Source: a virus. From it: a stretch of DNA of 64,000 nucleotides. This document shows positions 1 through 64,000 of this stretch, piece after piece. How positions within the stretch are numbered: the first letter of the stretch is position 1; the number at the start of each line of letters is the position of its first letter. Made by a program: the position numbers and the translations under genes. The notes below the pieces were generated by a model. That model was not told the origin of the DNA, did not search any database, and was given only the letters and a program-made list of their open reading frames with translations. Where the stretch lies: positions 62,001 through 126,000 of the IMG/VR virus record IMGVR_UViG_3300044213_000107; one strand, written 5' to 3'.

Positions 1-2377
1 TACTTTCCAATCTAGTCTGCATATTCGGAAAACTATTTGGATAAAATGCATTGTAAGAATTAAGGCCATACAGGTACGGGTTATTCTTCATAAAGATTTC
101 TAATCCCGGTCCCATGTCGTTTATGCTTTGATCGTCTATAACATTAACATAAACAACTTCGTATTTTACATTAAAGTTAGCATCAACAGCTCGTGCTACA
201 TTTATATCTCCAAAGTTGATTCGTTTGTTATAATGATTTTTTTGTATAGCATCGATAAATGTTGCAGCAGTACTAGGATGCAATCCTGCTAAAAATAAAA
301 ACTTAATTTCTTTTGCAATACCAAACCAAGGATCATCTGGACGATATATTAACTCTCTAGGGAAAATATCATTGTCTGTAACAATATTTTGAAATTGTTG
401 ACGTTGGTCAGCAGTAGTTAGTGCTTTTAAATAAACATTTTCGTAAGGACCCAGATTGTAATTTTGTACTGTTAAGGTAAAATTATTTGTAGTAGATATT
501 GCACCATCTGCGGTAACCGCCTGCACGCCAAATCGATATGTGTTATCAAATGTAGTCGCACCACCATCTATTGTGGTACTTTGAGAATTGGAAACAACTG
601 TTACTGTATACTGATTGCCGTTGGTGTTGCTTATTACTAATTCTGTACCTTGAGCCACAAAAATACTTGGACTAACAACAATAATGTCATTGACTTGATC
701 AATAGCAATAATAGTACATCCAGATGCAACACCAGGGCCAGTGACCGACATGCCATTAGATAAATTTAAAACAGAACTTACTGTAATTTTTGCCGAAGTA
801 CTGTCTAAACTGAAGTATTCAAAACTAGCACGACCAACAAGTCTTCCCGAAGGTAATAGTTTTATGCCATTAGGTAATCTTGCGTAAGGTTCATCAATTA
901 ATGAATAAACTAAATTAGTTTCGCCATTACTGCGTACTGCACTCACTGATAATTCACTAACTGCACCATTTTGTATAGTTCCAATGTTGGCAGGAGAAGT
1001 CCATGTAACTATATCGTTGGCATTCTTGAAAACCGTGATTGAAAAATTCTTTGGCAAACTGCTATAATTTTTATTATATGTAATAGGTTGGTTAGGAGTT
1101 ATATGTACAGGACTGTTTACTTCGATTACTTCGTATTGACTGGTATTTAAAATGTCATTTTTATAAAATGCAATAGCATTAACTGGGGGAGTAATACCAG
1201 TTAGTAAATCGCCCACTGACAAATTACTAGGAATTCTAGAAACTAAAATGTTTGCATTTGAAGTAGTAATATTTGCGGTAATAAAACTATATTCTACAGT
1301 TTTGCTAGCAACTACACTAAAGTCATAAGATTTTTGTGTTTCAGTTTGACTTGGTAGTATCCCAGTTAACCAACCTGTGTTAGGATTGATGCTTACATTG
1401 GCAGGTAAACTCTGGAGTCCTTGGTCAAATTTATAAACTACACCATTTGTATCTGTATAGTCAAATGGTATTTGGTCAAACCCGTAGACATCCTGCACCA
1501 ATAATTCCCATGTTAGTGGATAACCTTCGATGTCATATCCTTGGAACTTATATGCAAAATTGCTATTCTGTACTAGATTTGGTATTGCGGCAGGATTACT
1601 TGTAATAATCGGTACATAAACATTGTCGGTATCAACTGGTATGTAGGTGTTATTGACATTTGTTAGATTATTATCAGCACTAAATCTTGCCTTGCTAATA
1701 ATCCATATTTTTACATCTTTGGTTGTGTAGTTGTTGCCATCAAATAACTGTACAGTAAAATTAAAATATTTGTCTACGCTCAATTGAACTGGGTCGTACT
1801 GTGTTATATCGCTAAGATTTGTGTCAAACCCATCACTGTTAATTGTGCTTGCTATTGGATCTGCATACCCAGATAATACCCCATCTGAACTAAGACTTAG
1901 CCCCGGCGGTAGTTCTCCTGCGGCCACAGACCAAACTAATACAGCGTTTGAGTTTGTCTGACTGCTGTTAAATTTATATTCAATATAAGTGCCGTCAAAA
2001 TATGCACCAACAAAGTCATTTGGCACAATTATTTCAACCGCGTTAATATTTGATACACTTAGTGTAAATGATCTGTCAGCAACTGCACCGTTGGTATCTG
2101 TAGCACGTATTGTAAACACATACTTAACTGTTGTTTCTGTACTACGATTAATAACAGGGACACCTTGTAGTGTACCAGCCGGTATTATTACTGTTCCTGT
2201 GCCGTTAACAACATCACGTTGTATTATTTCAATACCTGGTGGCAAGCTACCACTTAAAAATGAATATACTACTGGCGAACCACTGTTGCTGACCGCATAC
2301 AGTTGAAACCTATAAAATTGTGTTTCTGGTATAGTTCCTAAACTTCCAGAATTGGTATACCAGGTAATATAACTCAT
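1..2377 (-). CDS. Phage structural protein with Ig/cadherin-like repeats (C-terminus cut by window edge)
   Basis: An open frame starts at ATG 2377 (protein begins MSYITWYTNSGSLGTIPE) and runs without a stop off the left edge, so at least about 790 residues are visible. It is rich in Thr, Ser, Asn and Val and contains repeated segments of the type SGSLPPGI and AAGELPPGLSLSSDGVLSG, the signature of bacterial putative-Ig (He_PIG-like) domains found in adhesins and phage fibres. No signal peptide is seen. The start overlaps the stop of the upstream fibre gene by one base (TAATG), so the two are probably co-translated. Likely a tail or baseplate-associated virion protein; the exact position in the particle cannot be told. 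Confidence 0.8.
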   Translation of the reverse strand, partial: MSYITWYTNSGSLGTIPETQFYRFQLYAVSNSGSPVVYSFLSGSLPPGIEIIQRDVVNGTGTVIIPAGTLQGVPVINRSTETTVKYVFTIRATDTNGAVADRSFTLSVSNINAVEIIVPNDFVGAYFDGTYIEYKFNSSQTNSNAVLVWSVAAGELPPGLSLSSDGVLSGYADPIASTINSDGFDTNLSDITQYDPVQLSVDKYFNFTVQLFDGNNYTTKDVKIWIISKARFSADNNLTNVNNTYIPVDTDNVYVPIITSNPAAIPNLVQNSNFAYKFQGYDIEGYPLTWELLVQDVYGFDQIPFDYTDTNGVVYKFDQGLQSLPANVSINPNTGWLTGILPSQTETQKSYDFSVVASKTVEYSFITANITTSNANILVSRIPSNLSVGDLLTGITPPVNAIAFYKNDILNTSQYEVIEVNSPVHITPNQPITYNKNYSSLPKNFSITVFKNANDIVTWTSPANIGTIQNGAVSELSVSAVRSNGETNLVYSLIDEPYARLPNGIKLLPSGRLVGRASFEYFSLDSTSAKITVSSVLNLSNGMSVTGPGVASGCTIIAIDQVNDIIVVSPSIFVAQGTELVISNTNGNQYTVTVVSNSQSTTIDGGATTFDNTYRFGVQAVTADGAISTTNNFTLTVQNYNLGPYENVYLKALTTADQRQQFQNIVTDNDIFPRELIYRPDDPWFGIAKEIKFLFLAGLHPSTAATFIDAIQKNHYNKRINFGDINVARAVDANFNVKYEVVYVNVIDDQSINDMGPGLEIFMKNNPYLYGLNSYNAFYPNSFPNMQTRLES

Positions 2378-4482
2378 TATATAATTACAGCTTCTATTAA
2401 TTTTTCACCAAAGTCGTCACTGGCCTGTATGGCCTTGGCAAATACAGCCGCACCAACTGCAGTTCTTCCACCACTTTGTGCACATCCAGGATGTCTACTT
2501 GTTATAAGTAAATCACCTTTGGCTACAGGTCCCATTACACGAACAGGAACACGGCCTCGTAATGCAACTGCAACACTGGTTCCTTCGATCATACTATTCA
2601 TTAGATATGCAGGTTCCGTTGATACTGCTCCTGCGACCCTAGTGTCGCCTACGATATCAGTTACAGTGACTTCGGCATCGCCACCAAATATAAGAACAGT
2701 ACCCGGAGGATATTCTGCATCGCTGGTATACATTTCTGCTAAGTCGGCGTACTGTGCGTGTACTGCAGTTCCGTAGATGTTATTCCACCATGCTGTAGTA
2801 GAACCAAGATTAACACTTGTGTTAGAACTTGGAATGATTGTTCCAGTACCATTAGCCAAATAAGCTGCAACATTAACATTAGAGTATGTGTTTACATTTG
2901 CCTGTAGATTACCTAACCAGGTTGTATGAGTTGTTACATTAGATTGTAAATTGCCCAGCCAGGTTGTATGAGTTGCAATAACTGCATTAGCAGCAGTAAC
3001 GTTTGCATTAATAGTATTAATCGTTGGCGTAATATTTGCCAACATCTGTGCGTTACCATAATTACTAGTACCAAAATTTATGTTGGCCCATGTATAAAAT
3101 GAGCCTATGTTGGCATTAATTGTGTTTACATTAGACTGCAAAACTGCAATCGTTGCATTTGCTGCAGTGATATTATTCTGTAGTGTTGTTATCTGTCCAG
3201 CCTGTATTGTGTTAGCAGACAACCAAGAACTGTTGATACTACTTACAACAGAAACACCGTTTGCAAAATAATAGCCATCTGTTACAATGCCGGCACCTGC
3301 GGCAATGTTTCCAGCAACAGACAATGCACTAAGAGTACCCACACTTGTAATATATGGTTGCGTGGCCGTTGCCACCGTACCATTTAGATTAGTTGCCCAT
3401 ATGTTAACGTATGGTTGACCACTTTGCCCAATACTCCATGATCCAGCATTAGGAATAAGGTTATGAGTAGTGGTATCACCATTTATTGCTAAACTTAGTA
3501 ATGTTCCCAGCGTAGTAATATTAGGTTGCGCCGCAGTAGCAAGAGTTCCAGTAATAGATCCGTCTACAGTTATACTACTAAGAAAATGTGTAGAACCTGT
3601 GATATTTCCACCGCCGCCACCAATACCAGTTAATACACCAACGCCATTGATATAAACACCGTCGTTGCCTGAAAAATTCAAATTACCTTTAATATTTACA
3701 TTATTTGTTGTACTAACAATATATCCATTGCCGTCCAACATTAAATTACCATAAAATCCTGCACCCGTGTATACATTACCTGCAGCACCAATGCCGCCAC
3801 TGGCAACTAAAGATCCGGTAGTATAACTTGTACTTGGGGTAGTGTTGACTGCATGCACATCACCAATTTTTAATGTACCGTAGGTAGCAGGTTGTGTGTA
3901 GGTGTTACCAACAAAAACATTTCCACCAGAAACAGGATTTGTTAAAACTTGTCCATTTGCATAAAATTCCCAGGCCTGACTATCGTTTGCCCATCCAAAG
4001 AAAGCGTTTTTACTTGTACCTTTATAGTAATTAACAACAACTCCAATATCACTGTAATCATCACTGACTAACGGGGATCCGTCGCTGGTAACATGCAAAT
4101 AAATTTTACTGGCTTGAATACTTTGTGTGCTTAATGCCGTTCCTGTACCGCCTTGAAAAATATTTCCAGTAACGTATAAATCGCCGCCGACTGTGGTACG
4201 TCCATACACAGACATATACCCGTCAACTATGGCATTTCCTGTTACTGTAGCATTAGCAACAGTTAAACTAGAGCCAGTGAATGTTTGTGCAGTTACGCTG
4301 GTATTACAAGTAATACTCTGCGATGTAATACCAAGTTGGTTTACAATTGTGGGGAAAATACCCTGGTAAATGTAATTATTAAGTGTGGAAAAGTTAGAGT
4401 TTACGATGTCAAATGCTGATCGTATTGGATCACCTGTACCATCGTTAGGGTTATTTCCTATGTAAACGTTTGCGACTGCCAT
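2377..4482 (-). CDS. Tail fibre / adhesin-like structural protein
   Basis: A 701-residue protein. The N-terminus has the motif IGNNPNDGTGDPIRSAFDIVN that recurs at the start of phage fibre proteins and also in the next gene. The middle is a long low-complexity repeat of NITAANA/NVNTINANI and LATAAQPNITTLGT type segments, expected for a trimeric beta/coiled fibre shaft. The last ~120 residues (from QYADLAEMYTSD, through PPGTVLIFGGD and RVAGAVSTEPAYLMN) form a compact domain common at the tip of phage fibres. Function: receptor binding or fibre shaft. A TAAATA late element lies 25 bases upstream, with a weak GGGAT ribosome site. Confidence 0.85.
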   Translation of the reverse strand: MAVANVYIGNNPNDGTGDPIRSAFDIVNSNFSTLNNYIYQGIFPTIVNQLGITSQSITCNTSVTAQTFTGSSLTVANATVTGNAIVDGYMSVYGRTTVGGDLYVTGNIFQGGTGTALSTQSIQASKIYLHVTSDGSPLVSDDYSDIGVVVNYYKGTSKNAFFGWANDSQAWEFYANGQVLTNPVSGGNVFVGNTYTQPATYGTLKIGDVHAVNTTPSTSYTTGSLVASGGIGAAGNVYTGAGFYGNLMLDGNGYIVSTTNNVNIKGNLNFSGNDGVYINGVGVLTGIGGGGGNITGSTHFLSSITVDGSITGTLATAAQPNITTLGTLLSLAINGDTTTHNLIPNAGSWSIGQSGQPYVNIWATNLNGTVATATQPYITSVGTLSALSVAGNIAAGAGIVTDGYYFANGVSVVSSINSSWLSANTIQAGQITTLQNNITAANATIAVLQSNVNTINANIGSFYTWANINFGTSNYGNAQMLANITPTINTINANVTAANAVIATHTTWLGNLQSNVTTHTTWLGNLQANVNTYSNVNVAAYLANGTGTIIPSSNTSVNLGSTTAWWNNIYGTAVHAQYADLAEMYTSDAEYPPGTVLIFGGDAEVTVTDIVGDTRVAGAVSTEPAYLMNSMIEGTSVAVALRGRVPVRVMGPVAKGDLLITSRHPGCAQSGGRTAVGAAVFAKAIQASDDFGEKLIEAVII

Positions 4483-4506
4483 GTTCTATCCCAATATGCT
4501 TTATGT

Positions 4507-4512
4507 TATTTA
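4507..4512 (-). promoter_or_regulatory. T4-late-type promoter element for fibre gene
   Basis: TAAATA on the minus strand, 24 bases before the ATG of the fibre gene; no matching -35 box. Here the transcript would carry a normal leader. Confidence 0.5.
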
Positions 4513-4525
4513 GCAGTATTGAGAT

Positions 4526-4849
4526 TTAGATATTAGCGGCAAAAAGTCGTGCTGCAAGTTGATTTAGTGCATCACTGACGGTATAAACATTGCTGGTCCA
4601 ATGTGTATAGTCGGCCATAACAAATTGTGTTGCAGCGGTGATACTGGCTGCACCGTAGATGTCATTGACTGTTAAGGTTACATTTCCTGAGCGACCTGCA
4701 ACAGTTGTGACTCCAATGTTGGCGTTAATAGAAACATTTCCGTTGTAGATTTCTGTAAAATTATCATTTATTTTACCAAATGCAGTTCGCAACGGATCAC
4801 CAGTGTGATCACTGGGAAAAGTTCCTATATTAATGATTTCTTGCGCCAT
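4526..4849 (-). CDS. Small fibre-associated structural protein
   Basis: 107 residues from ATG 4849, chosen because AAGGA sits about 10 bases upstream and a perfect TATAAATA element precedes it; an upstream in-frame ATG at 4879 lies before that promoter element. The N-terminal IGTFPSDHTGDPLRTAFGKIN is paralogous to the start of the neighbouring large fibre protein, and the rest (AGRSGNVTLTVNDIYGAA) resembles fibre-tip beta segments. Probably a short fibre or fibre-attachment subunit. Only about 40 bases separate it from the large fibre gene. Confidence 0.7.
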   Translation of the reverse strand: MAQEIINIGTFPSDHTGDPLRTAFGKINDNFTEIYNGNVSINANIGVTTVAGRSGNVTLTVNDIYGAASITAATQFVMADYTHWTSNVYTVSDALNQLAARLFAANI

Positions 4850-4868
4850 TTCAAGTCCTTGTATTTCG

Positions 4869-4876
4869 TATTTATA
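4869..4876 (-). promoter_or_regulatory. Perfect T4 late promoter element TATAAATA
   Basis: TATAAATA on the minus strand, 19 bases before the ATG at 4849, followed by an AAGGA ribosome site. It matches the T4 gp55-dependent late consensus exactly. Confidence 0.65.
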
Positions 4877-4892
4877 CAAGAACTGCTAGGGA

Positions 4893-5219
4893 TTAGCCTG
4901 GACTAAAACTGCTGCCACATCCGCAGGTGGTTTGTGCATTAGGGTTATCAATGCTGAAACTAGCACCCATAATGTCTTCTTTATAGTTGATTTTTGCTCC
5001 AGTAAGATACTGACTGCTCATAGCATCCACTAATACTTCAACACCATCAAACTCTAGTGCAAAATCGTCTTCGTTGGCTGCATCGTCAAATGTAAATCCA
5101 TACTGCATGCCCGAGCATCCGCCGCCTTGCACAAATATACGTAGTTTAAGTGTGGGATTATTTTCTTCTTTGATTATTTCTTTTAATCGTATGGTTGCTG
5201 ATTCTGTTAGTTCTAGCAT
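4893..5219 (-). CDS. erpA: Iron-sulfur cluster carrier, ErpA/IscA (A-type) family
   Basis: 108 residues, full length for the family. The sequence follows E. coli ErpA closely ([41 protein letters not shown]). The three cluster-binding cysteines are at about 35, 99 and 101. A-type carriers accept Fe-S clusters from IscU/SufB and hand them to apo-proteins in the cytoplasm. I start at ATG 5219 because GGAG lies six bases before it; an ATG at 5231 would place that GGAG inside the coding region. It sits with sod and infA. The two radical SAM proteins in this window need 4Fe-4S clusters and are plausible clients (inference). Confidence 0.93.
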
Positions 5220-5243
5220 TGTATTCTCCATTAAGTAAGTAGT

Positions 5244-5789
5244 TTATTGGCCTGAATATATGCGACGGTTAACCATTTCCCAGTTAACAATTCGCCATTG
5301 TGCAGACAAGTATTTTTTCTTGTTTGCAGCATAATCCAGTATCCAAGCGTGTTCCCACCAATCAACTAGTAGTGCTATATCAGTTTTGATAGTATGATTG
5401 CGGATAGTTTTAATAGCGCCATCGCGTGCCAAGTAAATCCATCCAGCACCCTGAAACGCCATTGCTGTACTTTCAAATTCTCGTTTAAATGTAAGGAAAT
5501 TAGTATAGTGTTTGTTTATTAACGCTAGACTAGCACCAAATGGTGTGTTGGCGTTTTTTGGCGGTCTTAGTTGTTTAAACCAAATATTGTGCAGGTAAGC
5601 ACCGGCTCGATTAAAAGCTGCATCGCCTTCACCTTGATTAAAACGATCTACATAACCTTTGTAGAGTTTATCATAGTGATTTTCGATATTAGGTTTACTA
5701 AGTACAGGTGCAAAAGAACCACAACCGTATGCAAGTTCGTATCTTTCAAGTTGTTCTTTTTCTTCTAATAAATCAATTATTTCACGCAT
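5244..5789 (-). CDS. sod: Iron/manganese superoxide dismutase-like protein
   Basis: 181 residues, close to the usual ~195 for SodA/SodB. The metal-ligand pattern is complete: His38 (ENHYDKLYKGYV), His67 (AYLHNIWFKQL), Asp143 and His147 (LLVDWWEHAWILDY). The usual first-helix HH..H pattern is reduced (Leu replaces one His), and the middle is divergent, so activity is likely but not certain. Role: dismutation of superoxide in the cytoplasm. It follows infA by three bases and precedes erpA, giving a small stress/translation operon. Metal preference cannot be read reliably. Confidence 0.85.
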   Translation of the reverse strand: MREIIDLLEEKEQLERYELAYGCGSFAPVLSKPNIENHYDKLYKGYVDRFNQGEGDAAFNRAGAYLHNIWFKQLRPPKNANTPFGASLALINKHYTNFLTFKREFESTAMAFQGAGWIYLARDGAIKTIRNHTIKTDIALLVDWWEHAWILDYAANKKKYLSAQWRIVNWEMVNRRIYSGQ

Positions 5790-5792
5790 ATA

Positions 5793-6011
5793 TTATTTAT
5801 TGCGATATATGATGCGTCCACGGTTTATATCGTAAGGGCTCATTTCTATTTCTACGCTATCGCCCAATAATATACGTATATTATTTTGTCTAAGTTTACC
5901 ACCTAGTGTGGCTAGTACTACATGCCCAGTTTCTAATTGAACTCTAAACATCGCACTGGGCAGTACTTCGTCTATAGTGCCAGACATTTTAATTAAATCT
6001 TGTTTCGCCAT
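5793..6011 (-). CDS. infA: Translation initiation factor IF-1
   Basis: 72 residues, the same length as E. coli IF-1 and alignable end to end ([54 protein letters not shown]). It is a single OB fold that binds the ribosomal A site in the 30S subunit and helps IF-2 and IF-3. Its first 23 bases overlap the preceding small gene, indicating coupling. A phage-borne infA is uncommon and, with bS21 and tmRNA here, points to control of initiation in the infected cell. Confidence 0.95.
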
Positions 6012-6174
6012 CGTTTACTTTCGTAAGGAACCACGTGCCATCACCTTTGTCTGTCCACTTCAACGTATCTCCTTCTTTCCATCCTTTTAAATCAAGTAAT
6101 TCTTGCGGTAGTGGTAAAATCAAATCATCACTGCCGTCATCTGCTTCTTCAATTGCAACCGTCCATTGTGTCAT
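5989..6174 (-). CDS. Small AbrB/SpoVT-like swapped-hairpin protein
   Basis: 61 residues. The core [23 protein letters not shown] has the pattern of an AbrB/MazE-type domain (beta strand, P-x-E-L-L-x-x-x-G-W-x-x-G-D). Such domains act as DNA-binding regulators or antitoxins, but no toxin partner is adjacent. Stop overlaps infA. The start ATG lies four bases after a TAAATA late element, with no ribosome-binding site, suggesting a leaderless or nearly leaderless message. Confidence 0.65.
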
Positions 6175-6178
6175 ATAG

Positions 6179-6184
6179 TATTTA
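6179..6184 (-). promoter_or_regulatory. Late promoter element phased to a leaderless start
   Basis: TAAATA, then four bases, then ATG 6174. By T4 geometry the transcript starts within a base of the start codon. Confidence 0.6.
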
Positions 6185-6187
6185 CAC

Positions 6188-6580
6188 TTATCCGCGACGC
6201 ATACGGCTAATTTCTACTGCTTCTTCTTCGGCAAAAACAGGTACAGCATTGCTCTTGTGCATGGTAGCAATACCCAATACCTTAGTGCCAGTATAAACTT
6301 TATGAACTGGAGCAGTAGAATGTCCGGGTGTTGACACGCTAGGTAAATGATTGAGATTGCCACGACCTGCGGGTGCGGATAATTTATATGATAACGGCTC
6401 TGCGGTCATTGCTCGGCGTTGGCGACGTGCATCTGCTTCAGCACCTTGGCGTTTAAGAAGTTCTTGCCATTCGCGATCTAACTGCTCGTGACGACGTTTG
6501 TCTTCGGCTGATTTGAATTTAACTTTACCTCGGCGCTTGCCTGTTAAACTTAGTGCAGGGTGTGCTAGATGCATGGTCAT
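6188..6580 (-). CDS. Hypothetical phage protein, basic coiled N-half
   Basis: 130 residues. The first half is strongly basic and helical (KRRGKVKFKSAEDKRRHEQLD). The C-terminus reads HKSNAVPVFAEEEAVEISRMRR, a conserved ending I have the impression is shared by proteins of other aquatic phages. No catalytic motif. Expressed from a near-consensus sigma-70 promoter just upstream and a GGAG ribosome site. Confidence 0.7.
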   Translation of the reverse strand: MTMHLAHPALSLTGKRRGKVKFKSAEDKRRHEQLDREWQELLKRQGAEADARRQRRAMTAEPLSYKLSAPAGRGNLNHLPSVSTPGHSTAPVHKVYTGTKVLGIATMHKSNAVPVFAEEEAVEISRMRRG

Positions 6581-6607
6581 AGAAGTATCTCCGCTTAATA
6601 TAATTGT

Positions 6608-6636
6608 ATTATAACATTAGACGCAGAAACCGTCAA
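6608..6636 (-). promoter_or_regulatory. Sigma-70 promoter TTGACG-N17-TATAAT
   Basis: -35 TTGACG at 6631-6636 and -10 TATAAT at 6608-6613 with 17-base spacing, reading into the gene starting at 6580. It overlaps the 3' end of the upstream gene. Confidence 0.75.
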
Positions 6637-6992
6637 GACTGTTGTTGTTTTTTAGCAACATCTTCATTTAGTGGTTGAGGAACAAAATCTGGGCTAACCA
6701 GTGCATAGTTAGCAGTAATAAACACATGATCAACAAATCTTGATTTCAATACTGAGACAATTTCATCTGTGTTTTTGCCTTGTGCAATAAATTGATTGGT
6801 GTCTTTATCAAACCAATAGTAGATATCACCAATTTTTTCTTGGTTTACCATATGTATTCGACGGTTTACTTCTTCGGCTACTTTATTATAAAATTTACCG
6901 CGACGATCAAAATAATTGTCCACTAGTGCCAATAAAAAAGAAAGCACAAAATACCAAAGTACACATTGTAAGACAAAGTCGATAAATTCCAT
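6633..6992 (-). CDS. Single-span membrane protein of unknown function
   Basis: 119 residues from ATG 6992 (MEFIDFVLQC). The N-terminus is a hydrophobic helix (about residues 3-24, CVLWYFVLSFLLALV), followed by a soluble domain with the segment IGDIYYWFDKDTNQFIAQG. I prefer this start over ATG 7010 because a TAAATA late element lies exactly five bases upstream, the spacing seen at other genes here. Function unknown. Confidence 0.65.
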   Translation of the reverse strand: MEFIDFVLQCVLWYFVLSFLLALVDNYFDRRGKFYNKVAEEVNRRIHMVNQEKIGDIYYWFDKDTNQFIAQGKNTDEIVSVLKSRFVDHVFITANYALVSPDFVPQPLNEDVAKKQQQS

Positions 6993-6997
6993 AGTTG

Positions 6998-7003
6998 TAT
7001 TTA
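6998..7003 (-). promoter_or_regulatory. Late promoter element phased to a leaderless start
   Basis: TAAATA plus five bases, then ATG 6992; T4 late geometry puts +1 on the A of the start codon. Confidence 0.6.
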
Positions 7004-7831
7004 TGTCCATAATGATTTACGTATTTTAATGAGACGCATTAGCATATCATTGTCTTCTTGCTCGGCGTTGTTTTCTAACTCGGAGATACAATCATATAAC
7101 TTGCGTTTACGATCTTTTTCTTTTTGTGTTAGATTAACACGATTTTCAAATTCCCAATCCGAACCATACTTTTCAGTTATTTCTTTGCTAAATTCTCTAT
7201 AACCAGATTCTATCCAGGCAAAATCTTCATCACGATCTCGCCGCACCTGTGTCCACCATGTGTATAACAACAATACTTCCCTTGCGTAATCGGCTTGGCC
7301 CGGATTCCTTTCTTGCGGATCTTTGTCGGCACTGTCTAGGTCAATTTGCCATTTTAATTGTGCTATACCCGCACCCGGAGATCTCCATAGACTCCAACGT
7401 AATAGGCCATAATGTCTCCACCACGGGACTCGATATCGTCGGGCATTTTCATCATTCCATATACAAAACATCCACGCACATTCTACTTCAACAAAGTTTG
7501 TTAATTCAGTAAATGCACCCCGGAGTATTTTTTCATCAAATTCATGATGGCGTCCGGGCTCAAGATTTGTGTGAACATAATGGCTACGATACACAAATCG
7601 CATACGTAAATAGTAGGCTAGATCATTTATAGGATCAACTATCCAATCTCTGGGTTTTTCCAACAAGTCTGGCAAGGTTTCTGTTAGCCAAAAAGCAACA
7701 GGTCGTGCGGATTTAAGATCCTGCTCCCATACTTCCCACTGTCCAAAAGGTAGTGCAGCTGGTTTGTTGATTCCAAGTAGTGATCTAAACCAAATGAAAA
7801 ATTTTGAATTGCTGTAGCATCTACTCATCAC
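7001..7831 (-). CDS. Hypothetical phage protein rich in Trp/Arg
   Basis: 276 residues, soluble, with many aromatic and charged residues (WRHYGLLRWSLWRSPGAG; YAREVLLLYTWWTQVRRDRD). The internal LLRWSLWRS is not at the C-terminus and is unrelated to the tail motif of the 14-19 kb array. No recognisable enzyme motif. Its start overlaps the stop of the upstream gene by 11 bases. Confidence 0.6.
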   Translation of the reverse strand: MMSRCYSNSKFFIWFRSLLGINKPAALPFGQWEVWEQDLKSARPVAFWLTETLPDLLEKPRDWIVDPINDLAYYLRMRFVYRSHYVHTNLEPGRHHEFDEKILRGAFTELTNFVEVECAWMFCIWNDENARRYRVPWWRHYGLLRWSLWRSPGAGIAQLKWQIDLDSADKDPQERNPGQADYAREVLLLYTWWTQVRRDRDEDFAWIESGYREFSKEITEKYGSDWEFENRVNLTQKEKDRKRKLYDCISELENNAEQEDNDMLMRLIKIRKSLWT

Positions 7832-8102
7832 TGCCGGCCTCTTTTAAGATATCAAATACACTACCAATTTCAAACTCAACGGTGTTATCGTCGATTACTT
7901 GAATTTTTTTGTGTGTAAAAAAACTTCTCATATACATTTCTAAAAATTCCGCAACAGTCATTTCTGCAGTTTGAAAAAATTCAGAATTGAGTTTTTTATT
8001 TGTTGCAACCAAATAGTAGTAATTATCTCTGTGGTCCAAAGAAAATTCTATGGCCAAAGGCCGAAACTTTTGGTTTAATTGATCAACAAACTCAAAATCC
8101 AT
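7821..8102 (-). CDS. Hypothetical acidic protein
   Basis: 93 residues, acidic, mixed alpha/beta by eye, no motif recognised. Overlaps both neighbours by about 11 bases, so it belongs to the uvsE transcript. Confidence 0.6.
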   Translation of the reverse strand: MDFEFVDQLNQKFRPLAIEFSLDHRDNYYYLVATNKKLNSEFFQTAEMTVAEFLEMYMRSFFTHKKIQVIDDNTVEFEIGSVFDILKEAGSDE

Positions 8103-9120
8103 TTTTTATTCCGTATTCATATAATTCAAAACTGGCCAGGTTCTTGGCCTTGCTTTCGCACATGATATCAAACTGATCCCAAAAACTCAATGCCCACTGA
8201 TTCACTGGGCGATTCCAATAAAAGTTACTGTGTGCTCGTAGTTTTGCCTTTTTATAGCCTTCTGTGAGCAATTGTGCATGATCGGGCATTGTATCCGCAC
8301 AGTGATCAACTAAGACATCTTCTCGACTAACACTATAATGCATAGTAGGGCGTACGCCACGCCAACTATCAACCACTCGCTTAACGCTATCGCTATTTGG
8401 ATCAATGTAAACCCCTTCACGTATCCAATGATGATGTACATCAAGCACAATAGGAACAATATCGCTAATGGATAAGCAATCGTCGAGTCCATGTGTCATC
8501 TCCTCGTTTTCGATGGTGATTGTATTGCGGGCTTCAGGCGACAGTTTTGGATATGCCAACCTAATGCCGTTGGGGCCTTGACGGCCTGCGATGTGTACAT
8601 TGATTTTGAAGTCTTGGAACCGTTGTCCAAAACCCATCCAACGGGCCATGTCAACATGATATTCAAACTCCTCTATACTTCTGCGGACAATATCTGGGTT
8701 GTCACTAGCCAAGACAGTAAACTGCCCAGGGTGCATACTACAGCGAACACTCCGCAAGCGAGCCAGATCGCCGATGGTCGCAAAGTGTTTTGCACAGTAT
8801 TCACGAACGTCAGGCCGACGCCAAAAATACTGATATTCAGCATGAGTATACATAGGGAGTACGTCACTACTAAGCCGTACCATACGAAGGGATTCATCTA
8901 AGTTACCTACTCTTTCTACAAGTTTACGAACAGATTCGATATTGCCAGTCATCAAGTCCCAGAGTTTTTGCTCAGCGACTTCTCGAGTTTGGCGATTAAG
9001 CCAAGCCACAGTTGTAGTACCAGTGTTAAATTCTTTGGCGGTATCTGTTTGACGAATACCGTTGATTTGACTGGGACCGTCAATCCATTTACAGCAAAAC
9101 CCCATACGTTTAATGGTCAT
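8092..9120 (-). CDS. uvsE: UV DNA damage endonuclease, UvsE/UvdE family
   Basis: 342 residues, full length. It has the TIM-barrel family landmarks: N-terminal MGFCCKW, RLSSDVLPMYTH, SMHPGQFTVL, NVHIAGRQG, TIENEE and VLDVHHHW, carrying the His/Glu/Asp metal ligands. UvdE nicks DNA 5' of UV dimers and other lesions, starting alternative excision repair; DNA ligase in this window could seal the product. The ATG is placed six bases after a TATAAT box, so the mRNA is predicted to be leaderless. First of a three-gene overlapping operon. Confidence 0.92.
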   Translation of the reverse strand: MTIKRMGFCCKWIDGPSQINGIRQTDTAKEFNTGTTTVAWLNRQTREVAEQKLWDLMTGNIESVRKLVERVGNLDESLRMVRLSSDVLPMYTHAEYQYFWRRPDVREYCAKHFATIGDLARLRSVRCSMHPGQFTVLASDNPDIVRRSIEEFEYHVDMARWMGFGQRFQDFKINVHIAGRQGPNGIRLAYPKLSPEARNTITIENEEMTHGLDDCLSISDIVPIVLDVHHHWIREGVYIDPNSDSVKRVVDSWRGVRPTMHYSVSREDVLVDHCADTMPDHAQLLTEGYKKAKLRAHSNFYWNRPVNQWALSFWDQFDIMCESKAKNLASFELYEYGIKNGF

Positions 9121-9126
9121 AGTGTT

Positions 9127-9132
9127 ATTATA
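9127..9132 (-). promoter_or_regulatory. Sigma-70 -10 box phased to a leaderless start (uvsE)
   Basis: TATAAT then six bases then ATG 9120, which puts +1 on the A. The -35 region is poor. Confidence 0.55.
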
Positions 9133-9157
9133 CTACAAAAACTTGAATTTTTTACAC

Positions 9158-10330
9158 TTATGTAAAAAGCATCCCACATAAATTTTCCATAATATTACCA
9201 GAATTTTTTTGCTTAGAAACCATTTTTGATAATCCTGGTTTGTTTCTTTCGATCAATTTCATTGAAATACTACTATCAAGAATTTGTTTAATTAAAATAT
9301 CTGGCGGTAATCTCAATAATGTTTTAAAAATTTCGATATCTCTCAACGGAGTCCATGTTAGTGTATTCCCAAGATGCCAATGCTGAAAATCATTTATATT
9401 AATATTACACAATTCCAACATCATTCTTCTATTAGACCAATTTGGATTTATTTTTCGTGTTTCGAATATTTTATAGTTTTCTGGTTTGTTAAAATATGTA
9501 TGTTGCATATAAGATATATTTTTAGGATCATTTAATAAATCAACCATAGAAATTTTATAATGTTTAAGAAACAAATCTACAGTCAAAGGACTACGCATCA
9601 TAAATTCGTCCCCGGGTGTGCCCGAAGTTATAATACATGGAGTAGTCCAATGATGAATTTGTTTATAGCCCCAATTATTTTTTAAAATTTCATATGAGTT
9701 TAACATCCAAAATTTATCATATTCAAAATGGCTATAGTTGCATAATTCATAATTATCTGTAAATCTTTGAAGATAACTATAAACTAACATACTATCAACA
9801 CCGCCACTTAAAAACACTCGAATTGGTAATTTATTATGTTGTATAAAAGAACGTGTTCGATCAATTAAAATTTTTTCTATAATTTTTATAGCATCTTCTT
9901 CGCTTAGACTAGTTTCGTTAAACACTCCGATAATATTAAATGTAGATATGTATGTTTTTATATCAGAATCTATACTTATTAAATTATTGGCCCAGCACAC
10001 TTTATCGTATTTTTGCAAATTAGTAACTTCAACAAATTCATTTACATAAACAGGAAAACTTCTATATCTATCAGTTTTTAAATGTATTAACTTATTATAT
10101 GGATCATATACAATGGCGCAAAAATTACCTGTAAAACTAGGTCGATCTTGATTTATTATCATATCTAATACTTGATCTATATCATAAGAATCAAGATATC
10201 CTTTATAGATAACTATTTTGTTATCAATATTTTTTTTGTTCCATCCAGAGTCGACATTAATATATAAATTGCCAACATTGTATGATTGGATGAAATTATT
10301 TTTTGGGTCGTGTGAAATTGAAAAAAACAT
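9158..10330 (-). CDS. Asparagine-synthase-like PP-loop protein
   Basis: 390 residues. Residues 175-180 (SGGVDS, in VFLSGGVDSMLVYSYL) form the PP-loop that binds and hydrolyses ATP to AMP in N-type amidating ligases. The first ~130 residues resemble a degenerate glutaminase-like domain (FTGNFCAIVYDPYNKLIHLKTDRY) but lack an N-terminal Cys, so free ammonia or another amine donor would be needed. The start immediately follows the stop of the radical SAM gene (TAA ATG), indicating a two-gene unit. Likely an AMP-forming amide or amine ligase acting on an unknown substrate; not a housekeeping AsnB. Confidence 0.75.
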   Translation of the reverse strand: MFFSISHDPKNNFIQSYNVGNLYINVDSGWNKKNIDNKIVIYKGYLDSYDIDQVLDMIINQDRPSFTGNFCAIVYDPYNKLIHLKTDRYRSFPVYVNEFVEVTNLQKYDKVCWANNLISIDSDIKTYISTFNIIGVFNETSLSEEDAIKIIEKILIDRTRSFIQHNKLPIRVFLSGGVDSMLVYSYLQRFTDNYELCNYSHFEYDKFWMLNSYEILKNNWGYKQIHHWTTPCIITSGTPGDEFMMRSPLTVDLFLKHYKISMVDLLNDPKNISYMQHTYFNKPENYKIFETRKINPNWSNRRMMLELCNININDFQHWHLGNTLTWTPLRDIEIFKTLLRLPPDILIKQILDSSISMKLIERNKPGLSKMVSKQKNSGNIMENLCGMLFT

Positions 10331-11434
10331 TTAGGTAATATTTAAAACTTGTGCCAAATAAGGATCGTAGTCAAGGAGAGATTTTCTAATAGGACTAAAT
10401 TGTACAATGTATTCTCTTAACTTTTCTATAGATGATGGATCTTGATTTTTGCCAATAAGTTGATAATAGTGGTCAAACTTTGAGTTAGAATTTGCTATAT
10501 CAATTAAAGAACTATTTTGAGGCCATTGAATTAAAGACATAAAACTTGGATTATTTAATGTATAAATTTTTAAATTTAAATTTAAAGAATTACAATATGT
10601 ATCAAGTTTGTGCAAATCATTTATATTTAACACACTTAAGGTACAATGTACCTGTAGATAATCTACTGTAGATTTGTAAAATTTTATATTACGATCTATA
10701 TCGTTCCATACACTTCCGTATCGTAACCACTCCGATTTCCGCCCAACTGCATCTAGACTTATAAACACGCAAACATAATTCCATATATTTTTTTCAAATA
10801 ATGTAGAATTAATTTTAGTTCCGTTAGTATGAAATTCAATCCTTGTTCTTTTAGATAAATTTAATTTTACTAACATTGATAAAAAATCTAATACAGATGG
10901 ATTATAAATAGGTTCTCCGCCGATTAGTGTCAGTGTAACAATATCGTGATAATCATAACTTTTAAGTATATTCTTTTTAAGATCAGGCCAATTCTTATTG
11001 AATTCTTTATTCGGATCAGTAAATGACACTGGTAGTATACCGATTAATCGTTTATGTTGAGCAATAACAGAACTCGAAGATTCGCCGCAAGTCCAGCAGG
11101 CTAGATTGCATATATTTCCAAATTTTAAATTCCACCTACTAGGCCATAATCCAAAATTTTTGTTTATAATAACCTGATCGTCAACTGCAGTTCTAAAACT
11201 ACTACCACTAAAAGATTCTTGTATCTTACAGCTGGCACATTCGTTTAACCAAGTCTGATTGTATAAACTATTTTTAAATGCTAATAGTCGATCATCCGCC
11301 CACCATTCTTCAAATGATTGATCTTCTAAACTATTGATTGTTGGAGATGCACTACAACAATTTCTAAATTGTGTATTTAATCCTGAAAATGCTTCAACGA
11401 ATGGAACCACACAAAATGGTTTATTAAAACTCAT
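10331..11434 (-). CDS. Radical SAM protein (twitch-type)
   Basis: 367 residues. Cluster cysteines C109-x3-C113-x2-C116 (GNICNLACWTCGE) and the GGEP motif at 171-174 mark a radical SAM enzyme that reductively cleaves S-adenosylmethionine. Extra Cys pairs lie near 26-27 and at 66/69 (NECASCK), suggesting an additional N-terminal metal site. The barrel is followed by a short C-terminal part, as in phage proteins annotated twitch domain-containing. Paired with the PP-loop protein downstream. Substrate unknown: peptide, nucleotide or sugar modification are all possible. A second, similarly organised enzyme lies at 25.5-26.6 kb. Confidence 0.88.
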   Translation of the reverse strand: MSFNKPFCVVPFVEAFSGLNTQFRNCCSASPTINSLEDQSFEEWWADDRLLAFKNSLYNQTWLNECASCKIQESFSGSSFRTAVDDQVIINKNFGLWPSRWNLKFGNICNLACWTCGESSSSVIAQHKRLIGILPVSFTDPNKEFNKNWPDLKKNILKSYDYHDIVTLTLIGGEPIYNPSVLDFLSMLVKLNLSKRTRIEFHTNGTKINSTLFEKNIWNYVCVFISLDAVGRKSEWLRYGSVWNDIDRNIKFYKSTVDYLQVHCTLSVLNINDLHKLDTYCNSLNLNLKIYTLNNPSFMSLIQWPQNSSLIDIANSNSKFDHYYQLIGKNQDPSSIEKLREYIVQFSPIRKSLLDYDPYLAQVLNIT

Positions 11435-11481
11435 ACTATATACTTATATACATTTTTAAGCAAGTTCTCAAGAGTGTTCGT

Positions 11482-11667
11482 TCATTCTTCCACCCCAAGA
11501 TCAAAATCCTGCTGTACCATATCAACCATGCTACTATAACAAAAAGGACAAAATGCCACAGGCAACATTCCAAAGTATCCTAACACTCCGCCTTCGTCGT
11601 CGGTAAAATCAGTGCCGCAAACATTACACTGGTGTTCTTCGCCTTCGTGTGCAAAACCTTTGATCAT
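11482..11667 (-). CDS. Small zinc-ribbon protein
   Basis: 61 residues with two CxxC knuckles (HQCNVCGTDF and AFCPFCYSSM) spaced as in a zinc ribbon. Probably a nucleic-acid or protein-binding module. Overlaps the upstream gene by four bases. Confidence 0.7.
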   Translation of the reverse strand: MIKGFAHEGEEHQCNVCGTDFTDDEGGVLGYFGMLPVAFCPFCYSSMVDMVQQDFDLGVEE

Positions 11668-11873
11668 TTTTCAACTCCAAAATGTTCTTCAATCAAACTA
11701 GCACCATAGTAGTAAGGTTCTTGACCAGTTTCGGCACCTTTAATCTCTAAAACTTTAGCACATTCCCGAACAATCAACTCGGCGAGCTTGTTAGCACGAC
11801 CTGCAAGTTCAGGTGCCGCATACCCAGCTTCAAGCATTAACTGTTTTAATCGTTCGTTCATCACATACTCCAA
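11664..11873 (-). CDS. Hypothetical small helical protein
   Basis: 69 residues, helical, with segment ERLKQLMLEAGY followed by ELIVRECAKVLE, a pattern often seen in small phage proteins. ATG 11873 overlaps the upstream gene; an internal ATG (MNERLKQ, 11861) is an alternative start. Function unknown. Confidence 0.6.
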   Translation of the reverse strand: MEYVMNERLKQLMLEAGYAAPELAGRANKLAELIVRECAKVLEIKGAETGQEPYYYGASLIEEHFGVEK

Positions 11874-12124
11874 TATGATTCAGAACTGGCTGAGCAAAAA
11901 TTAGGAGTATCATAGCGTTCTTGATACTCTAGGCCCGACATTAGATTGGTACGGGTTACATATGTTTTGTGAATCTCAAAACGATAGCCTTTGGCTACAG
12001 GATAATGTGTAGCGTAGTATTCACGTATAGCCGACTCCATTGCACTTGAGTGATCGGTACTACGTACAAATCTTTCTCCAGATTTTGATCTACGGTCTGT
12101 TTTATATAATTCTACTGTATACAT
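11861..12124 (-). CDS. Hypothetical basic protein
   Basis: 87 residues, basic, aromatic-rich (REYYATHYPVAKGYRFEIHK). No motif recognised. First gene after a perfect consensus promoter and a GGAG ribosome site, so it is likely expressed early and strongly. Confidence 0.6.
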   Translation of the reverse strand: MYTVELYKTDRRSKSGERFVRSTDHSSAMESAIREYYATHYPVAKGYRFEIHKTYVTRTNLMSGLEYQERYDTPNFCSASSESYWSM

Positions 12125-12155
12125 TGTCTGCTCCTTTTTTGTTTACTATGTGTAT

Positions 12156-12184
12156 ATTATACAACCAAAATCTTTTGTTGTCAA
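12156..12184 (-). promoter_or_regulatory. Perfect consensus sigma-70 promoter
   Basis: TTGACA at 12179-12184 and TATAAT at 12156-12161, spacing 17. Followed by the conserved block ATACACATAGTAAAC and GGAGCAG, a layout repeated before four genes at 12.1-13.8 kb. Confidence 0.85.
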
Positions 12185-12190
12185 CAACGG

Positions 12191-12721
12191 TTAATCTTCT
12201 TCATTTTCCTCGTCTTCATAGTTGGCAATTGATTCCGAAATACCCATGAGTTCATCAAGGTCTTCGGGGATTGTCTCACGAACTTCTGAGCTGGACATAT
12301 CTTCGAGATTATAGTAATCATCGTCACCGTCTTCGTATTTGCCACAGTAGTTCATGCCACCTTCGTAATAGTAAGCAGAAACTGTGTAGCCTTGTTCCTC
12401 AAGTGCTCGATAAACACCCAAAGGTGGTGCCCAGGCACTGTCAAAGCCAAATGTAATTGAGCAACCATCACGCTGGTCGTCGTAGTCTATGGCATCGTAG
12501 GGCTCGATGTCCCACTTAGTGCCCCACTCATTGGTGCAGAAGTCATACCAGTTCTTGTAGCCGTGCTCTGCTAAGTTCCGGTTCTCTGACTCTACCAAAG
12601 CCTTCTGCTCCGGAGTATCATCACCGCCGACAACTCCTGCTACAATCTGTAGGCTCTCAGGCACTGGAATAGCAAAATTACAGAACTTGCCTGCGTTGAT
12701 AGCCTCTACCAATTTATACAT
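12191..12721 (-). CDS. DUF1281/YubB ferredoxin-like-fold protein (Api92-type)
   Basis: 176 residues. The segment NEWGTKWDIEPYD, then GFDSAWAPPLGVYRALEEQG and YYYEGGMNYCGKYEDG is the pattern of the DUF1281/YubB family found on plasmids and in phages. Biochemical role unknown. The last 40 residues are very acidic (ANYEDEENEED). A perfect inverted repeat lies directly before the start codon and no normal ribosome site is seen, hinting at control of initiation. Confidence 0.7.
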   Translation of the reverse strand: MYKLVEAINAGKFCNFAIPVPESLQIVAGVVGGDDTPEQKALVESENRNLAEHGYKNWYDFCTNEWGTKWDIEPYDAIDYDDQRDGCSITFGFDSAWAPPLGVYRALEEQGYTVSAYYYEGGMNYCGKYEDGDDDYYNLEDMSSSEVRETIPEDLDELMGISESIANYEDEENEED

Positions 12722-12722
12722 T

Positions 12723-12738
12723 GCCCTAGGACTAGGGC
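12723..12738. repeat. Inverted repeat abutting a start codon
   Basis: GCCCTAG-GA-CTAGGGC: seven-base perfect arms around two bases, ending two bases before the ATG at 12721. Could be an operator or a structure hiding the start. Confidence 0.5.
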
Positions 12739-12812
12739 CTTGAATTTTTACTGTGTTATCGCACCAGTTTGGAATTTTGGGTTCCTCGCTTTCTTTAAGG
12801 TTAAAAAATCAA

Positions 12813-13082
12813 TTAAGAAAATTCGTAAAAGGTTACAGTGGAATCAATGCTCATCAACTCTTGAGCACAACGAGTCAAACGATTATAGCGTTGACGAACC
12901 ATATTAGCGGGCAGTTCGCCATCACAGGTCAAATTCTCTGGACTGAGTTCACCGTCAATACTGTTAGCAATAGTTTGACGATCTTTGGCACTCTGCAGAC
13001 TCAGTGCGGGCTTCTTCCAAACGGCACGCCATGTGTTCATTTGTGCTACATAAGCCTCTAGTGTTTGTATATTTGTAAACAT
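12813..13082 (-). CDS. Hypothetical protein
   Basis: 89 residues, helical, no motif. Behind its own promoter (13111-13139) and a GGAG ribosome site. Part of the early short-gene region. Confidence 0.6.
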   Translation of the reverse strand: MFTNIQTLEAYVAQMNTWRAVWKKPALSLQSAKDRQTIANSIDGELSPENLTCDGELPANMVRQRYNRLTRCAQELMSIDSTVTFYEFS

Positions 13083-13110
13083 GTTGCTCCTTTTTGTTTA
13101 ATATGTGTAT

Positions 13111-13139
13111 ATTATAACCGAAATTGTCTTTATGGACAA
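13111..13139 (-). promoter_or_regulatory. Sigma-70 promoter TTGTCC-N17-TATAAT
   Basis: -10 at 13111-13116, -35 at 13134-13139, then the shared ATACACATATTAAAC block and GGAGC before ATG 13082. Confidence 0.75.
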
Positions 13140-13158
13140 CCAAAATTTGTAGTACTTT

Positions 13159-13386
13159 TTAAGTAAGTTCTACACGAAACATCTTCAAAGAACCGTTGTC
13201 TGCTGGAATTTGGACTTTATTTTCAAACTTAACACCAGTTTGCACAGGGATAAGCAAAGTGATCCAAGTGTTTAGGAATCCTGGCTTTGCAGTAGGGCCA
13301 ACTTTGATTGCATCAATGATCGCAGTGCGAGTACCTGCGGCGCTAGTGTAACGAATTTTGGTTCCGACTGTAAGTTCCATTTCCAA
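13159..13386 (-). CDS. Hypothetical beta-rich protein
   Basis: 75 residues, mostly predicted beta strands (GTKIRYTSAAGTRTAIIDAI), resembling a small barrel. No known family recognised. Own promoter upstream. Confidence 0.55.
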   Translation of the reverse strand: MEMELTVGTKIRYTSAAGTRTAIIDAIKVGPTAKPGFLNTWITLLIPVQTGVKFENKVQIPADNGSLKMFRVELT

Positions 13387-13410
13387 CTCCGTTTTGTTTA
13401 ATATGTGTAT

Positions 13411-13439
13411 ATTATAACCGAAAACCTATAACCCGTCAA
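13411..13439 (-). promoter_or_regulatory. Sigma-70 promoter TTGACG-N17-TATAAT
   Basis: -10 at 13411-13416, -35 at 13434-13439; sequence from -14 to +15 nearly identical to the promoter at 13111. Confidence 0.8.
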
Positions 13440-13465
13440 ACTCTAGGATCGACGGTGTTGTATTT

Positions 13466-13777
13466 TTACAACACTAACTCTCGTGGGCTGTATGTAATAC
13501 GACCTTCGTAGTCCAACTGATCCTGCTCAAACTCTGTAAGGTAGTCGTCTACAACAACACGCCAGTCAATGATAGTTTCTTTGAAGAACTCGTTGTTTTG
13601 CTCAATTTGACTGCTGAAGGCCATTACAGCCTCAGTGGCTGATTCTGCGATGCTAGAACGAGCGTTAGACTTGAAGTTCTTAACCACATAATCCTCAGAG
13701 CCTTTGGCTTTCCAGTAGGTATTGTCTGCCGTACCGTAATTTTCGTACACTTGGGTGGTGATTAGTAGTTTAGCCAT
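13466..13777 (-). CDS. Hypothetical conserved phage/plasmid protein
   Basis: 103 residues starting MAKLLITTQVYENYGTAD, a start I associate with small proteins of phages and plasmids. Acidic, no catalytic motif. Own promoter and GGAG-like ribosome site. Confidence 0.6.
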   Translation of the reverse strand: MAKLLITTQVYENYGTADNTYWKAKGSEDYVVKNFKSNARSSIAESATEAVMAFSSQIEQNNEFFKETIIDWRVVVDDYLTEFEQDQLDYEGRITYSPRELVL

Positions 13778-13809
13778 TTTGTGCTCCTTTTTTGCTTTAC
13801 TATGTGTAT

Positions 13810-13838
13810 ATTATAGCATTTTGAACAATTTGGATCAA
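13810..13838 (-). promoter_or_regulatory. Sigma-70 promoter TTGATC-N17-TATAAT
   Basis: -10 at 13810-13815, -35 at 13833-13838; followed by ATACACATAGTAAAG and GGAGC. Confidence 0.75.
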
Positions 13839-13896
13839 GAAAAATAGCCAAAAAACAACACTTTTTCTGTTGTTTTTATGCAACAAAACCACAATT

Positions 13897-14193
13897 TTAG
13901 GACCAACGTAGCAAAAATGCCGTAATATCTTCAGGTCTTTTGAACTTCCACATATCAAAACTAACCCTAACCCCACACTCGTTTTTTTCCGACCACTGTT
14001 GTATTTCCACCATATCTTCTTCGCTAATTGCTACTTCAAACCCACGTGGTCCGGGGTTCCATGTTGCTTTAAGTTTAAAGCCTGGAAGTTGGTTCCATAG
14101 TATTTTTGGTTTTCTATTTTTCATACTCTTGATCCATTTTATAAAGTCTTGGTTCCAGTGTCTTATCACAGGATTGTATGTGCCGTGGTTCAT
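13897..14193 (-). CDS. LRWS-tail family protein, last of the array
   Basis: 98 residues ending AFLLRWS. It is the final gene of the coupled array and encodes the tail with CTA CGT TGG TCC TAA, which contains no ribosome site, so the tail is kept at protein level. The middle (GFEVAISEEDMVEIQQWSEK) has the strand-helix-W pattern of the family. ATG overlaps the preceding stop (ATGA). Function unknown. Confidence 0.7.
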   Translation of the reverse strand: MNHGTYNPVIRHWNQDFIKWIKSMKNRKPKILWNQLPGFKLKATWNPGPRGFEVAISEEDMVEIQQWSEKNECGVRVSFDMWKFKRPEDITAFLLRWS

Positions 14194-14453
14194 TGTCGTT
14201 GCCAGTGTTGTATAAATTGATCTAATTCCGCTCGAGTCCTAAAATAAAACTCATTATATCGTGTTCTACAATGACGCCGAAACTGGTACTCGCACCATCC
14301 AGCAATATCCTGATACACCTGCGGATCGTAGTTTTGGTGGAACAACTCGTCAGTTGTGGGATGTCTACGCCACAAGCCGGTATCTACCCTACAAAACCAA
14401 TACACTGGGTAAGGTGGGTGATCGATCTTTTCCTGACGAACAGTGAATCTCAT
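14190..14453 (-). CDS. Array protein with diverged tail
   Basis: 87 residues from ATG 14453, which overlaps the preceding stop as ATGA. Ends FIQHWQRQ instead of LRWS, but has the same layout: central WCEYQFRRH helix and final F-x-F-R-T-R-A-E-L strand-turn-helix. Probably a diverged member. Confidence 0.6.
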   Translation of the reverse strand: MRFTVRQEKIDHPPYPVYWFCRVDTGLWRRHPTTDELFHQNYDPQVYQDIAGWCEYQFRRHCRTRYNEFYFRTRAELDQFIQHWQRQ

Positions 14454-14689
14454 GACCACTTCAACGATACAAATGCCGCATCTCGTTCATTCTTAAGTTT
14501 TACTCCGACAAAGAAGTGTTGACTGATGCCGTCTTCTGCTATAGGATATGACTTCCAATCTAGATAAGGTTCGCCTATGTTGACCCACAACCAATGAAAG
14601 AATTCTTCCTTCTCGGGACGGTGCCATGCTACACTGGTAGCAACTGCATAAGGCCAATTTATTTTTTCTGGGTCTTTAAGGTATTTCAT
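14450..14689 (-). CDS. LRWS-tail family protein
   Basis: 79 residues from ATG 14689 (ATGA overlap with the previous gene). Ends RDAAFVSLKWS, encoded TTG AAG TGG TCA TGA. Upstream half is Trp-rich (AWHRPEKEEFFHWLW). Confidence 0.7.
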   Translation of the reverse strand: MKYLKDPEKINWPYAVATSVAWHRPEKEEFFHWLWVNIGEPYLDWKSYPIAEDGISQHFFVGVKLKNERDAAFVSLKWS

Positions 14690-14940
14690 TGTGATTTTAA
14701 TGCTAACCAAGTTACAAAGTCATGATCCAAACAATCTCGGCGAATCCAAACACCATCTGCGTCGGTGAACCATTTGCGCAGGTGCAGTAGTTCGTATAAC
14801 CCTGTGCGACCCAACCGCTGTTCGCATAGTTGGCCCAGAGCATTGCCCCACACTCCAGGATTGGTAGGATCGTCGATCTTAACCTTAAAATGTTGGTGGG
14901 TTTGTTTGTATAGTTGCATATAATACTCGGTTAACTCCAC
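14686..14940 (-). CDS. Array protein with degenerate tail
   Basis: 84 residues from GTG 14940, or 77 from an internal ATG. Ends FVTWLALKSQ, in which LALKS may be a decayed LRWS tail. No other motif. Confidence 0.55.
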   Translation of the reverse strand: MELTEYYMQLYKQTHQHFKVKIDDPTNPGVWGNALGQLCEQRLGRTGLYELLHLRKWFTDADGVWIRRDCLDHDFVTWLALKSQ

Positions 14941-15176
14941 TTTAATGTAAACAATACAGCATCTTCTTCGTGAGTAAAATGGAATCTGTAATATTTAGTA
15001 CGGTCTCCATCTGCACGAAAACCGTTCCATAAGCATTGCCAGCGGCCTCCACGATGATCAACAATGCTCCACCGCGGGCCAAATGTTGCCCGGCACCATT
15101 GCTCGGCCCGTCTACTCTTTTCTTTTGACACGTAAACAGTATACTCGAATAAAGGTGTACGCTTATAATTGCCCAT
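14931..15176 (-). CDS. LRWS-tail family protein
   Basis: 81 residues ending DAVLFTLKWS. A clear example of the family plan: RRAEQWCRATFGPRW (helix with W-C), a W-rich strand, then YYRFHFTHEEDAVLF before the tail. Begins directly after the stop of the 126-residue gene. Confidence 0.7.
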   Translation of the reverse strand: MGNYKRTPLFEYTVYVSKEKSRRAEQWCRATFGPRWSIVDHRGGRWQCLWNGFRADGDRTKYYRFHFTHEEDAVLFTLKWS

Positions 15177-15557
15177 TTAACGGTGTCTTAATAAATTTAA
15201 CAATGTTTGGTAAGCATGATATGCGTCAGCAACGACAGGATTAGCACTCACTATTCGTTCATCTTCTCTGAGTCGTGCTACAATTTCTCTTTCTTGGGCA
15301 TACGTAGTTTCCAGGTTTTCGTAATGCTTATACATACGAATCATATGATTAAATGTATCTACGGGAACGGTAACATTTACACATTCAACTTCTTCGATTT
15401 TAGTTGATTGGTAGAACGCCGCATCCGAAATTTCTCCCTGCCAGGGGTTATAATTTAGTTGGTATGATCGGGGGATTCGCCTATATCGCTGGCTAGTAGG
15501 ACGAACCTGCATTTCAAATTCATTTAAGAATCTTTGATCTTCTATGGGATTATTCAT
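15177..15557 (-). CDS. Hypothetical protein inside the array, no LRWS tail
   Basis: 126 residues, ending LLNLLRHR. Central helical stretch (YKHYENLETTYAQEREIVAR) suggests a short coiled coil. It interrupts the array and is not a family member by sequence. Confidence 0.6.
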   Translation of the reverse strand: MNNPIEDQRFLNEFEMQVRPTSQRYRRIPRSYQLNYNPWQGEISDAAFYQSTKIEEVECVNVTVPVDTFNHMIRMYKHYENLETTYAQEREIVARLREDERIVSANPVVADAYHAYQTLLNLLRHR

Positions 15558-15566
15558 TGTTTTAAT

Positions 15567-15824
15567 TTAACTCCAACGTAACACAAACCACATAAACTTT
15601 TGTTCATCTGTGATTGTGTACTCTTTGATATTAAGACGGGATGCACCAGGTGCAAATTTTAACTGAACTCCGCAATCAGTGGTCAAATAATACAAGTACG
15701 CATCTTTGTGTTGATCTCCGGTGACAATGGGCGTTCCTGGTGGGCAAACAAACGGTTGCTTTTCCCATTCAGTCTCCCACTGTCGCTGGCACATTTGATA
15801 CATTTCTTTTAGACCAATCGTCAT
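15567..15824 (-). CDS. LRWS-tail family protein
   Basis: 85 residues ending FMWFVLRWS. The tail is encoded TTA CGT TGG AGT TAA without a ribosome site; the next gene starts seven bases later. Starts ATGA-overlapped with the gene before. Confidence 0.7.
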   Translation of the reverse strand: MTIGLKEMYQMCQRQWETEWEKQPFVCPPGTPIVTGDQHKDAYLYYLTTDCGVQLKFAPGASRLNIKEYTITDEQKFMWFVLRWS

Positions 15825-16021
15825 GAATACCTCAATACAAATAGTGTGTACAGTTTTTCATCGTGCCACTTGACATTCAACTTATGATTCTTATTCTTGC
15901 TTTTACCGATTGTGGCTTTATAAGGCTCAAGACCTTCTTCAATAATGCCTTCGGGATCATTGCTGTCAATGAAATTCTTAAAATACCCAGGGGTTATTCT
16001 ATAGTATTGTTTCTTTATCAT
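15821..16021 (-). CDS. LRWS-tail family protein (LRYS variant)
   Basis: 66 residues from ATG 16021, ending LFVLRYS, codons TTG AGG TAT TCA TGA. Basic and short (KSKNKNHKLNVKW). Confidence 0.65.
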   Translation of the reverse strand: MIKKQYYRITPGYFKNFIDSNDPEGIIEEGLEPYKATIGKSKNKNHKLNVKWHDEKLYTLFVLRYS

Positions 16022-16398
16022 GACCACCTCAACGACATTATTGTAGCATATCTGGCGTATTTTTGTCTAACTCGTATAGTTAAACAATTGTCCGCCGCAT
16101 CGTTGCCGACAAATCCCCAATTCCAATCCCAACCCTGACGACCCACATTTTCTTCAAGCCACGGGCGGTAAAAATCGTTGGGGTCGGCACTTTCTAACTC
16201 TACACATACAGCACCTCCGAGATCGACCCATCTAGGATCCGTATGGTCTACTACTATTTTTCCTTTGGGCCAACGAACCTTGACAACAACTCCGGGCACA
16301 AAACTCCACCAGAGTTTTTCCCAAAACCTAAATCCCGTTGGGTAGTAATGTGTAAACTTACCCTTTATTCTAAATAGTTTTTTAATTTCCCACTTCAT
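16018..16398 (-). CDS. LRWS-tail family protein, longest member
   Basis: 126 residues from ATG 16398, ending TIMSLRWS. Has an added N-terminal barrel-like segment (GVVVKVRWPKGKIVVDHTD). Tail codons TTG AGG TGG TCA TGA provide the AGGTGG ribosome site for the next gene. Confidence 0.7.
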   Translation of the reverse strand: MKWEIKKLFRIKGKFTHYYPTGFRFWEKLWWSFVPGVVVKVRWPKGKIVVDHTDPRWVDLGGAVCVELESADPNDFYRPWLEENVGRQGWDWNWGFVGNDAADNCLTIRVRQKYARYATIMSLRWS

Positions 16399-16646
16399 GA
16401 CCACCTCAACAAAAATAAAGTTTTGTATTTCTCATCCTCAAATACCAGCGACACTGCGGGATCATCCCAGTAAGCACGGTAAGGCTCTAATACTTTATTA
16501 ATGTATTCAATGGTGATATCACCAACCCTATCTCGCGGTATATAATCCTCACTGGCGATTATATCCAATAAAAAATTCTGCCAGGCAATGGGGCATTGAC
16601 TGAGATTGTCACCTAGTTTAAGAGTTACTAACATTTTTATGTCCAT
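16395..16646 (-). CDS. LRWS-tail family protein
   Basis: 83 residues ending LFLLRWS (AGG TGG TCA TGA). Start could be ATG 16646, overlapping the previous gene, or ATG 16634 three bases after its stop. Confidence 0.65.
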   Translation of the reverse strand: MDIKMLVTLKLGDNLSQCPIAWQNFLLDIIASEDYIPRDRVGDITIEYINKVLEPYRAYWDDPAVSLVFEDEKYKTLFLLRWS

Positions 16647-16888
16647 TTTAATACAAACATGGTGTAGTCAGCATCATTATTGAATGTAACTCGGAATTTG
16701 TAACCATTATCTGTGTAAGTGTAAGACGCATTGATCTTAGCAAGTTCTTGCGTCATAAAACGTTCCACTATACCAGGTGGAGCATTTGGGGCATTAATGA
16801 ATTTACGCCACATATCCGCATACCAACGCTCAAAATAATTTCTGGGTTGGTAAGTGTTAATGTTTTGGTAATATTCTCTTACTATCAT
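16637..16888 (-). CDS. LRWS-tail family protein
   Basis: 83 residues from ATG 16888 (ATGA overlap; AGGTGG ribosome site inside the previous gene's tail). Ends DYTMFVLKWT. The segment YTYTDNGYKFRVTFNNDADY shows the typical strand-turn-strand before the tail. Confidence 0.7.
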   Translation of the reverse strand: MIVREYYQNINTYQPRNYFERWYADMWRKFINAPNAPPGIVERFMTQELAKINASYTYTDNGYKFRVTFNNDADYTMFVLKWT

Positions 16889-17136
16889 GTCCACCTCAAT
16901 ACAAACATAGTATGATTTGCCTCGCTGTCCCACCGCAAATACCAACCACCAGTTTTAGTCTGGATCAATCGGCCACCCTGCGGTTTTAATTCGTAGTTGG
17001 CCACTGTAACGGGATTCCAGTCATTGGCCTGGGCTTTGTCTCTACAATGAGTCCAGAATCGCTGAAAATATGCAGAGTACCAACCCAGTCCAGGATTTAT
17101 AATTTCTACTCTAAACTTGCCGTCTGTGTTCTTCAT
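16885..17136 (-). CDS. LRWS-tail family protein
   Basis: 83 residues from ATG 17136 (ATGA overlap). Ends EANHTMFVLRWT, tail codons TTG AGG TGG ACA TGA. Contains RFWTHCRDKAQAN, equivalent to the W-C helix of other members. Confidence 0.7.
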   Translation of the reverse strand: MKNTDGKFRVEIINPGLGWYSAYFQRFWTHCRDKAQANDWNPVTVANYELKPQGGRLIQTKTGGWYLRWDSEANHTMFVLRWT

Positions 17137-17378
17137 GACCATTTCAACTTACAAAGCATGGCATCTTTTTCATACAAGAACCAAACACTGCGGAGAAATA
17201 CAGCATAAGTGTGAGCGTCATAAGTTTGCTTGCACCATTTGCTGATTTTATCGTGTAGAGAATTATCATGAAGAGGACTACTATAGTCCACGCCCTTGTG
17301 CCAGCCAAACTCTTCGGCCTCGTAAGGCATCATAGGGAAACGATGCCGCTGACCTTCTACAAACATATATGCTTCCAT
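17133..17378 (-). CDS. LRWS-tail family protein
   Basis: 81 residues from ATG 17378 (TAATG junction). Ends DAMLCKLKWS; central DKISKWCKQTYD helix. Confidence 0.7.
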   Translation of the reverse strand: MEAYMFVEGQRHRFPMMPYEAEEFGWHKGVDYSSPLHDNSLHDKISKWCKQTYDAHTYAVFLRSVWFLYEKDAMLCKLKWS

Positions 17379-17527
17379 TATGCCCACCTCAATAAAAACA
17401 ATGTGTAATCTTGCTCGTCGTCGAAAATGATTGTTTCATACGTCCATCTCCAAGGGCCCTTGAGATTATCACAGCACCATAAGTAAATATCTTCGGTAGG
17501 AGCAAAACCATTGTATTGCCAACTCAT
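17378..17527 (-). CDS. LRWS-tail family protein, shortest member
   Basis: 49 residues, ending DYTLFLLRWA (TTG AGG TGG GCA TAA TG). Starts MSWQYNGFAPTEDIYLWCCD and keeps only the W-C helix, one strand pair and the tail, so it may show the minimal fold. GAGGTT ribosome site before ATG 17527. Confidence 0.7.
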   Translation of the reverse strand: MSWQYNGFAPTEDIYLWCCDNLKGPWRWTYETIIFDDEQDYTLFLLRWA

Positions 17528-17534
17528 GACAACC

Positions 17535-17783
17535 TCAAAAATCACCGCTCAAAAGATACATTGTCAAATCGGGACCCTCTACTCGAACACATTGGCTACT
17601 ATGCCGAATAGTGTCCCGACTATGAACTTGTCCCTTCCATTTGTAAGTCCATTCCACGCGGATTTGTTGCGGAGTAAATTTAACAACCTTGCCAAGTTTC
17701 ATGCCGCTGGCATAAGGTCCCGGAAAAACAACATAGTCCCCGACTGCTAACTCGCGATTTAGAAAATCTCTGAAAACTGTCAT
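17535..17783 (-). CDS. Hypothetical KOW/SH3-like small protein
   Basis: 82 residues. VGDYVVFPGPYASGMKLGKVVKFTPQQ looks like a small barrel of the KOW/SH3 kind. Not an LRWS protein. Its stop lies in front of a GAGGTT ribosome site used by the next gene. Confidence 0.55.
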   Translation of the reverse strand: MTVFRDFLNRELAVGDYVVFPGPYASGMKLGKVVKFTPQQIRVEWTYKWKGQVHSRDTIRHSSQCVRVEGPDLTMYLLSGDF

Positions 17784-17794
17784 TATAACACCTT

Positions 17795-18085
17795 TTATTT
17801 TGCGTTTTTAAACATGCTGAGCAAATAGCCTGCACGATTTAAGTCAAAATTCTCTTGACGATAATGCCAATTCTTTTTACGCTCTGCAATTTCAAGTGCG
17901 GCTACTAATTTATACTTTTCGTTAGATGTAGCGGTGCGAAGCATATTTGTCATTGTAATTATGTCTGCGGCATACTCTACCCATTTTAACGTGCTGTTTA
18001 TTTTGTCTCGTTTTATTATTGCACGTTCTGAGTTGGGGCTAAAATTTGAACTAGAATACTTGCGTGTAATTTGTGCAAAATTCAT
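17795..18085 (-). CDS. Hypothetical basic helical protein
   Basis: 96 residues, basic, helical; no family recognised. Own sigma-70 promoter at 18111-18139. Confidence 0.6.
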   Translation of the reverse strand: MNFAQITRKYSSSNFSPNSERAIIKRDKINSTLKWVEYAADIITMTNMLRTATSNEKYKLVAALEIAERKKNWHYRQENFDLNRAGYLLSMFKNAK

Positions 18086-18110
18086 GCTTTTACTCCTTTT
18101 CTATATGTAT

Positions 18111-18139
18111 ATTATAACAGAAAAGTCGTTATTCAGCAA
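18111..18139 (-). promoter_or_regulatory. Sigma-70 promoter TTGCTG-N17-TATAAT
   Basis: -10 at 18111-18116, -35 at 18134-18139, upstream of the gene at 18085. It starts the second transcript of the array region. Confidence 0.7.
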
Positions 18140-18169
18140 GTCAAAAAAGTAGTACTAAAGTATTACTTT

Positions 18170-18397
18170 TTAACTCCAACGCAAAGCAAATAATGTCAGG
18201 GTAGCATCATTGGGAATTTCTACGGTCATACCCTTGACCGTACACAAATGATCACTACACCATTGGTCTAATTCTTCAAGATGTTCGGCCCAAAATGATA
18301 TATCAGTCAGTAGAATCAAGATGCAGTCGGCGTGATCAACAAACTCCGATCCAATGACAAACCTGTTGCGTTTCCAATGCGCAAATATATCAGTCAT
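18170..18397 (-). CDS. LRWS-tail family protein
   Basis: 75 residues ending LTLFALRWS (TTG CGT TGG AGT TAA). It ends a sub-operon and, like the last array gene, uses CGT rather than AGG for Arg. Includes LEELDQWCSDHL. Confidence 0.7.
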   Translation of the reverse strand: MTDIFAHWKRNRFVIGSEFVDHADCILILLTDISFWAEHLEELDQWCSDHLCTVKGMTVEIPNDATLTLFALRWS

Positions 18398-18621
18398 AGA
18401 TATTTTAGCACAAAAAACGATTCTGCTTCGGCATTGTAAAAATCAAGATGCACTGTTTCGGTGGTTCCGGATTCTTCGGTATATGTTGTGTGTAATCTAG
18501 GAGTAAATCCCAACTCACGACGCATGACTTCGCGGATCAAGAACACACTAGGTTTCCACTGATATTCTTCTTGTAATTGGTTACGAATACGAGTCCAATC
18601 TTTAACGCTTAAAACTAACAT
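18394..18621 (-). CDS. LRWS-tail family protein (LKYL variant)
   Basis: 75 residues ending AESFFVLKYL. ATG 18621 lies inside the previous gene. Confidence 0.65.
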   Translation of the reverse strand: MLVLSVKDWTRIRNQLQEEYQWKPSVFLIREVMRRELGFTPRLHTTYTEESGTTETVHLDFYNAEAESFFVLKYL

Positions 18622-18865
18622 GACCTTGCCACTTTAGTTGATGAAATGTATAATCTTGTTCTTCTAAGTCGCCATAAACTGTACACCGATAACCATATGT
18701 TGTCATGTCTGGAGATATTTGATAACTAGGCTGTCCAGTAGTATGAGCCATACACCACTTACCGTAGTCAGTCTGTTGCCAATCCCAAATCGGTGAGGCG
18801 CAGTAAATTTCCGGGTCTTCAACATCACCCATGTTGAACTGATAGAAAATAGTTCTTATCGCCAT
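18602..18865 (-). CDS. LRWS-tail family protein with C-terminal extension
   Basis: 87 residues; the tail motif LKW is followed by seven to eight extra residues (QGHVSFKR) that overlap the next gene. Body: YGKWCMAHTTGQPSYQ then YTFHQLKW. Confidence 0.65.
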   Translation of the reverse strand: MAIRTIFYQFNMGDVEDPEIYCASPIWDWQQTDYGKWCMAHTTGQPSYQISPDMTTYGYRCTVYGDLEEQDYTFHQLKWQGHVSFKR

Positions 18866-19026
18866 TTTAATGCAAAGTAAGTGGCCTGCAGTGGATCTTG
18901 AAACTCAAAAGTCCAGTACCAGCTAGGGAATTGATTTTTCACTGAAAAAGCATTGTGTCCAAACTCAGATTGGCACCATAATATGGCATCGTGTACATTA
19001 TTATTAGCAAAAGTCACAGAGTTCAT
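18856..19026 (-). CDS. LRWS-tail family protein, first of the array
   Basis: 56 residues from ATG 19026 (MNSVTFANNN), ending TYFALKWR. An in-frame TTG farther upstream would place the -10 box in the coding region. The ATG is exactly six bases after TATAAT of a perfect promoter, so the array transcript is predicted leaderless. Confidence 0.7.
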   Translation of the reverse strand: MNSVTFANNNVHDAILWCQSEFGHNAFSVKNQFPSWYWTFEFQDPLQATYFALKWR

Positions 19027-19032
19027 ATCTAT

Positions 19033-19061
19033 ATTATAACACAAAAGTGTTTAGTTGTCAA
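19033..19061 (-). promoter_or_regulatory. Perfect consensus promoter, leaderless-phased, heading the array
   Basis: TTGACA 19056-19061, 17 bases, TATAAT 19033-19038, six bases, ATG 19026. Confidence 0.85.
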
Positions 19062-19470
19062 AATCTTTAGCCAGTGTGTCCCAGACCTGTTGTTTTTCTT
19101 TGTATTCTTTAAGCAACATTTCATAGTGTTTTCTTGCGGCCTGTAACTCCTCCCAATCATGTTCAAGTTCTGGATTGCTGGCCAGTTTACTTGGTATGCG
19201 TAGTAATTCTTTGATTTCTTTTAAAGTTTCCGTTAAGCTTTCGCCGTTTATAACAATATCTGCATCTTTGCCAGTTAAGTCAAGTTTTCCGCTTTGACTG
19301 ATTAGTGCCGGTGTAGCAGAACCCCAGTTGGTGGAAGTAGAGTAATAAGGTGAATTAGGTGTAATGGCTAACCCTGCACCACCGCCAGTACCACTGCCAG
19401 TAATAACATAAGGAATGTTTGACAATGATATATTGCCCGATGTGCCAAATGTTACATTTGCGTAAGTCAT
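19051..19470 (-). CDS. Structural-type protein with coiled-coil tail
   Basis: 139 residues. The Gly/Thr-rich N-half resembles fibre segments (ITGSGTGGGAGLAI), then LDLTGKDADIVINGESLTETLKEI and a charged helix (ELQAARKHYEMLLKEYKEKQ) likely forming a coiled coil. The DADIVINGESL motif recurs in aquatic T4-like phages. Virion role suspected, unproven. Confidence 0.6.
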   Translation of the reverse strand: MTYANVTFGTSGNISLSNIPYVITGSGTGGGAGLAITPNSPYYSTSTNWGSATPALISQSGKLDLTGKDADIVINGESLTETLKEIKELLRIPSKLASNPELEHDWEELQAARKHYEMLLKEYKEKQQVWDTLAKDFDN

Positions 19471-20306
19471 AGAACTATTTCGTATAATTTGGAGTCAAAC
19501 TCCTCAGCACGTTTTTCATAGCCTTTGTATCCACGTGGGTTACAGACAACGCGAGTTTGGCCAATCATATAATCAAAGGTGTCATGAGTGTGCCCGTGAG
19601 TCCACACTTGGATTTCTGGGTGATCCAAAATAAACTCGCTCAAATCACTACTGTATGCTCCGTTCATGAGAGTATCACTGGCATAACGTGGATGTGTGCT
19701 TAGTTTGCTGGGACTATGGTGTGTGACAACCACAACTGGCCGTGCACCGGCGTTGTTTGCTAATGCTTGACTAAAATACGCTAGGGTCTTTTCATGCTGA
19801 GCCACGGTATATTCCGGAGTCATTCGGTGATACATGTTTGTACTTTCGTTGAACATGGTAATCTGACGATAGTCATTCATAGCACTGGCCACGTGATACA
19901 TAGTCAACGCATCACGCCGATTCATGTCTGTCCACAATGTTGCCCCAAGGAATAACACACCATCAATTTCTAGACTTTCGTTTTCCAACAGGTGTACATT
20001 TTCGGGCAGTTGTTCCCGAATGTGATCGTAGGTTTTTTGAACTTGGAAACGATAGTGTTCGTGATTTCCCATAACTAAAATAGTTTTACGATATTTTTGA
20101 CTGCATTCTTCGAGTAAAAATCTGTAAAACCGATCGGGTCTTTGGTCAGCACGCTCGTGCTCCAACAATACCATGTCGGGGTTATACCAGTTTTTCTTGA
20201 TGCTTTTGGCTTCGCATAAATCGCCGGAGATGATCAAAACGTCACCACCTGGTAACGTTAGGTCAGCAAAGTCGATGTGTAGGTCTGAGATTACATTTAT
20301 ACGCAT
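19467..20306 (-). CDS. Calcineurin-like metallophosphoesterase
   Basis: 279 residues with all blocks of the family: SDLHIDF (7-13), ISGDLCE, MGNHEHY, VVTHHSP and THGHTHD. These bind two metal ions and hydrolyse phosphoesters. Substrate unknown (cyclic nucleotide, RNA end or protein phosphate are all possible). Stop-start overlap with the next structural gene. Confidence 0.85.
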   Translation of the reverse strand: MRINVISDLHIDFADLTLPGGDVLIISGDLCEAKSIKKNWYNPDMVLLEHERADQRPDRFYRFLLEECSQKYRKTILVMGNHEHYRFQVQKTYDHIREQLPENVHLLENESLEIDGVLFLGATLWTDMNRRDALTMYHVASAMNDYRQITMFNESTNMYHRMTPEYTVAQHEKTLAYFSQALANNAGARPVVVVTHHSPSKLSTHPRYASDTLMNGAYSSDLSEFILDHPEIQVWTHGHTHDTFDYMIGQTRVVCNPRGYKGYEKRAEEFDSKLYEIVL

Positions 20307-20316
20307 AAGTTTATAT

Positions 20317-20340
20317 AAAAAAAGGCTCCGAAGAGCCTTT
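20317..20340 (-). terminator. Rho-independent terminator
   Basis: Hairpin AAAGGCTC-TTCG-GAGCCTTT followed by a T run on the minus strand, after the winged-helix gene. Confidence 0.75.
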
Positions 20341-20357
20341 GTATTTAACTCTTTGGA

Positions 20358-20630
20358 TTAGAGAGAAATTCCCATTGATTTGGCTTTGTATCCAAGTGCA
20401 ACGATTTCACGGCTTGGACGTCCAATTTCGTACTCTGTGGTCATAACGCCATTGCCTGCACGGCGTGTGTTAGCATAAACTGCATAACCCAATTGACGCA
20501 AACGAGTTGCTTCGGCTGCAAGATTGCCAACGCCAAAACGCTTTCTGGCTTCTGCTTTAGTTAGTTTTTGACCAGCTTGTAATGCAGAAAATACTTTACC
20601 AGTTTTTGTTTTTGGATTAACACGTTTCAT
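20358..20630 (-). CDS. Small winged-helix DNA-binding protein
   Basis: 90 residues. TGKVFSALQAGQKLTKAEARKRFGV..AAEATRLRQLGYAVYAN has the helix-turn-helix plus wing pattern common in phages. Probably a transcriptional regulator. Own promoter, AAGGAAA ribosome site and terminator: a single-gene unit. Confidence 0.75.
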   Translation of the reverse strand: MKRVNPKTKTGKVFSALQAGQKLTKAEARKRFGVGNLAAEATRLRQLGYAVYANTRRAGNGVMTTEYEIGRPSREIVALGYKAKSMGISL

Positions 20631-20678
20631 TTTTGATTTCCTTTATAAAAATTTGCAGTATTCTTAACTGCTGAGTGT

Positions 20679-20707
20679 ATTATAATCTATTTGTAACAGA
20701 AAAGCAA
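20679..20707 (-). promoter_or_regulatory. Sigma-70 promoter TTGCTT-N17-TATAAT
   Basis: -10 at 20679-20684, -35 at 20702-20707, reading into the winged-helix gene with a ~48-base leader. Confidence 0.7.
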
Positions 20708-20724
20708 CAACTAATTTAGCCATT

Positions 20725-21261
20725 TTAATCTTTTTCTGGCCATTCGCTCCAGTGCCAGCCCAACAGCTCAAAATCTGCCGACACTTCTTTGGTCACAACA
20801 CCTTCAGGTACAAAGCCTGTGAGTTTAGCCCACTCCTCGGGGTCGGTATCGTAGTCGGCTACTCCGCCCGATCCAGAACAGTACCAATCCATGTAATCAC
20901 CCTGGCCAAGCATGTCTGCCACAATGCCACCTGCACTACGCCAACTACAGGTCCACCATTGATCTTTAAGAATCGGCATTACATCAATTCGTTGCCAACG
21001 AATGTTACAGAGAGCCGCATAGATATTCTGGGCATAGGCTTCACTGGTACGTGCTTTGTGCAGGATCCAGTCTGCGGATCTTAGATCGTATTCAAGATTA
21101 TCATTTTGCCATTCTGGATCGTTTTCATGCAGTCTCGCAGCCGCCATTTTTAAAAATTCAACATAAGCCTCAGAAGGATTTTGATTTTGATCTTGACAGC
21201 GTTGTAGATATCGGTTGAGACCGTTTACATCCTTGTCTGGACTATGGCTTATATCGGTCAT
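20725..21261 (-). CDS. Hypothetical acidic Trp-rich protein
   Basis: 178 residues, acidic, rich in Trp (WTCSWRSAGGIVADMLGQGD; LLGWHWSEWPEKD). The GG-VA-ML-G-GDYMDWYCSGSGG stretch may be a conserved core. Family not recognised. Confidence 0.6.
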   Translation of the reverse strand: MTDISHSPDKDVNGLNRYLQRCQDQNQNPSEAYVEFLKMAAARLHENDPEWQNDNLEYDLRSADWILHKARTSEAYAQNIYAALCNIRWQRIDVMPILKDQWWTCSWRSAGGIVADMLGQGDYMDWYCSGSGGVADYDTDPEEWAKLTGFVPEGVVTKEVSADFELLGWHWSEWPEKD

Positions 21262-21509
21262 TACACCAATTCCTCTAAGATTCCTAGGCCTTCTGCTAGG
21301 ATTATTAACGATCCCGCTACATAAAAGTTTCCATCAATTAAGAAAACTCCTGCTATAATTCGTAGCCCACTTTTAACGAGGCTCACGTAAAAATGGCCAC
21401 GACTTGTATCTTTTGGTTGTATATTTAACATAGGTTTATGATGTGGACATCGTCCTTGGTTATAGTTGCATTCCGGAGTGTACTCTTGGCGACAAACTTC
21501 ACATTTCAT
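21261..21509 (-). CDS. Zinc-finger plus membrane-hairpin protein
   Basis: 82 residues. N-terminal CEVCRQEYTPECNYNQGRCPHH is a likely metal site; the C-half (IIAGVFLIDGNFYVAGSLII) looks membrane-inserted. Overlaps neighbours by 1 and 4 bases. Confidence 0.6.
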   Translation of the reverse strand: MKCEVCRQEYTPECNYNQGRCPHHKPMLNIQPKDTSRGHFYVSLVKSGLRIIAGVFLIDGNFYVAGSLIILAEGLGILEELV

Positions 21510-21742
21510 GATCGCAGTACCTTTATAATTTTTTCTTGCTCTTGTTCTTTAAGCCATTCATCTTCGCCGGCATAGGTGCTCGCCTGCGCAAGCGTTTCAT
21601 CAACCAGCCATTTAAGTCGATACAGATCTTGTTTAATAGCCCAGGTGGTGAAACCATCGTTATAGCCACTGTTCATTTCGGCTCGCATCATCCAGATTTG
21701 ATGCCGCATGGCATTTAAGTCCCAATCTTTTTGAAAGCCCAT
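21506..21742 (-). CDS. Hypothetical helical protein
   Basis: 78 residues, helical (MRHQIWMMRAEMNSGYNDGF). No motif. Coupled by a one-base overlap to the gene before. Confidence 0.55.
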   Translation of the reverse strand: MGFQKDWDLNAMRHQIWMMRAEMNSGYNDGFTTWAIKQDLYRLKWLVDETLAQASTYAGEDEWLKEQEQEKIIKVLRS

Positions 21743-21972
21743 TATGAAGTTAAACCTTTCATAACTAAATCTTTGGCCCGAGCATCTAATTCTCGTTGTT
21801 CGGTTTCTTGTATCATAGGAGCAAACATATGCAACAGTTCTTTTGCTGCCTGCTCACCGTCTTCGGTAAAATGACTATAGCCTTTGATAGCACTAGTGTA
21901 AAAATACTGTTTATTTTTAATTAATTCTAATAAACTACCATACATAACATCTTTGATTGCTCGACTATCCAT
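21742..21972 (-). CDS. Hypothetical helical protein
   Basis: 76 residues from ATG 21972 (MDSRAIKDVMYGSL), placed just after the ligase stop with AAGAAAG as ribosome site. A longer frame extends into the ligase gene but would be antonymous to its better-supported sequence. Confidence 0.55.
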   Translation of the reverse strand: MDSRAIKDVMYGSLLELIKNKQYFYTSAIKGYSHFTEDGEQAAKELLHMFAPMIQETEQRELDARAKDLVMKGLTS

Positions 21973-21988
21973 AATATACTTTCTTATG

Positions 21989-23308
21989 TTAGAGTTTTTC
22001 TCCAGGAACGAAGCCACGGAAATGTAAGAACCTCGGAAAGCGAAGACTATAAGTGCCATCTTGATTTTGTGTAACGGCATCGGCACGGACTTCAACAACA
22101 TTACCCACCATTGCCGCACGACTGGCCCAGTAATTGTCGCGGTCGGCATCACTAAACCCACTGCCGACATTAACCCGAATAGTTCTACCATCGTCTTCTC
22201 CTTCGCAGATTATAGCACCTAGTCGTCCCGCATTGCGACCTGTCCCTTCTTCTACTGCCACCACACTTAAACTAACTTCAATAAATGGTTTGAGTTTAAG
22301 CCATGCTACACTACGCTTGCATTCATAAACTGCCTCGGGATCCTTGATCATAATGCCTTCGTAGCCGCCAGCAACTGCCTGCGTATTAATCATTTTAAAT
22401 CTTTCTTGACCTTTGGCAGTATCAAGATCGACTAGTTCTTGGCCCACAACCGCAACATTTGGCATGTGTTCACGCAATGGGTTATACCATGCTATTAATC
22501 CACGACTGCGTTCTAATTGTGTTCGTGTGCTGCGACCTTGTTGAAATTCCTTGAGTGTCAGTGCATCAAATACATGTAACACCGCATCATTGGCCGCAAC
22601 ATCTGTTTTACGATGCACCTGTTTCATTAGGTCTTGGAAACTTGAACTCATAACTTCGCCATCAAGCACCACAGGTTCTGCAGCAAATAATACCGCATGT
22701 TTGGCTATTTGTTTTTTGATATGCTCAAAGTTTACCAACTCTTTACCATTGCGACTATACTGATCAACTTGTCCATTGGGATATACAACGGTGATAACAC
22801 GCACACCATCAAGTTTAACTTCAATTAATTTTTCGCCTGTGATCTTACTTTCGTGATTTGCACTATCGTACGCAAGTTGGCAAGCAAAAACCGGAATCAC
22901 ATATTCGGTGTTAATTTTTTCTACAGCTTTGTTAATTGTTTTTTCGCTTACACCGCATCGTAGATCTTTAATTAAAATACGACGATACCAACCATTCCAT
23001 TGTAGTTGGGTGGCTCGAGACATCATCATGTTAACTGCGGTAATAGCCGCATTGCCAGTCAATTTTCGTTCTGCTAGTTGTTGAGCAGTTTTCCAAAATG
23101 ATTCTGCAGGTAATCCTGCAGTTTTGGTTTCTTTTGTTTTTTCTGGTACTTGTTTAATGCCGTAGGTGATCAAAGAATCTAATGCGGCACGGGCACCACG
23201 GAAAAATTCTGCGTTACCTGCGGCTGCTTCACGAGCAACTACAGATTCTTTAAATAAACGACTATTGTCAGACTCTAATTCTGAAACAACTTCCCAAGGG
23301 TTAAGCAT
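21989..23308 (-). CDS. ATP-dependent DNA ligase
   Basis: 439 residues. The nucleotidyl-lysine motif is EVKLDGVRV (KxDG, Lys near residue 164). Further ligase blocks: VVLDGEV (motif III), YEGIMIKDP (motif IV) and AWLKLKP (motif V), then an OB-fold end (GAIICEGEDDGRTIRVNVGSGFS). It seals nicks in duplex DNA using ATP; the helical N-terminal domain resembles that of bacterial LigB/LigC-like and phage ligases of this size. Perfect promoter upstream and GGAG ribosome site, so likely early. Confidence 0.9.
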   Translation of the reverse strand: MLNPWEVVSELESDNSRLFKESVVAREAAAGNAEFFRGARAALDSLITYGIKQVPEKTKETKTAGLPAESFWKTAQQLAERKLTGNAAITAVNMMMSRATQLQWNGWYRRILIKDLRCGVSEKTINKAVEKINTEYVIPVFACQLAYDSANHESKITGEKLIEVKLDGVRVITVVYPNGQVDQYSRNGKELVNFEHIKKQIAKHAVLFAAEPVVLDGEVMSSSFQDLMKQVHRKTDVAANDAVLHVFDALTLKEFQQGRSTRTQLERSRGLIAWYNPLREHMPNVAVVGQELVDLDTAKGQERFKMINTQAVAGGYEGIMIKDPEAVYECKRSVAWLKLKPFIEVSLSVVAVEEGTGRNAGRLGAIICEGEDDGRTIRVNVGSGFSDADRDNYWASRAAMVGNVVEVRADAVTQNQDGTYSLRFPRFLHFRGFVPGEKL

Positions 23309-23326
23309 ATTGGCGCTCCTTAATAT

Positions 23327-23355
23327 ATTATACTATTAATCAATTTGTATGTCAA
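23327..23355 (-). promoter_or_regulatory. Perfect consensus sigma-70 promoter for the ligase
   Basis: TTGACA 23350-23355, N17, TATAAT 23327-23332; overlaps the 3' end of the upstream gene. Confidence 0.85.
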
Positions 23356-23524
23356 CTAAACGACCTTTATCAAAAATCCAATAGGTTTCAAGTTGGTTAT
23401 AACTAACCCAAACACAACGGTTTCCGGGACGTATAGTGGCAAATTTTACATTCAGTTTTCTTAGTTCATCTAAGACAACAAGTGCTTCAAACTCATTTAC
23501 CGCAGGATCGATTACTATACTCAT
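23336..23524 (-). CDS. Hypothetical small protein
   Basis: 62 residues, alpha/beta, no motif. Its last codons overlap the ligase promoter. Confidence 0.55.
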   Translation of the reverse strand: MSIVIDPAVNEFEALVVLDELRKLNVKFATIRPGNRCVWVSYNQLETYWIFDKGRLVDIQID

Positions 23525-23526
23525 GT

Positions 23527-23883
23527 TTATCCTTGAGATTTTTTAACTGCATGCTTACATGCGCCACGAAAACGAAATCCTGCACAACTGCAGGTCAATT
23601 GACCATCTTCTTCGGTTACTGTATAAGTGTCACCTTTGGAACCGGTGACGGTCCATGATTGACTGACCATTTTTAGCTCTTCTCGGGGAAAAAATCCCCA
23701 GGTGTTTGTAACCTCTTTAAATTTTCGTCCACGCACATCTAATTTCAACGGTGCTTTAAATTCAAATATATTTTTTTTACCTACTGGTAGATAAGCATAG
23801 GCCTTGCTCTTGCCGTCGTCCATGAAGTAGATGTGATTGGGAGTGGTGTCTTCCCATGCAGTGATTTCTTGAAACACTTTCAT
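23527..23883 (-). CDS. SWIM-type zinc finger protein
   Basis: 118 residues. The C-terminal CSCAGFRFRGACKH is a CxCx8CxH SWIM finger, a DNA- or protein-binding site. N-terminal ~75 residues beta-rich. Overlaps the upstream membrane gene (ATGA). Confidence 0.75.
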   Translation of the reverse strand: MKVFQEITAWEDTTPNHIYFMDDGKSKAYAYLPVGKKNIFEFKAPLKLDVRGRKFKEVTNTWGFFPREELKMVSQSWTVTGSKGDTYTVTEEDGQLTCSCAGFRFRGACKHAVKKSQG

Positions 23884-24092
23884 TTAACAAAGATTCCTAC
23901 AATGTAGATGGCCAACAAAATACCGTTTACAATTATCAAGTTGGTTTCACGAATTCTAACAGCCCAGATTAAGTATAACACAGCACCAAGGTTAAGTAAA
24001 TAGATGTTTACAGGATCTATACGAAAACTGGTGCAGACTGCACCAAAAACAACACAGGCACAGCCCAACCATTTTAACGCAAAATTCAACAT
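23880..24092 (-). CDS. Small membrane protein
   Basis: 70 residues, almost entirely hydrophobic with two or three spans (WLGCACVVFGAVC; IYLLNLGAVLYLIWAV; LIIVNGILLAIYIVG). Resembles SemiSWEET/PnuC-like fragments only vaguely. First gene after a promoter at 24122. Confidence 0.6.
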   Translation of the reverse strand: MLNFALKWLGCACVVFGAVCTSFRIDPVNIYLLNLGAVLYLIWAVRIRETNLIIVNGILLAIYIVGIFVK

Positions 24093-24121
24093 TTCTAACC
24101 TTTTTTCCTTACTATGTGTAT

Positions 24122-24145
24122 ATTATAACACATTTTGGGTATTTT
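24122..24145 (-). promoter_or_regulatory. Sigma-70 promoter with weak -35
   Basis: TATAAT 24122-24127 with TTGCCC about 18 bases upstream, followed by the shared ATACACATAGTAA block. Confidence 0.6.
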
Positions 24146-24167
24146 GGGCAAAGTTTGGGTGTTGCGT

Positions 24168-24749
24168 TTATGCAACAAACTTTTTTGAAAATTTTTGTTT
24201 TGATAACCAATCACTATATATTTTTACGCCATCATCTGACAAATTATAGTTTAAATTTATTAAATCTGTCAATATATCACCGTTGAGTATATTTTCTAAT
24301 TTAATTATGTGTTGAGTATGAGTTTCAATCATACTAGAATACTCAATTAGTTTTTGTGTGTACTCTTTAATATTGTTTGCTCCGCATTGTTTTTGCATTT
24401 CTTCCCAAACATGAGCACGATGGCATTTTTTAAAGCGTTCAGCTGCCCAGATTGCATAGTCAAAATCTTTAACTATTATTGATAAAAAGTCATGCTTTTG
24501 TGCTATATGATAGGTCGCGTCATGACTTGATATACTTTTATATTTTCCAGTAACTGAGTCAATATATAGTTGTTTTTTGCTGTCCGAATCAAATAAATGT
24601 GGTTTTTTCAATCTCGTACGTTCAGGGTTATGTATTATTGTACCAAAATTTGCAGATATTGCACAGTCCGTTGGGTCTATGATTGCAGATATTAAATCCC
24701 CACAAGTTCCGCCGGTATAACAAACAATAGTTAAATTATCAATGTCCAA
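24168..24749 (-). CDS. Hypothetical protein, GG-loop N-terminus
   Basis: 193 residues starting at TTG 24749 behind AAGGAG. N-terminus TIVCYTGGTCGDLISAIID has a strand-loop-helix that recalls P-loop sulfotransferase-like phage proteins, and HNPERTRLKKPHLF follows. The same layout (PGSHGIFLDYL) is seen in the gene at 61369. Function unknown. Confidence 0.55.
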   Translation of the reverse strand: MDIDNLTIVCYTGGTCGDLISAIIDPTDCAISANFGTIIHNPERTRLKKPHLFDSDSKKQLYIDSVTGKYKSISSHDATYHIAQKHDFLSIIVKDFDYAIWAAERFKKCHRAHVWEEMQKQCGANNIKEYTQKLIEYSSMIETHTQHIIKLENILNGDILTDLINLNYNLSDDGVKIYSDWLSKQKFSKKFVA

Positions 24750-24777
24750 GGATCTCCTTTATATACAAACCAAAATT

Positions 24778-24912
24778 TTAAATTACTACATAATCTTCTT
24801 TACCGCAACCGCACTCTGGACAAGTAAAATCTTCGGACAATTCATCCCATGCTCCTTCAGCAGCTTCATCGTGTTCGTGTCCGCAGACTACGCATACATG
24901 TGTTTCACTCAT
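24778..24912 (-). CDS. Rubredoxin
   Basis: 44 residues with two knuckles CVVCG and CPECG around a short acidic core (HDEAAEGAWDELSEDF), the FeS4 site of rubredoxin. It passes single electrons in the cytoplasm. The ATG overlaps the rubrerythrin stop (ATGA), so the two are translated together and presumably form a peroxide-reducing pair. Confidence 0.85.
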   Translation of the reverse strand: MSETHVCVVCGHEHDEAAEGAWDELSEDFTCPECGCGKEDYVVI

Positions 24913-25362
24913 TTCAATTCTCCTAGTTTAGTTTGATATGCTGCCGCATGACGCTTCTCTACTTTTGCTAGAGCCGCAAAACGCTTTTCTGCTTTGGCCA
25001 AAACTTCGGCAAACTGTTCGGCGTGTTCTTTAGATTCGTCAATTTGTTCCTGTGCTACTTGTGCCGCTTCTAAAGCACCTTCTGCAACTGCTTTTGCATG
25101 AAACTCTGGGTACATAGTAGTAAACTCGTATGTTTCACCTTCGATTGCTTTTTCAAGACATTCTTTGGTTGTTGGTTTGCCAATCAGCAATTCCAAATGA
25201 CCCCAAGCATGTAGCAGTTCTTGGTCTGCTGTATGCCAAAAGTGTTTAGCAATATCTTCATATCCTTCTTCACGAGCAATCTTAGCAAAGTAACGATACT
25301 TTATATGTGCTTGTGATTCTCCGGCCAATGCGGCTTCTAAATTTTTAATAGTAATTGACATA
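24909..25362 (-). CDS. Rubrerythrin, diiron domain only
   Basis: 150 residues from ATG 25362 (AAAGGAGGA ribosome site). A four-helix diiron protein: AGESQAHIKYRYFA, HTADQELLHAWGHLELL, EGETYEFTTMYPEF and DESKEHAEQF carry the ExxH-type ligands. Most rubrerythrins have a C-terminal rubredoxin domain; here that domain is a separate overlapping gene. Role: reduces hydrogen peroxide. Perfect promoter with an 18-base palindrome at the start site suggests repressor control. Confidence 0.88.
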
Positions 25363-25374
25363 AGTCCTCCTTTG

Positions 25375-25392
25375 ATTAGTATTAATACTAAT
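25375..25392. promoter_or_regulatory. 18-base perfect palindrome, candidate operator
   Basis: ATTAGTATTAATACTAAT is its own reverse complement and lies directly downstream of the rubrerythrin -10 box, covering the predicted start site. Confidence 0.6.
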
Positions 25393-25422
25393 ATTATATA
25401 TGACAAAAATACCTATTGTCAA
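25393..25422 (-). promoter_or_regulatory. Consensus sigma-70 promoter for rubrerythrin
   Basis: TTGACA 25417-25422, N18, TATAAT 25393-25398. Confidence 0.8.
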
Positions 25423-25476
25423 CTTGGTTTCAATAGTTTTTTACTGAATATTTTTTTATGGGCCTAATAGAAGAAA

Positions 25477-26595
25477 TCAATTATCGCCCATTAATTCGTA
25501 TAGTTCTGGCAAGTACTCTCGCCAATCCATACCGTGATAATTTCGTGTATGTTCCATGTATCTGTAAAATTTTTTTCTACATTGTAGATCAAATGCACTA
25601 TTATCTATATATGCTTTTAAAAAATGTAAATCATTGTCATTTAAATAGCTAGATATTTTATCTTTTTCTTGTTCTGTTAAAATTGAATATGTTAAATATG
25701 GTGGATAACTCACAAAACCTATTTCATTAGTTAAAGAGATGCCAAGATTTTTCATATATTCGATATATTCTACTACACCAAATAAATTTAATATACTGTG
25801 TGTTGGATGAGATGCTAGATTAAATCCTTGAGATTTAAAATCAATTAAATTTAGATTGAATTTATTCCAGTCAGCACCTGTTCGTATAAATTCAAATTTT
25901 TTCTCAATTGCTTCAAAACTAACAACTAAATTAATTTTATTAAATTTTTTTAATATCGGAATATCTTTATAACTTACTGTTCCGTTTGTGTTAATATTTA
26001 AACAAGTATCGGGCCCTGCTGAATCTAATACCTTTTCTAAAAAAATACTTAACTTATTCATATTATACAACGGCTCTCCACCTATTATATTAACAAATTT
26101 TAAATTTTTAAAATCATCATCAGTGTAATCATAAACTGCAGATGGCCAAACATCTAAATTTTCAATTGACACACTAATGTCGTAATTATAAATTGTATTC
26201 GGTAATTTTAAAGCTTCGGGTATCCAACTACTGCTAGATGACGGGCGGCAATATCTACATTGGATATTACAATATCTTCCTGTATCAACAGTTAATTGCA
26301 TAAAATCTTGTACATTTGATTCTGTAGAATATAAATCTATGTAATTGGCTAAACTTAATCGTTTGCTGAAATTTTTCCCAGGGTGTAGAATTTCAGCATT
26401 ACGACATGTAGTACAATATTTTTCTGGCCATTCACCTTGGTCAAACGACTGTTTTATTTCATTGTAAACAGGACTTTGCAGCATTTTAGTGCGACTTGTT
26501 ATATTGGGTATGGGTTGAAAGCAGCACGGACCTTGGAATTGAGCATCGTATGCGTGTTCGAAATACCAGCAACGTATAGGTTCTTTTTGATTCAT
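25477..26595 (-). CDS. Second radical SAM protein (twitch-type)
   Basis: 372 residues. C109-x3-C113-x2-C116 (GRYCNIQCRYCRP) at the same positions as in the first radical SAM protein of this window, then NIIGGEPLYN. Two extra Cys pairs (GPCCFQ at 24-25 and CTTC at 61-64) suggest an N-terminal auxiliary metal site. Clearly paralogous to the gene at 10331, but without a PP-loop partner; it is followed downstream by the rubrerythrin unit. The late element five bases upstream predicts a leaderless mRNA. Substrate unknown. Confidence 0.88.
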   Translation of the reverse strand: MNQKEPIRCWYFEHAYDAQFQGPCCFQPIPNITSRTKMLQSPVYNEIKQSFDQGEWPEKYCTTCRNAEILHPGKNFSKRLSLANYIDLYSTESNVQDFMQLTVDTGRYCNIQCRYCRPSSSSSWIPEALKLPNTIYNYDISVSIENLDVWPSAVYDYTDDDFKNLKFVNIIGGEPLYNMNKLSIFLEKVLDSAGPDTCLNINTNGTVSYKDIPILKKFNKINLVVSFEAIEKKFEFIRTGADWNKFNLNLIDFKSQGFNLASHPTHSILNLFGVVEYIEYMKNLGISLTNEIGFVSYPPYLTYSILTEQEKDKISSYLNDNDLHFLKAYIDNSAFDLQCRKKFYRYMEHTRNYHGMDWREYLPELYELMGDN

Positions 26596-26600
26596 ACAAA

Positions 26601-26606
26601 TATTTA
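26601..26606 (-). promoter_or_regulatory. Late promoter element phased to a leaderless start
   Basis: TAAATA plus five bases then ATG 26595 of the radical SAM gene; no ribosome site between. Confidence 0.65.
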
Positions 26607-26616
26607 GTATATAAGA

Positions 26617-26634
26617 AACCCGCCGAAGCGGGTT
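26617..26634 (-). terminator. Terminator of the tmRNA transcript
   Basis: AACCCGC-TTCG-GCGGGTT followed by TCTT; the stem closes the 3' end of the coding piece. Confidence 0.7.
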
Positions 26635-26951
26635 CTGGTTGTTTCTGTTACGAGGTATTTCCTACCCTAAGCAGTGTTTAGGCTGCTAAGGCAAATAGTG
26701 AGTCATTTGCATTTACTTGTTTTGCTTCTTTTACGGAGATCGCCTACCGAGCGCCATTATTCCTACTCCTGACCCTGTCGAACCTATTTCCGGCCCATCA
26801 AAAACATACTATCCTACACTCACTTACGATCGGCGTAACCAGCGGTAGTTAAAAACCTGCTCATGCGTTCCTATAGTATGCTTTTGGTGGACCGGGCGGG
26901 GAACCGCCCCCCGCGTCCAGAATCCATTTCCTAATAACAGTTTACGCTGTT
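26617..26951 (-). ncRNA. ssrA: Permuted (two-piece) tmRNA
   Basis: Order on the minus strand: acceptor piece, spacer, coding piece, the reverse of a normal ssrA. The acceptor piece (about 26951-26885) carries GGACGCGGG and ends CCGGTCCACCA. The coding piece starts GGGCCGG at 26796, which can pair 7 bp with CCGGTCC, and continues with GGTTCGACAGGG, a hallmark of the tmRNA 5' end. The tag frame (26710-26678) reads GCA AAT GAC ... GCA GCC TAA, giving ANDSLFALAA. The T-loop is unusual, G/C-rich, without a clean TTCRA. A spacer arm (26799-26812 with 26873-26886) can form a 14-bp stem, probably a processing substrate. Role: rescue of stalled ribosomes and tagging for ClpXP. Confidence 0.9.
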
Positions 26952-26957
26952 CTTTGT

Positions 26958-26986
26958 AGTATATATTTATTTCTAATAGGAGTCAA
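26958..26986 (-). promoter_or_regulatory. Sigma-70 promoter of the tmRNA
   Basis: TTGACT 26981-26986, N17, TATACT 26958-26963; predicted start near 26951. A TAAATA late element (26964-26969) overlaps, so both classes could fire. Confidence 0.7.
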
Positions 26987-27004
26987 GTCTATAGGCAATA
27001 AATG

Positions 27005-27592
27005 TTAAATAGCTCGATTAATTCTTTCAATAATAATATCTACTGTTTTGTTTGACAATACAACTTCATAGTGATTTAATGGCATTTCAATCGTTTCAAA
27101 ATCGGTTCTACTACGTTGACTTTTTAATGTGACTACTCCATCATTTTCTTCGTGTATCCATGGACTTTGTCCTTTTGTAGTCACAACCTGTGTCCAATTT
27201 TTAGGTGCTGAAATATATCGCGCTTCACGCATCGGAGTACTCATTGTGCCTATATCTCGCATCAATCTATTAAACGGTAAAAAATATTGAGCAAAATCTG
27301 CTTGTGCACTACCACCATAAGGAGTACTAAGACTTATGCCACCGCAGGTTATGTCTTTATAGTAATCTGCTAGATACAGTGAATATATGCCACCCAAACT
27401 ATGACTTATGAAATACAATCGTTCAGTGTCTTCTAAACTTTTTTTCATTGTCGCAAGATTATTATGAAATCCATCGCCACTGCTGTATTCTAGCATAATA
27501 TCAGGAAACTCAAAATGATCTCTAATATACTGCCTGATGTGTGTGAAGCTTTCTGCAGTCGCACTGGCTCCATGAATATACACAATATGCAT
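27005..27592 (-). CDS. Alpha/beta-hydrolase, lipase-like
   Basis: 195 residues. HIVYIHGASATAESF (oxyanion-loop strand), YFISHSLGGIYSLYLA (GxSxG-type nucleophile elbow, Ser near 64) and a C-terminal LNHYEVV supplying a likely His. Could be an esterase, lipase or peptidase acting in the cytoplasm; no signal peptide. Shortish for the fold, but with the catalytic residues in order. Confidence 0.8.
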   Translation of the reverse strand: MHIVYIHGASATAESFTHIRQYIRDHFEFPDIMLEYSSGDGFHNNLATMKKSLEDTERLYFISHSLGGIYSLYLADYYKDITCGGISLSTPYGGSAQADFAQYFLPFNRLMRDIGTMSTPMREARYISAPKNWTQVVTTKGQSPWIHEENDGVVTLKSQRSRTDFETIEMPLNHYEVVLSNKTVDIIIERINRAI

Positions 27593-27593
27593 T

Positions 27594-28034
27594 TTAATTA
27601 TAACCGAGAACTACATTATCAGGCCAAGGTGCAGGGTCTGGTATTGCACATGGACCTTCTGCTGGCTCAGTTCCATAATCTGCCGGCAGAACAATTTCAA
27701 GATACTCCATATCTGGACTATAATCAAAAAGATAGTGTACTATCCCGGGTCGTTGATGTACACAGTCTCCGGCTTCTACCAAATGTATTTTATCTTCATA
27801 CATGAATTTAGCCCAACCTTTGAGCATGTATACAATCTGGAATTCTGCTATGTGTATGTGCCAGCCGGTGCCTCCTGAACTTTCTGGAGGTAAATTAGCT
27901 CGTGTAACATGAGCTAATACAGCTCCGTTGGTAGCATCTTTTACACCTAGGTCTTTGTAGACAAAAAAATCTCTCAAACCACCACCAACAAATGGTAGTT
28001 GATTTCCTTTTACATGACTAAATTTTGTTTGCAT
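27594..28034 (-). CDS. Cupin-domain protein
   Basis: 146 residues. GTGWHIHIAEFQIVYMLKGWAK and GDCVHQRPGIVHYLFDYSPD are the two cupin motifs, with His ligands for a metal. Single-domain cupins include sugar isomerases, dioxygenases and sensors; the exact role is unknown. One base separates it from the hydrolase. Confidence 0.8.
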   Translation of the reverse strand: MQTKFSHVKGNQLPFVGGGLRDFFVYKDLGVKDATNGAVLAHVTRANLPPESSGGTGWHIHIAEFQIVYMLKGWAKFMYEDKIHLVEAGDCVHQRPGIVHYLFDYSPDMEYLEIVLPADYGTEPAEGPCAIPDPAPWPDNVVLGYN

Positions 28035-28037
28035 GGT

Positions 28038-28928
28038 TTATCCTTTGTTTATGGCCTGCCATTTTTCAGCGATATGATCAACAAAGTCTTTTATGGTATT
28101 AAGGCCATGTTGTCGCATGTAGGTAATAATCTTAACTGCAGTTTCGCGTTCTTGACCAGCATCGGGTTTACGAGCATTTGACATGTCGTTGTTTAATGAT
28201 TCTATAGCCGATTGTCGATCATAGGTATAATTTAAATTATAACGCATTTGATCGGCTTCTCGGCTTAAACGCTCAGGATCGTTCAGCACCATTAACTCAA
28301 CCCAGGACTGCATGTATCCGCGTTTTCTTTTTGGTCTGTGCCATGCTTTGTCCCGAGCGCCAGTTAGCGTACCAACATCGCCAGGATGTCTAGTATCCAT
28401 GTTTTGCCAAGCGGCTTTGTTAGTGTAAAAATAAGTTTTAATTCCTTGGGTCTTTGCTGAAATCAACAATTCTCGGGTCATAGCATTAACGTGATTATCT
28501 ATTAGAGACTTTTTTGTGTCCGGCACTAATAATACATGCACAGACTTTACACCACCAATTGGTATAGCGGGTTCACTGCTAAAAACACGGTCTTCGGCTT
28601 CGTGACTTCTGTGATGTGATTGTGCAGGATCTCTGTTGCCCCAATAGTCCAAAGGTTGACTACGATATCTTTGATTAAACCAGGTGCCATCGAGTTCAAA
28701 TAACACTCCTTGAGTCCTGCCGGCATTTTCATGATAGCCACCTCTGCGTGTTCGTGTAGTACTTAAAAAGTAAGGTTTACCTTGTGGCATGTATTGTTGC
28801 TCAACACTGCCTAACGCACTACTTAATTCAAACTGTCCTGATTGTAGAATCTTTAATGCCGTGGGAATATTGGTATAATGAAATACAATAGGACTTAGAC
28901 TTTCTAATAGAAATTCCGTGGCTCGCAT
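28038..28928 (-). CDS. ADP-ribosyltransferase-like protein (candidate) with MRATEFLLES start
   Basis: 296 residues. After the start MRATEFLLES comes IVFHYTNIPTALKILQSGQF and PYFLSTTRT, the H-Y-T...IL..G and S-T-S-like strands typical of ADP-ribosyltransferase and RNA 2'-phosphotransferase folds; GVLFELDG and EAEDRVFS follow. The catalytic Glu cannot be fixed by eye. The FLLE-S start resembles T4 prohead-protease sites ([LI]xE), so it might be packed in the head and injected, as T4 Alt is. Both ideas are inference. Confidence 0.5.
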   Translation of the reverse strand: MRATEFLLESLSPIVFHYTNIPTALKILQSGQFELSSALGSVEQQYMPQGKPYFLSTTRTRRGGYHENAGRTQGVLFELDGTWFNQRYRSQPLDYWGNRDPAQSHHRSHEAEDRVFSSEPAIPIGGVKSVHVLLVPDTKKSLIDNHVNAMTRELLISAKTQGIKTYFYTNKAAWQNMDTRHPGDVGTLTGARDKAWHRPKRKRGYMQSWVELMVLNDPERLSREADQMRYNLNYTYDRQSAIESLNNDMSNARKPDAGQERETAVKIITYMRQHGLNTIKDFVDHIAEKWQAINKG

Positions 28929-30562
28929 TATTTTTTACGACCTGCTTTCATGTTAGCACACCAATGATACATTCGGCCACGTTCGCCACCTGCACGTTTG
29001 GCTCGGGCTCGCAAATCTGTAACAGAACCTTGACAACTGGCGCCAGCACGAGCTACACGACCTGGACGACTTTTTCCTTTGCGTTTACCATCAGCAAAGT
29101 TTTCCGCCACAGCTTGCTTTAGAAACTGTTCACCAGAGCCAGTCACATACCAGCGGTCATCGTCATTTACAATATAACCAGCATCTGCTAAACTATCCAA
29201 GGTACGGTCAAACATTTCAGTTCTAGACTCATCTTCTACATAGTCCATGCCCAACATTGCTGCAGTATAGATACCTTTTAGTATAAGTCTTTGTCCTAAT
29301 CCTTGACCTCTAAACTCAGGATCAAGCTCAGTAATAGTCCTTCCGGTATCGGCATCATATTGAAATACGCCTGCTGATTTACCATTCACTAACATTTCAA
29401 CAGAAAATTTATTTTTACCTTTTTGTTGTTGATATGTAATGTTGTTAGAGCCTTCCGCCACACCTCGACCTAAATCACCCAATCCAAAATCTGTTGGTGG
29501 CACATACTTACCATCGTGTTGTTTAATATGGTCTGCTAAGTCTGCTAAATCTCTAAACCCACGATCTTGTAATTCTTGATCCACATCAACTAATTCTTTA
29601 CCACCCCACTTGTATAGATCGAGTTCCATACGACCTATATCCTGATGCTTTTTTAAACCACTGATAACATATCCTACAATACTATCAAAGTTTACATCTT
29701 GACGGTCTTGATCCAAGTCGCTCACGACGCCTTCCGCCACACCTTGCTTAACAAACTGAACATTTAATTTAGCATTTTTCCACAATGGATTTTTAGGATC
29801 CATTCGTTGTTGTAGCAACCATATAGCGGATACTCTATGTGCTCCATCTTCAAACTTACTATTCAGTACCAATATAGGAGGTAACTTTGATAAACTTTCT
29901 GGATGATCCTTTAAGTAAGCGGCATACTCTATAACCTTTTTAGTGACGCCCCAGCTGTAATCTTTAGCGTCCCAATCATCTACCACATTGTTATAATAAG
30001 GTAATCCTGGTACTGAATCTATAAGTTGTTTTGCAGTCATCTGCCTGGTTTGTATTTTAGCGTCAGAGCCAAACTGTTTTGGTGCACCTGAACTTGGACC
30101 AGGTTGTGGAATATCTTCCGCCACATCTTGATTACGATACAAATCAAACTCTACTTGATCGCCTTGATCATGTGCTCTTACACCATATCCCAAATTGGTT
30201 GCGTAACGGTCAACTAATTTCTTATAAAGTTTAGCACGACTCTCGGGATTTTGCCCGGGTTCAACTTCTTTTGTGGCTGAAAAATTTATGTTATACGGTT
30301 GTTCTTTTTTTACAAACTGTTGAATAGCAAACAACACCGTGGCAAACACTCGTTGTGCATCACCAGCACCAGTGACATCTATACTGTGATCTCTGGTAAA
30401 ACTTACAAGTACTTCGTAAGGGGTTGAATATTCAAATGATATACTCAATGGTGAACCATCTGGCAAGCGAGCAAACGCATCATTGTCCCCGTGATCACCT
30501 CGGCTCCACGTTAATGGGTAAGGTTGGTCAAAAGATTCTAAAATAATTTCTTTAATACGCAT
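28928..30562 (-). CDS. Modular protein with VAE linkers, ParB-like and GNAT-like domains
   Basis: 544 residues starting MRIKEIILES. Visible modules: N-terminal domain (1-160); ParB/sulfiredoxin-like segment PPILVLNSKFEDGAHRVSAI; a middle domain ending PPTDFGLGDL; a GNAT-like acetyltransferase (ELDPEFRGQGLGQRLILKG); a basic tail (GKRKGKSRPGRV.. to the end, with MYHWCANMKAGRKK). Modules are separated by DVAED, GVAEG, GVAEG and AVAEN. Overlaps the next gene by one base. Leaderless-phased late promoter. Possibly an internal head protein cleaved into pieces. Confidence 0.6.
   Translation of the reverse strand: MRIKEIILESFDQPYPLTWSRGDHGDNDAFARLPDGSPLSISFEYSTPYEVLVSFTRDHSIDVTGAGDAQRVFATVLFAIQQFVKKEQPYNINFSATKEVEPGQNPESRAKLYKKLVDRYATNLGYGVRAHDQGDQVEFDLYRNQDVAEDIPQPGPSSGAPKQFGSDAKIQTRQMTAKQLIDSVPGLPYYNNVVDDWDAKDYSWGVTKKVIEYAAYLKDHPESLSKLPPILVLNSKFEDGAHRVSAIWLLQQRMDPKNPLWKNAKLNVQFVKQGVAEGVVSDLDQDRQDVNFDSIVGYVISGLKKHQDIGRMELDLYKWGGKELVDVDQELQDRGFRDLADLADHIKQHDGKYVPPTDFGLGDLGRGVAEGSNNITYQQQKGKNKFSVEMLVNGKSAGVFQYDADTGRTITELDPEFRGQGLGQRLILKGIYTAAMLGMDYVEDESRTEMFDRTLDSLADAGYIVNDDDRWYVTGSGEQFLKQAVAENFADGKRKGKSRPGRVARAGASCQGSVTDLRARAKRAGGERGRMYHWCANMKAGRKK
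29102..29111 (-). repeat. VAE linker repeat, copy 4
   Basis: TGTGGCGGAA encodes V-A-E before the basic C-terminal module. Same ten bases at 29453, 29732 and 30116. Confidence 0.7.
29453..29462 (-). repeat. VAE linker repeat, copy 3
   Basis: TGTGGCGGAA, junction before the GNAT-like module. Confidence 0.7.
29732..29741 (-). repeat. VAE linker repeat, copy 2
   Basis: TGTGGCGGAA, junction after the ParB-like module. Confidence 0.7.
30116..30125 (-). repeat. VAE linker repeat, copy 1
   Basis: TGTGGCGGAA, junction after the N-terminal domain. Confidence 0.7.
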
Positions 30563-30567
30563 CTAAA

Positions 30568-30573
30568 TATTTA
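30568..30573 (-). promoter_or_regulatory. Late promoter element phased to a leaderless start
   Basis: TAAATA plus five bases then ATG 30562. Confidence 0.65.
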
Positions 30574-30605
30574 TCGGACTTTTGGCTAAAAAGAAGTAAA
30601 GTAAA

Positions 30606-31319
30606 TTAGCGATTGCGACGGGGTTTAGCCAGACCTAATATTTCGAGTATTCTTATGTACATCCAGCCAATATCAAACTCCCACCATTTACGACTAAATT
30701 TTGGATTTGATCCATCGCCATGATGCGAATTATGGAGCTCTTCGCCGCCAATCCATATACCGATAGGAATCAAATTTCTCGATGTGTCGTTTGTATCATA
30801 ATTTCTATAACCCCACCAGTGTGCCAGTCCGTTAATAACACCCGCTGCCCAAAAGGGTATCCAAATCATTTGTATTCCCCATACTACGAATCCCGCGGAA
30901 CCAAAAAACAACAAGTCCATGACCAGCATCAAAAGAATTCCATAAAGATTATATGGAGTATATAAATGTCGTTCGATCCAGTCGTTAGGAGTACCAATGC
31001 CTAACTTTAATACTTCTGGATCTCGTTTAGCCTTTACATAATAAAATGCACCGCCAAATAATATATGCCAAATTCCATAGATTTTAGGACTATGTGGATC
31101 TGCCGGTGTATCGCTGGCCTGATGATGTCGGCGATGTACTGCTACCCATTCCCGTGTGGTCATACCAGTTGTAAGCCACAGCCAAAATCTCATCACATGT
31201 GATATTACTGGATGAAATGTAACTGCACGATGTGCTTGGCTACGATGTAGGTATAGAGTTACACACATGATTGTGATGTGTGTCATTATTAGTGTGGCTA
31301 TGATTTCTTGTACCGGCAT
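30606..31319 (-). CDS. Acyl-lipid/acyl-CoA delta-9-type fatty-acid desaturase
   Basis: 237 residues, an integral membrane enzyme. The three His boxes are intact: HRSQAH (25-30), HRRHH (62-66) and HNSHH (196-200), binding a diiron centre. Hydrophobic spans lie between boxes 2 and 3. It would put a double bond into host fatty acyl chains and so raise membrane fluidity. Shorter than the usual ~300 residues but covers the whole catalytic core. TAAATA four bases before ATG: near-leaderless late message. Confidence 0.9.
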   Translation of the reverse strand: MPVQEIIATLIMTHITIMCVTLYLHRSQAHRAVTFHPVISHVMRFWLWLTTGMTTREWVAVHRRHHQASDTPADPHSPKIYGIWHILFGGAFYYVKAKRDPEVLKLGIGTPNDWIERHLYTPYNLYGILLMLVMDLLFFGSAGFVVWGIQMIWIPFWAAGVINGLAHWWGYRNYDTNDTSRNLIPIGIWIGGEELHNSHHGDGSNPKFSRKWWEFDIGWMYIRILEILGLAKPRRNR

Positions 31320-31323
31320 CTAA

Positions 31324-31329
31324 TATTTA
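31324..31329 (-). promoter_or_regulatory. Late promoter element phased to a (near-)leaderless start
   Basis: TAAATA plus four bases then ATG 31319 of the desaturase. Confidence 0.6.
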
Positions 31330-31343
31330 GCGGTAACTGCGGT

Positions 31344-31439
31344 TTATTTTCTGTGGTTTTGGTACCAGTCCCATGCCCAACACACTGCTAAAATTACAAC
31401 AAAGCCTAATACAATTGGGGTTACGTCATCGTTTAACAT
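31344..31439 (-). CDS. Tiny single-span membrane peptide
   Basis: 31 residues (MLNDDVTPIVLGFVVILAVC...), one hydrophobic helix and a short basic end. AAGGAG ribosome site six bases before the ATG. Function unknown. Confidence 0.55.
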   Translation of the reverse strand: MLNDDVTPIVLGFVVILAVCWAWDWYQNHRK

Positions 31440-31450
31440 ATCAACTCCTT

Positions 31451-31762
31451 TTAATCATCTATAAATTTTATTACACAAGTTTGTTCAGTTTCTTGCAAAA
31501 ATTGTTGAAAATATGATTCCCATACTGGATCATTTGGCGGTCTAAACCCTTCGGGAATAGTATTGCTCCATACATAATCACGACGCGAACTTGTTTGATC
31601 TATAACCATATATCCTTGATCAATCATTGATTGCCGTATACCTTTTTTGCGGCGATTGGCTGCATGCCAATCTTCTTGAGTCGCAGAGTCTTTGGTTGCT
31701 ATCCAATCTTCGATGTTGATTCGAGCGCCATCTGCACGTTCTATTACATGTTGTTCTCTCAT
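31451..31762 (-). CDS. Hypothetical protein
   Basis: 103 residues, charged, no motif (KDSATQEDWHAANRRKKGIR). Leaderless-phased late element upstream. Confidence 0.6.
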   Translation of the reverse strand: MREQHVIERADGARINIEDWIATKDSATQEDWHAANRRKKGIRQSMIDQGYMVIDQTSSRRDYVWSNTIPEGFRPPNDPVWESYFQQFLQETEQTCVIKFIDD

Positions 31763-31767
31763 AGAAA

Positions 31768-31773
31768 TATTTA
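31768..31773 (-). promoter_or_regulatory. Late promoter element phased to a leaderless start
   Basis: TAAATA plus five bases then ATG 31762. Confidence 0.6.
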
Positions 31774-31780
31774 GCCGTAG

Positions 31781-31801
31781 AAAAAGGGCCGAAGCCCTTT
31801 T
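31781..31801 (-). terminator. Rho-independent terminator
   Basis: AAAAGGGC-TTCG-GCCCTTTTT on the minus strand, after the 110-residue gene. Confidence 0.7.
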
Positions 31802-31822
31802 CGCACACTTGCAAAAAACCGT

Positions 31823-32155
31823 TTATGCTGCGTCTTTGCTTTCTGCACGCTCCTTGAGAGCGGTAAGGCTAGGTTTAGCTTTGGCAGTTGCCTTAACTGT
31901 GGCTACTGCGTTATATTTTGCATCTGCAGCATCAATAGCCTCGCGATACTCTGTGTTGTTATACAACTCAGTTGTTTTAAGATGTGCAACCAATGCAGCC
32001 TTGGTCATTGCAGACGGCAACTCAATTAAGTTGATATCTGTATCAGTTTTAGCAAGAATTTTGACACGGGTCATGTCGTTGGCAAAACGAACTTTGTACT
32101 GGCCTTTAGTTTTACTAACGCCACCAACGGAAAAAAGTTTATTGTCTGTAGACAT
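31823..32155 (-). CDS. Hypothetical phage protein
   Basis: 110 residues; N-terminal beta part (QYKVRFANDMTRVKILAKTD), Ala/Lys-rich C-terminus. Own promoter with an inverted repeat at the start site, and own terminator: an independently controlled single gene. Confidence 0.6.
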   Translation of the reverse strand: MSTDNKLFSVGGVSKTKGQYKVRFANDMTRVKILAKTDTDINLIELPSAMTKAALVAHLKTTELYNNTEYREAIDAADAKYNAVATVKATAKAKPSLTALKERAESKDAA

Positions 32156-32191
32156 TGAAATACTCCTAGAAGTTAAATTGAAAAAACATAT

Positions 32192-32213
32192 GTATACTAT
32201 TCATTTAGTATAC
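32192..32213. promoter_or_regulatory. Inverted repeat at a promoter start site, candidate operator
   Basis: GTATACTA-N6-TAGTATAC, perfect eight-base arms, immediately downstream of the -10 box at 32218. Confidence 0.55.
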
Positions 32214-32217
32214 CATA

Positions 32218-32246
32218 ATTATATTGCCTTTTGATAGTGGCGTCAA
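32218..32246 (-). promoter_or_regulatory. Sigma-70 promoter TTGACG-N17-TATAAT
   Basis: -10 at 32218-32223, -35 at 32241-32246, reading into the gene at 32155. Confidence 0.75.
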
Positions 32247-32278
32247 CCACATTTTGGCGGCAATAATACCAAAATTCT

Positions 32279-32404
32279 TCATTCTGCGGCTGCTTGAGCA
32301 GCGTGTTGTACTTGCGCAACACCTTTTTCGGCGATGTTAACAACGCCATGAACACCAATGGTGGCAATAGCAATACCCACAATGATACCTATGACGAAAT
32401 TCAT
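32279..32404 (-). CDS. Small single-span membrane peptide next to entericidin
   Basis: 41 residues: MNFVIGIIVGIAIATIGVHG then an Ala/Gln-rich amphipathic helix. ATG overlaps the lipoprotein stop (ATGA), so the two are co-made; it could be its partner or antidote, but that is a guess. Confidence 0.6.
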   Translation of the reverse strand: MNFVIGIIVGIAIATIGVHGVVNIAEKGVAQVQHAAQAAAE

Positions 32405-32568
32405 TTGTGCTTCTCCTGTGATTGTTCTGGATACAAAGGAACTTCGGATTTTGGTTCAATCCATTTACCTGCGGCACTAATATCTTTTCCTGCGCCTTGT
32501 AAGGTGCCCGAAACGGTATTACATGCCACGAGATTTAATAACAATAAAATACCAAATAATGCTTTCAT
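32401..32568 (-). CDS. Entericidin-like lipoprotein
   Basis: 55 residues. Signal peptide MKALFGILLLLNLVAC with a lipobox (NLVAC, Cys16), then NTVSGTLQGAGKDISAAGKW, which matches the entericidin A/B core (CNT..G.GKDI..AG..I). Entericidins are small outer-membrane lipoproteins linked to programmed lysis and stress in bacteria. Overlaps the upstream gene by four bases. Confidence 0.75.
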   Translation of the reverse strand: MKALFGILLLLNLVACNTVSGTLQGAGKDISAAGKWIEPKSEVPLYPEQSQEKHK

Positions 32569-32801
32569 ACATCTGCTCCTGGGTTGAAAAATCTAAACAT
32601 GTCTTCCATTTCCGCATCTGTGATTTCATCATCTAAAGGACGATCATGTTGTGCCTCAATGGCTTCGGCTTCGTCATAGGCCATCTCAAAGTTTCGAGCC
32701 TTGAGCGGAATACGTTCTAAATTAATATAGTGATTGCCTTCCAAGGTAACACGAACCTGCATGGAAAAGTTATCACCATCTTTTATGATAGAATACTCCA
32801 T
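32565..32801 (-). CDS. Hypothetical acidic protein
   Basis: 78 residues, acidic C-half (DEITDAEMEDMFRFF). No motif. Overlaps the gene before by 19 bases. Confidence 0.6.
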   Translation of the reverse strand: MEYSIIKDGDNFSMQVRVTLEGNHYINLERIPLKARNFEMAYDEAEAIEAQHDRPLDDEITDAEMEDMFRFFNPGADV

Positions 32802-32965
32802 GATATTACTCCTTCTCTGTTGTCTAACTCAACTGCACAAAATTCTTGCATAATCTCATCTCTAACACTTTTGCTCGGTGATTCTACAAGAGACTGATAC
32901 AACTGCTCAAGTTCTGAGGTTGTTAAACTTGAGATTTCAGCGTGTATTTCTTTAAGTTTACCCAT
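32783..32965 (-). CDS. Hypothetical small helical protein
   Basis: 60 residues, helical (ISSLTTSELEQLYQSLVES). First gene of a four-gene overlapping unit behind the promoter at 32997. Confidence 0.55.
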   Translation of the reverse strand: MGKLKEIHAEISSLTTSELEQLYQSLVESPSKSVRDEIMQEFCAVELDNREGVISWSILS

Positions 32966-32996
32966 TTTTAACTCTGTTTTGCGTTAACATGTGTTT

Positions 32997-33025
32997 ATTA
33001 TACTAGATTTTGAATAACCCGTCAA
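32997..33025 (-). promoter_or_regulatory. Sigma-70 promoter TTGACG-N17-TATAAT
   Basis: -10 at 32997-33002, -35 at 33020-33025, with the ACACAT block after the -10 box seen at other early promoters. Confidence 0.75.
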
Positions 33026-33183
33026 TCCAAAGGGTTGTTTTTTGTGTGTTTTTTGTGGCGTCGATACAACTTTTTGCTATTTTCCACACGGTTTTTGAAC
33101 GGCAGATTTGCGTCAAAAAGTGCACGATGTGCACGAATTTTCTGTGGTATTTTTACAACAACGGTGATTTTGGTGCGTTTCAT
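33022..33183 (-). CDS. Very basic small protein
   Basis: 53 residues (MKRTKITVVVKIPQ...), high Lys/Arg content through the C-half. Possibly nucleic-acid binding. ATG 33183 is only nine bases after the -10 box of a perfect promoter, leaving at most a few leader bases; an upstream in-frame ATG at 33252 would overlap the amidoligase gene and put the promoter in the frame. Confidence 0.6.
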   Translation of the reverse strand: MKRTKITVVVKIPQKIRAHRALFDANLPFKNRVENSKKLYRRHKKHTKNNPLD

Positions 33184-33192
33184 AATAGTTGT

Positions 33193-33221
33193 ATTATAAC
33201 ACCAAACGAATTCCCTGTCAA
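33193..33221 (-). promoter_or_regulatory. Perfect consensus sigma-70 promoter
   Basis: TTGACA 33216-33221, N17, TATAAT 33193-33198. Confidence 0.85.
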
Positions 33222-33232
33222 GAGCCAGGGTT

Positions 33233-35449
33233 TTATGCCATAACTGGTACAACTTCTGCTAGACCCGAATACTGAGTTCTCCGCATCCATTCTGCGGCAA
33301 CTCTGTTAGCATCGTGCTGACTATTGCCTATTCCACCAAATCTATATAACTCTTGGCCATTACCATTAAGTATCTTCCACGAACCAGTAAATGCACCTGA
33401 TGCTTGTTGTTGTCGAACATCTTGTGTTGATCCAGGTACACTCAACTCTCGACCAGTTTCAGAATCGCGAATACCAAACTGTGCACCGCTCAAATTGTTT
33501 GCTTGATAGCGTCTTAGTTGATCTAATGCCGCAGCATCATTTGATGAAAGGATCGATGCTACTCCTGGATTATTCTCCGACCTACGGAATATCTCATACC
33601 TTCTGGGAGCGGTTGCAGGAAGCTCTGGGAATAGATCAATGGTACCAGGGTCTGCATGTTGTCCTACGGCCTGCGGCTCACCTGCCGTGGCACGCCAAGG
33701 TGCTGGTGCAGTATCTCCGTTTTTGATATCGCCTGGTTGTCCACGGTGCTTTGTGGGATCGTGGCTGACCAATACTTGGAAATCAGGCCGGTATTCTCTG
33801 ACATATTGATCTTGTACTATTCCTGCATCTTTGCCATTGGCGGCATTAAAACGATATAGAACTTCAACATCGTATGGCTGATTAACATCACCAATTCGGC
33901 GATGTTGTCTAAACAAAATCCATTCACCTTCGGGATTACTACGACGACCGCCCACTACAATGCCTTCGCCGGGCTTGCGTAACTGGCGTTCCAGTTGTGC
34001 TTGTTTGATAAAACTACGCAATGCAGCCTTGGGCATTTCGCCGGCTACATATCGTGCAAAATACAGTATAGTATCTTTATTTTCTCCTTTGGGTGCTAGG
34101 AGTTTATACAGTTTCTTTAGATATTCTTCACGATGTAGTTCAGGTTTGACTGCAGCATCCAGGGCCACAACAAATCGCAACATGGTGTTTTCAATTTGAT
34201 CAAAGTTAACGTCCAACCAATCGCCACCAGCACTACGAAACTCAATGTAATTGCTTTTAACATTGATACTGGTGTATTTGTCCGTGGATGGAGCATGTAT
34301 GGCCCGGCTGGCAAATTCATCTAAGTGATTACGCATTTTGTCTAACAAACCTTGAGCTTCGTCGGGGTTTCCTTGCACACGGTTCTTTACTTTTTCTATG
34401 GCAGATTTACAATAATGATTGCTAGTACGACCGAACTTTTCTAGCACATATTGGTCGCCTAGCAATACTGCAAGTTTAACATAATCCAATTTGTAGCGTT
34501 CAAAGTCTGGAACACTGACATTGATGTGTAGACCGGTACTGTCGTTGGTGTAGCATCCATAACTTTTTGCCCAGGCTTTGACCTTTTTAAGTTGGTCAAT
34601 CATTTCATCAACTGGCATTGGGGGACTAACAAACTCCAGGCCCGATTCTGAAGATTCATCATCGGGACTTAGACTGCCATCAGGTTCAACCACATAGTGC
34701 CCGGGTTCGCGACGTCCACCGTGATAATTACGGCTGGCATTCACCGGCATGCCTATTGCTTTGCTAAAACTATTGGCTACTGCATCAATGTCTGCTTCGG
34801 CGTCATCATCGTTGTAACTGTTGGCCCAATAAGGCCACATCAAACCAAAATGGTTTTCAATGTCGGTCATGTAAGGATAGTTTTGCTGAAGCCAATTGCC
34901 CGAATCGTCAAAGAGATCTTGTTGTTGTTCTTCACGAAATTCATCATAAGCGTCATGTTTGGTACTGTCATTGTCTTCCCAGAGATGATTGGCATAGTCT
35001 AAGATATCGTTTTTACCTGGTGTGTAATCTTCGTCGTCGGCCTTGCCTAACCAGTCTTTGATTTGAGTTTCATCAATATTGTTGGCTACCCATTCCACAA
35101 AATAGTCAAACCCATCACGGTCCCACCGATTGTCGATTTGTTCATCGCAGTCTTCATAAAATTTTTGTTCCAATTCTTCTATCGCCCGCTGAACAGTTCG
35201 GGTACTATTGTAATCACCGTCATTGAAAAATTCGTATATGTCACTAAAACTGCGAGTTCTTGTGTCTTGGTCGTAGTCGGGTTCCTGTTCATTATCACCG
35301 TTGCTGCTTTTGTCAACTGGAACAATCATTTCAAACTCCATGCCAGCCCGGGCATCGATTTTCTTTGCCTGACTACGAAGGCTGGTGGGGCTCATGGCAA
35401 TTTCTGATAACTGCTGTTCTGATAATGGTTTAATGTCTGTGTAACGCAT
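33233..35449 (-). CDS. Large amidoligase-like protein (glutamine-synthetase fold, candidate)
   Basis: 738 residues. Middle part (about 230-470) carries GLEFVSPPMPVDEMIDQLKK, STGLHINVSVPD and SNYIEFRSAGGDWL, which match the putative amidoligase family (ATP-dependent peptide-bond formation). The N-terminus (MRYTDIKPLSEQQLSEIA) and acidic stretch resemble the other possibly head-packed proteins nearby. The C-terminal part has DVRQQ/PQAVGQ low-complexity linkers and a repeat-like domain (RRYEIFRRSENNPGVASI). Substrate unknown; could modify the cell wall or a protein. Late element 22 bases upstream with a small hairpin between. Confidence 0.65.
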   Translation of the reverse strand: MRYTDIKPLSEQQLSEIAMSPTSLRSQAKKIDARAGMEFEMIVPVDKSSNGDNEQEPDYDQDTRTRSFSDIYEFFNDGDYNSTRTVQRAIEELEQKFYEDCDEQIDNRWDRDGFDYFVEWVANNIDETQIKDWLGKADDEDYTPGKNDILDYANHLWEDNDSTKHDAYDEFREEQQQDLFDDSGNWLQQNYPYMTDIENHFGLMWPYWANSYNDDDAEADIDAVANSFSKAIGMPVNASRNYHGGRREPGHYVVEPDGSLSPDDESSESGLEFVSPPMPVDEMIDQLKKVKAWAKSYGCYTNDSTGLHINVSVPDFERYKLDYVKLAVLLGDQYVLEKFGRTSNHYCKSAIEKVKNRVQGNPDEAQGLLDKMRNHLDEFASRAIHAPSTDKYTSINVKSNYIEFRSAGGDWLDVNFDQIENTMLRFVVALDAAVKPELHREEYLKKLYKLLAPKGENKDTILYFARYVAGEMPKAALRSFIKQAQLERQLRKPGEGIVVGGRRSNPEGEWILFRQHRRIGDVNQPYDVEVLYRFNAANGKDAGIVQDQYVREYRPDFQVLVSHDPTKHRGQPGDIKNGDTAPAPWRATAGEPQAVGQHADPGTIDLFPELPATAPRRYEIFRRSENNPGVASILSSNDAAALDQLRRYQANNLSGAQFGIRDSETGRELSVPGSTQDVRQQQASGAFTGSWKILNGNGQELYRFGGIGNSQHDANRVAAEWMRRTQYSGLAEVVPVMA

Positions 35450-35471
35450 TTACAATATTCTGATAATATTG

Positions 35472-35477
35472 TATTTA
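35472..35477 (-). promoter_or_regulatory. Late promoter element
   Basis: TAAATA 22 bases before ATG 35449; the leader holds CAATATT-N5-AATATTG, a seven-base hairpin. Confidence 0.5.
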
Positions 35478-35484
35478 GCGTCAG

Positions 35485-36048
35485 TTATTGATAAAGGCTA
35501 GCGAAGATTTCTTCTTGGCTTTGCAGGATTAAACGATACAAATTACGGTTTTTATGAGCAATTTCTTGTCCTAAACTTACCAATGTGGGTGGTGGCAGTT
35601 TGATGCGACTTTCAACTTCCTGCCCGTCAGTGAAGTTTTTGACCGCAAGTCCGTGCTTTTCAGCCAAGTGACGTATGGGACGATTCCAGGTCAAACAGTG
35701 CATGTAGAGATTTGAGTAGCCGCGATTGCGTGCCCAAACAATGGCTTCTTGCATAAGTTGATCAGCAATGCCTTGGTTACGGTGCTCATGTGCAACAATA
35801 ACCCCAAATTCAATATCAGTTTCGTTAACTACTGCAATGTGTACGGTGCCTACCCATAAACCCCTACTTTCAGCAACTAAAAAATAGTTATTGTCGGGGT
35901 GGTTGACAAAACTTTCAGTTAGATGTTCTAGATAAAAATCAGTAACAGGCACACCAAAAAACAATCTTAGTGTTTCTTCGTCTTGCCCTTTGAGCCAATC
36001 GGCATACCAACCGTACTCTTTTTCGCTTAAAAATCTTGTGGTTATCAT
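35485..36048 (-). CDS. GNAT-family acetyltransferase
   Basis: 187 residues. IEFGVIVAHEHRNQGIADQLMQEAIVWA is the acetyl-CoA-binding motif A (R/Q-x-x-G-x-A). N-terminus MITTRFLSEKEYGWYADWL. Acetylates an amine on an unknown target. Leaderless-phased late element upstream. Confidence 0.8.
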   Translation of the reverse strand: MITTRFLSEKEYGWYADWLKGQDEETLRLFFGVPVTDFYLEHLTESFVNHPDNNYFLVAESRGLWVGTVHIAVVNETDIEFGVIVAHEHRNQGIADQLMQEAIVWARNRGYSNLYMHCLTWNRPIRHLAEKHGLAVKNFTDGQEVESRIKLPPPTLVSLGQEIAHKNRNLYRLILQSQEEIFASLYQ

Positions 36049-36053
36049 ACGAA

Positions 36054-36059
36054 TATTTA
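36054..36059 (-). promoter_or_regulatory. Late promoter element phased to a leaderless start
   Basis: TAAATA plus five bases then ATG 36048. Confidence 0.65.
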
Positions 36060-36344
36060 TTGTGGTTTTACTACTAATTGATTGTCGCTGGCAAAATTTA
36101 ACACAAAGTTTAGTGCCAGTGGTTCTACTTCACCTAACTCATCGTCTAAGACTACACTACGAACACCATCTATGACCATAGGCATAAGATATTTAGAATA
36201 AGTTAATGCATGTTGTCTAACATCATGTTGCGACGTAAATGTAGCAGATTTGTAGTGTGCAAAAACTGAACATAAACGATCTGCCCAGTCGCTGGGACGA
36301 AACACCATACCAGACTGTGTTCGTCCGTAAATTATGTACTTCAT
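36057..36344 (-). CDS. DUF3579-like protein
   Basis: 95 residues. GMVFRPSDWADRLCSVFAHY, then YSKYLMPMVIDGVRSVVLDD and EPLALNFVLNFASDNQLVV follow the DUF3579 pattern, a family I know mainly from Betaproteobacteria. Function unknown. It suggests gene exchange with such a host. TAATG junction with the gene before. Confidence 0.75.
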   Translation of the reverse strand: MKYIIYGRTQSGMVFRPSDWADRLCSVFAHYKSATFTSQHDVRQHALTYSKYLMPMVIDGVRSVVLDDELGEVEPLALNFVLNFASDNQLVVKPQ

Positions 36345-36454
36345 TATCTTGTGATAAACAAATAGATTATGGTTAATATTATGCCAGCAAAAGCCAGTAG
36401 TTGACCTTTTGCATTTGCGGTATTGACAGCAGATCGCATAAAATCAGTGTCCAT
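36344..36454 (-). CDS. Tiny membrane peptide
   Basis: 36 residues with one C-terminal hydrophobic span (LLAFAGIILTIIYLFI). Overlaps both neighbours. Confidence 0.55.
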   Translation of the reverse strand: MDTDFMRSAVNTANAKGQLLAFAGIILTIIYLFITR

Positions 36455-36533
36455 GATTTCTTAATCTTGCTTCTGCGGCTGCACCACGTATTTCTTTAAT
36501 GGCGTTCCATAGGTTAATAAAAAATTGTTTCAT
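36444..36533 (-). CDS. Tiny amphipathic peptide
   Basis: 29 residues (MKQFFINLWNAIKEIRGAAA...), basic amphipathic helix. Directly follows the stop of the 51-residue gene. Confidence 0.5.
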   Translation of the reverse strand: MKQFFINLWNAIKEIRGAAAEARLRNHGH

Positions 36534-36534
36534 A

Positions 36535-36690
36535 TTATAGTTCTCTCGCGGCTTGGCGTCTATTGTATTGGTTTAACCAAAAATCTACTTCTGCGGCATT
36601 TGTTGGACGTTTGCTGATAATAAATTGCTCTAATGCACTGGCTTGGTTTATTTTAAAAAACTCGGTAAGTTTTTTTACAAGTTTTGTCAT
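36535..36690 (-). CDS. Small hypothetical protein
   Basis: 51 residues, basic N-terminal helix (MTKLVKKLTEFFKINQ) and VDFWLNQYNRRQAARE at the end. AGGAG ribosome site. First gene of the run to 36057. Confidence 0.6.
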   Translation of the reverse strand: MTKLVKKLTEFFKINQASALEQFIISKRPTNAAEVDFWLNQYNRRQAAREL

Positions 36691-36758
36691 TGTGTGACTC
36701 CTATTATATAAGTGTTTGTACTAAGATATTTATCTCAGTGTTTCTACTAATATATAAT

Positions 36759-36786
36759 ATTATATTGCGTTGCCGCAAAAAGTCAA
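36759..36786 (-). promoter_or_regulatory. Sigma-70 promoter TTGACT-N16-TATAAT
   Basis: -10 at 36759-36764, -35 at 36781-36786. A TAAATA late element lies in the leader (36728-36733), so this unit may be expressed both early and late. Confidence 0.65.
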
Positions 36787-36787
36787 A

Positions 36788-37396
36788 CTATTTGGCAATT
36801 ACTGATTCAGTATAATCGTAGTTGGCCATAAACCCCCAGGACTGTTGCAGTCTTCGTGGGCTTGCATCTGCATTCGGGATGATACGATGTACACGAGCTC
36901 CGTTGTTTGTATGGAATCGTGCCACTGGATCTTGACGATTTTCCAAGTATCCGCGGATTTGCTCGGGATCTGTTGGTGCAACTGTAAAATCTGTGCTTAA
37001 CGCAGGAATTGGACTCATAGTCACAAAATTACGTATAGCCGGCATGTTTTCTCGTATCCATGCGCTGGACATACGAATAATTTTTGCTCCGGGATTTGCG
37101 ATTATAGTAGTTGCATCAGTTTTAAACACACTATAAAAGATAGCGTATCTTGGCTCGGTATTGATGTTGCTGCCAGCATTTAGAATTTCATCAATAACAT
37201 CGGGTAGTGTGTTGGTATAAGCTACACACAAAACTGCTGCCGGGATCGAATTCTCAACAAGCATGAATATTTCGCGATCTTCGCTCATTCTGCGACTTAA
37301 CGGACGTTCATCAGTAATACTATGCACAGGATCTTGGTGCATGTATTCTAGCCAGTTGTTATTAAAATCATCAGAATGTAGTCGTTGAAGTGTCAT
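36788..37396 (-). CDS. Malonyl-CoA decarboxylase C-terminal-domain-like protein
   Basis: 202 residues. Blocks match the catalytic GNAT-like domain of malonyl-CoA decarboxylase: AIFYSVFKTDA, FVTMSPIPAL, DPVARFHTNNGARVHRI and ADASPRRLQQSWGFMANY. The Ser of SPIP and the His of ARFH, the catalytic pair in the family, are both present. The helical N-terminal domain of host enzymes is missing, so the protein is about half length. Expected reaction: malonyl-CoA to acetyl-CoA and CO2, which would lower fatty-acid synthesis or recycle malonate; activity of the short form is unproven. Confidence 0.7.
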   Translation of the reverse strand: MTLQRLHSDDFNNNWLEYMHQDPVHSITDERPLSRRMSEDREIFMLVENSIPAAVLCVAYTNTLPDVIDEILNAGSNINTEPRYAIFYSVFKTDATTIIANPGAKIIRMSSAWIRENMPAIRNFVTMSPIPALSTDFTVAPTDPEQIRGYLENRQDPVARFHTNNGARVHRIIPNADASPRRLQQSWGFMANYDYTESVIAK

Positions 37397-37412
37397 AATC
37401 GTGCCTTATTTT

Positions 37413-37418
37413 TAGATA
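37413..37418 (-). promoter_or_regulatory. Late promoter element
   Basis: TAAATA about 16-20 bases before ATG 37396, with an AAGG ribosome site between. Confidence 0.5.
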
Positions 37419-37445
37419 TTTATAAAAATTTACAAATACCATAAA

Positions 37446-37467
37446 AAAACGCCCTTGCGGGCGTTTT
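37446..37467 (-). terminator. Rho-independent terminator
   Basis: AAAACGCCC-N4-GGGCGTTTT plus T run on the minus strand, 20 bases after the secreted nuclease gene. Confidence 0.8.
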
Positions 37468-37486
37468 AGTGAGAACGATTAACTTA

Positions 37487-38308
37487 TTAATCGTCCGATG
37501 CATTAGCGCCGCACTTGGCACGTTTAGCATTGGTCAATGCACCAAAGTCAACTTTCCATTCTTGTCCTGGAGCAAGTTCTTTAACACCGGCCGGTAGTTG
37601 ATAACCAACACCTGCTTGTTGTTCAATTTGTGCAATTGGCATACGGAACTTGGTCAAATCATTGCCTAAGTTAGGATATGGAGCTGTGTGTGGGAACATC
37701 CATCCTGCGGCTTCTTTGGTTTGATTGTTAACTACAATTTTGTAGAAAGCGTGCGGAACAACTACACCTTTGCCGATTTGTTTATCTTGTGCATTATAAA
37801 CACCACCCGCTACGATCCAGTAACTCTGATTGCGTTGAACTGCCCATCCGCGCACTGAAGTCTCTAGTAGTTTCCAAATGCCACGATTCAACGAGCCTGC
37901 TTGTGGACTCATGTTGGTCATCAAGAATGATTCATATTCAACTTGTGGATCCCATGACAAATCTCCGTCTGGAGCCATGTGTCCTTTGTCGTAACCAGTT
38001 GCGGCATAATCTTGTGGCGTAGCGCCGTTAGGAACAAACTGATTTGCAGCAAAAGCATTTGTACGAGCAACACAGCCTAATGCGTTTTGTGGTAATAGTT
38101 CGTACATAACAAAACGTGGAAGCTTTGCTGGTGCATCATATCCTACCAAGTATGCTTGTTGGCATAATGGCTGAATCTGACCTTGAACTTGTGGGAATCC
38201 ATAAGGTGCATGTGCTTGACATTGTGCTACAGGGAATGGAGCACGTTGTGTCCATGCAAAAGAAAAAACTGGGATTAGCGCGAACGCTAGAAATAATAAA
38301 CGTTTCAT
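37487..38308 (-). CDS. Secreted DNA/RNA non-specific endonuclease (NUC1 family)
   Basis: 273 residues. Signal peptide MKRLLFLAFALIPVFSFA. Catalytic block YDKGHMAPDGDLS (DxGH, His general base), then TNMSPQAGSLNRGIWKLLE with the metal-binding Asn, and VAGGVY. Serratia-nuclease-type enzymes cut any nucleic acid; export means action in the periplasm or outside, e.g. degrading incoming DNA of rivals or released host DNA. AGGAG ribosome site, late element upstream and terminator: a single-gene unit. Confidence 0.9.
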   Translation of the reverse strand: MKRLLFLAFALIPVFSFAWTQRAPFPVAQCQAHAPYGFPQVQGQIQPLCQQAYLVGYDAPAKLPRFVMYELLPQNALGCVARTNAFAANQFVPNGATPQDYAATGYDKGHMAPDGDLSWDPQVEYESFLMTNMSPQAGSLNRGIWKLLETSVRGWAVQRNQSYWIVAGGVYNAQDKQIGKGVVVPHAFYKIVVNNQTKEAAGWMFPHTAPYPNLGNDLTKFRMPIAQIEQQAGVGYQLPAGVKELAPGQEWKVDFGALTNAKRAKCGANASDD

Positions 38309-38371
38309 TGAAACTCCTTGTTAACGTAAGAGTATTTATGAACTGTTTATGTGGATTACAAAATCTTTACA

Positions 38372-39283
38372 TTACTGGTAAGGAACATATGCAGGAATGG
38401 TTTCTAGGCCAAGTTGGCGTGCACGAGTAATCCTATGATTGCCATCTAATGCCCAACCATTGCCATCTACTACCACTGGCTTTTTGGCAATATCTTCGGG
38501 AGTAATTCGATTTATGTGTTCCCAGTCTAGACTAATATATCTACGATGTGGGTCATCTTGATGGTAGTATTCTGGAGTATTAATATCCGACAATGGTAGT
38601 TCTACAAATTGCCAAAATGGATGTTCTAGCACCGGATCATCTAAATGAAACTCATTGTGAATACCTTTAACAAACTTTAATAGTCGGCGTCCACTAACCA
38701 CATGTGGAAATTTACGATGTTCTATTTCCACGGTATGATCAATCATGTGTGGATGGATACGCCCTACCAGTGCAAGATCTAATTCTTTTAATACACGATC
38801 ACATTCGGCGTCTTTGTATAATATACCAATTCCGCCCCAGCTACGCCATAGTGCAATATTAGTAGGGTAATCGTCTATTAGTATGTTAGGTGTGCTGTCT
38901 GGACGTTTAGCATATTGATATTTTTCGTGTGTAAACAATATTTCTTCAGGCGGCATGTTTTTAAAATAATGATTTAACCATTGAGTTTTTTCATCACTGC
39001 TGCCTTCTACATCACTCATCAGCGGACTGCTTAAAATATTGTATTCGCCGGCACGTTGTAGTATGCCTTTGATTAAATGTGTGGCGTTTGGTAATAATGG
39101 TAAATTACGAAAGAAGCCCGACTTTTTTGCATGTTGACTTATTCCACCACCTTTGTGTACATCACGAAACTTTTTAACATGATGCTGGCGTGCAACTTCC
39201 CCAAAAAAGTCCGCTAACACGCCATCCATGTCTACATAGATAAGTGAATCTGTTTTGGTACTAGATACTTCAAAAGCTTTCAT
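38372..39283 (-). CDS. Fusion of HAD-type 5'-nucleotidase-like domain and ParB-like domain
   Basis: 303 residues. Residues 15-190: IYVDMDGVLADFFGEVA (DxDGV, HAD nucleophile), LSSPLM and NILIDDYPTNI, as in deoxyribonucleotidases. Residues 230-303: PVVVDGNGWALDGNHRITRARQLG, a ParB/sulfiredoxin-like nucleotide-binding motif. The mix is unusual and may couple nucleotide hydrolysis to recognition. Late element eight bases before the ATG. Confidence 0.75.
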   Translation of the reverse strand: MKAFEVSSTKTDSLIYVDMDGVLADFFGEVARQHHVKKFRDVHKGGGISQHAKKSGFFRNLPLLPNATHLIKGILQRAGEYNILSSPLMSDVEGSSDEKTQWLNHYFKNMPPEEILFTHEKYQYAKRPDSTPNILIDDYPTNIALWRSWGGIGILYKDAECDRVLKELDLALVGRIHPHMIDHTVEIEHRKFPHVVSGRRLLKFVKGIHNEFHLDDPVLEHPFWQFVELPLSDINTPEYYHQDDPHRRYISLDWEHINRITPEDIAKKPVVVDGNGWALDGNHRITRARQLGLETIPAYVPYQ

Positions 39284-39291
39284 ATAGTAGA

Positions 39292-39297
39292 TATTTA
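39292..39297 (-). promoter_or_regulatory. Late promoter element close to a start codon
   Basis: TAAATA (within GATAAATATC) eight bases before ATG 39283. Confidence 0.55.
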
Positions 39298-39301
39298 TCT
39301 A

Positions 39302-39892
39302 CTATCTTCGCTCCACAATACGATCCGCAAGTCCATACGCAACTGCTTGCTCTGCACTCATAAAGAAATCACGTTCCATATCTGCAGAAATTTCATCAAA
39401 TGTTTTTCCTGCACTATTGTGGCTAACATAAATCTGTGTAAGATTCTTCTTTAAAGCTAAGATTTCCTCAACTTGGATCAGCATATCTGTGGCTTGTCCA
39501 CGTGCGCCGCCCGATGGCTGATGAATCATGTGACGAGCATTTGGCAAGATCAATCGTTTCCCGGCAGCACCGGCGTTTGCAAGTAAGCTTCCCATACTGC
39601 AGGCCTGGCCCATAACAATGGTAGATACATCAGGCTTAATGAACTGCATAGTATCATAGATTGCCATGCCAGCAGTGACAACTCCACCGGGTGAGTTGAT
39701 GTAAAAGAGGATGTCTGCATCTGGATCTTCGCTTTCTAAAAAAAGTAATTGACTAACAACAAGACTAGCAGAATGTTCGTTAACATCTGTGTCTAGCATT
39801 ACAATGCGGTCTTTGAGTAAACGACTATAGATGTCGTAAGCTCGTTCACCGTTTGAAGTTTTTTCTAGTACGGTTGGTACAAAATTTGGCAT
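39302..39892 (-). CDS. clpP: ATP-dependent Clp protease proteolytic subunit
   Basis: 196 residues, normal length. Serine-protease triad: Ser99 ([11 protein letters not shown]), His124 ([11 protein letters not shown]) and Asp175 ([12 protein letters not shown]). [16 protein letters not shown] is the usual substrate-binding strand. ClpP forms a two-ring barrel fed by ClpX. clpX and clpS lie at the other end of the window and the tmRNA supplies a degradation tag, so a complete phage-encoded tag-and-destroy pathway is possible. Confidence 0.95.
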
Positions 39893-39931
39893 AGGTTACC
39901 TGTTAAGTTGTAACACTATTTTAACAGACAA

Positions 39932-40417
39932 TCAGCACTTTGTAAAGTCTTGATGGCGAAACCAACGTCGTTGTCCGTGGCTTGTTTTAAGATGTAGCCC
40001 ATAATATTCAAATTCTTCTCGCCAGGCAAAAAAACTAGGTCCGTGCCCTCCCGAATACTCATGTATGTGCCCGCCCTGTGCCCAACGATGAATGTCCCAT
40101 TGCCACTGATGCACCATTTCATGAGCGAGTGTGTTTAAACACCATTGAGCGCAAAACCATTTATCGCTCATCCGTATTATGGTATGCGACCCAGACTCTT
40201 GTTCTTGATCTTCCCAACTGCAGTTTGCCCAGCATTTATGAATTATGCCTAATTTAATTTCGGGCTTTTGTAATTGATTTTTAAATAAATGACGATTAAT
40301 TATATTATATGCGTAGTTAATATCAGCGTCAGAAGGGCGGAATAATTTGCGTCTTTGATAGGTTTTTGGTGGCAGTGGTGCCAGCATAATTGAACGTATT
40401 GGATTGGGTCTAGCCAT
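39932..40417 (-). CDS. SprT-like zinc metalloprotease
   Basis: 161 residues. NTLAHEMVHQWQWD is the HExxH zinc motif; a further His (GGHGPSFFAWREEF) gives the third ligand, as in SprT/Spartan proteins, which in eukaryotes act on DNA-protein crosslinks. C-terminal zinc ribbon is absent. GGAGG ribosome site in the stem of an unusual hairpin upstream. Confidence 0.8.
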   Translation of the reverse strand: MARPNPIRSIMLAPLPPKTYQRRKLFRPSDADINYAYNIINRHLFKNQLQKPEIKLGIIHKCWANCSWEDQEQESGSHTIIRMSDKWFCAQWCLNTLAHEMVHQWQWDIHRWAQGGHIHEYSGGHGPSFFAWREEFEYYGLHLKTSHGQRRWFRHQDFTKC

Positions 40418-40420
40418 ATT

Positions 40421-40455
40421 AAAGCCTCCAAGGTATTTAGTACCAAGGAGGCTTT
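40421..40455 (-). promoter_or_regulatory. Hairpin with late promoter in the loop (terminator/promoter hybrid)
   Basis: Arms AAAGCCTCC..GGTA and TACC..GGAGGCTTT, two mismatches inside, loop CTAAA. The loop contains TAAATA and the 3' arm holds the GGAGG ribosome site of the SprT gene. Confidence 0.55.
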
Positions 40456-40478
40456 AATTTTATTACAAGTTTTTTACA

Positions 40479-41222
40479 TTAGCGAACGGTAACCTGTCCA
40501 ATAACTGCCCCGGGTTTTTGGAGTGCTTCGTCCCGTTTTTGTTTGTAATCCGCATTGTCTACATCAAGTAGATTAATTGTGGTTACTGTTGATTGAGCAG
40601 GAGCAGAACTAACTGGCACCGGATCTTTATTTTTATCAATAAACAAGTCCAACTCTTTTAACTGTTCAGTATGGTTGCCTACCGCTTTTTCCTGCATTTT
40701 GTCAGCCTGTTTAGTACGACTTAGTACATTGGCTTCACCTAGTGGTAAAGATACTAAAACAAACGCCTGGAACCTACTACCATCACGCACAAAATGTGTT
40801 CGTTCTACTGTGGCACCTGTAATATCTACATCTGGGCAGAAGTTACGAATAGCAGTTGTGGTTACATTAGTACTAGAATTTTCAGTGTCTGTTCTAGTAA
40901 TATCGGTTTTACCTCTAACTCGGCCACCTGCAGATTGACAAATACTAAAAAACGCTTCGGCTCTGGCATTGGCTAATGCGGCACTGGGACTACCACTTTT
41001 ACCATCACCTACAGCAAAAATCTTGTTAGGTTGGCTAGGTAAGTTGCCAAACCATTCTGGTACTGCAGATTCTGTGCGCACCGCGCTGATCTCTTGACGT
41101 TGTTGGATTGTGGGCATAGCCTGCGGTGCAGTCATCTGCGTTGCCACAGGAGCAGGCGGGGTAGCAGTACTACAAGCAGACACAATACCAGCCAATGCGG
41201 CTACAAATAAAAGTTTTCTCAT
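40479..41222 (-). CDS. LPP20-like lipoprotein
   Basis: 247 residues. Signal peptide with lipobox (AALAGIVSACS, Cys17), then a folded domain (WFGNLPSQPNKIFAVGDGKSG; ALANARAEAFFSICQ) like LPP20/LpoB-related lipoproteins. Likely outer-membrane anchored in the periplasm. First of three lipoproteins in a row; it may alter the envelope or assist lysis. Function uncertain. Confidence 0.75.
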   Translation of the reverse strand: MRKLLFVAALAGIVSACSTATPPAPVATQMTAPQAMPTIQQRQEISAVRTESAVPEWFGNLPSQPNKIFAVGDGKSGSPSAALANARAEAFFSICQSAGGRVRGKTDITRTDTENSSTNVTTTAIRNFCPDVDITGATVERTHFVRDGSRFQAFVLVSLPLGEANVLSRTKQADKMQEKAVGNHTEQLKELDLFIDKNKDPVPVSSAPAQSTVTTINLLDVDNADYKQKRDEALQKPGAVIGQVTVR

Positions 41223-41272
41223 ATCAACACCTTTCGGTAGTAGTTAAACATAAAACAAGTATAACAAACTTT

Positions 41273-41722
41273 TTACCGTTTGTCAACCAAAGCTTCCCAT
41301 CTATTCACAATAGGACGGAGATCCTGGCGAGTATAACAAAGCGCACCTTGACTTTCACCTGCCGGAAACTGTTCCCTGACGTATGTACAATTTTGTGGTT
41401 TTGGTACATCGGCGGGGCAATTTTGCTCAATCATTCGTATCCAATATAACGCATAAGCACTTTGTTTGTCATCAAATACTACACGTTGGTCCTGGAAAGT
41501 ATGGTCAAAATAAGAATTTGCAACTCCAGCAACCGTTGTCATCTGTATAGAATTTGTAATACGGTCACGCTGGCTGGGAATTTGACTGCGTAAAAATGCC
41601 AATTGATTGTATCTGTTTGAACAATCCACATGAAAGTTATTTAAGTCGGCGACTGGCATTGTTACTGGCGTAGTACAACCAACCATGGTACCTAACACAC
41701 AAATGGCTAGAACAGTTTTCAT
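41273..41722 (-). CDS. Small lipoprotein, paralogue of next gene
   Basis: 149 residues from ATG 41722 (ATGA overlap with the previous gene). Lipobox LGTMVGC, Cys16. The segment FHVDCSNRYNQLAFLRSQI matches PDCANRDGQIRYLQKML in the neighbour, so the two are related. Six Cys in all suggest disulfides. Function unknown. Confidence 0.65.
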   Translation of the reverse strand: MKTVLAICVLGTMVGCTTPVTMPVADLNNFHVDCSNRYNQLAFLRSQIPSQRDRITNSIQMTTVAGVANSYFDHTFQDQRVVFDDKQSAYALYWIRMIEQNCPADVPKPQNCTYVREQFPAGESQGALCYTRQDLRPIVNRWEALVDKR

Positions 41723-41955
41723 TGGCAATAATACCCTAATCTTTGAATTTGCAATGCAATTGTTTGATCGTAAACTGACCGGTTGCTATTACCGTCGGTA
41801 TCAAATCTCAACATCTTTTGCAGATAACGAATTTGACCATCACGGTTGGCACAATCAGGAACTAAAACAGTTACCTGTTCATAGTCGGGCCTATGCTGAG
41901 ATGCACAGCCAACCATGAACATGAAACTTACTAACAAACAATTACGAGCTAACAC
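41719..41955 (-). CDS. Small lipoprotein
   Basis: 78 residues from GTG 41955. Hydrophobic signal with lipobox FMVGC (Cys17) and the DCANRDGQIRYLQK segment shared with the downstream lipoprotein. Confidence 0.65.
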   Translation of the reverse strand: MLARNCLLVSFMFMVGCASQHRPDYEQVTVLVPDCANRDGQIRYLQKMLRFDTDGNSNRSVYDQTIALQIQRLGYYCQ

Positions 41956-42109
41956 GATTTTGTTTATGGAATGTGATAGTGTTTTTAAAAACTGTTTCTG
42001 CAGTTTTTTGATCTACCCCGGCGTTGCGTTGGATGTATCTAATAGCATCACGACTATTAAATTGCAATTGAAAAACTGCTTCATTTGCGGCACGTGCAAC
42101 ATCAATCAT
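41942..42109 (-). CDS. Small hypothetical protein
   Basis: 55 residues (MIDVARAANEAVFQLQFNSR...), helical, overlapping the lipoprotein gene by 14 bases. AGGAG ribosome site in the end of the upstream gene. Confidence 0.6.
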   Translation of the reverse strand: MIDVARAANEAVFQLQFNSRDAIRYIQRNAGVDQKTAETVFKNTITFHKQNRVSS

Positions 42110-42374
42110 TTTTAACTCCTAAAGTTGATTTTTTGGATTTTGTGCTAGGCACTCGTTTTTTACCAGTAGCGGTAAATTCTTGACTAACATAGTATGTTAG
42201 CATTTTTTGATTTATATGGGTTACTAAGTCTGTGTTTAGACTTTCGGCCATAAATCTAACTGGACAATTACCCCAAGTACCTTTTGTTAGGAACTCAAAA
42301 TAATATTTTCTGTGCACGGGATTCTTTTCATCAAATGCAAGAGCAGGTCTTGCACGAAGATATAATATTGACAT
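42102..42374 (-). CDS. Hypothetical basic protein
   Basis: 90 residues, basic C-terminus (KKRVPSTKSKKSTLGVKND). Core HRKYYFEFLTKGTWGNCPVR. No family recognised. Confidence 0.6.
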   Translation of the reverse strand: MSILYLRARPALAFDEKNPVHRKYYFEFLTKGTWGNCPVRFMAESLNTDLVTHINQKMLTYYVSQEFTATGKKRVPSTKSKKSTLGVKND

Positions 42375-42421
42375 AATTTAAGCCATTATTAGTTAAACAC
42401 AAAGTCTATTATACGCAAAAG

Positions 42422-42450
42422 AAAAAACCCTGTCAAATGCAGGGTTTTTT
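42422..42450 (-). terminator. Rho-independent terminator of the phasin gene
   Basis: AAAAAACCCTG-N7-CAGGGTTTTTT, symmetric enough to work on both strands; 22 bases past the phasin stop. Confidence 0.75.
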
Positions 42451-42472
42451 GGTGTTGTTTTTTAGCAACAGC

Positions 42473-42724
42473 TTATTTTTTAGCAAAAGTATCAAAAATC
42501 TTTGTGTAATCAAATTTTGAAACTTTTTGTACGGTTTTTGTAGTTTCGTCGGCCAAAACTGTAGCGGTATCAGCAGTGGCTTTAAATGCTTTTTTTGTAT
42601 ATTCAGTTTGTGCATCTACAAACGAATTCATTGCCTTGGCAATAGCTTCATTGGTTACAAATGTGCTAACCCACATTTTCTTACCACTTTGAACGCTGTC
42701 AATAACTGTATCAAATCCAAACAT
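42473..42724 (-). CDS. Phasin-like protein
   Basis: 83 residues from ATG 42724 (AAGGAG). Helical, Ala/Thr/Lys-rich (AMNSFVDAQTEYTKKAFKAT; ADTATVLADETTKTV), the pattern of phasins that coat polyhydroxybutyrate granules, though shorter than usual (~110-190). Would act at storage-granule surfaces in a PHB-making host. Alternatively a generic amphipathic helical protein. Early and late promoters upstream. Confidence 0.6.
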   Translation of the reverse strand: MFGFDTVIDSVQSGKKMWVSTFVTNEAIAKAMNSFVDAQTEYTKKAFKATADTATVLADETTKTVQKVSKFDYTKIFDTFAKK

Positions 42725-42745
42725 AATGTTCTCCTTAAAAATTAT

Positions 42746-42774
42746 ATTATACAATTATTTATATTGCGATGCAA
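42746..42774 (-). promoter_or_regulatory. Overlapping sigma-70 and late promoters of the phasin gene
   Basis: TTGCAT 42769-42774, N17, TATAAT 42746-42751; a perfect TATAAATA (42756-42763) lies between the boxes. Confidence 0.65.
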
Positions 42775-42790
42775 CAAAAATCTAGGATTT

Positions 42791-42812
42791 TTTTAGTGAA
42801 TGGTCACTAAAA
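42791..42812. promoter_or_regulatory. Inverted repeat between divergent promoters
   Basis: TTTTAGTGA-ATGG-TCACTAAAA, perfect nine-base arms, next to the plus-strand late element. Operator or terminator-like. Confidence 0.5.
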
Positions 42813-42815
42813 GTG

Positions 42816-42821
42816 TAAATA
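42816..42821 (+). promoter_or_regulatory. Plus-strand late promoter element
   Basis: TAAATA, then a ~28-base stretch with AAGGAG before ATG 42850. Confidence 0.5.
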
Positions 42822-42849
42822 CAATTATCCATAAAACAAGGAGTTCAAA

Positions 42850-43122
42850 ATGGAATTAATTATTGGTCTAATCGTTGTGGTTGTTATTTTGGCATTATTG
42901 CTTACCCAAAGAAAATTGTCAACAACAGAAACAAACACTAACGAACACAAAGAAGAAATATCTTCAGACAACGGTATCAAATTTGTTGCCCCAGAGCCTG
43001 CACCTGAGCCGGTTGCAGTAAAAGAAGAAGCACCAGCTAAAGCACCGCGTACCAAAAAACCAGCTGCGCCAAAAGCCGCAAAAGCACCACGTAAACCAGC
43101 TAAACCTAAAAAATCAGCCTAA
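42850..43122 (+). CDS. Membrane-anchored Lys/Ala/Pro-rich protein
   Basis: 90 residues. One N-terminal span (LIIGLIVVVVILALLL), an acidic linker, then a histone-H1-like tail (PRTKKPAAPKAAKAPRKPAK). Such a tail could bind DNA or acidic surface at the membrane. First gene of the short plus-strand block; TAATG coupling to the glycosyltransferase-like gene. Confidence 0.65.
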   Translation: MELIIGLIVVVVILALLLTQRKLSTTETNTNEHKEEISSDNGIKFVAPEPAPEPVAVKEEAPAKAPRTKKPAAPKAAKAPRKPAKPKKSA

Positions 43123-44237
43123 TGTTTGATTTAGAAAATGTCAGGGTCTATCACGACTCTGACACTTCTCGTTATCATTTTGATCAACTTCCTAATCTAC
43201 GTTTTAATGATTTAAATTATTATACATTTAGATTAGATGATTTTATAAATTCCACCGGCACTAAAGTTGCCGGTTTTCATGTTCCCTTTCCTGCAGAAAC
43301 AACATGGTTAAATCGTTTACAACAAGTATATGATCAATGCATTGCCATTTATATTTTTTGTAGTGAGCTACACGACTCTACCGTTTCGCAATTAAAGACA
43401 TTAAATTTACCAAAAATAAATTTATTTGTCTGCGGTACATTTAATTTTTCATTTCAATCAGCAAAAGTTTATCATTGGTTAGATTGGTTTTATACCAGCA
43501 GTTATTTTTATACCAAAACTAATCCTGGGTTTTTAGATGATAAAATTTTTCCTTACGCCAAAAAACCTAAATCATTTGATGTACTATTAGGTAATCAACG
43601 AGAACACAGAGATCTAGTGTTTAACTATATAAATGAAAATGCGTTAACAGACAGAGTCATAATGACTTATGTTTACTATGCAAATAAATCACTATTGAAT
43701 AATTCTAACTTTATTTTAGAAACAACAGGTGTTGAGTTTGATACCAATCGCAATTATAATCACAGCATCGAATCTATAAAATACTATGGGCGATACATGA
43801 CTCTAAGTCAATTGATTCCGTTACAAGTTTATAATCAAACTGCATATTCTATTGTTGCAGAAACAAACTTCAATAACACATACAATTTCTACACTGAAAA
43901 AATTGTCAAGCCAATCCTAGCTCGTAGACTGTTTATTGCAATAGCCGGGAAAAATTATTTAAAAAATCTACGTACAATTGGGTTTAAAACTTTTGATTGT
44001 GTAATAGATGAATCTTACGACGAAATAGAAGACAACAACATACGATGGCAAGCTGCAATGTCCCAAGTAAAATTTTTAACCCGGCAACCGCAAGAAATGG
44101 TATTAGAAAAAATAAAAGACATAGTCGAATATAACTATGCCTTATTACGTGACGGTGATTTTTATCGAGAATTCAGCGATCAGTTAGAACAATCGTTAAT
44201 CAATAATACCAAAATTTGCCCAACTTGGCCCACCTAA
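43122..44237 (+). CDS. Glycosyltransferase-like protein (GT10-like end)
   Basis: 371 residues. The C-terminal part YTEKIVKPILARRLFIAIAG followed by NYLKNLRTIGFKTFD has the E-K-I..P...P pattern of fucosyltransferase-type (GT10-like) enzymes and is paralogous to the gene at 48689. N-terminal domain unrecognised. Likely transfers a sugar to a host envelope or virion component. Its last 40 bases overlap, tail to tail, the end of the fibre gene. Confidence 0.6.
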   Translation: MFDLENVRVYHDSDTSRYHFDQLPNLRFNDLNYYTFRLDDFINSTGTKVAGFHVPFPAETTWLNRLQQVYDQCIAIYIFCSELHDSTVSQLKTLNLPKINLFVCGTFNFSFQSAKVYHWLDWFYTSSYFYTKTNPGFLDDKIFPYAKKPKSFDVLLGNQREHRDLVFNYINENALTDRVIMTYVYYANKSLLNNSNFILETTGVEFDTNRNYNHSIESIKYYGRYMTLSQLIPLQVYNQTAYSIVAETNFNNTYNFYTEKIVKPILARRLFIAIAGKNYLKNLRTIGFKTFDCVIDESYDEIEDNNIRWQAAMSQVKFLTRQPQEMVLEKIKDIVEYNYALLRDGDFYREFSDQLEQSLINNTKICPTWPT

Positions 44238-45266
44238 ACAAATCCAACCCAATGGTCCTCCTAGACTAGGATTCGCATTAAATACCACTGTTCCTTTGGT
44301 ACTGGAATAATTAGGTACTGTGTCGCTGCTGGAAAAAGACATTGTGCCAAGATTTAATTGTTTAACGTCAGTGGAACCATCTGTGTTCAATATAATATTG
44401 TCTTTGCTATTACTGCCTAATATTAATGTCTGAGCACGCGGAGTTTGTATAACTGCAATATTCTTTTTATTTTTACCTAGAGTTAATTCAACTTCTTCAT
44501 CCCAGATAGATAACGCTGCACTAGGCTCTAAGGTATTAATTCCAACACGTTTATTTCCAACGTAGAAACTATCGTAAATTAGTGCTTCACCTTGAACTTG
44601 TAGTTCTCTGAGGTACCCAACTTTTTGAAGATTGCTTTCTGTGATTTTAATTCCTAAACTATTCCCACTAACAAATACTTCATTATCAAGCGTGATACGA
44701 TTAAGATCGATACCTGTTTCTTGTATTTGTTTAAAAATAATATCACTATAACTAGAAAACAAGTCTTGATCTAAATTATTTCTAACATTTGTTTCTACAC
44801 CTGCAACTATGCTTTGCAAAAATTCGCCTTCGGCAATTTCGCCGTTGACTACGAAATTGCCATCGATAATCATCGATCCTTTAACTGTAAGGTCTTGTGT
44901 GGTTAGATTGTTTTCTACCACCGTGTCATCATCTAGAATAGTAACAATACATTTAGTAGCACGATCATCTATACCGGTACTACCAAAGTTTGTAATTATG
45001 CCACCAGTTACTTGATCGCCCGATATTTGTAATTCTTGATTGCGAATAGCTGTACCGGCAATACTATTTTCCGGAAACTCAAATTCTTGTAGTTTTTCAG
45101 CAAGTATTGATCTTACAGCTTCTTTGTATGTGGCATTAAAATCAATCCTACCTAGATGAGCTGCAATGTCAGCAGCAAGTTGGCGGTCAGCTTGTTGTTT
45201 AACTTCTAGGGCAACTTCTTCAACTAACTTTTTAACTAATATATCTAAGGTCTGTTTGTCTTTCAT
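44196..45266 (-). CDS. Fibre-type structural protein
   Basis: 356 residues. Helical start (ILVKKLVEEVALEVKQQADR), then beta-repeat shaft segments (NNLTTQDLTVKGSMIIDGNF; VGNKRVGINTLEPSAALSI) and a tip ending GPLGWICLGGPSWANFGIID. Typical trimeric phage fibre organisation. Neighbouring modification enzymes could act on fibres or receptors. Confidence 0.75.
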   Translation of the reverse strand: MKDKQTLDILVKKLVEEVALEVKQQADRQLAADIAAHLGRIDFNATYKEAVRSILAEKLQEFEFPENSIAGTAIRNQELQISGDQVTGGIITNFGSTGIDDRATKCIVTILDDDTVVENNLTTQDLTVKGSMIIDGNFVVNGEIAEGEFLQSIVAGVETNVRNNLDQDLFSSYSDIIFKQIQETGIDLNRITLDNEVFVSGNSLGIKITESNLQKVGYLRELQVQGEALIYDSFYVGNKRVGINTLEPSAALSIWDEEVELTLGKNKKNIAVIQTPRAQTLILGSNSKDNIILNTDGSTDVKQLNLGTMSFSSSDTVPNYSSTKGTVVFNANPSLGGPLGWICLGGPSWANFGIID

Positions 45267-45267
45267 C

Positions 45268-45999
45268 TTAATCGAATCGTATGCTAATTACATGTTCGTA
45301 ATTCTTCTTGATTAAACTCTTGTACATTAAATTTTTATGTACAGTAAATCCAAATGCCCCGGCTGCAGATGTAAAATTTGCTAACTGTTTAAAAAACATA
45401 CTGCGGCGATCAAATGGACCAACTGTGGTTAAATCTGTACCTGATATACCATATACCATAGTTGTCCAACTGTTGCGATCTATAGTGCTGTATTCATGGG
45501 CTTCTAGATAAATGGTTTTTTCTGCGTCGGATCTAATAACACTTGGATAACTAAACTCGCGCTCTTTGTAATCTTGGTTTTTATAATCCTTACAAGTAGT
45601 TATCACTAAATCTGTGGCCAGGCTGCAAATTTCAGTAACGCTATCACGTTGGTTTTGATCTGTTTTTGCAAAAGTAAAATATTCATCAAATGCTACCACA
45701 GTGTTAAAAGATTTTCTATGATCGGCTAAATCGCCAAACTCGATTCTAGTAAACTTTATATCACGACTGGTAATATAATCGGCTACTTCATCACTGATAA
45801 GAGTAACTGATATATTTTTTGCATAGCCAGAAAGTATGGCCGGATTAAAGCCTACATATAATGTATTACCTAACGAAGTATTATGGTAAGCACTAACTTC
45901 CTCTAATATCTGAACTTTTTTATCTATTAATTCTGATTTTTTTGTTTGTTTTGCATATGCGGAAAACAAACAATCATTATAATCTAAAAACGACGCCAT
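45268..45999 (-). CDS. Possible SAM-dependent methyltransferase
   Basis: 243 residues from ATG 45999 (AGGG ribosome site). NTLYVGFNPAILSG and TLISDEVADYI, then FNTVVAFDEYFTF show the strand order of Rossmann methyltransferases with a weak glycine loop. Alternatively a structural protein. Uncertain. Confidence 0.5.
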   Translation of the reverse strand: MASFLDYNDCLFSAYAKQTKKSELIDKKVQILEEVSAYHNTSLGNTLYVGFNPAILSGYAKNISVTLISDEVADYITSRDIKFTRIEFGDLADHRKSFNTVVAFDEYFTFAKTDQNQRDSVTEICSLATDLVITTCKDYKNQDYKEREFSYPSVIRSDAEKTIYLEAHEYSTIDRNSWTTMVYGISGTDLTTVGPFDRRSMFFKQLANFTSAAGAFGFTVHKNLMYKSLIKKNYEHVISIRFD

Positions 46000-46032
46000 C
46001 ACTACCCTTTTATTATTATTTAGATATTTAGT

Positions 46033-46962
46033 TTATTTGCGTACCAAATCTAATGTCACACAATGGAATCCGCCACCTAAGGTGCGACTATGACGTAATT
46101 CGTGTGGGACTGCAGTGATTTTGTGTTGTTCTAAAGTTTTTATTAGTTTTGTTTGACAGCGATCAACTATAACGGTATCGGGATCGATACTTAGCATATT
46201 CATAGCAATCCATTTGCTAGCATAGGGATACTGGTAAAATTCTTGCGCCACAATACCATCATCGTGCACCCAAATTTTTTCCCAGTCTGCAAAGACATCA
46301 GGGCAATTTTCTTCGGTAACACGACTAGCATTTAGCATTACTAGGCCTTCACGGAGTGCAACTATAGTACTGTCGATATGTACCCCACTATAAAAGTTAC
46401 AGACTTCGATGCTGGTGTCGGCAGGCAAGTTTTTAGATAACCAACGCCATGCTGCTAGGTTACCACTGGGGCTTTCTAAGTATAACAGTTTGTTGGGACC
46501 TAATCTTAGTATATTTGCGGCATCTAATACTAGTCCTTGATCCCGGGGCATTGTATATACTTTTCGTGCACTGTCAACCACAAAGTCCAGTGATTCTAAT
46601 TCCATATCCCGGCAAGGATACATCATAGCAGGATCAATAATATCTTCACCAAATACAATTAGTCTATCTCTGGGGCAGTAGTTATACATACCGTCTAAGT
46701 CTTGATAGTTTAATTGATGTGGTCTATAAACTGTTGCGCCTGCGTCTCTAAGTATGTTAACCAGTCCTTCGAGGTCTTCGTTTGTTTCGTCAATGACCCA
46801 TTGTGGCACAGGCCCACTAGGTACCGGAGTTTCTCGCCAGGTTGTTTTTTCACTTTCTAGTGCAAACACAGGATCAGTAGTTGGCCAGTTTGCATATGTA
46901 GCAGATCCTACTACTATTTCTCTTATCTTGTCCCATTCATTAAAGCTACTTATCATACCCAT
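46033..46962 (-). CDS. Amidinotransferase-family protein (glycine amidinotransferase-like)
   Basis: 309 residues of the five-bladed pentein fold. Landmarks: FNEWDKIREIVVG, DAANILRLG (Asp), GVHIDSTIVAL (His) and the catalytic Cys in GGGFHCVTLDL near the C-terminus. Such enzymes move an amidino group from arginine to an amine via a Cys-amidino intermediate. It could decorate a small molecule or amino-sugar. Overlaps the 2OG-oxygenase gene. Confidence 0.85.
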   Translation of the reverse strand: MGMISSFNEWDKIREIVVGSATYANWPTTDPVFALESEKTTWRETPVPSGPVPQWVIDETNEDLEGLVNILRDAGATVYRPHQLNYQDLDGMYNYCPRDRLIVFGEDIIDPAMMYPCRDMELESLDFVVDSARKVYTMPRDQGLVLDAANILRLGPNKLLYLESPSGNLAAWRWLSKNLPADTSIEVCNFYSGVHIDSTIVALREGLVMLNASRVTEENCPDVFADWEKIWVHDDGIVAQEFYQYPYASKWIAMNMLSIDPDTVIVDRCQTKLIKTLEQHKITAVPHELRHSRTLGGGFHCVTLDLVRK

Positions 46963-47471
46963 CCTGTAATCTGTAATGTATATCTATCTTCTATGCCAAT
47001 ATTAGCTGCTGCATGTGGTAAGTCATATGCCCATTCAACAATATCACCTGCCGACCAATTAACTATGCCTTCGCCATTGACTTCACTGTAATGTCCCGGT
47101 TGCCAGTCTTCTAAAAAAACTACAGCACGACGAATGCGATGTTCCTGTCCCTGCAAGTTAAATATTTTAACATACTTAACATATAAATCAGAATGAGTTG
47201 GTAATATTGTACCAGTCTTCATTCGATAGTAACTGGTACCAATATCTTTCCAACTATATTTTGTAAACAAGTCAACAAATCTATAGTTCCACACAGGTTG
47301 TGTGCTACGCATATCGCACATTTCTCCTGTAAACTGTCCAGTATAGCCTTGCTCCCTCCATCGATTAACACTCGCTTGGTCATTAAAAGATTCTCGATTG
47401 TAGTCTAATGTTTTAAAATCATCGGTCCAGAATGGTGTTATTTTAAATTTACTGTAAGCGGGTGTTGCCAT
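46953..47471 (-). CDS. 2-oxoglutarate/Fe(II) oxygenase-like, Asp/Asn beta-hydroxylase type
   Basis: 172 residues from ATG 47471. ILPTHSDLYVKYV gives HxD, and DLPHAAANIGIEDRYTLQITG the distal His and the 2OG-binding Arg. Likely hydroxylates a protein or small molecule. The start overlaps the dehydrogenase end by 23 bases. Confidence 0.78.
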   Translation of the reverse strand: MATPAYSKFKITPFWTDDFKTLDYNRESFNDQASVNRWREQGYTGQFTGEMCDMRSTQPVWNYRFVDLFTKYSWKDIGTSYYRMKTGTILPTHSDLYVKYVKIFNLQGQEHRIRRAVVFLEDWQPGHYSEVNGEGIVNWSAGDIVEWAYDLPHAAANIGIEDRYTLQITGWV

Positions 47472-48690
47472 AATGAATAACCTTAACTCCTTGAATGTTA
47501 GATGAATATGTGCGCCACGGATCAACAATAACGCTGCCTTCTGAGATTTCGCAGTACATACCTTGTTGTTCGACAACTCCAGCATAGCCATAAGTGATTT
47601 GTTTATTATGAGCTAACAAAACAACACCCTTTACTGGCTTGTCTGGCGCCGGATCGCCTGTTAATGGATCAATGTATGTAGGTTTGTAACCAAATTCTTG
47701 ACAATAATATCCAACTAATAAACTATAACTACCTTCTGTGTATGCTACATCGGGTTTGTATGCTTTACCGTGAATATAAATCGGTAGGTCGTATAACTTT
47801 GCTTGTTCTACCAATGACTGTGCCATTAATCGTGCTTGTTTTTCTCTGGCATGCATGATAGCATCAAACAAATCATAACCTAAATCAAGTTCTTGGGCGA
47901 GATATCTTAATGCAATATTATCGCGCGGATGACACGGACCTGCATCTCCAAGTCCTGCAGTCATATACTTAGGCCCCATGATCCGCATATTAGATTTAGC
48001 AAGTGCTGCAGTCACAACATCAACATTAATGTTTCCTTGTCGAATAGCAACGTCTTGAATCATGTTAGCTAGACCAATTTTGGCACTAATGAATGTATTA
48101 TAAAATACCTTGATACATTCAGCTTCGTCCCAGGTTCCAACTTCGTAGCGCGGATCATTTTCCATTATAGTTTGATAAAATTCAATTAGTTCCTGTGCAT
48201 CACCGGTTACGGATCCATCTTCGGTTCCAATAATAACCATTTCGGGATTGACCATATCCCACTCTACTGTGCCCATGGCAATCAAATATGGGTTATATAC
48301 AAATCGTGCGTTGGTGATATGATTTCGCAATTGTTTTCTTGTAGTACCAGGCAACACAGTTGAAATCAAAACAATCAATTGATCTGCAACAGCATATTGA
48401 TTAATATCTTGCAAAACTTGATTAACTAATGTATAATCGAAGTCTTTATTAGGTAAATGTGTAATTGGCTGTTCGCCACCATAAACAGGGTCGTGTGGTG
48501 TTTGGACTGCAATAAAGACTATGTCTTTGCCAACTACTGCTTCTTTTAAGGTATTAGCTATTTTGATTTTGTTGCTGGTGCGTGGATAAATATCATACCC
48601 AGTAACATCGTGTTTGCTAGCCATAACTTCGGCGCAGGCCAAACCTAATTTTCCAATTCCTATAAACCCTACGTTTTTTCTATTACTCAT
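47449..48690 (-). CDS. UDP-glucose/GDP-mannose dehydrogenase-family protein
   Basis: 413 residues. N-terminal Rossmann NAD site (VGFIGIGKLGLACAEVM), the middle EAECIKVFYNTFISAKIGLAN helix and the catalytic-Cys block GDAGPCHPRDNIAL; C-terminal domain with GKAYKPDVAYTEGS. Oxidises a nucleotide sugar to its uronic acid with two NAD. It may supply a sugar acid to the glycosyltransferases here. AAGGAC ribosome site lies inside the divergent plus-strand gene. Confidence 0.85.
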   Translation of the reverse strand: MSNRKNVGFIGIGKLGLACAEVMASKHDVTGYDIYPRTSNKIKIANTLKEAVVGKDIVFIAVQTPHDPVYGGEQPITHLPNKDFDYTLVNQVLQDINQYAVADQLIVLISTVLPGTTRKQLRNHITNARFVYNPYLIAMGTVEWDMVNPEMVIIGTEDGSVTGDAQELIEFYQTIMENDPRYEVGTWDEAECIKVFYNTFISAKIGLANMIQDVAIRQGNINVDVVTAALAKSNMRIMGPKYMTAGLGDAGPCHPRDNIALRYLAQELDLGYDLFDAIMHAREKQARLMAQSLVEQAKLYDLPIYIHGKAYKPDVAYTEGSYSLLVGYYCQEFGYKPTYIDPLTGDPAPDKPVKGVVLLAHNKQITYGYAGVVEQQGMYCEISEGSVIVDPWRTYSSNIQGVKVIHYGNTRLQ

Positions 48691-49816
48691 GAATGTCCTT
48701 GTTAATTGGTATCGTATAATATATCAAAATTTTTTACAAAATTTAGATTGTCTGTCTATATATCCTGCTGAGTTTGATAAAGAGTTTCCTTACTATAAAT
48801 TTAATGGTCTTCCGGAATATTCTAAAACCATGACCAAATATAGAGCTTTGTTTTTTGATCAAGAGCCGATATATATAAACCTGATGACAAAAATGCTAGA
48901 TAATTTTAAATTTCATATAAAGCATAAATCATTATTATTTTTTAGCACAGAAATTAGTAAAGATAAAGACATTGTCGTTGAAAAATATAAAATGAACGAC
49001 GTGTATTATTTTTATCATGCAATTGCTGCGCAAGAAATGTATCTAGATGGATTTTACTTGAATCAAGATTTCAATTTAAATTTTGATAAAGTATTTATAT
49101 CATACAATAATTTAATTAATAATAATAGAGTCTATAGATCAGATTTTGTTGCTAGATTGTATGAAAAGAATCTAATTAACGAAGGATATTTAAGTTATAA
49201 CACCAATGGCAACAATTCTATTTTAGAAGATATTGGTTTTCCGTTATTGCCTACTTCAAGTAAAGAAATTATACTTAAAAATATAGACGACCTAAATAAA
49301 AAACTCATAATTGACCACGAAGTTGTTACAGGTGCTATGAGCAGTTCATCGGGATTAGAAAACAATCTACGTGCATTTGTTCATGTAGTAACAGAAACTA
49401 TTTTTTATGAACAAAAATTACATCTAACAGAAAAGATCTTTAAACCAATAGTTAGTAAGCAACCTTTTCTGCTATTAGCTGCACCGGGTAATCTAGAATA
49501 TCTAAAAGGGTACGGATTTAAAACATTCAGTGATTTTTGGGACGAAGGGTACGATAAAATCATCAATCCTGCAAAAAGGATCGAAGCGGTTGTTGCAATA
49601 CTTGAATCTCTTGCAGGTAAATCGCACTGCGAGTTAGTGGCAATGAAATCAGCGATGAGAGATATACTAGAACACAATCATTATCATTTTTATCATACAC
49701 TGAGGCCTATGGTAGTAACAGAACTTACTGACAATATGGCCAAAGGGTTAGCGTCTGCAGAAATACCATATAACACTAACGATTTACAACACCTTAATCA
49801 AATTCTTTGCTACTAA
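48689..49816 (+). CDS. Glycosyltransferase-like protein, paralogue of 43122 gene
   Basis: 375 residues from ATG 48689. C-terminal HLTEKIFKPIVSKQPFLLLAA then GNLEYLKGYGFKTFSDFWDE aligns with the plus-strand protein at 43122. Start codon shares two bases with the divergent dehydrogenase start (CATG), and no ribosome site is visible; a later start is possible. Probably sugar transfer to an envelope component. Confidence 0.6.
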   Translation: MNVLVNWYRIIYQNFLQNLDCLSIYPAEFDKEFPYYKFNGLPEYSKTMTKYRALFFDQEPIYINLMTKMLDNFKFHIKHKSLLFFSTEISKDKDIVVEKYKMNDVYYFYHAIAAQEMYLDGFYLNQDFNLNFDKVFISYNNLINNNRVYRSDFVARLYEKNLINEGYLSYNTNGNNSILEDIGFPLLPTSSKEIILKNIDDLNKKLIIDHEVVTGAMSSSSGLENNLRAFVHVVTETIFYEQKLHLTEKIFKPIVSKQPFLLLAAPGNLEYLKGYGFKTFSDFWDEGYDKIINPAKRIEAVVAILESLAGKSHCELVAMKSAMRDILEHNHYHFYHTLRPMVVTELTDNMAKGLASAEIPYNTNDLQHLNQILCY

Positions 49817-49819
49817 ATA
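49814..49819 (+). promoter_or_regulatory. Plus-strand late element phased to a leaderless start
   Basis: TAAATA plus four bases then ATG 49824. The same spacing is seen on both strands. Confidence 0.65.
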
Positions 49820-49823
49820 CTAG

Positions 49824-50744
49824 ATGAAAATTAGTGATGTATTGAATGATGATATTTCTCGCCGTGGTTTTTTGCGTGGACTAGCAGGAGCTGCCGCAGT
49901 AGGTGCAACCGGGGCTCATGCTACTGCAAAATCTATTGTGTATCAAGTAGTAGAACCCGGTGACACTGTTTATTCAATTGCACAGCAAAATGGCATGCGG
50001 CCCGAAGATTTATTTCGGTTAAACAATCTAAACAAGAACTCTAAATTGATTCCCGGACAAAAAATACGTGTGCCGGATACATCAAAAATGATTCCTGATC
50101 CTGCGGTACAAATTCCCACTGATGAATTAGGAAACTTTATTTCTAGCATTGATCAACACAAAGTTGATCAAATAATGCATAGATATGTTACAGCCAAAGA
50201 AAAAGAATCGATCATCCCACCTCCCGCAGACTCACACAAAAAATCAACTGCTAAATCTCACGAATACAAGCCAGTGACAAACAGTCCGTTTGAGTTGGTG
50301 TTGCGCAATGTTGCCATGCGTGCAGGAATTATTAAATCAGAATTGGCTGCATTTATGGGGCAATGTGCACACGAATCAGCAAAATTTACCACAGTAAAAG
50401 AACTAGACAGTGGCAGTAAATATGAAGGTCGTCGTGACATAGGAAACATTTATCCCGGGGATGGACAAAAATACAAAGGTCGTGGATTTATACAAATTAC
50501 CGGCAGATATAATTATACAGAAGCGTCCAAGGATCTGGGAATAGATCTAGTCAATCATCCCGAGCTAGCCGAAAGACCTGATGTAGCAGCTCGTGTGAGT
50601 ATTTGGTTCTGGCAAAAATTTGTTCAACCAAAGATTAAAAATTGGGCCGATAATCGTGCAGTTACTCGTGTAATCAATCCAGGATTACGTGGTGAAAAAA
50701 ATCGAGAAAAATATACTCAAAGTTTTAAAACAGCCGGGCTATAA
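49824..50744 (+). CDS. Tat-signal LysM plus GH19-type lysin
   Basis: 306 residues. Twin-arginine signal ISRRGFLRGLAGAAA (RR 13-14) followed by AHATA cleavage region. LysM domain about 38-86 (VVEPGDTVYSIAQQNGM; GQKIRVPD). C-terminal chitinase-class-I/GH19-like lysozyme (165-306): AFMGQCAHESAKF with the catalytic Glu, YKGRGFIQITGRYNY and DVAARVSIWFWQKF. It would cut peptidoglycan for lysis or entry. Export of a folded lysin by the Tat route is unusual; alternatively the signal anchors it until release. Confidence 0.85.
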   Translation: MKISDVLNDDISRRGFLRGLAGAAAVGATGAHATAKSIVYQVVEPGDTVYSIAQQNGMRPEDLFRLNNLNKNSKLIPGQKIRVPDTSKMIPDPAVQIPTDELGNFISSIDQHKVDQIMHRYVTAKEKESIIPPPADSHKKSTAKSHEYKPVTNSPFELVLRNVAMRAGIIKSELAAFMGQCAHESAKFTTVKELDSGSKYEGRRDIGNIYPGDGQKYKGRGFIQITGRYNYTEASKDLGIDLVNHPELAERPDVAARVSIWFWQKFVQPKIKNWADNRAVTRVINPGLRGEKNREKYTQSFKTAGL

Positions 50745-51121
50745 TTAAACAAAGTTTTTAAAACTTTACCTGCCGGTTCAAAATTTTCTTCCATGATATG
50801 TTCAGCAAGTCCATATGCTGTTGTGCCCATATCTTTATAATAAGTTTCGCTAGGCCATTTATTTCGACGCAATGGATAACTATGAATTAGTAAACATTCG
50901 TCGCCGACTGATAATAAATTTTCTTTTCTATTAGAATTAACCGCTAGCAATAGTTGCATAGCAACGGCTTCATTGCCAATATTGATCCGTTCAAAGTTTC
51001 GTGCCATTAGATGCACAACATAAGCCTCAACGTCGTGATCTAAAATAATATTGCTACGACTTTCACTTTCAATAACTAAATCGTAACAACTCTTTACATA
51101 TTCAAACCAGTGTTTGCTCAT
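50717..51121 (-). CDS. Hypothetical protein
   Basis: 134 residues, alpha/beta, no family recognised. Its 3' end overlaps the lysin tail to tail by 28 bases. Leaderless-phased late element. Confidence 0.6.
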   Translation of the reverse strand: MSKHWFEYVKSCYDLVIESESRSNIILDHDVEAYVVHLMARNFERINIGNEAVAMQLLLAVNSNRKENLLSVGDECLLIHSYPLRRNKWPSETYYKDMGTTAYGLAEHIMEENFEPAGKVLKTLFNYSPAVLKL

Positions 51122-51126
51122 GTAAA

Positions 51127-51132
51127 TATTTA
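51127..51132 (-). promoter_or_regulatory. Late promoter element phased to a leaderless start
   Basis: TAAATA plus five bases then ATG 51121. Confidence 0.65.
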
Positions 51133-51342
51133 TTATGCGTACGAATCTAAAGAGTTATGATAACTCATTGGCAAATGATTTGCAACGTGTGCAAGCATAC
51201 CGTTGTCTGCGTACACTTTTACTGTATGTGAACGATTTTTAGCAGCATATTTCAATGCTAAATCTAAGCTGGCAAAAAAATATTCTTCTGTTGTTAATAC
51301 TCCGCCTAACCAACTATGTGTAACTACCTTATGTTTACTCAT
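51133..51342 (-). CDS. Hypothetical small protein
   Basis: 69 residues (KVVTHSWLGGVLTTEEYFFAS). No motif. AGGGGA ribosome site and a late element 15-20 bases upstream. Confidence 0.55.
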   Translation of the reverse strand: MSKHKVVTHSWLGGVLTTEEYFFASLDLALKYAAKNRSHTVKVYADNGMLAHVANHLPMSYHNSLDSYA

Positions 51343-51343
51343 T

Positions 51344-52402
51344 TTATTCCCCTGAAAAATATTTATGCCATACTTTTTTTGTTTTATTTGTATAAGAGTT
51401 TAATGAGTTTCGATTCGTCCAAACATTAAGTCTAGGCCAATTATATGTTGTATGTAATTTTTTAGTGATATCATTACTATCAACTGGGTCAGCAGAAAAT
51501 GTTTCAACACTCCATGGTATTTCGTTACTACCAACAATGGGAACTCCTTGGCTCAACAGATCTGCGGTTACAATATTAAATGTTTCACTAAAACTTACCT
51601 GTAGTCCAATATCCATTTCAGCACACAATTCTAAAAACTGTTCTCTTGGTCGCCATTGATGATTTATTAATTCGTGACCTGTTGTGTATAACTGTTCAAA
51701 CATTCCGCGAAGATTATGTAATACCGGGCCTCCTTGCATTTCTATACGCCCAGTGTTAATGTGAAAACGTAATTTCTTGCCAATTTGTTCAGCAAAATTT
51801 ATGGCCGCATGTGCCTGTAACAGATGATTTTTCAATGGACGTACTGCGCCAAAACATCCAATATCAATAGTGTCTTTATTTTTATCTATTCTTTTTGCAG
51901 ATTGATATTCTTGTGGATAAAAGTTCGGCAAGTAAATTACTCGTTGTTCTGTAGTCAATAAGTCCCACCGATTTTTTATTTGCAAATAACTGCGAGTTTC
52001 TTCTAACATACGAGGTGCATTAACACCAATAATGATATTTTCAAAATTACTGTATTCACCAATCCAATTCATGGCCATGCCTTCGCCGGCCATAAACGGC
52101 ATTTCGCTGTGTAATCGAATGATCCATTTTACCGTTGGGTGTAATTTTTGTAGAATTAAAAACTTTTCTGGTACTACCCATAATGCTTCAATAATAACAT
52201 GAGTTGGTTGATGTTTTGTTACCAATCTATCTATGCAGTTATTATCAATGGCAACTTCAAGAACTGAGTCTATACCTATGTCTCGTAACATTTGATCAAC
52301 GAAACTTGCACTATTATAAAGTCCTGTGCTTAATCCAACATGACTGTGTAATACTGCATGATAATCTTCTCGACGTTTTAATATAAACAATACCTTTGAC
52401 AT
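51344..52402 (-). CDS. Glycosyltransferase, GT4-like
   Basis: 352 residues, two Rossmann-like halves. C-terminal MDIGLQVSFSETFNIVTADLLSQGVPIVGSNEIPW holds the E-F-N-(x)-ADLLSQG-P block equivalent to the EX7E region of GT4 enzymes; IGCFGAVRPLKNHLLQ binds nucleotide. Transfers a sugar from a nucleotide-sugar donor. Confidence 0.75.
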   Translation of the reverse strand: MSKVLFILKRREDYHAVLHSHVGLSTGLYNSASFVDQMLRDIGIDSVLEVAIDNNCIDRLVTKHQPTHVIIEALWVVPEKFLILQKLHPTVKWIIRLHSEMPFMAGEGMAMNWIGEYSNFENIIIGVNAPRMLEETRSYLQIKNRWDLLTTEQRVIYLPNFYPQEYQSAKRIDKNKDTIDIGCFGAVRPLKNHLLQAHAAINFAEQIGKKLRFHINTGRIEMQGGPVLHNLRGMFEQLYTTGHELINHQWRPREQFLELCAEMDIGLQVSFSETFNIVTADLLSQGVPIVGSNEIPWSVETFSADPVDSNDITKKLHTTYNWPRLNVWTNRNSLNSYTNKTKKVWHKYFSGE

Positions 52403-52468
52403 AACTATCCTAATTCAATATGTATTTAAGAGAATATCTGTTACAAATTTATTAATTTATGTAAAGAT

Positions 52469-53194
52469 TTATTGCATATTAGCAATGATAAATTCTGCTT
52501 CGGGAATTCTAGTATGACCGTTTTGACTACCGAGTACCACAACCCGGCGAATACCACGGTCAGTTTTTACAGTTAGTATAATACAACCACCAGCGGCATG
52601 TGTGGTTCCGGTTTTGCTTACAATAAATTCGTAGGTTTTTCCAATTAATGGATTTGTATTTTTGAATATTAAATATTTTTTTCGAAGCTGTATTTCTACT
52701 TTTGTTTGTTTTGCCGCACTAACTATTAACGGATATTGTTCTGCTTGATTTAATAACTTCAGTAAGTCGTTTGCTGTACTTGTATTTTCTGCGTTTAACC
52801 CAGATGCGTCGGCATAGGTAGTATTGTTCATGCCAAATTCACGAGCATACATATTCATGTCTGCAACACACCCTGCATAACTTCGTGTATAGTTTTTACA
52901 TAACATATCAGCGGCATGATTGTCACTGTGCACAAGAGTTAGGTAAATTAACTCCTGCCGTGTTAAACGTAGTTGTCGATTGTATTGAAATGTTTGATCT
53001 AGTGGTTGATTTGCTCGTAATACTGCAATAACTGTCATTACCTTTGTAACACTAGCAATTGACAATACTTCATCTCTGTTTTTACCATCCAATATTACGT
53101 TGTCTTGATCAGCAATCAGCCAAGACTTGGCAGTTAGATCTTTGGCCGACACTGCGCAACTTAGAAAAAATAACAAATATATTAGGTACCGCAT
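52469..53194 (-). CDS. D-alanyl-D-alanine carboxypeptidase/endopeptidase, peptidase S11
   Basis: 241 residues. Signal peptide MRYLIYLLFFLSCAVSA. Motifs in order: SIASVTKVM (SxxK, Ser48/Lys51), VHSDNHAAD (SxN) and VSKTGTTHAAGG (KTG). Periplasmic; trims peptidoglycan crosslinks or stems. Lacks the C-terminal PBP5 domain, like PbpG. Perfectly placed promoter for a leaderless mRNA. Could resist superinfection or help lysis. Confidence 0.88.
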   Translation of the reverse strand: MRYLIYLLFFLSCAVSAKDLTAKSWLIADQDNVILDGKNRDEVLSIASVTKVMTVIAVLRANQPLDQTFQYNRQLRLTRQELIYLTLVHSDNHAADMLCKNYTRSYAGCVADMNMYAREFGMNNTTYADASGLNAENTSTANDLLKLLNQAEQYPLIVSAAKQTKVEIQLRKKYLIFKNTNPLIGKTYEFIVSKTGTTHAAGGCIILTVKTDRGIRRVVVLGSQNGHTRIPEAEFIIANMQ

Positions 53195-53200
53195 GTGCGT

Positions 53201-53229
53201 ATTATAACAGATTACTTTGTACTTATCAA
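53201..53229 (-). promoter_or_regulatory. Sigma-70 promoter phased to a leaderless start
   Basis: TTGATA 53224-53229, N17, TATAAT 53201-53206, six bases, ATG 53194. Confidence 0.75.
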
Positions 53230-54222
53230 GTTATTTTCAAAGATTTCCCAGGCTCTTTGCCAAGTCCAACGTTGACTGCCTGCATGTACCTGTGTTCGGT
53301 CCATTTCTAGACATTTCTCAACTGCCACAGACAAACTCTCACAATCTGGATCTACCATGAATCCGGTTACGCCTTGGTCAACCACATCTGCTGGACCTTG
53401 GCATCGGTAGGCTGCCACCGGAGTACCGCAGGCCATGGCTTCAATCATCACAATACCAAATGTCTCCCATCGACTGGGAAATACAAATACTTCGGCATTG
53501 GCATAGTACTCAGCCAACTCTATGCCGGTTTTGAATCCAGTGAAATGCACTTCAGGATATCGTTTTTTGTAGGTTTCCAACATGGGCCCGTCGCCTACCA
53601 TGATTTTGAGATATCCTGGATAGTCCAACTGAAAAAAATCTTCCAGATTCTTTTCCTTGCTTACTCTGCTAACACACAACAGATATTTTCCTGGAAGATT
53701 TTTTCTAAGCTCAGGATCAAATATAGTTCGATCAACACCGCGAGTCCAGGGTATGATTTCACCATCAAAGCCGTGTGCACGCAGTTCTTTGACCATGCTG
53801 TCTGTGGTGGTCAAGACCTTGCCCGAGTGCTTGTGGAACCAGCGCACAAAACGCCAGGTGATCCATTCAGGAACGCCCAAGATCTTTTTCAACCCTTCAG
53901 GAAACTTAGTATGATAAGCGGTATTGTGCCTAACACCAACCAGTGATAGATATGCTCGAGCCCACAGACCCAAAGGACCTTCTGTTTGGATGTGTATATA
54001 ATCCGGAGCAATCTCCTCGATCTTCTCCCCAATATTGCTAGGCCAGGCCAATTTGACTTCGTTGTAGCCAGGGCAATCAATATAGCTGAAGCACCCGGGG
54101 TGCAGATTATGAACAATATAACCATCCCGTAACGCAAGCGCCTCAATATTTTTGTAAGTAGTAACGACACCATTTATTTGGTCAGGAAGATTATCCCCGA
54201 TCATTAGTATTTTCTTTGACAA
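53212..54222 (-). CDS. Glycosyltransferase, MgtA/Agt-like (GT4)
   Basis: 336 residues. N-terminal MIGDNLPDQINGVVTTYKN and APDYIHIQTEGPLGLWA, then VSRVSKEKNLEDFF and the EX7E motif in RWETFGIVMIEAMACGTP. This is the type that pairs with PlcP-like enzymes to make glycolipids from diacylglycerol. TTG start at 54222 inside the end of the homing endonuclease gene. A short older-looking copy of its first codons survives upstream of that endonuclease. Confidence 0.85.
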   Translation of the reverse strand: MSKKILMIGDNLPDQINGVVTTYKNIEALALRDGYIVHNLHPGCFSYIDCPGYNEVKLAWPSNIGEKIEEIAPDYIHIQTEGPLGLWARAYLSLVGVRHNTAYHTKFPEGLKKILGVPEWITWRFVRWFHKHSGKVLTTTDSMVKELRAHGFDGEIIPWTRGVDRTIFDPELRKNLPGKYLLCVSRVSKEKNLEDFFQLDYPGYLKIMVGDGPMLETYKKRYPEVHFTGFKTGIELAEYYANAEVFVFPSRWETFGIVMIEAMACGTPVAAYRCQGPADVVDQGVTGFMVDPDCESLSVAVEKCLEMDRTQVHAGSQRWTWQRAWEIFENNLISTK

Positions 54223-54832
54223 CTTTCCATCCTTTATGAATCATGACATCTCCTTTAACTAAATGCCGAACTGCTTTTGGTCTCAAATTATATTTTGTAG
54301 CAAATTCTAATTTAGATCCAGAGAATCTATTACCGTCTTTATGTTCAAACACATGAGAGGTTGGGTCATAATTGGGATTATTCATTCCGCTTTGATTTGG
54401 TCGATTATTTCTAAACTCTGAGTCTTGCCATAATTTCAATGAATTTTCTCTTTGTTTCTGTTTGTATTTCAATGAACTATATGTTGTTTTTCTTGCTTCT
54501 CGAATCTTATCCTTATATCCCGGTTGTAACCATAATTCCTTCATCCATTCCGTTGTATTACCATTACCTTCTTCGGGTTTAAGATTAGCCCACTCTCTTG
54601 AATTTACAATATTCCATAAATCACTATAATGTTTACCCCAATAAATCATTTCATCTCTACTTACACATTCTTTAATAACTTCAGTTGTTACATCATATCC
54701 GTGAACTTTGAGATGTTTTTTCCAATATTTGCCAGACCCAGGGTACTTGTTATAATCTTGTCTTGTAGTCTGACAGAGATATTTTAATCCTGTTTTATTG
54801 TGTGTTTTAACCAGCAGATAAATTGTTTTCAT
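54191..54832 (-). CDS. Homing endonuclease (GIY-YIG/NUMOD-like)
   Basis: 213 residues. N-terminus YLLVKTHNKTGLKYLCQTTR then KYPGSGKYWKKHLKVHGYDV is the form seen in phage GIY-YIG-type homing enzymes. C-terminal repeats (SGSKLEFATKYNLRPKAVRHL) are DNA-binding modules of NUMOD type. A mobile element inserted between the small membrane gene and the glycosyltransferase. Late element five bases upstream of the ATG. Confidence 0.75.
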   Translation of the reverse strand: MKTIYLLVKTHNKTGLKYLCQTTRQDYNKYPGSGKYWKKHLKVHGYDVTTEVIKECVSRDEMIYWGKHYSDLWNIVNSREWANLKPEEGNGNTTEWMKELWLQPGYKDKIREARKTTYSSLKYKQKQRENSLKLWQDSEFRNNRPNQSGMNNPNYDPTSHVFEHKDGNRFSGSKLEFATKYNLRPKAVRHLVKGDVMIHKGWKVVKENTNDRG

Positions 54833-54837
54833 ATCTT

Positions 54838-54843
54838 TATTTA
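54838..54843 (-). promoter_or_regulatory. Late promoter element phased to a leaderless start
   Basis: TAAATA plus five bases then ATG 54832 of the homing endonuclease. Confidence 0.6.
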
Positions 54844-54858
54844 TGCTAGACCGGACTC

Positions 54859-54915
54859 TCAGTGGCTAATACATGGCTCCGGCAGATTATCTGTGATGAT
54901 TAGAATTGTTTTCAT
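54859..54915 (-). pseudogene. Remnant of the glycosyltransferase 5' end
   Basis: 18 codons, MKTILIITDNLPEPCISH then stop. MKTILIITDNLPEP matches MSKKILMIGDNLPDQ at the start of the intact glycosyltransferase, and codons also match (GAT AAT CT. CC. GA.). It looks like the original start of that gene, cut off by arrival of the homing endonuclease. Confidence 0.65.
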
Positions 54916-54991
54916 TGATTGTTTCTTTCAGTGTCAATAGTAGAGTTAGTCCCACCCATAGTACGTACATGATAACTATAAAGTATTTCAT
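54887..54991 (-). CDS. Tiny single-span membrane peptide
   Basis: 34 residues (MKYFIVIMYVLWVGLTLLLT...). ATG overlaps the ATP-grasp stop (ATGA); its 3' half overlaps the glycosyltransferase remnant in another frame. Confidence 0.5.
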   Translation of the reverse strand: MKYFIVIMYVLWVGLTLLLTLKETINENNSNHHR

Positions 54992-55875
54992 TCGTTCATC
55001 CTAAATCTTATGTATTCTGTTAATTTGTCAGCTACATCAATTTCGCAATATTTTTCAAATCCACCAAAACCTGGATTACTATTTGCTTCACAAACAACAA
55101 AACCATTTTCTCCAAATAGTAAATCAACTCCAGCAATGTTTAATCCTAGTACTCGTGCAGTTTCAATGGCCAGGTACTCAATTTCTGGTGTGACTTCAAA
55201 ATTAGCACCTGTACCACCTCCGGTAATATTTGCACGAAAATCACCTTCAGGAGCTGTACGCTTCATGGCACCCAATACCCGCCCGCCAATTACAAACACA
55301 CGCAGATCTTCTCCTGGCCTAGCACTCATATACTCCTGTACAATCATTGTTTTTTTAGCGCCAAGCGTATCAATAAATTCCATTAATTTTTTATAATCTC
55401 TTTTACGTTCGCATAGATATACGCCTTCGCCGTAGCTGCCGGTGACCAATTTTACCACACAAGGAAATCCTATGTGTTGTTCAACTAGGCCGTCATCAAT
55501 AGGATAGCGTACCATCATGGTCTTGGGAATCGGTATGTTACTTGCGGCCAACCGTTGTCCTGTTCTTAATTTGTCACGAACTATATTAATGCTTACACTC
55601 GGATTAACGCACGGAACGCCCATTTGCTCAAATTGTCTAATAATTGCTAACTGAAATGGTAAAATACCAGCACCCAATCTTACTAAAACTAGATTTGGTG
55701 TTGGTAAGTCTTGCCCTTTGTATTTTACAGATTCTTGAAGATTTTTGCTGACTACAATGTCAAAGTCGTCAGGATGTGCAACTGTTGTGGTTATTCCTTT
55801 GCTGGAAAAACTATCTACTAGCCTGCTGGTTTCGTATTCATTACGTTCTTGTTTTGATATTATCAATACTGTCAT
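54988..55875 (-). CDS. ATP-grasp ligase, RimK family
   Basis: 295 residues. PIPKTMMVRYP, FPCVVKLVTGSYGEGVYLCE (ATP-binding loop), MIVQEYMS, DLRVFVIGGRVLGAMKR and FVVCEANSNPGFGGFE (Mg site) fit RimK, which adds glutamate to ribosomal protein S6, or related peptide ligases. With bS21 and IF-1 in the phage, ribosome modification is conceivable; with the amidoligase, peptide synthesis is another idea. Overlaps the PlcP-like gene by 35 bases. Confidence 0.85.
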   Translation of the reverse strand: MTVLIISKQERNEYETSRLVDSFSSKGITTTVAHPDDFDIVVSKNLQESVKYKGQDLPTPNLVLVRLGAGILPFQLAIIRQFEQMGVPCVNPSVSINIVRDKLRTGQRLAASNIPIPKTMMVRYPIDDGLVEQHIGFPCVVKLVTGSYGEGVYLCERKRDYKKLMEFIDTLGAKKTMIVQEYMSARPGEDLRVFVIGGRVLGAMKRTAPEGDFRANITGGGTGANFEVTPEIEYLAIETARVLGLNIAGVDLLFGENGFVVCEANSNPGFGGFEKYCEIDVADKLTEYIRFRMNE

Positions 55876-56620
55876 TTGATTGTGTCCATGTTACTATTTC
55901 CCAGGTGCCGTTATGATGTTCAACCAAAGCAGTACACGACTCGACCCAGTCACCATCGTTCATATAAGTTATATCATCTATGTATTTAATCTCAGCATGA
56001 TGTATGTGTCCGCAGATAACACCGTCATATCCACGCTTTTTACAATAATTTGCAATTGTAACTTCAAATTTAAACATAAAGTCTATGGCTTTTTTGACTC
56101 TGTGTTTAAGGTATTTGCTAAGGCTCCAGTAACCGAACCCCAAACGATGGCGGATCCAATTAAATCTGCTATTGACACCAAGAATGAAATCATATGCTTT
56201 ATCTCCAAGAAAACTCAACCACGGTGCCAATCTTGTAATACCATCAAACATATCTCCGTGCACCACAAGATAATGTCGGCGATCCACCCCAATGTGTTCT
56301 GTTTGATTGCATATCTCTACACTGCCAAACGTGGCGGCATAAGGCATCATTGGTCGTAAAAATTCATCGTGATTACCAGCTATGTAAACAACTCGTGTAC
56401 CACGTTTGGCATGACCCAATATACGGCGAATCACATTAGTATGGCTTTGCTTCCATCGAAGTTTGTTTTGTTGTATCTTCCAAGCATCAATTATATCTCC
56501 TACTAGATATAAAGTTTCGCAAGTATTGTGTTTAAGAAAATTGTTTAATTGCTCGGCCTTACAATCTTTTGTGCCAAGATGTACATCACTGACAAAGATA
56601 CTACGATAGGTTTTTTGCAT
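55841..56620 (-). CDS. PlcP-like metallophosphoesterase (LpxH superfamily)
   Basis: 259 residues. Metal motifs: SDVHLG (11-16), GDIIDAW (41), GNHDE (82-86), HGD (121-123) and GHIHH (204-208). YWSLSKYLKHRVKKAI and GDWVESCTALVE are typical of the PlcP group often annotated UDP-2,3-diacylglucosamine hydrolase. PlcP is a phospholipase C that removes head groups from phospholipids under phosphate stress, giving diacylglycerol for the Agt glycosyltransferase. The MgtA/Agt-like gene lies two genes downstream here. LpxH-like activity on lipid A precursors remains an alternative. Confidence 0.78.
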   Translation of the reverse strand: MQKTYRSIFVSDVHLGTKDCKAEQLNNFLKHNTCETLYLVGDIIDAWKIQQNKLRWKQSHTNVIRRILGHAKRGTRVVYIAGNHDEFLRPMMPYAATFGSVEICNQTEHIGVDRRHYLVVHGDMFDGITRLAPWLSFLGDKAYDFILGVNSRFNWIRHRLGFGYWSLSKYLKHRVKKAIDFMFKFEVTIANYCKKRGYDGVICGHIHHAEIKYIDDITYMNDGDWVESCTALVEHHNGTWEIVTWTQSNDSIDNIKTRT

Positions 56621-56625
56621 ACTAG

Positions 56626-56631
56626 TATTTA
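56626..56631 (-). promoter_or_regulatory. Late promoter element phased to a leaderless start
   Basis: TAAATA plus five bases then ATG 56620. Confidence 0.65.
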
Positions 56632-56668
56632 CGCAAAAACTTTTGGAGAAATATTACAAGTATATTAC

Positions 56669-56896
56669 CTATCGTTTGGTAGGATGAAAACTGTTGACTT
56701 CTCGCTGACCGTCTCGAACTTTTTTGGTGCAACTTATTCGTAAATCTAAATTGGTAATACGATCGCAATCACCGACATTTAAGGTCGCTATTGCCATACA
56801 TTGTATTTTTTCATTGCCGCGTAATCTTGCACAATCATTAATATCAATTGCGTGAGAAAATACAGGAATTAGTAAAATTACGAGCATGTAATACAT
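56669..56896 (-). CDS. Small secreted Cys-containing protein
   Basis: 75 residues. Signal peptide MYYMLVILLIPVFSHA, then four Cys (INDCARLRGNEKIQCMAIA; GDCDRI; ISCTKKV) in a helical layout, likely two disulfides in the periplasm. No family recognised. Confidence 0.6.
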   Translation of the reverse strand: MYYMLVILLIPVFSHAIDINDCARLRGNEKIQCMAIATLNVGDCDRITNLDLRISCTKKVRDGQREVNSFHPTKR

Positions 56897-56900
56897 AATG

Positions 56901-56906
56901 TATTTA
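56901..56906 (-). promoter_or_regulatory. Late promoter element phased to a (near-)leaderless start
   Basis: TAAATA plus four bases then ATG 56896. Confidence 0.55.
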
Positions 56907-56917
56907 CTTGAGACGTA

Positions 56918-56942
56918 AAAAAAGGCTCCGCAGAGCCTTTTA
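56918..56942 (-). terminator. Rho-independent terminator
   Basis: AAAGGCTCTGCGGAGCCTTT followed by T run, after the 307-residue gene; nearly the same sequence as the terminator at 20317. Confidence 0.75.
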
Positions 56943-56955
56943 AAATAGTAATTGA

Positions 56956-57879
56956 TTATGCTGGGATAAAATCAATACCAGTTCCGGCCAATACACCAGT
57001 TGTTGCTGGAGCGACGCCAACTAAACCAACAGTTTGTTGGAATGCGGTAATGTGTGCGGCTGCGGCTAACATAGCACCTTCAGTTGTAGCACCTGTTGCT
57101 AGTTGTGTAACATAAGGTAATGCTTGTGCTGGAGTTGGTGCAGTACCAACTACATTAGTATAAACATAGTTTACAAAACTTGCGTAATCACTTCCACCTG
57201 CGGCAGCGGCAAATACACTAGAACTTGCAATTGCTTGTGCTACTTGTGCGCTTGTTGAACCACTGTCTTCCATCTTGATGCCAAGACCTTCGTATGTAGT
57301 GTTAACCGTACCACCAAGACCTGCTTTAAGCAATGCATACACATCACCTGCGTGACCAGTAATGTCAAATGCAGTTGACTTGTCTGTGTAGTTAACACGT
57401 TGGTAGTTGTTTAAATTAAAACTTACCAATGTATCTAATGCACTTGTAACCTTAAGAATGTTATCTGCAGTATCATTTACTAAAGTATAGTCAGCACTTT
57501 TATCATTGAAAGTATATGTGTTTACTGCTGCAGTAGCGTCTGGAGTTACATTAACGATTGTTTGAACGATGCCGTTACCAACTGCACCTGTTCCAGCGGT
57601 GCCAAATCCTTTAATAGATCCACCTGTTCCAACGGCAGTTACAATTACTACATCGTTGTTTGCTGGTGCGGCTCCACCTAGGCTGGTTCCTGCAAGCGTG
57701 ATAGTGTCACCCAAGGCATAACCTGTGCCAAGATTTGCAGCTTCGATTGTGGTTGTATAAGCACCGTTTGTTTTTGTTACATCAAACTTAGCACCTGTGC
57801 CTGAACCTGATGTTGTGCCAGTTACGGCCGTGAAAGTTGAATTAATTGGGACTACCCCGATTGTTACTGTTGTTGTCAT
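56956..57879 (-). CDS. Gly/Thr/Ala-rich structural or secreted protein, DUF4214-like part
   Basis: 307 residues. Beta-rich N-half (GTGYALGDTITLAGTSLGG repeats resembling phage structural modules), then YASFVNYVYTNVVGTAPTPA, which recalls DUF4214-type repeats of bacterial surface or S-layer-like proteins. No signal peptide; C-terminus GVLAGTGIDFIPA. Strong AAGGAAA ribosome site and own terminator suggest abundant expression; a major decoration protein is possible. Confidence 0.55.
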   Translation of the reverse strand: MTTTVTIGVVPINSTFTAVTGTTSGSGTGAKFDVTKTNGAYTTTIEAANLGTGYALGDTITLAGTSLGGAAPANNDVVIVTAVGTGGSIKGFGTAGTGAVGNGIVQTIVNVTPDATAAVNTYTFNDKSADYTLVNDTADNILKVTSALDTLVSFNLNNYQRVNYTDKSTAFDITGHAGDVYALLKAGLGGTVNTTYEGLGIKMEDSGSTSAQVAQAIASSSVFAAAAGGSDYASFVNYVYTNVVGTAPTPAQALPYVTQLATGATTEGAMLAAAAHITAFQQTVGLVGVAPATTGVLAGTGIDFIPA

Positions 57880-57917
57880 TTTTTTCCTTTGTTGAATACA
57901 ATAATCTAATAGTATAT

Positions 57918-57923
57918 AGTATT
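57918..57923 (-). promoter_or_regulatory. Late promoter element
   Basis: TAAATA about 38 bases before ATG 57879, giving a normal leader with ribosome site. Confidence 0.5.
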
Positions 57924-57957
57924 TATACTGATATGAGCAAGTGATTTTTATACCGTT

Positions 57958-58212
57958 TTATTTGTCTAATCTGCGAAAGGTATCTTCGCAGACATAATCT
58001 GTACCTTTGGTTATAATGACATTATGATTACAACGGTATTCGCAGAGTCTATTACCGTGGTCGTCGATCCTTACGGATGTGATGTGGCAAGACTCTACTT
58101 CGGCTATAATTCCCGGAGGATTGATTGTGATATTAACCGATTTGGGTATTAGCGGGGCAACTGTGGTTGCGGTTACCGTTGCTACTAATATTAGTTTACT
58201 CGGCGTTTTCAT
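57958..58212 (-). CDS. Small secreted/membrane protein
   Basis: 84 residues from ATG 58212. MKTPSKLILVATVTATTVAP is a signal-like start; four Cys follow (ESCHIT, LCEYRCN, VCEDTF). Start chosen because a late element lies five bases before it. Confidence 0.55.
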   Translation of the reverse strand: MKTPSKLILVATVTATTVAPLIPKSVNITINPPGIIAEVESCHITSVRIDDHGNRLCEYRCNHNVIITKGTDYVCEDTFRRLDK

Positions 58213-58217
58213 AAATG

Positions 58218-58223
58218 TATTTA
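58218..58223 (-). promoter_or_regulatory. Late promoter element phased to a leaderless start
   Basis: TAAATA plus five bases then ATG 58212. Confidence 0.6.
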
Positions 58224-58267
58224 CAGCACGAATCACACAATGTTATCTGCTAATAAATCGCCATAAA

Positions 58268-58287
58268 AAAGAGCCTTTCGGCTCTTT
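58268..58287 (-). terminator. Rho-independent terminator
   Basis: AAAGAGCC-N4-GGCTCTTT followed by T run, after the outer-membrane-like gene. Confidence 0.7.
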
Positions 58288-58342
58288 AGTTCTGGTTACG
58301 AGTTCCAGTATCCACTCTATCGGTGTGGTCGGTTTTTATCTA

Positions 58343-58888
58343 TTAGAAACTAACAGCAATACCTAGTCCATATGCATTTTCAGTAATTGTTTGATAACTC
58401 TTACTTGCATTTAGATTAATGGCAAGACCTTTAGTAACCGGAATTGAATATGTACCCCAAGCAACTGATTGCTTTGGATTAGCATCATTCCAATTTACAC
58501 GAGTCTTAACACCAACGATAGCAAAACCAGGACCTGCTGGCATACCTGCGTTAACACCAACTACACCATAATCATACTTAGATGCTGGCTTACCTGATGG
58601 GCCGTTGTCATATCCATATCCAACATATGGCGTGAACATGCCAATTTTTTTACCAACTGTGGTTTCTAGGCTAGAAAATGTACCAGCACCATTATGATAA
58701 ATGCCTGTACGTCCTTGCAAACCTAGTTGAAGACCTGCTAGTTCTTTACCAGCACGAATATATTCGGCGGTAGAGATTGCTTTAGTTGTTGTGTCCTTGA
58801 CGTGGTCAACATCATACTCAACAAAGTTAGCAGCCATTGAAACCATTGCGGTCAAAGACATTAGTGTTGCAATTGCAATTTTTTTCAT
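58343..58888 (-). CDS. Outer-membrane beta-barrel-like protein
   Basis: 181 residues. Signal peptide MKKIAIATLMSLTAMVSMAA, alternating beta strands with aromatic ends (FTPYVGYGYDNG; YDYGVVGVNAG) and a C-terminal Phe, as in 8-strand porin-like barrels. May alter the receptor surface to block superinfection. AAGGAAA ribosome site. Confidence 0.7.
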   Translation of the reverse strand: MKKIAIATLMSLTAMVSMAANFVEYDVDHVKDTTTKAISTAEYIRAGKELAGLQLGLQGRTGIYHNGAGTFSSLETTVGKKIGMFTPYVGYGYDNGPSGKPASKYDYGVVGVNAGMPAGPGFAIVGVKTRVNWNDANPKQSVAWGTYSIPVTKGLAINLNASKSYQTITENAYGLGIAVSF

Positions 58889-58962
58889 TTTTGTATTTCC
58901 TTTATTAAATGATTGCTTAGATCATATTATATATTTATGTAAAAGCAAGGTCAAGAATTATA

Positions 58963-59265
58963 TTATATGTTTTTGCCCAATTTGATTAAATGTGCCTCAT
59001 CACCAACTCCAACTACGCAAGCAACACTATCATTATACTCTATCATAGTCCAACTGTGAGTCGTTGGATTTGTAGTTAAAATGTATTTTGAATTATCACC
59101 TGCGCCACGCCAAAATGGTTGTTCTTGAAATTCGCTGGATACGTATTCGATAACCGTTTTCAAACTACTACAAACAACTGGTTTTTCTGCTTTATAAACT
59201 TGGGCGTTGGCTACAAGACTGGTTAAGGCTAATAGGAACGCTACCGAGATTTTCCACATAGCCAC
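58963..59265 (-). CDS. Small secreted protein
   Basis: 100 residues. Signal peptide (ISVAFLLALTSLVANA), two Cys (PVVCSSL; SVACVVG) probably bonded. Similar small periplasmic proteins are frequent in aquatic phages. GGAG ribosome site and late element. Confidence 0.65.
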   Translation of the reverse strand: MAMWKISVAFLLALTSLVANAQVYKAEKPVVCSSLKTVIEYVSSEFQEQPFWRGAGDNSKYILTTNPTTHSWTMIEYNDSVACVVGVGDEAHLIKLGKNI

Positions 59266-59280
59266 TCCTTAAAATAGTAT

Positions 59281-59454
59281 TTAGTGCCCAGGCCAGGAGA
59301 ACCAACTATATTTTTGTAATTGACGTATTACTTCGTCTTCGTTTTCTCTAAATTCTTTTGCAGCCAGCTCAACAAATACTACCCAACTATTAGCATAATC
59401 ATCACAGCCTTGTTGCCATTGTTGGTACATATCACGGACTACGTATTCATTCAT
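59281..59454 (-). CDS. Small hypothetical protein
   Basis: 57 residues (MNEYVVRDMYQQWQQGCDDY...), acidic, ending LQKYSWFSWPGH. ATGA-type overlap with the upstream gene. Confidence 0.6.
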   Translation of the reverse strand: MNEYVVRDMYQQWQQGCDDYANSWVVFVELAAKEFRENEDEVIRQLQKYSWFSWPGH

Positions 59455-59603
59455 TGAGTGGGTGTTTGTTTAGATTGTGCGGGTTCAGTGGGTTTGGTAG
59501 CAGCTTTGGTTTCTTTGAGTAGGCGTGTGGCAGCAGGACTAGAACGATGTACAACAGGTGCAGGTGTGTGTTTCGGGGCGGGATTGCGTTTGAACCAACT
59601 CAT
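59451..59603 (-). CDS. Small Pro/Ala/Lys-rich protein
   Basis: 50 residues (MSWFKRNPAPKHTPAPVVHR...), disordered and basic. AGAGAG ribosome site. Unknown role. Confidence 0.55.
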   Translation of the reverse strand: MSWFKRNPAPKHTPAPVVHRSSPAATRLLKETKAATKPTEPAQSKQTPTQ

Positions 59604-59658
59604 GTTTTCTCTCTATATAAAATATTTACAGAGAAAACAATAAATTTATATGCCCAGT

Positions 59659-59964
59659 TTAACCTCGTTCACATACCACGGTATAAAAACTATCTAGTTC
59701 TCCACCAAATTTTCCCATTAGATGTTCAGCAATATCCCTGCACAATTTGTAATTTTCTTGTGCTGCCGAAGCCAAAAACTCGTCATGAAACCGGCGCCAG
59801 TAATCGAGCATTTCTATTTCTTTTGTGGGTATCCTTGCAGTCTCAACTACACAATAGGGTTCTAAGGATTGTCCATTTTCTGCAACTATTGTTTCTAGTT
59901 TAAAAATAGTAAATTGCCCATCTAACTCAGATGGCAACATAGACTTATCAAATATAATATTCAT
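59659..59964 (-). CDS. Hypothetical protein
   Basis: 101 residues from ATG 59964 (ATGA overlap with the exonuclease). Segment YWRRFHDEFLASAAQENYKL helical. No family recognised. Confidence 0.6.
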   Translation of the reverse strand: MNIIFDKSMLPSELDGQFTIFKLETIVAENGQSLEPYCVVETARIPTKEIEMLDYWRRFHDEFLASAAQENYKLCRDIAEHLMGKFGGELDSFYTVVCERG

Positions 59965-60497
59965 TGTTTTTGTATTCCTAATTTGCGATAAACCTGTTGA
60001 ACTGCAATGGCTTGGCTTACACAATCTTCTAAAGCGTTATGCAGTCCTGCTTTGCCTTTGACCCTAGGATCACCGTGCACACCAAACAAGGTGCGACTAT
60101 CACGTATTTGCCAAAACTGCCAGGGTGTGGGCCAGCCATATTGACGATATAGGTTTTCTAAGATGGCAATATCAAACACCGGACCTTGTGCCCAAATATT
60201 ATTTACACCAACTAAAAATCTGTTCAATTGACGATACATTTCCTCTACAGGAACGCGACCTTCGGTGCCCAGTGCTTCTTCGCGAACGTCATCGGCTTGG
60301 TCCATCCACCAACGAACAGTATCATCTTGTACTTCACGACCACGAGCAATCTGCTCATCCACATCCGGTCTAATGTATAAACCAGGTCCAGGGTCAGTTA
60401 AAGTAAAAGGATTAAATTTAACTGCGCCCAGTGTAAGTATAACACACTCTGGGCGAGTTCCTAAGGTTTCTAAATCAAGCATACAATCTTGTGTCAT
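59961..60497 (-). CDS. DEDD 3'-5' exonuclease (Rv2179c/DexA-like)
   Basis: 178 residues. CMLDLETLGT (DxE), NIWAQGPVFDIAILEN (second Asp), and HNALEDCVSQA (H-x4-D) complete DEDDh. Family members degrade RNA or single-stranded DNA. A perfect promoter is placed so the mRNA is leaderless. Confidence 0.85.
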   Translation of the reverse strand: MTQDCMLDLETLGTRPECVILTLGAVKFNPFTLTDPGPGLYIRPDVDEQIARGREVQDDTVRWWMDQADDVREEALGTEGRVPVEEMYRQLNRFLVGVNNIWAQGPVFDIAILENLYRQYGWPTPWQFWQIRDSRTLFGVHGDPRVKGKAGLHNALEDCVSQAIAVQQVYRKLGIQKQ

Positions 60498-60503
60498 GCT
60501 TGT

Positions 60504-60532
60504 ATTATACTGGGTTTTTATTTAGTTGTCAA
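60504..60532 (-). promoter_or_regulatory. Perfect consensus promoter phased to a leaderless start
   Basis: TTGACA 60527-60532, N17, TATAAT 60504-60509, six bases, ATG 60497. Confidence 0.85.
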
Positions 60533-60994
60533 GACTTTCATAGTCTCAGCTGCAGCCACTCGCTTACGCAAACTGGTTGAACTAAAACTATGATCTCGAC
60601 CATTGAATACAATATCAATATTTCGTTTCCAACAGGCTTCATCGCCTGAGAATTGTTTACCTTCGTACTCAACACCCAAAATTCTAACATCAACAGGAAG
60701 GATCAGCAACAAGTCTATCAAATCCTGTTCGGTTGAATATACCACAACTTCGTCCACATAACGGCAAGCCGACAATTGGATTTGTCGCTCAACAATACTT
60801 TGGATTGGTTTGTTTTTGGTATCGGGACGATCGATTGTTGGATCTGTTTGCAATCCGGCAATCAAGTAATCGCAGTGATTTTTAGCGTCCGACAACATAG
60901 CTACATGCCCAGCATGCAGCATATCAAAAGTGCTAAAAGTTATGCCAATTTTTTTACCATCAGCTTTAAGTTTTTTTACATGATTAAATATCAT
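60518..60994 (-). CDS. Cytidylyltransferase-like nucleotidyltransferase
   Basis: 158 residues. GITFSTFDMLHAGHVAMLSD (HxGH) and SIVERQIQLSACRYVDEVV, then FSSTSLRKRV (an xSSTxLR-type end) define the TagD/RfaE family that activates a phosphate (glycerol-3-P, heptose-1-P or similar) with CTP or ATP. Could feed envelope or lipid synthesis. Confidence 0.85.
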   Translation of the reverse strand: MIFNHVKKLKADGKKIGITFSTFDMLHAGHVAMLSDAKNHCDYLIAGLQTDPTIDRPDTKNKPIQSIVERQIQLSACRYVDEVVVYSTEQDLIDLLLILPVDVRILGVEYEGKQFSGDEACWKRNIDIVFNGRDHSFSSTSLRKRVAAAETMKVLTTK

Positions 60995-61400
60995 AATACT
61001 TCCTATTATCTTTTAATGTATTTTTTGCATAGTATGCAATGTATGCTTGTTCAAATGAATTGGTTGGTATAGTTGTATAGTCTTCATCTGATTCAATTTT
61101 TTTTATAATTTCTTTTACTTTAGACCAAGAATGGTATGCTTTATTTTTACTCATAAATTGATTCCAAAATTCCATCAAACCAACCGTGTCTATGTCTGTA
61201 TCAACATCTAAAAACTTTTTAATTTTTATTAACTCATCTATTAATGATTGAAAATTAAAAAAATTATTCATTTTTACATGTATACATTCCATGCTTGAAT
61301 CCATCCACTCATTAATAAATTTACAATGCGGCGATGCATTTATGAACCAATAGAGCTGAGTTGCCACTTCAAATGTAGTATAATTTTTTTTTATCTCCAC
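60984..61400 (-). CDS. 3' part of a frame-split gene (or separate GTG-started gene)
   Basis: 138 residues from GTG 61400. The start lies on the A9 run where the upstream frame ends. Helical, no motif (DTDIDTVGLMEFWNQFMSKN). Removing one A would fuse it to the preceding frame. Confidence 0.5.
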   Translation of the reverse strand: MEIKKNYTTFEVATQLYWFINASPHCKFINEWMDSSMECIHVKMNNFFNFQSLIDELIKIKKFLDVDTDIDTVGLMEFWNQFMSKNKAYHSWSKVKEIIKKIESDEDYTTIPTNSFEQAYIAYYAKNTLKDNRKYYDI

Positions 61401-61830
61401 AATTTTGAATAAAACTATCTACAAATGATTTGCTAATTTTTATAAATTTTTCTTGAGTGTTTATCTCTAAAGTGTCTAAATCTATATTATTATCATTGAC
61501 AGTATACCATGTATTGTATTCTAACAAGTATTCCGTGTCTACGTCTATTCGTATTAAACCATAGATTGGGAAATCGACAATATTATCCGACTTATAAATT
61601 TTTTTATACTCGTCACTAACAAAATGCGAAGCAGATTTATGATATGCAACAGTGTTCTTTGAACGTTGATAATCTAAATTATTGAAAGCATTATGACTAG
61701 AACCAACTTCTGTTAGTGGATTGAATGCTTTAGCACTTGGTAACTCCAACAAAAATCGATTTATCAGGTAATCTAAAAAAATGCCATGAGATCCAGGATA
61801 GTAATCAATTTGAAGTTGAGAAAACCTCAT
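61369..61830 (-). CDS. 5' part of a frame-split hypothetical gene
   Basis: 153 residues. YPGSHGIFLDYLINRFLL resembles the GG-loop start of the gene at 24168; then NPLTEVGSSHNAF and AYHKSASHFVSDEY. Ends in the A9 run (GAT AAA AAA AAA), then a stop 15 bases later. Start overlaps the ClpS stop. Confidence 0.55.
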   Translation of the reverse strand: MRFSQLQIDYYPGSHGIFLDYLINRFLLELPSAKAFNPLTEVGSSHNAFNNLDYQRSKNTVAYHKSASHFVSDEYKKIYKSDNIVDFPIYGLIRIDVDTEYLLEYNTWYTVNDNNIDLDTLEINTQEKFIKISKSFVDSFIQNCGDKKKLYYI

Positions 61831-62144
61831 TAACTATCCTGTTCCAATTTAATTTGTAAAGGGAACCCGTTATTTCGAGCAAGTAGCGTTGCTTCGACAC
61901 CTTTTTGCTCAGCTAACTCAAAAGGCAAAGTAATAACCACTGCAGAACCTTCTTCGTGTATTTTCATAGTTAACTCAACTGCAGTTTCTTCGGTGTGATC
62001 AAAAATAGTTTTAAGAGATTCAACTACAAATTCCATGGTTGTTTGGTTATCATTTAGATAAATGACATTAAACAATTTTGGAGGTGCAAGATCTAATTTT
62101 GGTTCAATACAAGTACGAGTCAAAGTTTCTGTGTTAGTTGTCAT
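61830..62144 (-). CDS. clpS: Clp protease adaptor ClpS
   Basis: 104 residues. LFNVIYLNDNQTTMEFVVESL is the core of ClpS, with the Asn-Asp and Met of the N-degron pocket; TMKIHEEGSAVVITLPFELAE and ATLLARNNGFPLQIKLE complete the fold. Host ClpS delivers N-degron substrates to ClpA; no clpA is in the window, so it would use host ClpA or redirect it. Confidence 0.9.
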   Translation of the reverse strand: MTTNTETLTRTCIEPKLDLAPPKLFNVIYLNDNQTTMEFVVESLKTIFDHTEETAVELTMKIHEEGSAVVITLPFELAEQKGVEATLLARNNGFPLQIKLEQDS

Positions 62145-62201
62145 AATTTGTCTTTAAGTTAGAAAGGGGAGTTGCCTCCCCTTATTATACTGCAACCTAG
62201 A

Positions 62202-62642
62202 TTATTTTGCAAATGTTATTGCAATTTTTTTAGGTTTGTCTTCTTCTGGAACTACTTGTTCAAGAGCAATAGCCAAAATACCATTTTTAACTGTTGCACC
62301 ACGAACTTCAATGTGTTCGGCTAAAGGGAATGTGCGCACAAAATTGCGAGCCGAAATACCTTTGTGTAGATATTCTACATCATCGCGTTTTGCTTGCTCA
62401 CCTTTAACTGTAAGCACATTTTCTTTGAGTTCTACGTCAATTTCACTTTCGTTAAAACCAGCGACTGCAACTTCGATTACATAATGTGTGTCATCAATTT
62501 TGACTACATTATGTGGTGGATAATTGCCGTCTGTTTTGCTGTTTGCAAAAGTGCGATTTAACTGCTCAAACAAGTTGTCAAAGCCAATGGCATGACGGTG
62601 TAAAGAGGGTAAATCAATCGTGTGAAGTGTAAAATTTGTCAT
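62202..62642 (-). CDS. Small heat-shock protein Hsp20
   Basis: 146 residues from ATG 62642 (GGAG ribosome site). Alpha-crystallin domain: HYVIEVAVAGFNESEIDVELKE, LTVKGEQAKRD, RNFVRTFPLAEHIEVRGATVKNGILAIAL (A-x-x-x-N-G-x-L), and a KKIAITF end (IxI-like). Holds unfolding proteins. Hsp20 genes are common in T4-like cyanophages. Confidence 0.93.
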   Translation of the reverse strand: MTNFTLHTIDLPSLHRHAIGFDNLFEQLNRTFANSKTDGNYPPHNVVKIDDTHYVIEVAVAGFNESEIDVELKENVLTVKGEQAKRDDVEYLHKGISARNFVRTFPLAEHIEVRGATVKNGILAIALEQVVPEEDKPKKIAITFAK

Positions 62643-62733
62643 TTTTGTTTCTCCTTTATAAGCAAGTTTTATGACTAAGTTGTGTAGCCCACTATTGGCA
62701 CTACACATTTATTTATTATACACAGAAAAAATC

Positions 62734-62973
62734 TTAATACAATCTTTTTGGTAAACTATCTGCTTCGATTTTCTTTTGCCAGCGACGCTTGGCTTGACTA
62801 CGTGCTTTTTTACGAGCAGTAGTGGGTTTTTCGTAAAATTCTTTTTCACGAAGTTCTTGTATTAATCCAGTTTCTTGGATTTTCTTTTTAAATTTGCGCA
62901 GGGCTTTTTCTACGTTATCGTAGCTAACGTAAACTGTTAGACCTCGTTTGCGACTTCTATTATCGTATGTCAT
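62734..62973 (-). CDS. rpsU: Ribosomal protein bS21
   Basis: 79 residues. ALRKFKKKIQETGLIQELRE and KEFYEKPTTARKKARSQAKR match bS21; the FYEKPT block is diagnostic. bS21 sits near the anti-Shine-Dalgarno of 16S rRNA and affects initiation. The N-terminus (MTYDNRSRKRGLTVYVS) differs from bacterial forms. One base after clpX. Confidence 0.95.
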   Translation of the reverse strand: MTYDNRSRKRGLTVYVSYDNVEKALRKFKKKIQETGLIQELREKEFYEKPTTARKKARSQAKRRWQKKIEADSLPKRLY

Positions 62974-62974
62974 A

Positions 62975-64000
62975 TTATGTGTAAATTGGTTCAGTTTTAT
63001 ATTTAACTGTTTCAGCAGTTATTTGTATTTTTTTATAGCCGGCTTGTTTAATTTCGGATATTTTATACAAAAATGGTTGTAAAGTTCTCTCTATGATGCT
63101 TTTTAATGCTCTAGCACCTATTTTCATGCTTGCAGCTTCTTCCGCAATGGTTTTTACAGCTTCTGGTGTAAATTCTAATGCAACCGAGTCTGCTTCAAAA
63201 TAAAACTGCATTTGTTTAATTAAATTGTTTTTTGGTTTAATCAGTATACTAACAAAATCATCTAGAGTTAATTTATTTACAGAAACCAAAACAGGAAATC
63301 TACCTACAAATTCAGGAATCATTCCATACTGTATAAAATCTTCCCAGTCAGCGGTGTCAGAAGTTTTTATGTTATTAGTAGTTGATCTAAACCCTATGCC
63401 GGTTCCGCGGCATCGTTGTTCTATAATTCGATCTAGATCACTAAATGCTCCACTGGCTATAAACAGTATGTTTGTTGTATCTATATCAATTTGGTCCAAG
63501 CTAGGATGTTTTTTGTTATTGCCAATTGGTACTCTGCATACTGTACCTTCAACTAGTTTTAATAGTGCCTGTTGTACACCCTCACCACTAACATCTCGAG
63601 TAATACTAGGCCCTTCGCTTTTACGGCCAATTTTATCTATTTCATCTAAAAATACAATTCCGCGTTGGCATGCTTCTACATCGTAATCTGCTTCAGCAAA
63701 TAAACGAGCAATCATGGTATCTACATCATCGCCAACATACCCCGACTCGGTTAATGTTGTTGCATCGGCAATAACAAACGGTACATTCAAGTATCGTGCA
63801 ATAGTTCGTGCTAATAATGTTTTCCCTGATCCAGTTGAACCAAATAACAATATATTACTTTTTTCTAATTCTACACGACTGTTAAAAAATACACGTTTAT
63901 AATGATTTGTGACCCCGACACTCAATGCTATTTTTGCAGCATCTTGGCCAATTACGTATAAATCTAAAAACTGTTTTATCTTAACAGGATCTAATGCTCG
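62975..64000 (-). CDS. clpX: ATP-dependent Clp protease ATPase subunit ClpX (5' end beyond window)
   Basis: At least 341 residues; the frame stays open to the right edge, where it reads DPVKIKQFLDLYVIGQDAAK, a standard ClpX start region. Walker A GSTGSGKTLLAR, Walker B GIVFLDEIDK, EGTVCRVP, QRCRGTGIGF (position of the RKH/IGF region: IGF present) and sensor-2 IGARALKSIIER. The GVGS-type loop and tag-binding parts could engage the LAA end of the tmRNA tag. Whether the N-terminal zinc domain is present cannot be seen. Confidence 0.93.
   Translation of the reverse strand, partial: RALDPVKIKQFLDLYVIGQDAAKIALSVGVTNHYKRVFFNSRVELEKSNILLFGSTGSGKTLLARTIARYLNVPFVIADATTLTESGYVGDDVDTMIARLFAEADYDVEACQRGIVFLDEIDKIGRKSEGPSITRDVSGEGVQQALLKLVEGTVCRVPIGNNKKHPSLDQIDIDTTNILFIASGAFSDLDRIIEQRCRGTGIGFRSTTNNIKTSDTADWEDFIQYGMIPEFVGRFPVLVSVNKLTLDDFVSILIKPKNNLIKQMQFYFEADSVALEFTPEAVKTIAEEAASMKIGARALKSIIERTLQPFLYKISEIKQAGYKKIQITAETVKYKTEPIYT

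Follow-up and report, generated by a model that had tools for sequence, protein, structure and literature searches.

How a phage might come to carry a long run of small genes whose products differ in their bodies and share their ends is the question raised by one locus of a giant freshwater phage. In the window, the whole 64,000-nucleotide stretch of DNA analysed here, 17 small and highly dissimilar proteins are encoded by tightly packed genes on the minus strand, at positions 13897-19026.

Extent and membership of the array

All of the open reading frames (ORFs) listed in the preliminary description were confirmed on the minus strand in this interval, although several genes start downstream of the starts in that list. 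The tandem array with a common C-terminal end that it reported is real, and is larger than first stated: among window ORFs of at least 40 aa, 14 end in L[RK][WY]x, versus 0.26 expected upon shuffling each ORF. A full-length family HMM recovers 13 of the 17 genes at E<0.01, and a reversed-sequence control gives zero matches even at E<10. The exceptions begin at 15821, 14190, 18394 and 14686. Other phages encode clear orthologs of all but 14190, with E-values of 1e-16 to 1e-24; for 14190 the match is weak (0.004).

In the minus-strand direction, the array begins with member 1 (18856..19026; 56 aa, ending FALKWR; HMM E-value 1.3e-12, orthologs in 22 loci), and continues with member 2 (18602..18865; 87 aa, LKW followed by a C-terminal extension; HMM 0.0028, 18 ortholog loci, best 1.6e-29), the divergent member 3 (18394..18621; 75 aa, FVLKYL; HMM not significant, 27 ortholog loci, best 4e-23) and member 4 (18170..18397; 75 aa, FALRWS; HMM 2.7e-8, 15 ortholog loci). 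Two of the three unrelated genes that sit within the array follow, encoding proteins of 96 aa (17795..18085, with its own TTGACT/TATAAT promoter upstream) and 82 aa (17535..17783). Beyond them lie member 5 (17378..17527; 49 aa, FLLRWA; HMM 3.8e-11, 5 ortholog loci), member 6 (17133..17378; about 81 aa, CKLKWS; HMM 6.3e-8), and members 7 and 8, both of 83 aa and both with an ATGA overlap (16885..17136, FVLRWT, HMM 0.0004, ortholog in L014 at 8e-22; and 16637..16888, FVLKWT, HMM 3.6e-6, ortholog in L019 at 3e-31). Member 9 (16395..16646; FLLRWS; HMM 1e-4, 4 ortholog loci) has 83 aa, or 79 aa if it starts at the ATG at 16634, and member 10 (16018..16398; 126 aa, MSLRWS; HMM 0.004, orthologs to 4e-42) has a long N-terminal part. 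Member 11 (15821..16021; 66 aa, FVLRYS; HMM 0.5, ortholog in L079 at 1.4e-24) and member 12 (15567..15824; 85 aa, FVLRWS; HMM 0.006, ortholog 6e-17) precede the third unrelated gene (15177..15557; 126 aa), after which come member 13 (14931..15176; 81 aa, FTLKWS; HMM 1.8e-14, subfamily in 21 viral loci), member 14 (14686..14940; about 84 aa, WLALKSQ), member 15 (14450..14689; about 79 aa, VSLKWS, ATGA overlap; HMM 0.003), member 16 (14190..14453; 87 aa, FIQHWQRQ; HMM 1.4) and the last gene, member 17 (13897..14193; 98 aa, FLLRWS; HMM 7e-7, 9 ortholog loci). Most array genes share ATGA or a few nucleotides with the gene that follows.

Members 14 and 16 had been regarded as decayed. For member 14 this reading was rejected, since its tail, albeit divergent, is conserved, and orthologs are kept in other phages (L018:16051-16293 at 4e-16, and L019 at 2e-14). 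Member 16 may indeed be degenerate, or else very divergent.

The search for similar arrays that had been proposed revealed the same proteins in about 40 related IMG/VR contigs, one phage having 36 copies and a 69-kb contig 28. Among isolated phages, they occur in Sinorhizobium phage Phosso, which has 34-42 copies, as well as in Paride and Atu_ph07. The family is present in 21 of 25 records examined, two unrelated phages being negative, and the HMM recovers 239 of the 332 candidates with E<1e-3. As originally supposed, no described family covers any of the proteins in Pfam, PHROG, NCBIfam, PADLOC or the PDB: the first four, scanned with 122 members, gave weak matches to single members only and supported no family, and a profile search against proteins of solved structure reached a best E-value of 0.094. 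Bacterial genomes scanned with one subfamily contained no relative. No account of such an array was found in the literature, nor is a paralog family mentioned where Atu_ph07 and a related Sinorhizobium jumbo phage are described. The closest candidates are uncultured Caudovirales phage proteins in BFVD (A0A6J7WGT2, A0A6J5L5R8, A0A6J5LHB1 and others), which have a similar length and Foldseek probabilities of 0.9-1.0, but E-values of only 0.01-0.05, and for which neither function nor array is described. These uncharacterised proteins probably belong to the same family. A large family outside all libraries used here is thus found in isolated phages and in metagenomes, and dozens of hypothetical genes per genome become one testable question.

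Fold of the members and what it might serve

AlphaFold models of two window members, members 1 and 13, were built with family alignments (AF2 pLDDT 86.9 and 73, respectively; pTM about 0.65). In these models, the "tail" forms the final helix of a Trp-rich beta-alpha-beta-beta-alpha domain of 55-65 residues, with the consensus [DN]E-x-D-A-T-x-F-x-L-[RK]-W-[SA]. The common plan beneath variable bodies is therefore as first described, with a W-C helix, aromatic strands and an F-x-L-[RK]-W end, but the end is not the separate docking tail that had been envisaged; nor is it disordered on unrelated folds, as it is folded as helix 2 of one domain in both models. The F, L and W of the ending match the invariance of the core W and F elsewhere in the domain. 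In close ortholog comparisons, W29, F54, F63, L65 and W67 of the core are substituted in 1-3%, as compared with 33-43% for exposed positions of helix 1.

These observations bear on the possibility that the shared end is nonetheless a docking tag, by which the varied bodies all bind one partner, for example a phage scaffold, protease or RNA polymerase. Conservation within the end is highest at L65, [RK]66 and W67, and on a helical wheel drawn from the model helix L65 lies opposite F63/W67 and might belong to a second conserved face that is exposed. Yet the end belongs to a predicted domain helix and is conserved along with the equally invariant W29, F52 and F54, and some members run about 20 residues past the LRW end, which a terminal tag would not easily tolerate. 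A docking tag is therefore unlikely.

The surroundings of the array address another proposal, namely that the members are virion or internal-head proteins, many variants of which are needed for injection or packaging. Phages do inject sets of internal proteins. In Atu_ph07, moreover, about 78% of the 131 virion proteins have unknown function (PMC6102473). Against this stands the single strong sigma70-like, host-type promoter that precedes the array (19033..19061, minus strand; TTGACA-17-TATAAT, a 12/12 match with an extended -10). Its TATAAT ends 6 nt upstream of the first ATG, and many relatives have the same layout (5-6 nt) before their first array gene; the first gene is predicted to be leaderless, and the shape of the promoter suggests early expression. 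The neighbours are likewise of an early type, being replication and nucleotide genes rather than structural ones (DNA ligase and phosphoesterase near the window array, nucleotide-metabolism genes in Paride), and copy number ranges from 0 to 36 among related phages. A virion role thus appears quite improbable.

Alternatively, the members could bind nucleic acid or modulate transcription or translation, having expanded within a lineage as did the zinc ribbons of Bacillus phage G, of which there are about 35 copies (PMC7824862). Foldseek does detect a weak resemblance to RRM and ferredoxin-like domains (TM 0.5-0.6), but against the PDB the two models have best E-values of 0.4 and 0.5, and nothing at E 0.001. 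The mean net charge of the family is -1.8, and the conservation profile contains no metal-binding set, with Cys at one semi-conserved position only (49%). This role is accordingly very doubtful. A ferredoxin-like Api92-like/DUF1281_C domain is encoded nearby, at 12191-12721, and its short motif [WF]C-x-x-E-W-G-T-K-W resembles WC-E-E-N-F-G-x-R-W of the array family. Homology is unsupported, however: hhalign gave a probability of 1-4% over 14-17 columns only, and neither domain-wide similarity nor SAW-x-PP was found.

Dual coding of the tail and mosaic gene order

In genes that overlap by ATGA, the tail codons read TTG-AGG-TGG-TCA-TGA, with a strong codon bias to AGG and TTG. AGG encodes 53 of 70 arginines in overlapping tails, versus 5 of 25 in non-overlapping tails and 73 of 920 (8%) in the bodies (p 8e-38), and Arg is favoured over Lys in overlapping tails (p 2e-6). 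This AGG bias shows, at the level of sequence, that the tail doubles as the Shine-Dalgarno site of the next gene, such that its codons provide the following cassette with both its ribosome-binding site and its start overlap. Across the array, the tail codons vary (AGG, CGT, AAA, AAG; TCA, AGT, TCC, ACA), and the motif is therefore also maintained at the protein level. That the tail is a nucleotide signal only, TTGAGGTGGTCATGA acting as ribosome-binding site and start overlap with the LRWS peptide as by-product, would account for the AGG/TTG and Arg-over-Lys biases, but this is scarcely credible and was rejected as a pure artefact, since genes without an overlap keep L and W despite different codons (AAA TGG; CGT TGG AGT TAA), the last, non-overlapping gene ends CTA CGT TGG TCC TAA, and the preceding F, D-A and strand are likewise conserved.

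The members had been thought to diversify within the array. Instead, the paralogs are ancient subfamilies common to several phages: with twin phages set aside, the best match of a member lies in another phage in 280 cases and in the same phage in 21. At least 95 subfamilies (clusters) were distinguished, the larger ones mostly single-copy per phage. Recent local tandem duplication was rejected, as the window members gave no significant paralog from the same array and most of them have orthologs elsewhere. Gene order is mosaic between phages: in 768 of 894 ortholog comparisons, a different gene follows. Reciprocal best hits between twin phages link 28 of 37 and 27 of 33 members, which leaves about a fifth to a quarter as lineage-specific. 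The array orthologs are under purifying selection, with a pooled dN/dS (0.166) twice that of neighbour genes (0.073); no strong positive selection is seen, and values so far below 1 give no sign of an arms race at the whole-gene level.

In 12 of 20 cases (60%), the point at which homology between twin phages is lost lies within 25 nt of a tail, versus 14.5% at random. Recombination mediated by the tail may underlie this, although selection alone also predicts breakpoints at gene ends.

A proposed system of exchangeable cassettes and comparison with known systems

Taken as a whole, the locus may be an early operon of exchangeable cassettes encoding small one-scaffold proteins that bind host or defence components, a reading to which we give even chances. 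Each cassette would be the gene of one small Trp-rich beta-alpha-beta-beta-alpha domain, and unmodified host RNA polymerase would transcribe the array early from its one strong promoter, starting on a presumably leaderless first gene. The short conserved tail DNA may help cassettes to recombine in and out. The hydrophobic core would stay fixed, leaving the exposed helix-1 face and the loops free to vary, and the members may act as small intracellular binders, with a separate host or defence protein as the target of each subfamily, which is the least certain step. A putative anti-defence role is plausible; no fusions of family members to defence-related or toxin domains were found, no family frame reaches 165 aa, and the unrelated genes interspersed among members yield only peptide deformylase, unnamed PHROG families and a weak UvsX-like match. 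A more specific version is possible but tentative: the tail would be at once ribosome-binding site, start and recombination joint, and phages would trade among at least 95 proteins, every one of which inactivates its own host or defence component, while expression is kept.

The dual-coding tail offers a concrete way to exchange tightly packed early genes with translation intact, as a shared ending that is also the next gene's start signal may let related phages swap genes like cassettes. Should the members be counter-defence binders, the pool would amount to a ready-made collection of small inhibitors built on one scaffold.

Parts of this arrangement have parallels. The SPO1 host-takeover module and the early accessory clusters of T4 likewise consist of small early genes, tightly packed behind strong host-type promoters, but the proteins encoded there do not form a single family and share no tail. 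The Bcl-2-like family of poxviruses comprises many copies of one small fold with little sequence identity and different host targets; it belongs, however, to eukaryotic viruses, and its fold is unrelated to the array domain. In the lineage-specific zinc-ribbon expansion of phage G (Iyer et al. 2021), a jumbo phage likewise carries a single small domain in dozens of copies. That domain is unrelated, the array family having no zinc ligands in the form of two Cys/His pairs, and of the two only the array family has tightly packed cassettes, a shared dual-coding tail and mosaic exchange.

The array and its relatives

The complete IMG/VR virus record is 260,723 bases long, the window being bases 62001-126000, and T4-type structural and replication genes are recognisable among its long ORFs by reading. 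At 13897-19026 (-), where the preliminary description claimed about 17 genes, 17 small ORFs of the described plan were indeed found, with three unrelated genes interspersed. The array is flanked by a metallophosphoesterase gene (19467-20306) on one side and by small genes around 13.8 kb on the other, and an ATP-dependent DNA ligase is encoded further upstream. L[RK][WY]x ends occur in 14 ORFs of the window, against 0.26 expected from shuffling, and since the tail codons vary from gene to gene, the L[RK]W motif is conserved at the protein level. One extra member (L008:3973-4221; record 162988-163149) is encoded in the same genome, ~82 kb from the array.

Other genes of this genome include a phage-encoded UvdE-type UV endonuclease (8092-9120; Pfam 9e-40). 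By eye only, two radical-SAM-like ORFs with Cys clusters and an asparagine-synthase-like ORF were noted at 9158-11434 and 25477-26595, as were several similar Cys-rich ORFs along the genome.

A query with the phosphoesterase returned 80 loci, the majority with ORFs of the same type adjoining it. A family profile built from these neighbouring ORFs matched 239 of 332 candidates at E<1e-3 and no reversed sequence. Whole-record searches counted 36, 35, 35 and 28 members in four contigs. The isolate Phosso, a Sinorhizobium phage, has 34 (42 at E<0.01), Paride has 4 and Atu_ph07 has 4-6; S-CREM2 and Kikimora have none. Many separately annotated genes in the first 14 kb of Phosso are family members, all annotated as hypothetical. 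Among 50 unrelated proteins interspersed in the relatives' arrays (alignment A6) is a peptide deformylase (Pfam 1.6e-38).

Predicted fold and evolution of the members

The first protein (18856-19026 (-), 56 residues) was modelled from an alignment of 86 sequences with a pLDDT of 86.9, giving a strand (3-6), a helix (11-22), two strands (27-31 and 38-42) and a final helix (45-55). An identical order of elements was modelled, at lower confidence, for the 81-residue protein at 14931, and there is little doubt that the family adopts this predicted single-domain fold. The fixed end had been described as a separate tail; in the predicted fold, it is instead the last helix. In profile hits selected without use of the tail pattern, W29 (95%), F54 (81%), F63 (92%), L65 (97%), R/K66 (87%) and W67 (86%) are conserved, and across 74 independent close pairs these positions are nearly unchanged, whereas variation is seen in the loops, at exposed positions of helix 1 and where helix 2 begins. 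Tryptophan makes up 5.6-6.3% of the family, versus 1.8% in the window's long frames. Profile and fold searches found no significantly similar solved structure, and the top viral structural matches are uncharacterised phage proteins. The Api92/YubB-like protein at 12191-12721 (DUF1281_C, E 0.002, below cut-off) carries a similar [WF]C..WGTKW motif; profile comparison gives no support for its homology to the family.

Diversification inside the array, as first suggested, is not supported by the comparative data. Window members have orthologs in other phages, the best E-values often being 1e-15 to 1e-42, and no significant paralog within their own array. Among 302 members from 47 loci, the best match lies in another phage for 280 and in the same phage for 21 (a count leaving out two twin phages, L018 and L019); the 95 clusters formed at E<1e-8 mostly hold, when large, one member per phage. 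In 768 of 894 comparisons of an ortholog shared by two phages, a different member follows it. Between the twins, about one member in four or five is lineage-specific, and dN/dS is 0.166 in the family versus 0.073 in neighbours. Orthologs elsewhere, shuffled order and dN/dS together indicate that these genes are maintained, faster-evolving and often exchanged, rather than locally burst-duplicated.

The tail DNA and the predicted start of the array

Ninety-three of the L[RK]Wx-ending tails overlap the next gene through ATGA. Arginine in these tails is encoded by AGG 53 times out of 70; the share is 5 of 25 where tails do not overlap and 73 of 920 within gene bodies (p 8e-38). Leucine in the overlapping tails is encoded by TTG in 63 of 93. 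Through this bias the overlapping tail DNA reads TTGAGGTGGTCATGA, placing GAGG five bases upstream of the next ATG, which by sequence is normal Shine-Dalgarno spacing. Arginine is also favoured over lysine where genes overlap (p 2e-6), and thus the DNA signal affects amino acid choice. The tail is therefore very likely dual-coding, specifying both the protein end and the start signal of the next gene.

The tail may also serve as a recombination joint. Of 20 ends of homology blocks between the twin phages, 12 fall no more than 25 bases from the stop codon of a member, whereas random placement would give 14.5%. Where one twin carries an additional gene, consecutive blocks overlap across the tail. 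This pattern fits cassette exchange at the tail; however, selection for intact genes likewise puts breaks at gene ends, and recombination through the tail has roughly an even chance of being correct.

A perfect sigma70-like promoter, TTGACA-17-TATAAT with an extended -10, lies at 19033-19061 (-) and ends six bases ahead of the first ATG, so that transcription would be expected to begin at the A of this ATG. Many relatives have the same 5-6 base spacing ahead of the first array gene. By distance to the ATG, the near-perfect promoters of these phages fall into two classes, 5-6 versus ~18-37 bases, the former predicted to mark leaderless phage genes as a distinct class. Near-perfect promoters with TATAAT 5-6 nt before ATG also occur in L014, L018, L024, L026, L032, L040, L042 and L047. 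We infer that array expression is early and leaderless.

Possible role of the family

No fused domains indicating a specific target were found. The promoter is of early type, the neighbourhood is non-structural, copy number varies, genes are exchanged in mosaic fashion, and a fixed core is combined with a variable surface; on these grounds we propose that members would act inside the cell by binding host or defence proteins. Such a host- or defence-directed role, for which the probabilities appear evenly balanced, is suggested by analogy with host-takeover modules.

Follow-up and report, generated by a model that had tools for sequence, protein, structure and literature searches.

The 64,000-nucleotide window analysed here (bases 62001-126000 of a 260,723-bp IMG/VR virus record) carries a complete circularly permuted (two-piece) tmRNA gene, in which the acceptor piece comes first and is followed by an 88-nt intervening segment (IVS) and the coding piece. 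Since two-piece tmRNA is already known in phage, this gene alone adds one member; comparison with its viral relatives points further. We consider it somewhat likelier than the contrary that the segment cut out of viral permuted tmRNAs works as a modular slot for cargo, passed among genes for different tmRNA types. In many viruses it would hold a complete small protein gene, with its Shine-Dalgarno (SD) site in the processing stem and its stop codon in the RNase P leader, and in the window a conserved structured RNA module.

The tmRNA gene of the window

The initial annotation had proposed a permuted two-piece tmRNA at this locus, which was borne out by covariance models scoring far above their cut-offs and each placing both pieces. 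RF04321 aligned over model positions 1-213 of 213 (125.1 bits, E 5e-24), beta_tmRNA (RF01850), the better full-length model of the two lineage types compared, gave 115 bits (E 3e-34, cut-off 84) and alpha_tmRNA (RF01849) gave 100.4 bits (cut-off 50). ARAGORN did not report the gene. Besides the two pieces, the locus shows a G3-U70 acceptor stem, a covarying P2 helix and an open tag frame with an A(L/V)AA-type degron end (ALAA) and a stop codon. The elements pointed out earlier without a strand, namely the acceptor end CCGGTCCACCA, GGGCCGG, GGTTCGACAGGG (about 26785-26774) and the tag frame ANDSLFALAA, all lie in acceptor-first order on the minus strand, and the promoter and terminator said to flank the gene were both located (Table 1). 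The terminator hairpin is listed by the prediction tool on the plus strand, and its minus-strand reading has a weaker T-rich tail (TTTCTTAT).

Table 1. Features of the tmRNA gene, in window coordinates
Feature	Position	Strand	Basis or remark
Complete circularly permuted (two-piece) tmRNA gene	26986-26611	minus	from promoter to terminator end
Sigma-70-type promoter TTGACT-N17-TATACT	26958-26986	minus	10/12 consensus matches; consensus match only
Acceptor (3' tRNA-like) piece, encoded CCA at end	26885-26948	minus	RF04321 alignment; 5' boundary approximate
P2 helix, upstream strand GATTCTG	26918-26924	minus	7/7 pairs with 26771-26777
T-arm, 19 nt: 6-bp stem GCGGGG/CCCCGC, loop GGCGGTT	26896-26914	minus	
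Acceptor stem, 3' strand CCGGTCC + ACCA (CCGGTCCACCA; G3-U70 alanine identity)	26885-26895	minus	7/7 pairs with 26790-26796
Intervening segment (IVS), 88 nt	26797-26884	minus	outer stem arms 26873-26884 and 26800-26812
Acceptor stem, 5' strand GGGCCGG	26790-26796	minus	putative RNase P cleavage just before 26796
P2 helix, downstream strand CAGGGTC	26771-26777	minus	
Coding (mRNA-like) piece	26641-26796	minus	RF01850 match reaching 26612; 3' end approximate
Tag frame GCA AAT GAC TCA CTA TTT GCC TTA GCA GCC TAA (ANDSLFALAA-stop)	26678-26710	minus	aligned to beta_tmRNA tag region
Intrinsic terminator AACCCGC-TTCG-GCGGGTT + T-rich tail	26611-26634	minus	7-bp stem at 26617-26634

A spacer stem of 14 bp had also been claimed; the stem exists, with arms AAAGCATACTAT and ATAGTATGTTTTT, at a length of 12-13 bp. 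For the whole 144-nt hairpin the folding energy is -59 kcal/mol (z = -4.0), a value that none of 200 shuffles reached.

The tmRNA adjoins a gene for a radical SAM protein (25477-26595), and the window further encodes an ATP-dependent DNA ligase, a tail-fibre-like protein, an amidoligase (33233-35449), a UDP-glucose dehydrogenase (47449-48690) and a LysM/GH19 chitinase-type protein (49824-50744). The 25 tRNA genes of the record are distant from the locus, at about 195-204 kb, and no SmpB was found in the record. The 7-kb neighbourhood of the tmRNA showed no DNA similarity to cultured phages, and a search for relatives via the radical-SAM gene found none.

Pairing, T-arms and tags among viral relatives

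A search with the DNA ligase led to 80 related viral loci, and 32 such large-contig records were scanned with RF04321. Matches over the cut-off were obtained in 13 of the 32, and a fourteenth contig, with a 382-nt IVS, gave 101.2 bits when the locus itself was scanned; relatives bearing a permuted tmRNA include contigs of up to 355 kb. A tag-pattern scan returned at least 120 viral stretches, and among the 120 matches listed 96 had both pieces by anchors alone, 90 of them non-redundant. All 90 have an acceptor stem with 7/7 pairs and G3-U70, of which the outer pairs are partly built in because anchoring demanded a 5' GG and a terminal CCACCA, while pairs 4-7 were free of that requirement. In the same set, 91.6% of P2 cells are paired, compared with 72.6% with shuffled partners, and a P2 double change from CTG/CAG to CAA/TTG sets subgroups apart (L104, L106, L107, L108). 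Tag frames are kept in the relatives. Thus the conservation of pairing in related phages, on which the initial annotation had made its proposal depend, is present, with compensatory changes in the acceptor and P2 pairing and covariation in the IVS stem as well. An exact-pattern search found no close relatives of the window's coding piece. Of 48 viral permuted tmRNA loci, 19 were missed by ARAGORN, which served as tmRNA finder in a survey of huge phages (PMC7162821), so published phage tmRNA counts are likely to be low.

The T-loop had been called abnormal, a description that does not hold, as GGCGGTT matches the alpha_tmRNA consensus loop GGCgGUA. A T-arm of 17 nt is found in 89 of the 90 non-redundant tmRNAs, with loops mostly of the classes TTCGANT, TGCRANT and GGCRGTN; the 19-nt arm of the window type was detected by pattern scan in 23 other viral contigs, 15 of which have a paired coding piece nearby, and RF04321 matched in all ten contigs of this set that were scanned. 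The window loop is thus of the alpha class with one added pair and not a product of decay. The tag is indeed beta-like, as had been noted, but with an alpha-type T-arm beside it the gene cannot be assigned to a betaproteobacterial lineage. Host assignment via the exact tag was rejected, as none of 84,980 genomes of bacteria and archaea has ANDSLFALAA. Genomes with ANDSxFALAA are mostly Burkholderiales, and of ten such loci checked with ARAGORN eight were standard one-piece tmRNAs and none was permuted.

Some viral permuted tmRNAs (L103, L105, L110, L111, L374, L237-L260) carry long tags of 21-34 residues instead of the usual 10, many with a basic KVSMGRGFRF core. A scan for patterns of this type found 26 viral stretches, most of which parsed as permuted tmRNAs. 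These extended tags had no match in cultured phages and were not found in 369 genomes from the class of a Burkholderiales genome.

The intervening segment as a possible cargo slot

In 74 viral IVS, the two ends pair at a mean of -13.4 kcal/mol, compared with -7.6 kcal/mol for ends swapped between genes. Two viral tmRNAs that differ from the window gene in T-arm and tag, L182 and L214, carry an IVS close to that of the window (88.5% and 85.2% identity, respectively), and across the three sequences two base pairs of the IVS stem are fully compensated. The T-arm, IVS and coding halves of the window gene also differ in their nearest relatives. Taken together, these observations indicate modular exchange; judged by sequence comparison, the window IVS is a module common to different tmRNAs, and tmRNA parts (T-arm, IVS and tag) appear to have been recombined between phages. 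Near-identical 89-nt IVS also occur in L363, L372 and L377, which differ in P2 helices or tags, suggesting recombination at the IVS, and a repeated element, TAAATTTACTTTGGTATT, is present in at least two copies in the IVS of L101, L108, L111, L378 and L384, whose T-arms differ.

The window IVS holds no supported protein gene. Its candidate, a 14-residue peptide (MSRFLTTAGYADRK) that would be encoded in addition to the tmRNA function, is preceded by AGGA-N4-ATG, and its frame and start are kept in L182 and L214. The stop codon is lost in L182, however, the changes are mostly non-synonymous and conservation follows a structured region instead of codons, and we therefore regard such a peptide as unlikely.

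In the relatives, long IVS in our first sets contained ORFs with SD sites. In the unbiased tag set, an SD-led ORF of at least 18 codons that fills at least 80% of the remaining IVS was present in 15 of 89 IVS, against a mean of 1.1 and a maximum of 5 in 300 shuffles. A scan for an acceptor-CCA-AAGGA-ATG arrangement gave at least 120 viral matches, 116 of those listed having both tmRNA pieces; thus in at least 116 viral tmRNA matches an SD site and a start codon stand just after the CCA, and they mostly open real genes. Since the scan preselects for SD and ATG, the evidence lies in the length of the ORFs, in selection and in the unbiased count alone. A control in which GTA replaced ATG (99 matches) was discarded, as it was contaminated by GTATG.

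Taking the start codon as given, we compared the open length of 86 distinct ORFs with that in shuffled IVS; it was greater in 49 (p < 0.05). For ORFs that end within the IVS, the stop codon most often (43 cases) precedes the 5' G of the coding piece by one base, a position that is partly a default because it falls in a conserved TGAT leader. The ORFs lying wholly within the IVS number 54 distinct sequences in 34 families. Their pairwise dN/dS is mostly 0.02-0.3, with two pairs of 23-residue peptides above 1; over the three codon positions the differences number 147/109/275. One family is a thioredoxin (E 4e-21) and one ORF a CxxCxxCC domain protein (E 1e-6); others are small and hydrophobic and resemble small membrane proteins. 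The ORF sets are related by descent and most contigs are metagenomic; few flanking genes on the ORF-bearing contigs matched phage families. Loci with such nested genes include L436, L389, L424, L453, L451, L393, L456, L488, L381 and L391. An Rfam re-check of 12 loci, ten with ORFs and two with a window-type IVS, identified all 12 as permuted tmRNAs.

An SD site in the processing stem and a stop codon in the RNase P leader would mean that tmRNA maturation and cargo expression may be coupled. In a gene for ribosome-rescue RNA, the part that is discarded seems to serve viruses as a place to house structured RNA or protein genes. Such nested genes would form a new class and would include dozens of small phage proteins, and the maturation of tmRNA might be linked with the expression of genes. 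We found no report of protein genes in a tmRNA IVS in the literature searched, which spans few subscription journals; as far as that literature goes the cargo-slot IVS is new, and its protein-gene cargo is seen in relatives of the window and not in the window itself.

Proposed function and known systems

The window gene encodes a phage two-piece tmRNA (ssrA) that very probably works in trans-translation, a reading drawn from its sequence features. It would be transcribed as one RNA between the promoter and the terminator, in which the acceptor stem, continued by the IVS hairpin, would resemble the helix of a pre-tRNA. Cleavage by host RNase P before GGGCCGG and 3' trimming to the CCA could then release the IVS and leave two mature pieces held together by the acceptor stem and P2. 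G3-U70 would allow charging by the host alanyl-tRNA synthetase, and host SmpB and EF-Tu would deliver the charged RNA to ribosomes stalled on truncated mRNA, where ANDSLFALAA would be appended as a ClpXP-type degron. The phage may benefit from continued ribosome rescue while mRNAs are cut and the host ssrA gene is possibly lost.

Some features of the gene could be read differently. Its unusual 6-bp T-stem gives an acceptor-T helix of 13 bp instead of 12, which might weaken contacts with EF-Tu or SmpB, and the phage record is without SmpB. Inhibitory phage tmRNA-like RNAs have precedent (PMC11915505, PMC4131195), and the window RNA might likewise be a decoy whose folding and SmpB binding or charging serve to inhibit or retune host trans-translation, as proposed for DS6A. 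Unlike DS6A, however, the gene retains its resume and downstream regions and a tag frame that is complete and closes in a good degron, and relatives also keep their tag frames, making a decoy quite unlikely. The combination of an alpha-type T-arm and a beta-like tag could also fit a non-working recombinant; the mosaic of T-arm, IVS and coding halves with different nearest relatives, and a tag missing from all 84,980 cellular genomes, would suit a decaying copy or recombination remnant from a host that has lost its function. With all helices intact, the promoter and terminator kept and compensatory changes in relatives, we consider this very improbable.

There would be no phage gene at all if bacterial DNA had been misbinned as virus, and the record is metagenomic and matched no isolate. 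A 260-kb contig with a phage DNA ligase, a tail-fibre-like protein and 25 tRNA genes makes this hardly conceivable, as do the permuted tmRNAs on relatives of up to 355 kb and the short IVS of the Burkholderiales permuted tmRNAs inspected, 9 of 15 of which lack an encoded CCA.

Its location in a phage is not new, as Melnitz and about 50 other phages have already been described: 53 of 133 unique phage tmRNA structures were classed as two-piece, and 50 of the 53 belonged to phages of marine or aquatic origin (PMC9004378). To these the window adds one more, whose T-arm is a recurrent variant and whose structured IVS is shared with other viral tmRNAs. In single-sequence searches, Methylophilales phage Melnitz (MZ577097, PMC9004378) was the only phage found with a permuted tmRNA. 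Like the window, it has an encoded CCA, a GGCRGT-type T-loop and a long IVS (142 nt); unlike the window, it is alpha-type by Rfam (106.7 bits), has the tag ANDNYVPVDYALAA and is followed by a glutamine riboswitch. The Melnitz IVS also contains an unannotated, SD-led ORF of 54 codons (MFKWLSKTRLVV...; L002:1888-2052) within the SsrA feature, which the window does not have, and which exemplifies how standard annotation skips such IVS genes.

The betaproteobacterial permuted tmRNA (RF01850) shares with the window its piece order, P2 and an ANDxxFALAA tag. The window gene departs from it by an alpha-type loop capping a 6-bp T-stem, by an encoded CCA and by an 88-nt structured IVS; in the 15 Burkholderiales permuted tmRNAs mentioned above the IVS measures 9-46 nt. 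The alphaproteobacterial type (RF01849) has the same GGCgGUA class of T-loop, but the tag and 3' region of the window fit the beta model better. Mycobacteriophage DS6A likewise encodes a tmRNA-related RNA, which is tagless and comprises little beyond the tRNA-like domain; such RNAs inhibit tmRNA, whereas the window keeps the whole coding piece. Group I introns and homing endonuclease genes occur in tmRNA genes, one permuted tmRNA has a tRNA-Ala in its IVS and the IVS of another has a repeat (PMC11915505). These nested genes resemble the IVS ORFs in lying in tmRNA gene sequence that is absent from the mature RNA, but the IVS ORFs belong to many protein families and lie not in a self-splicing intron but in a segment released by tRNA-type processing.
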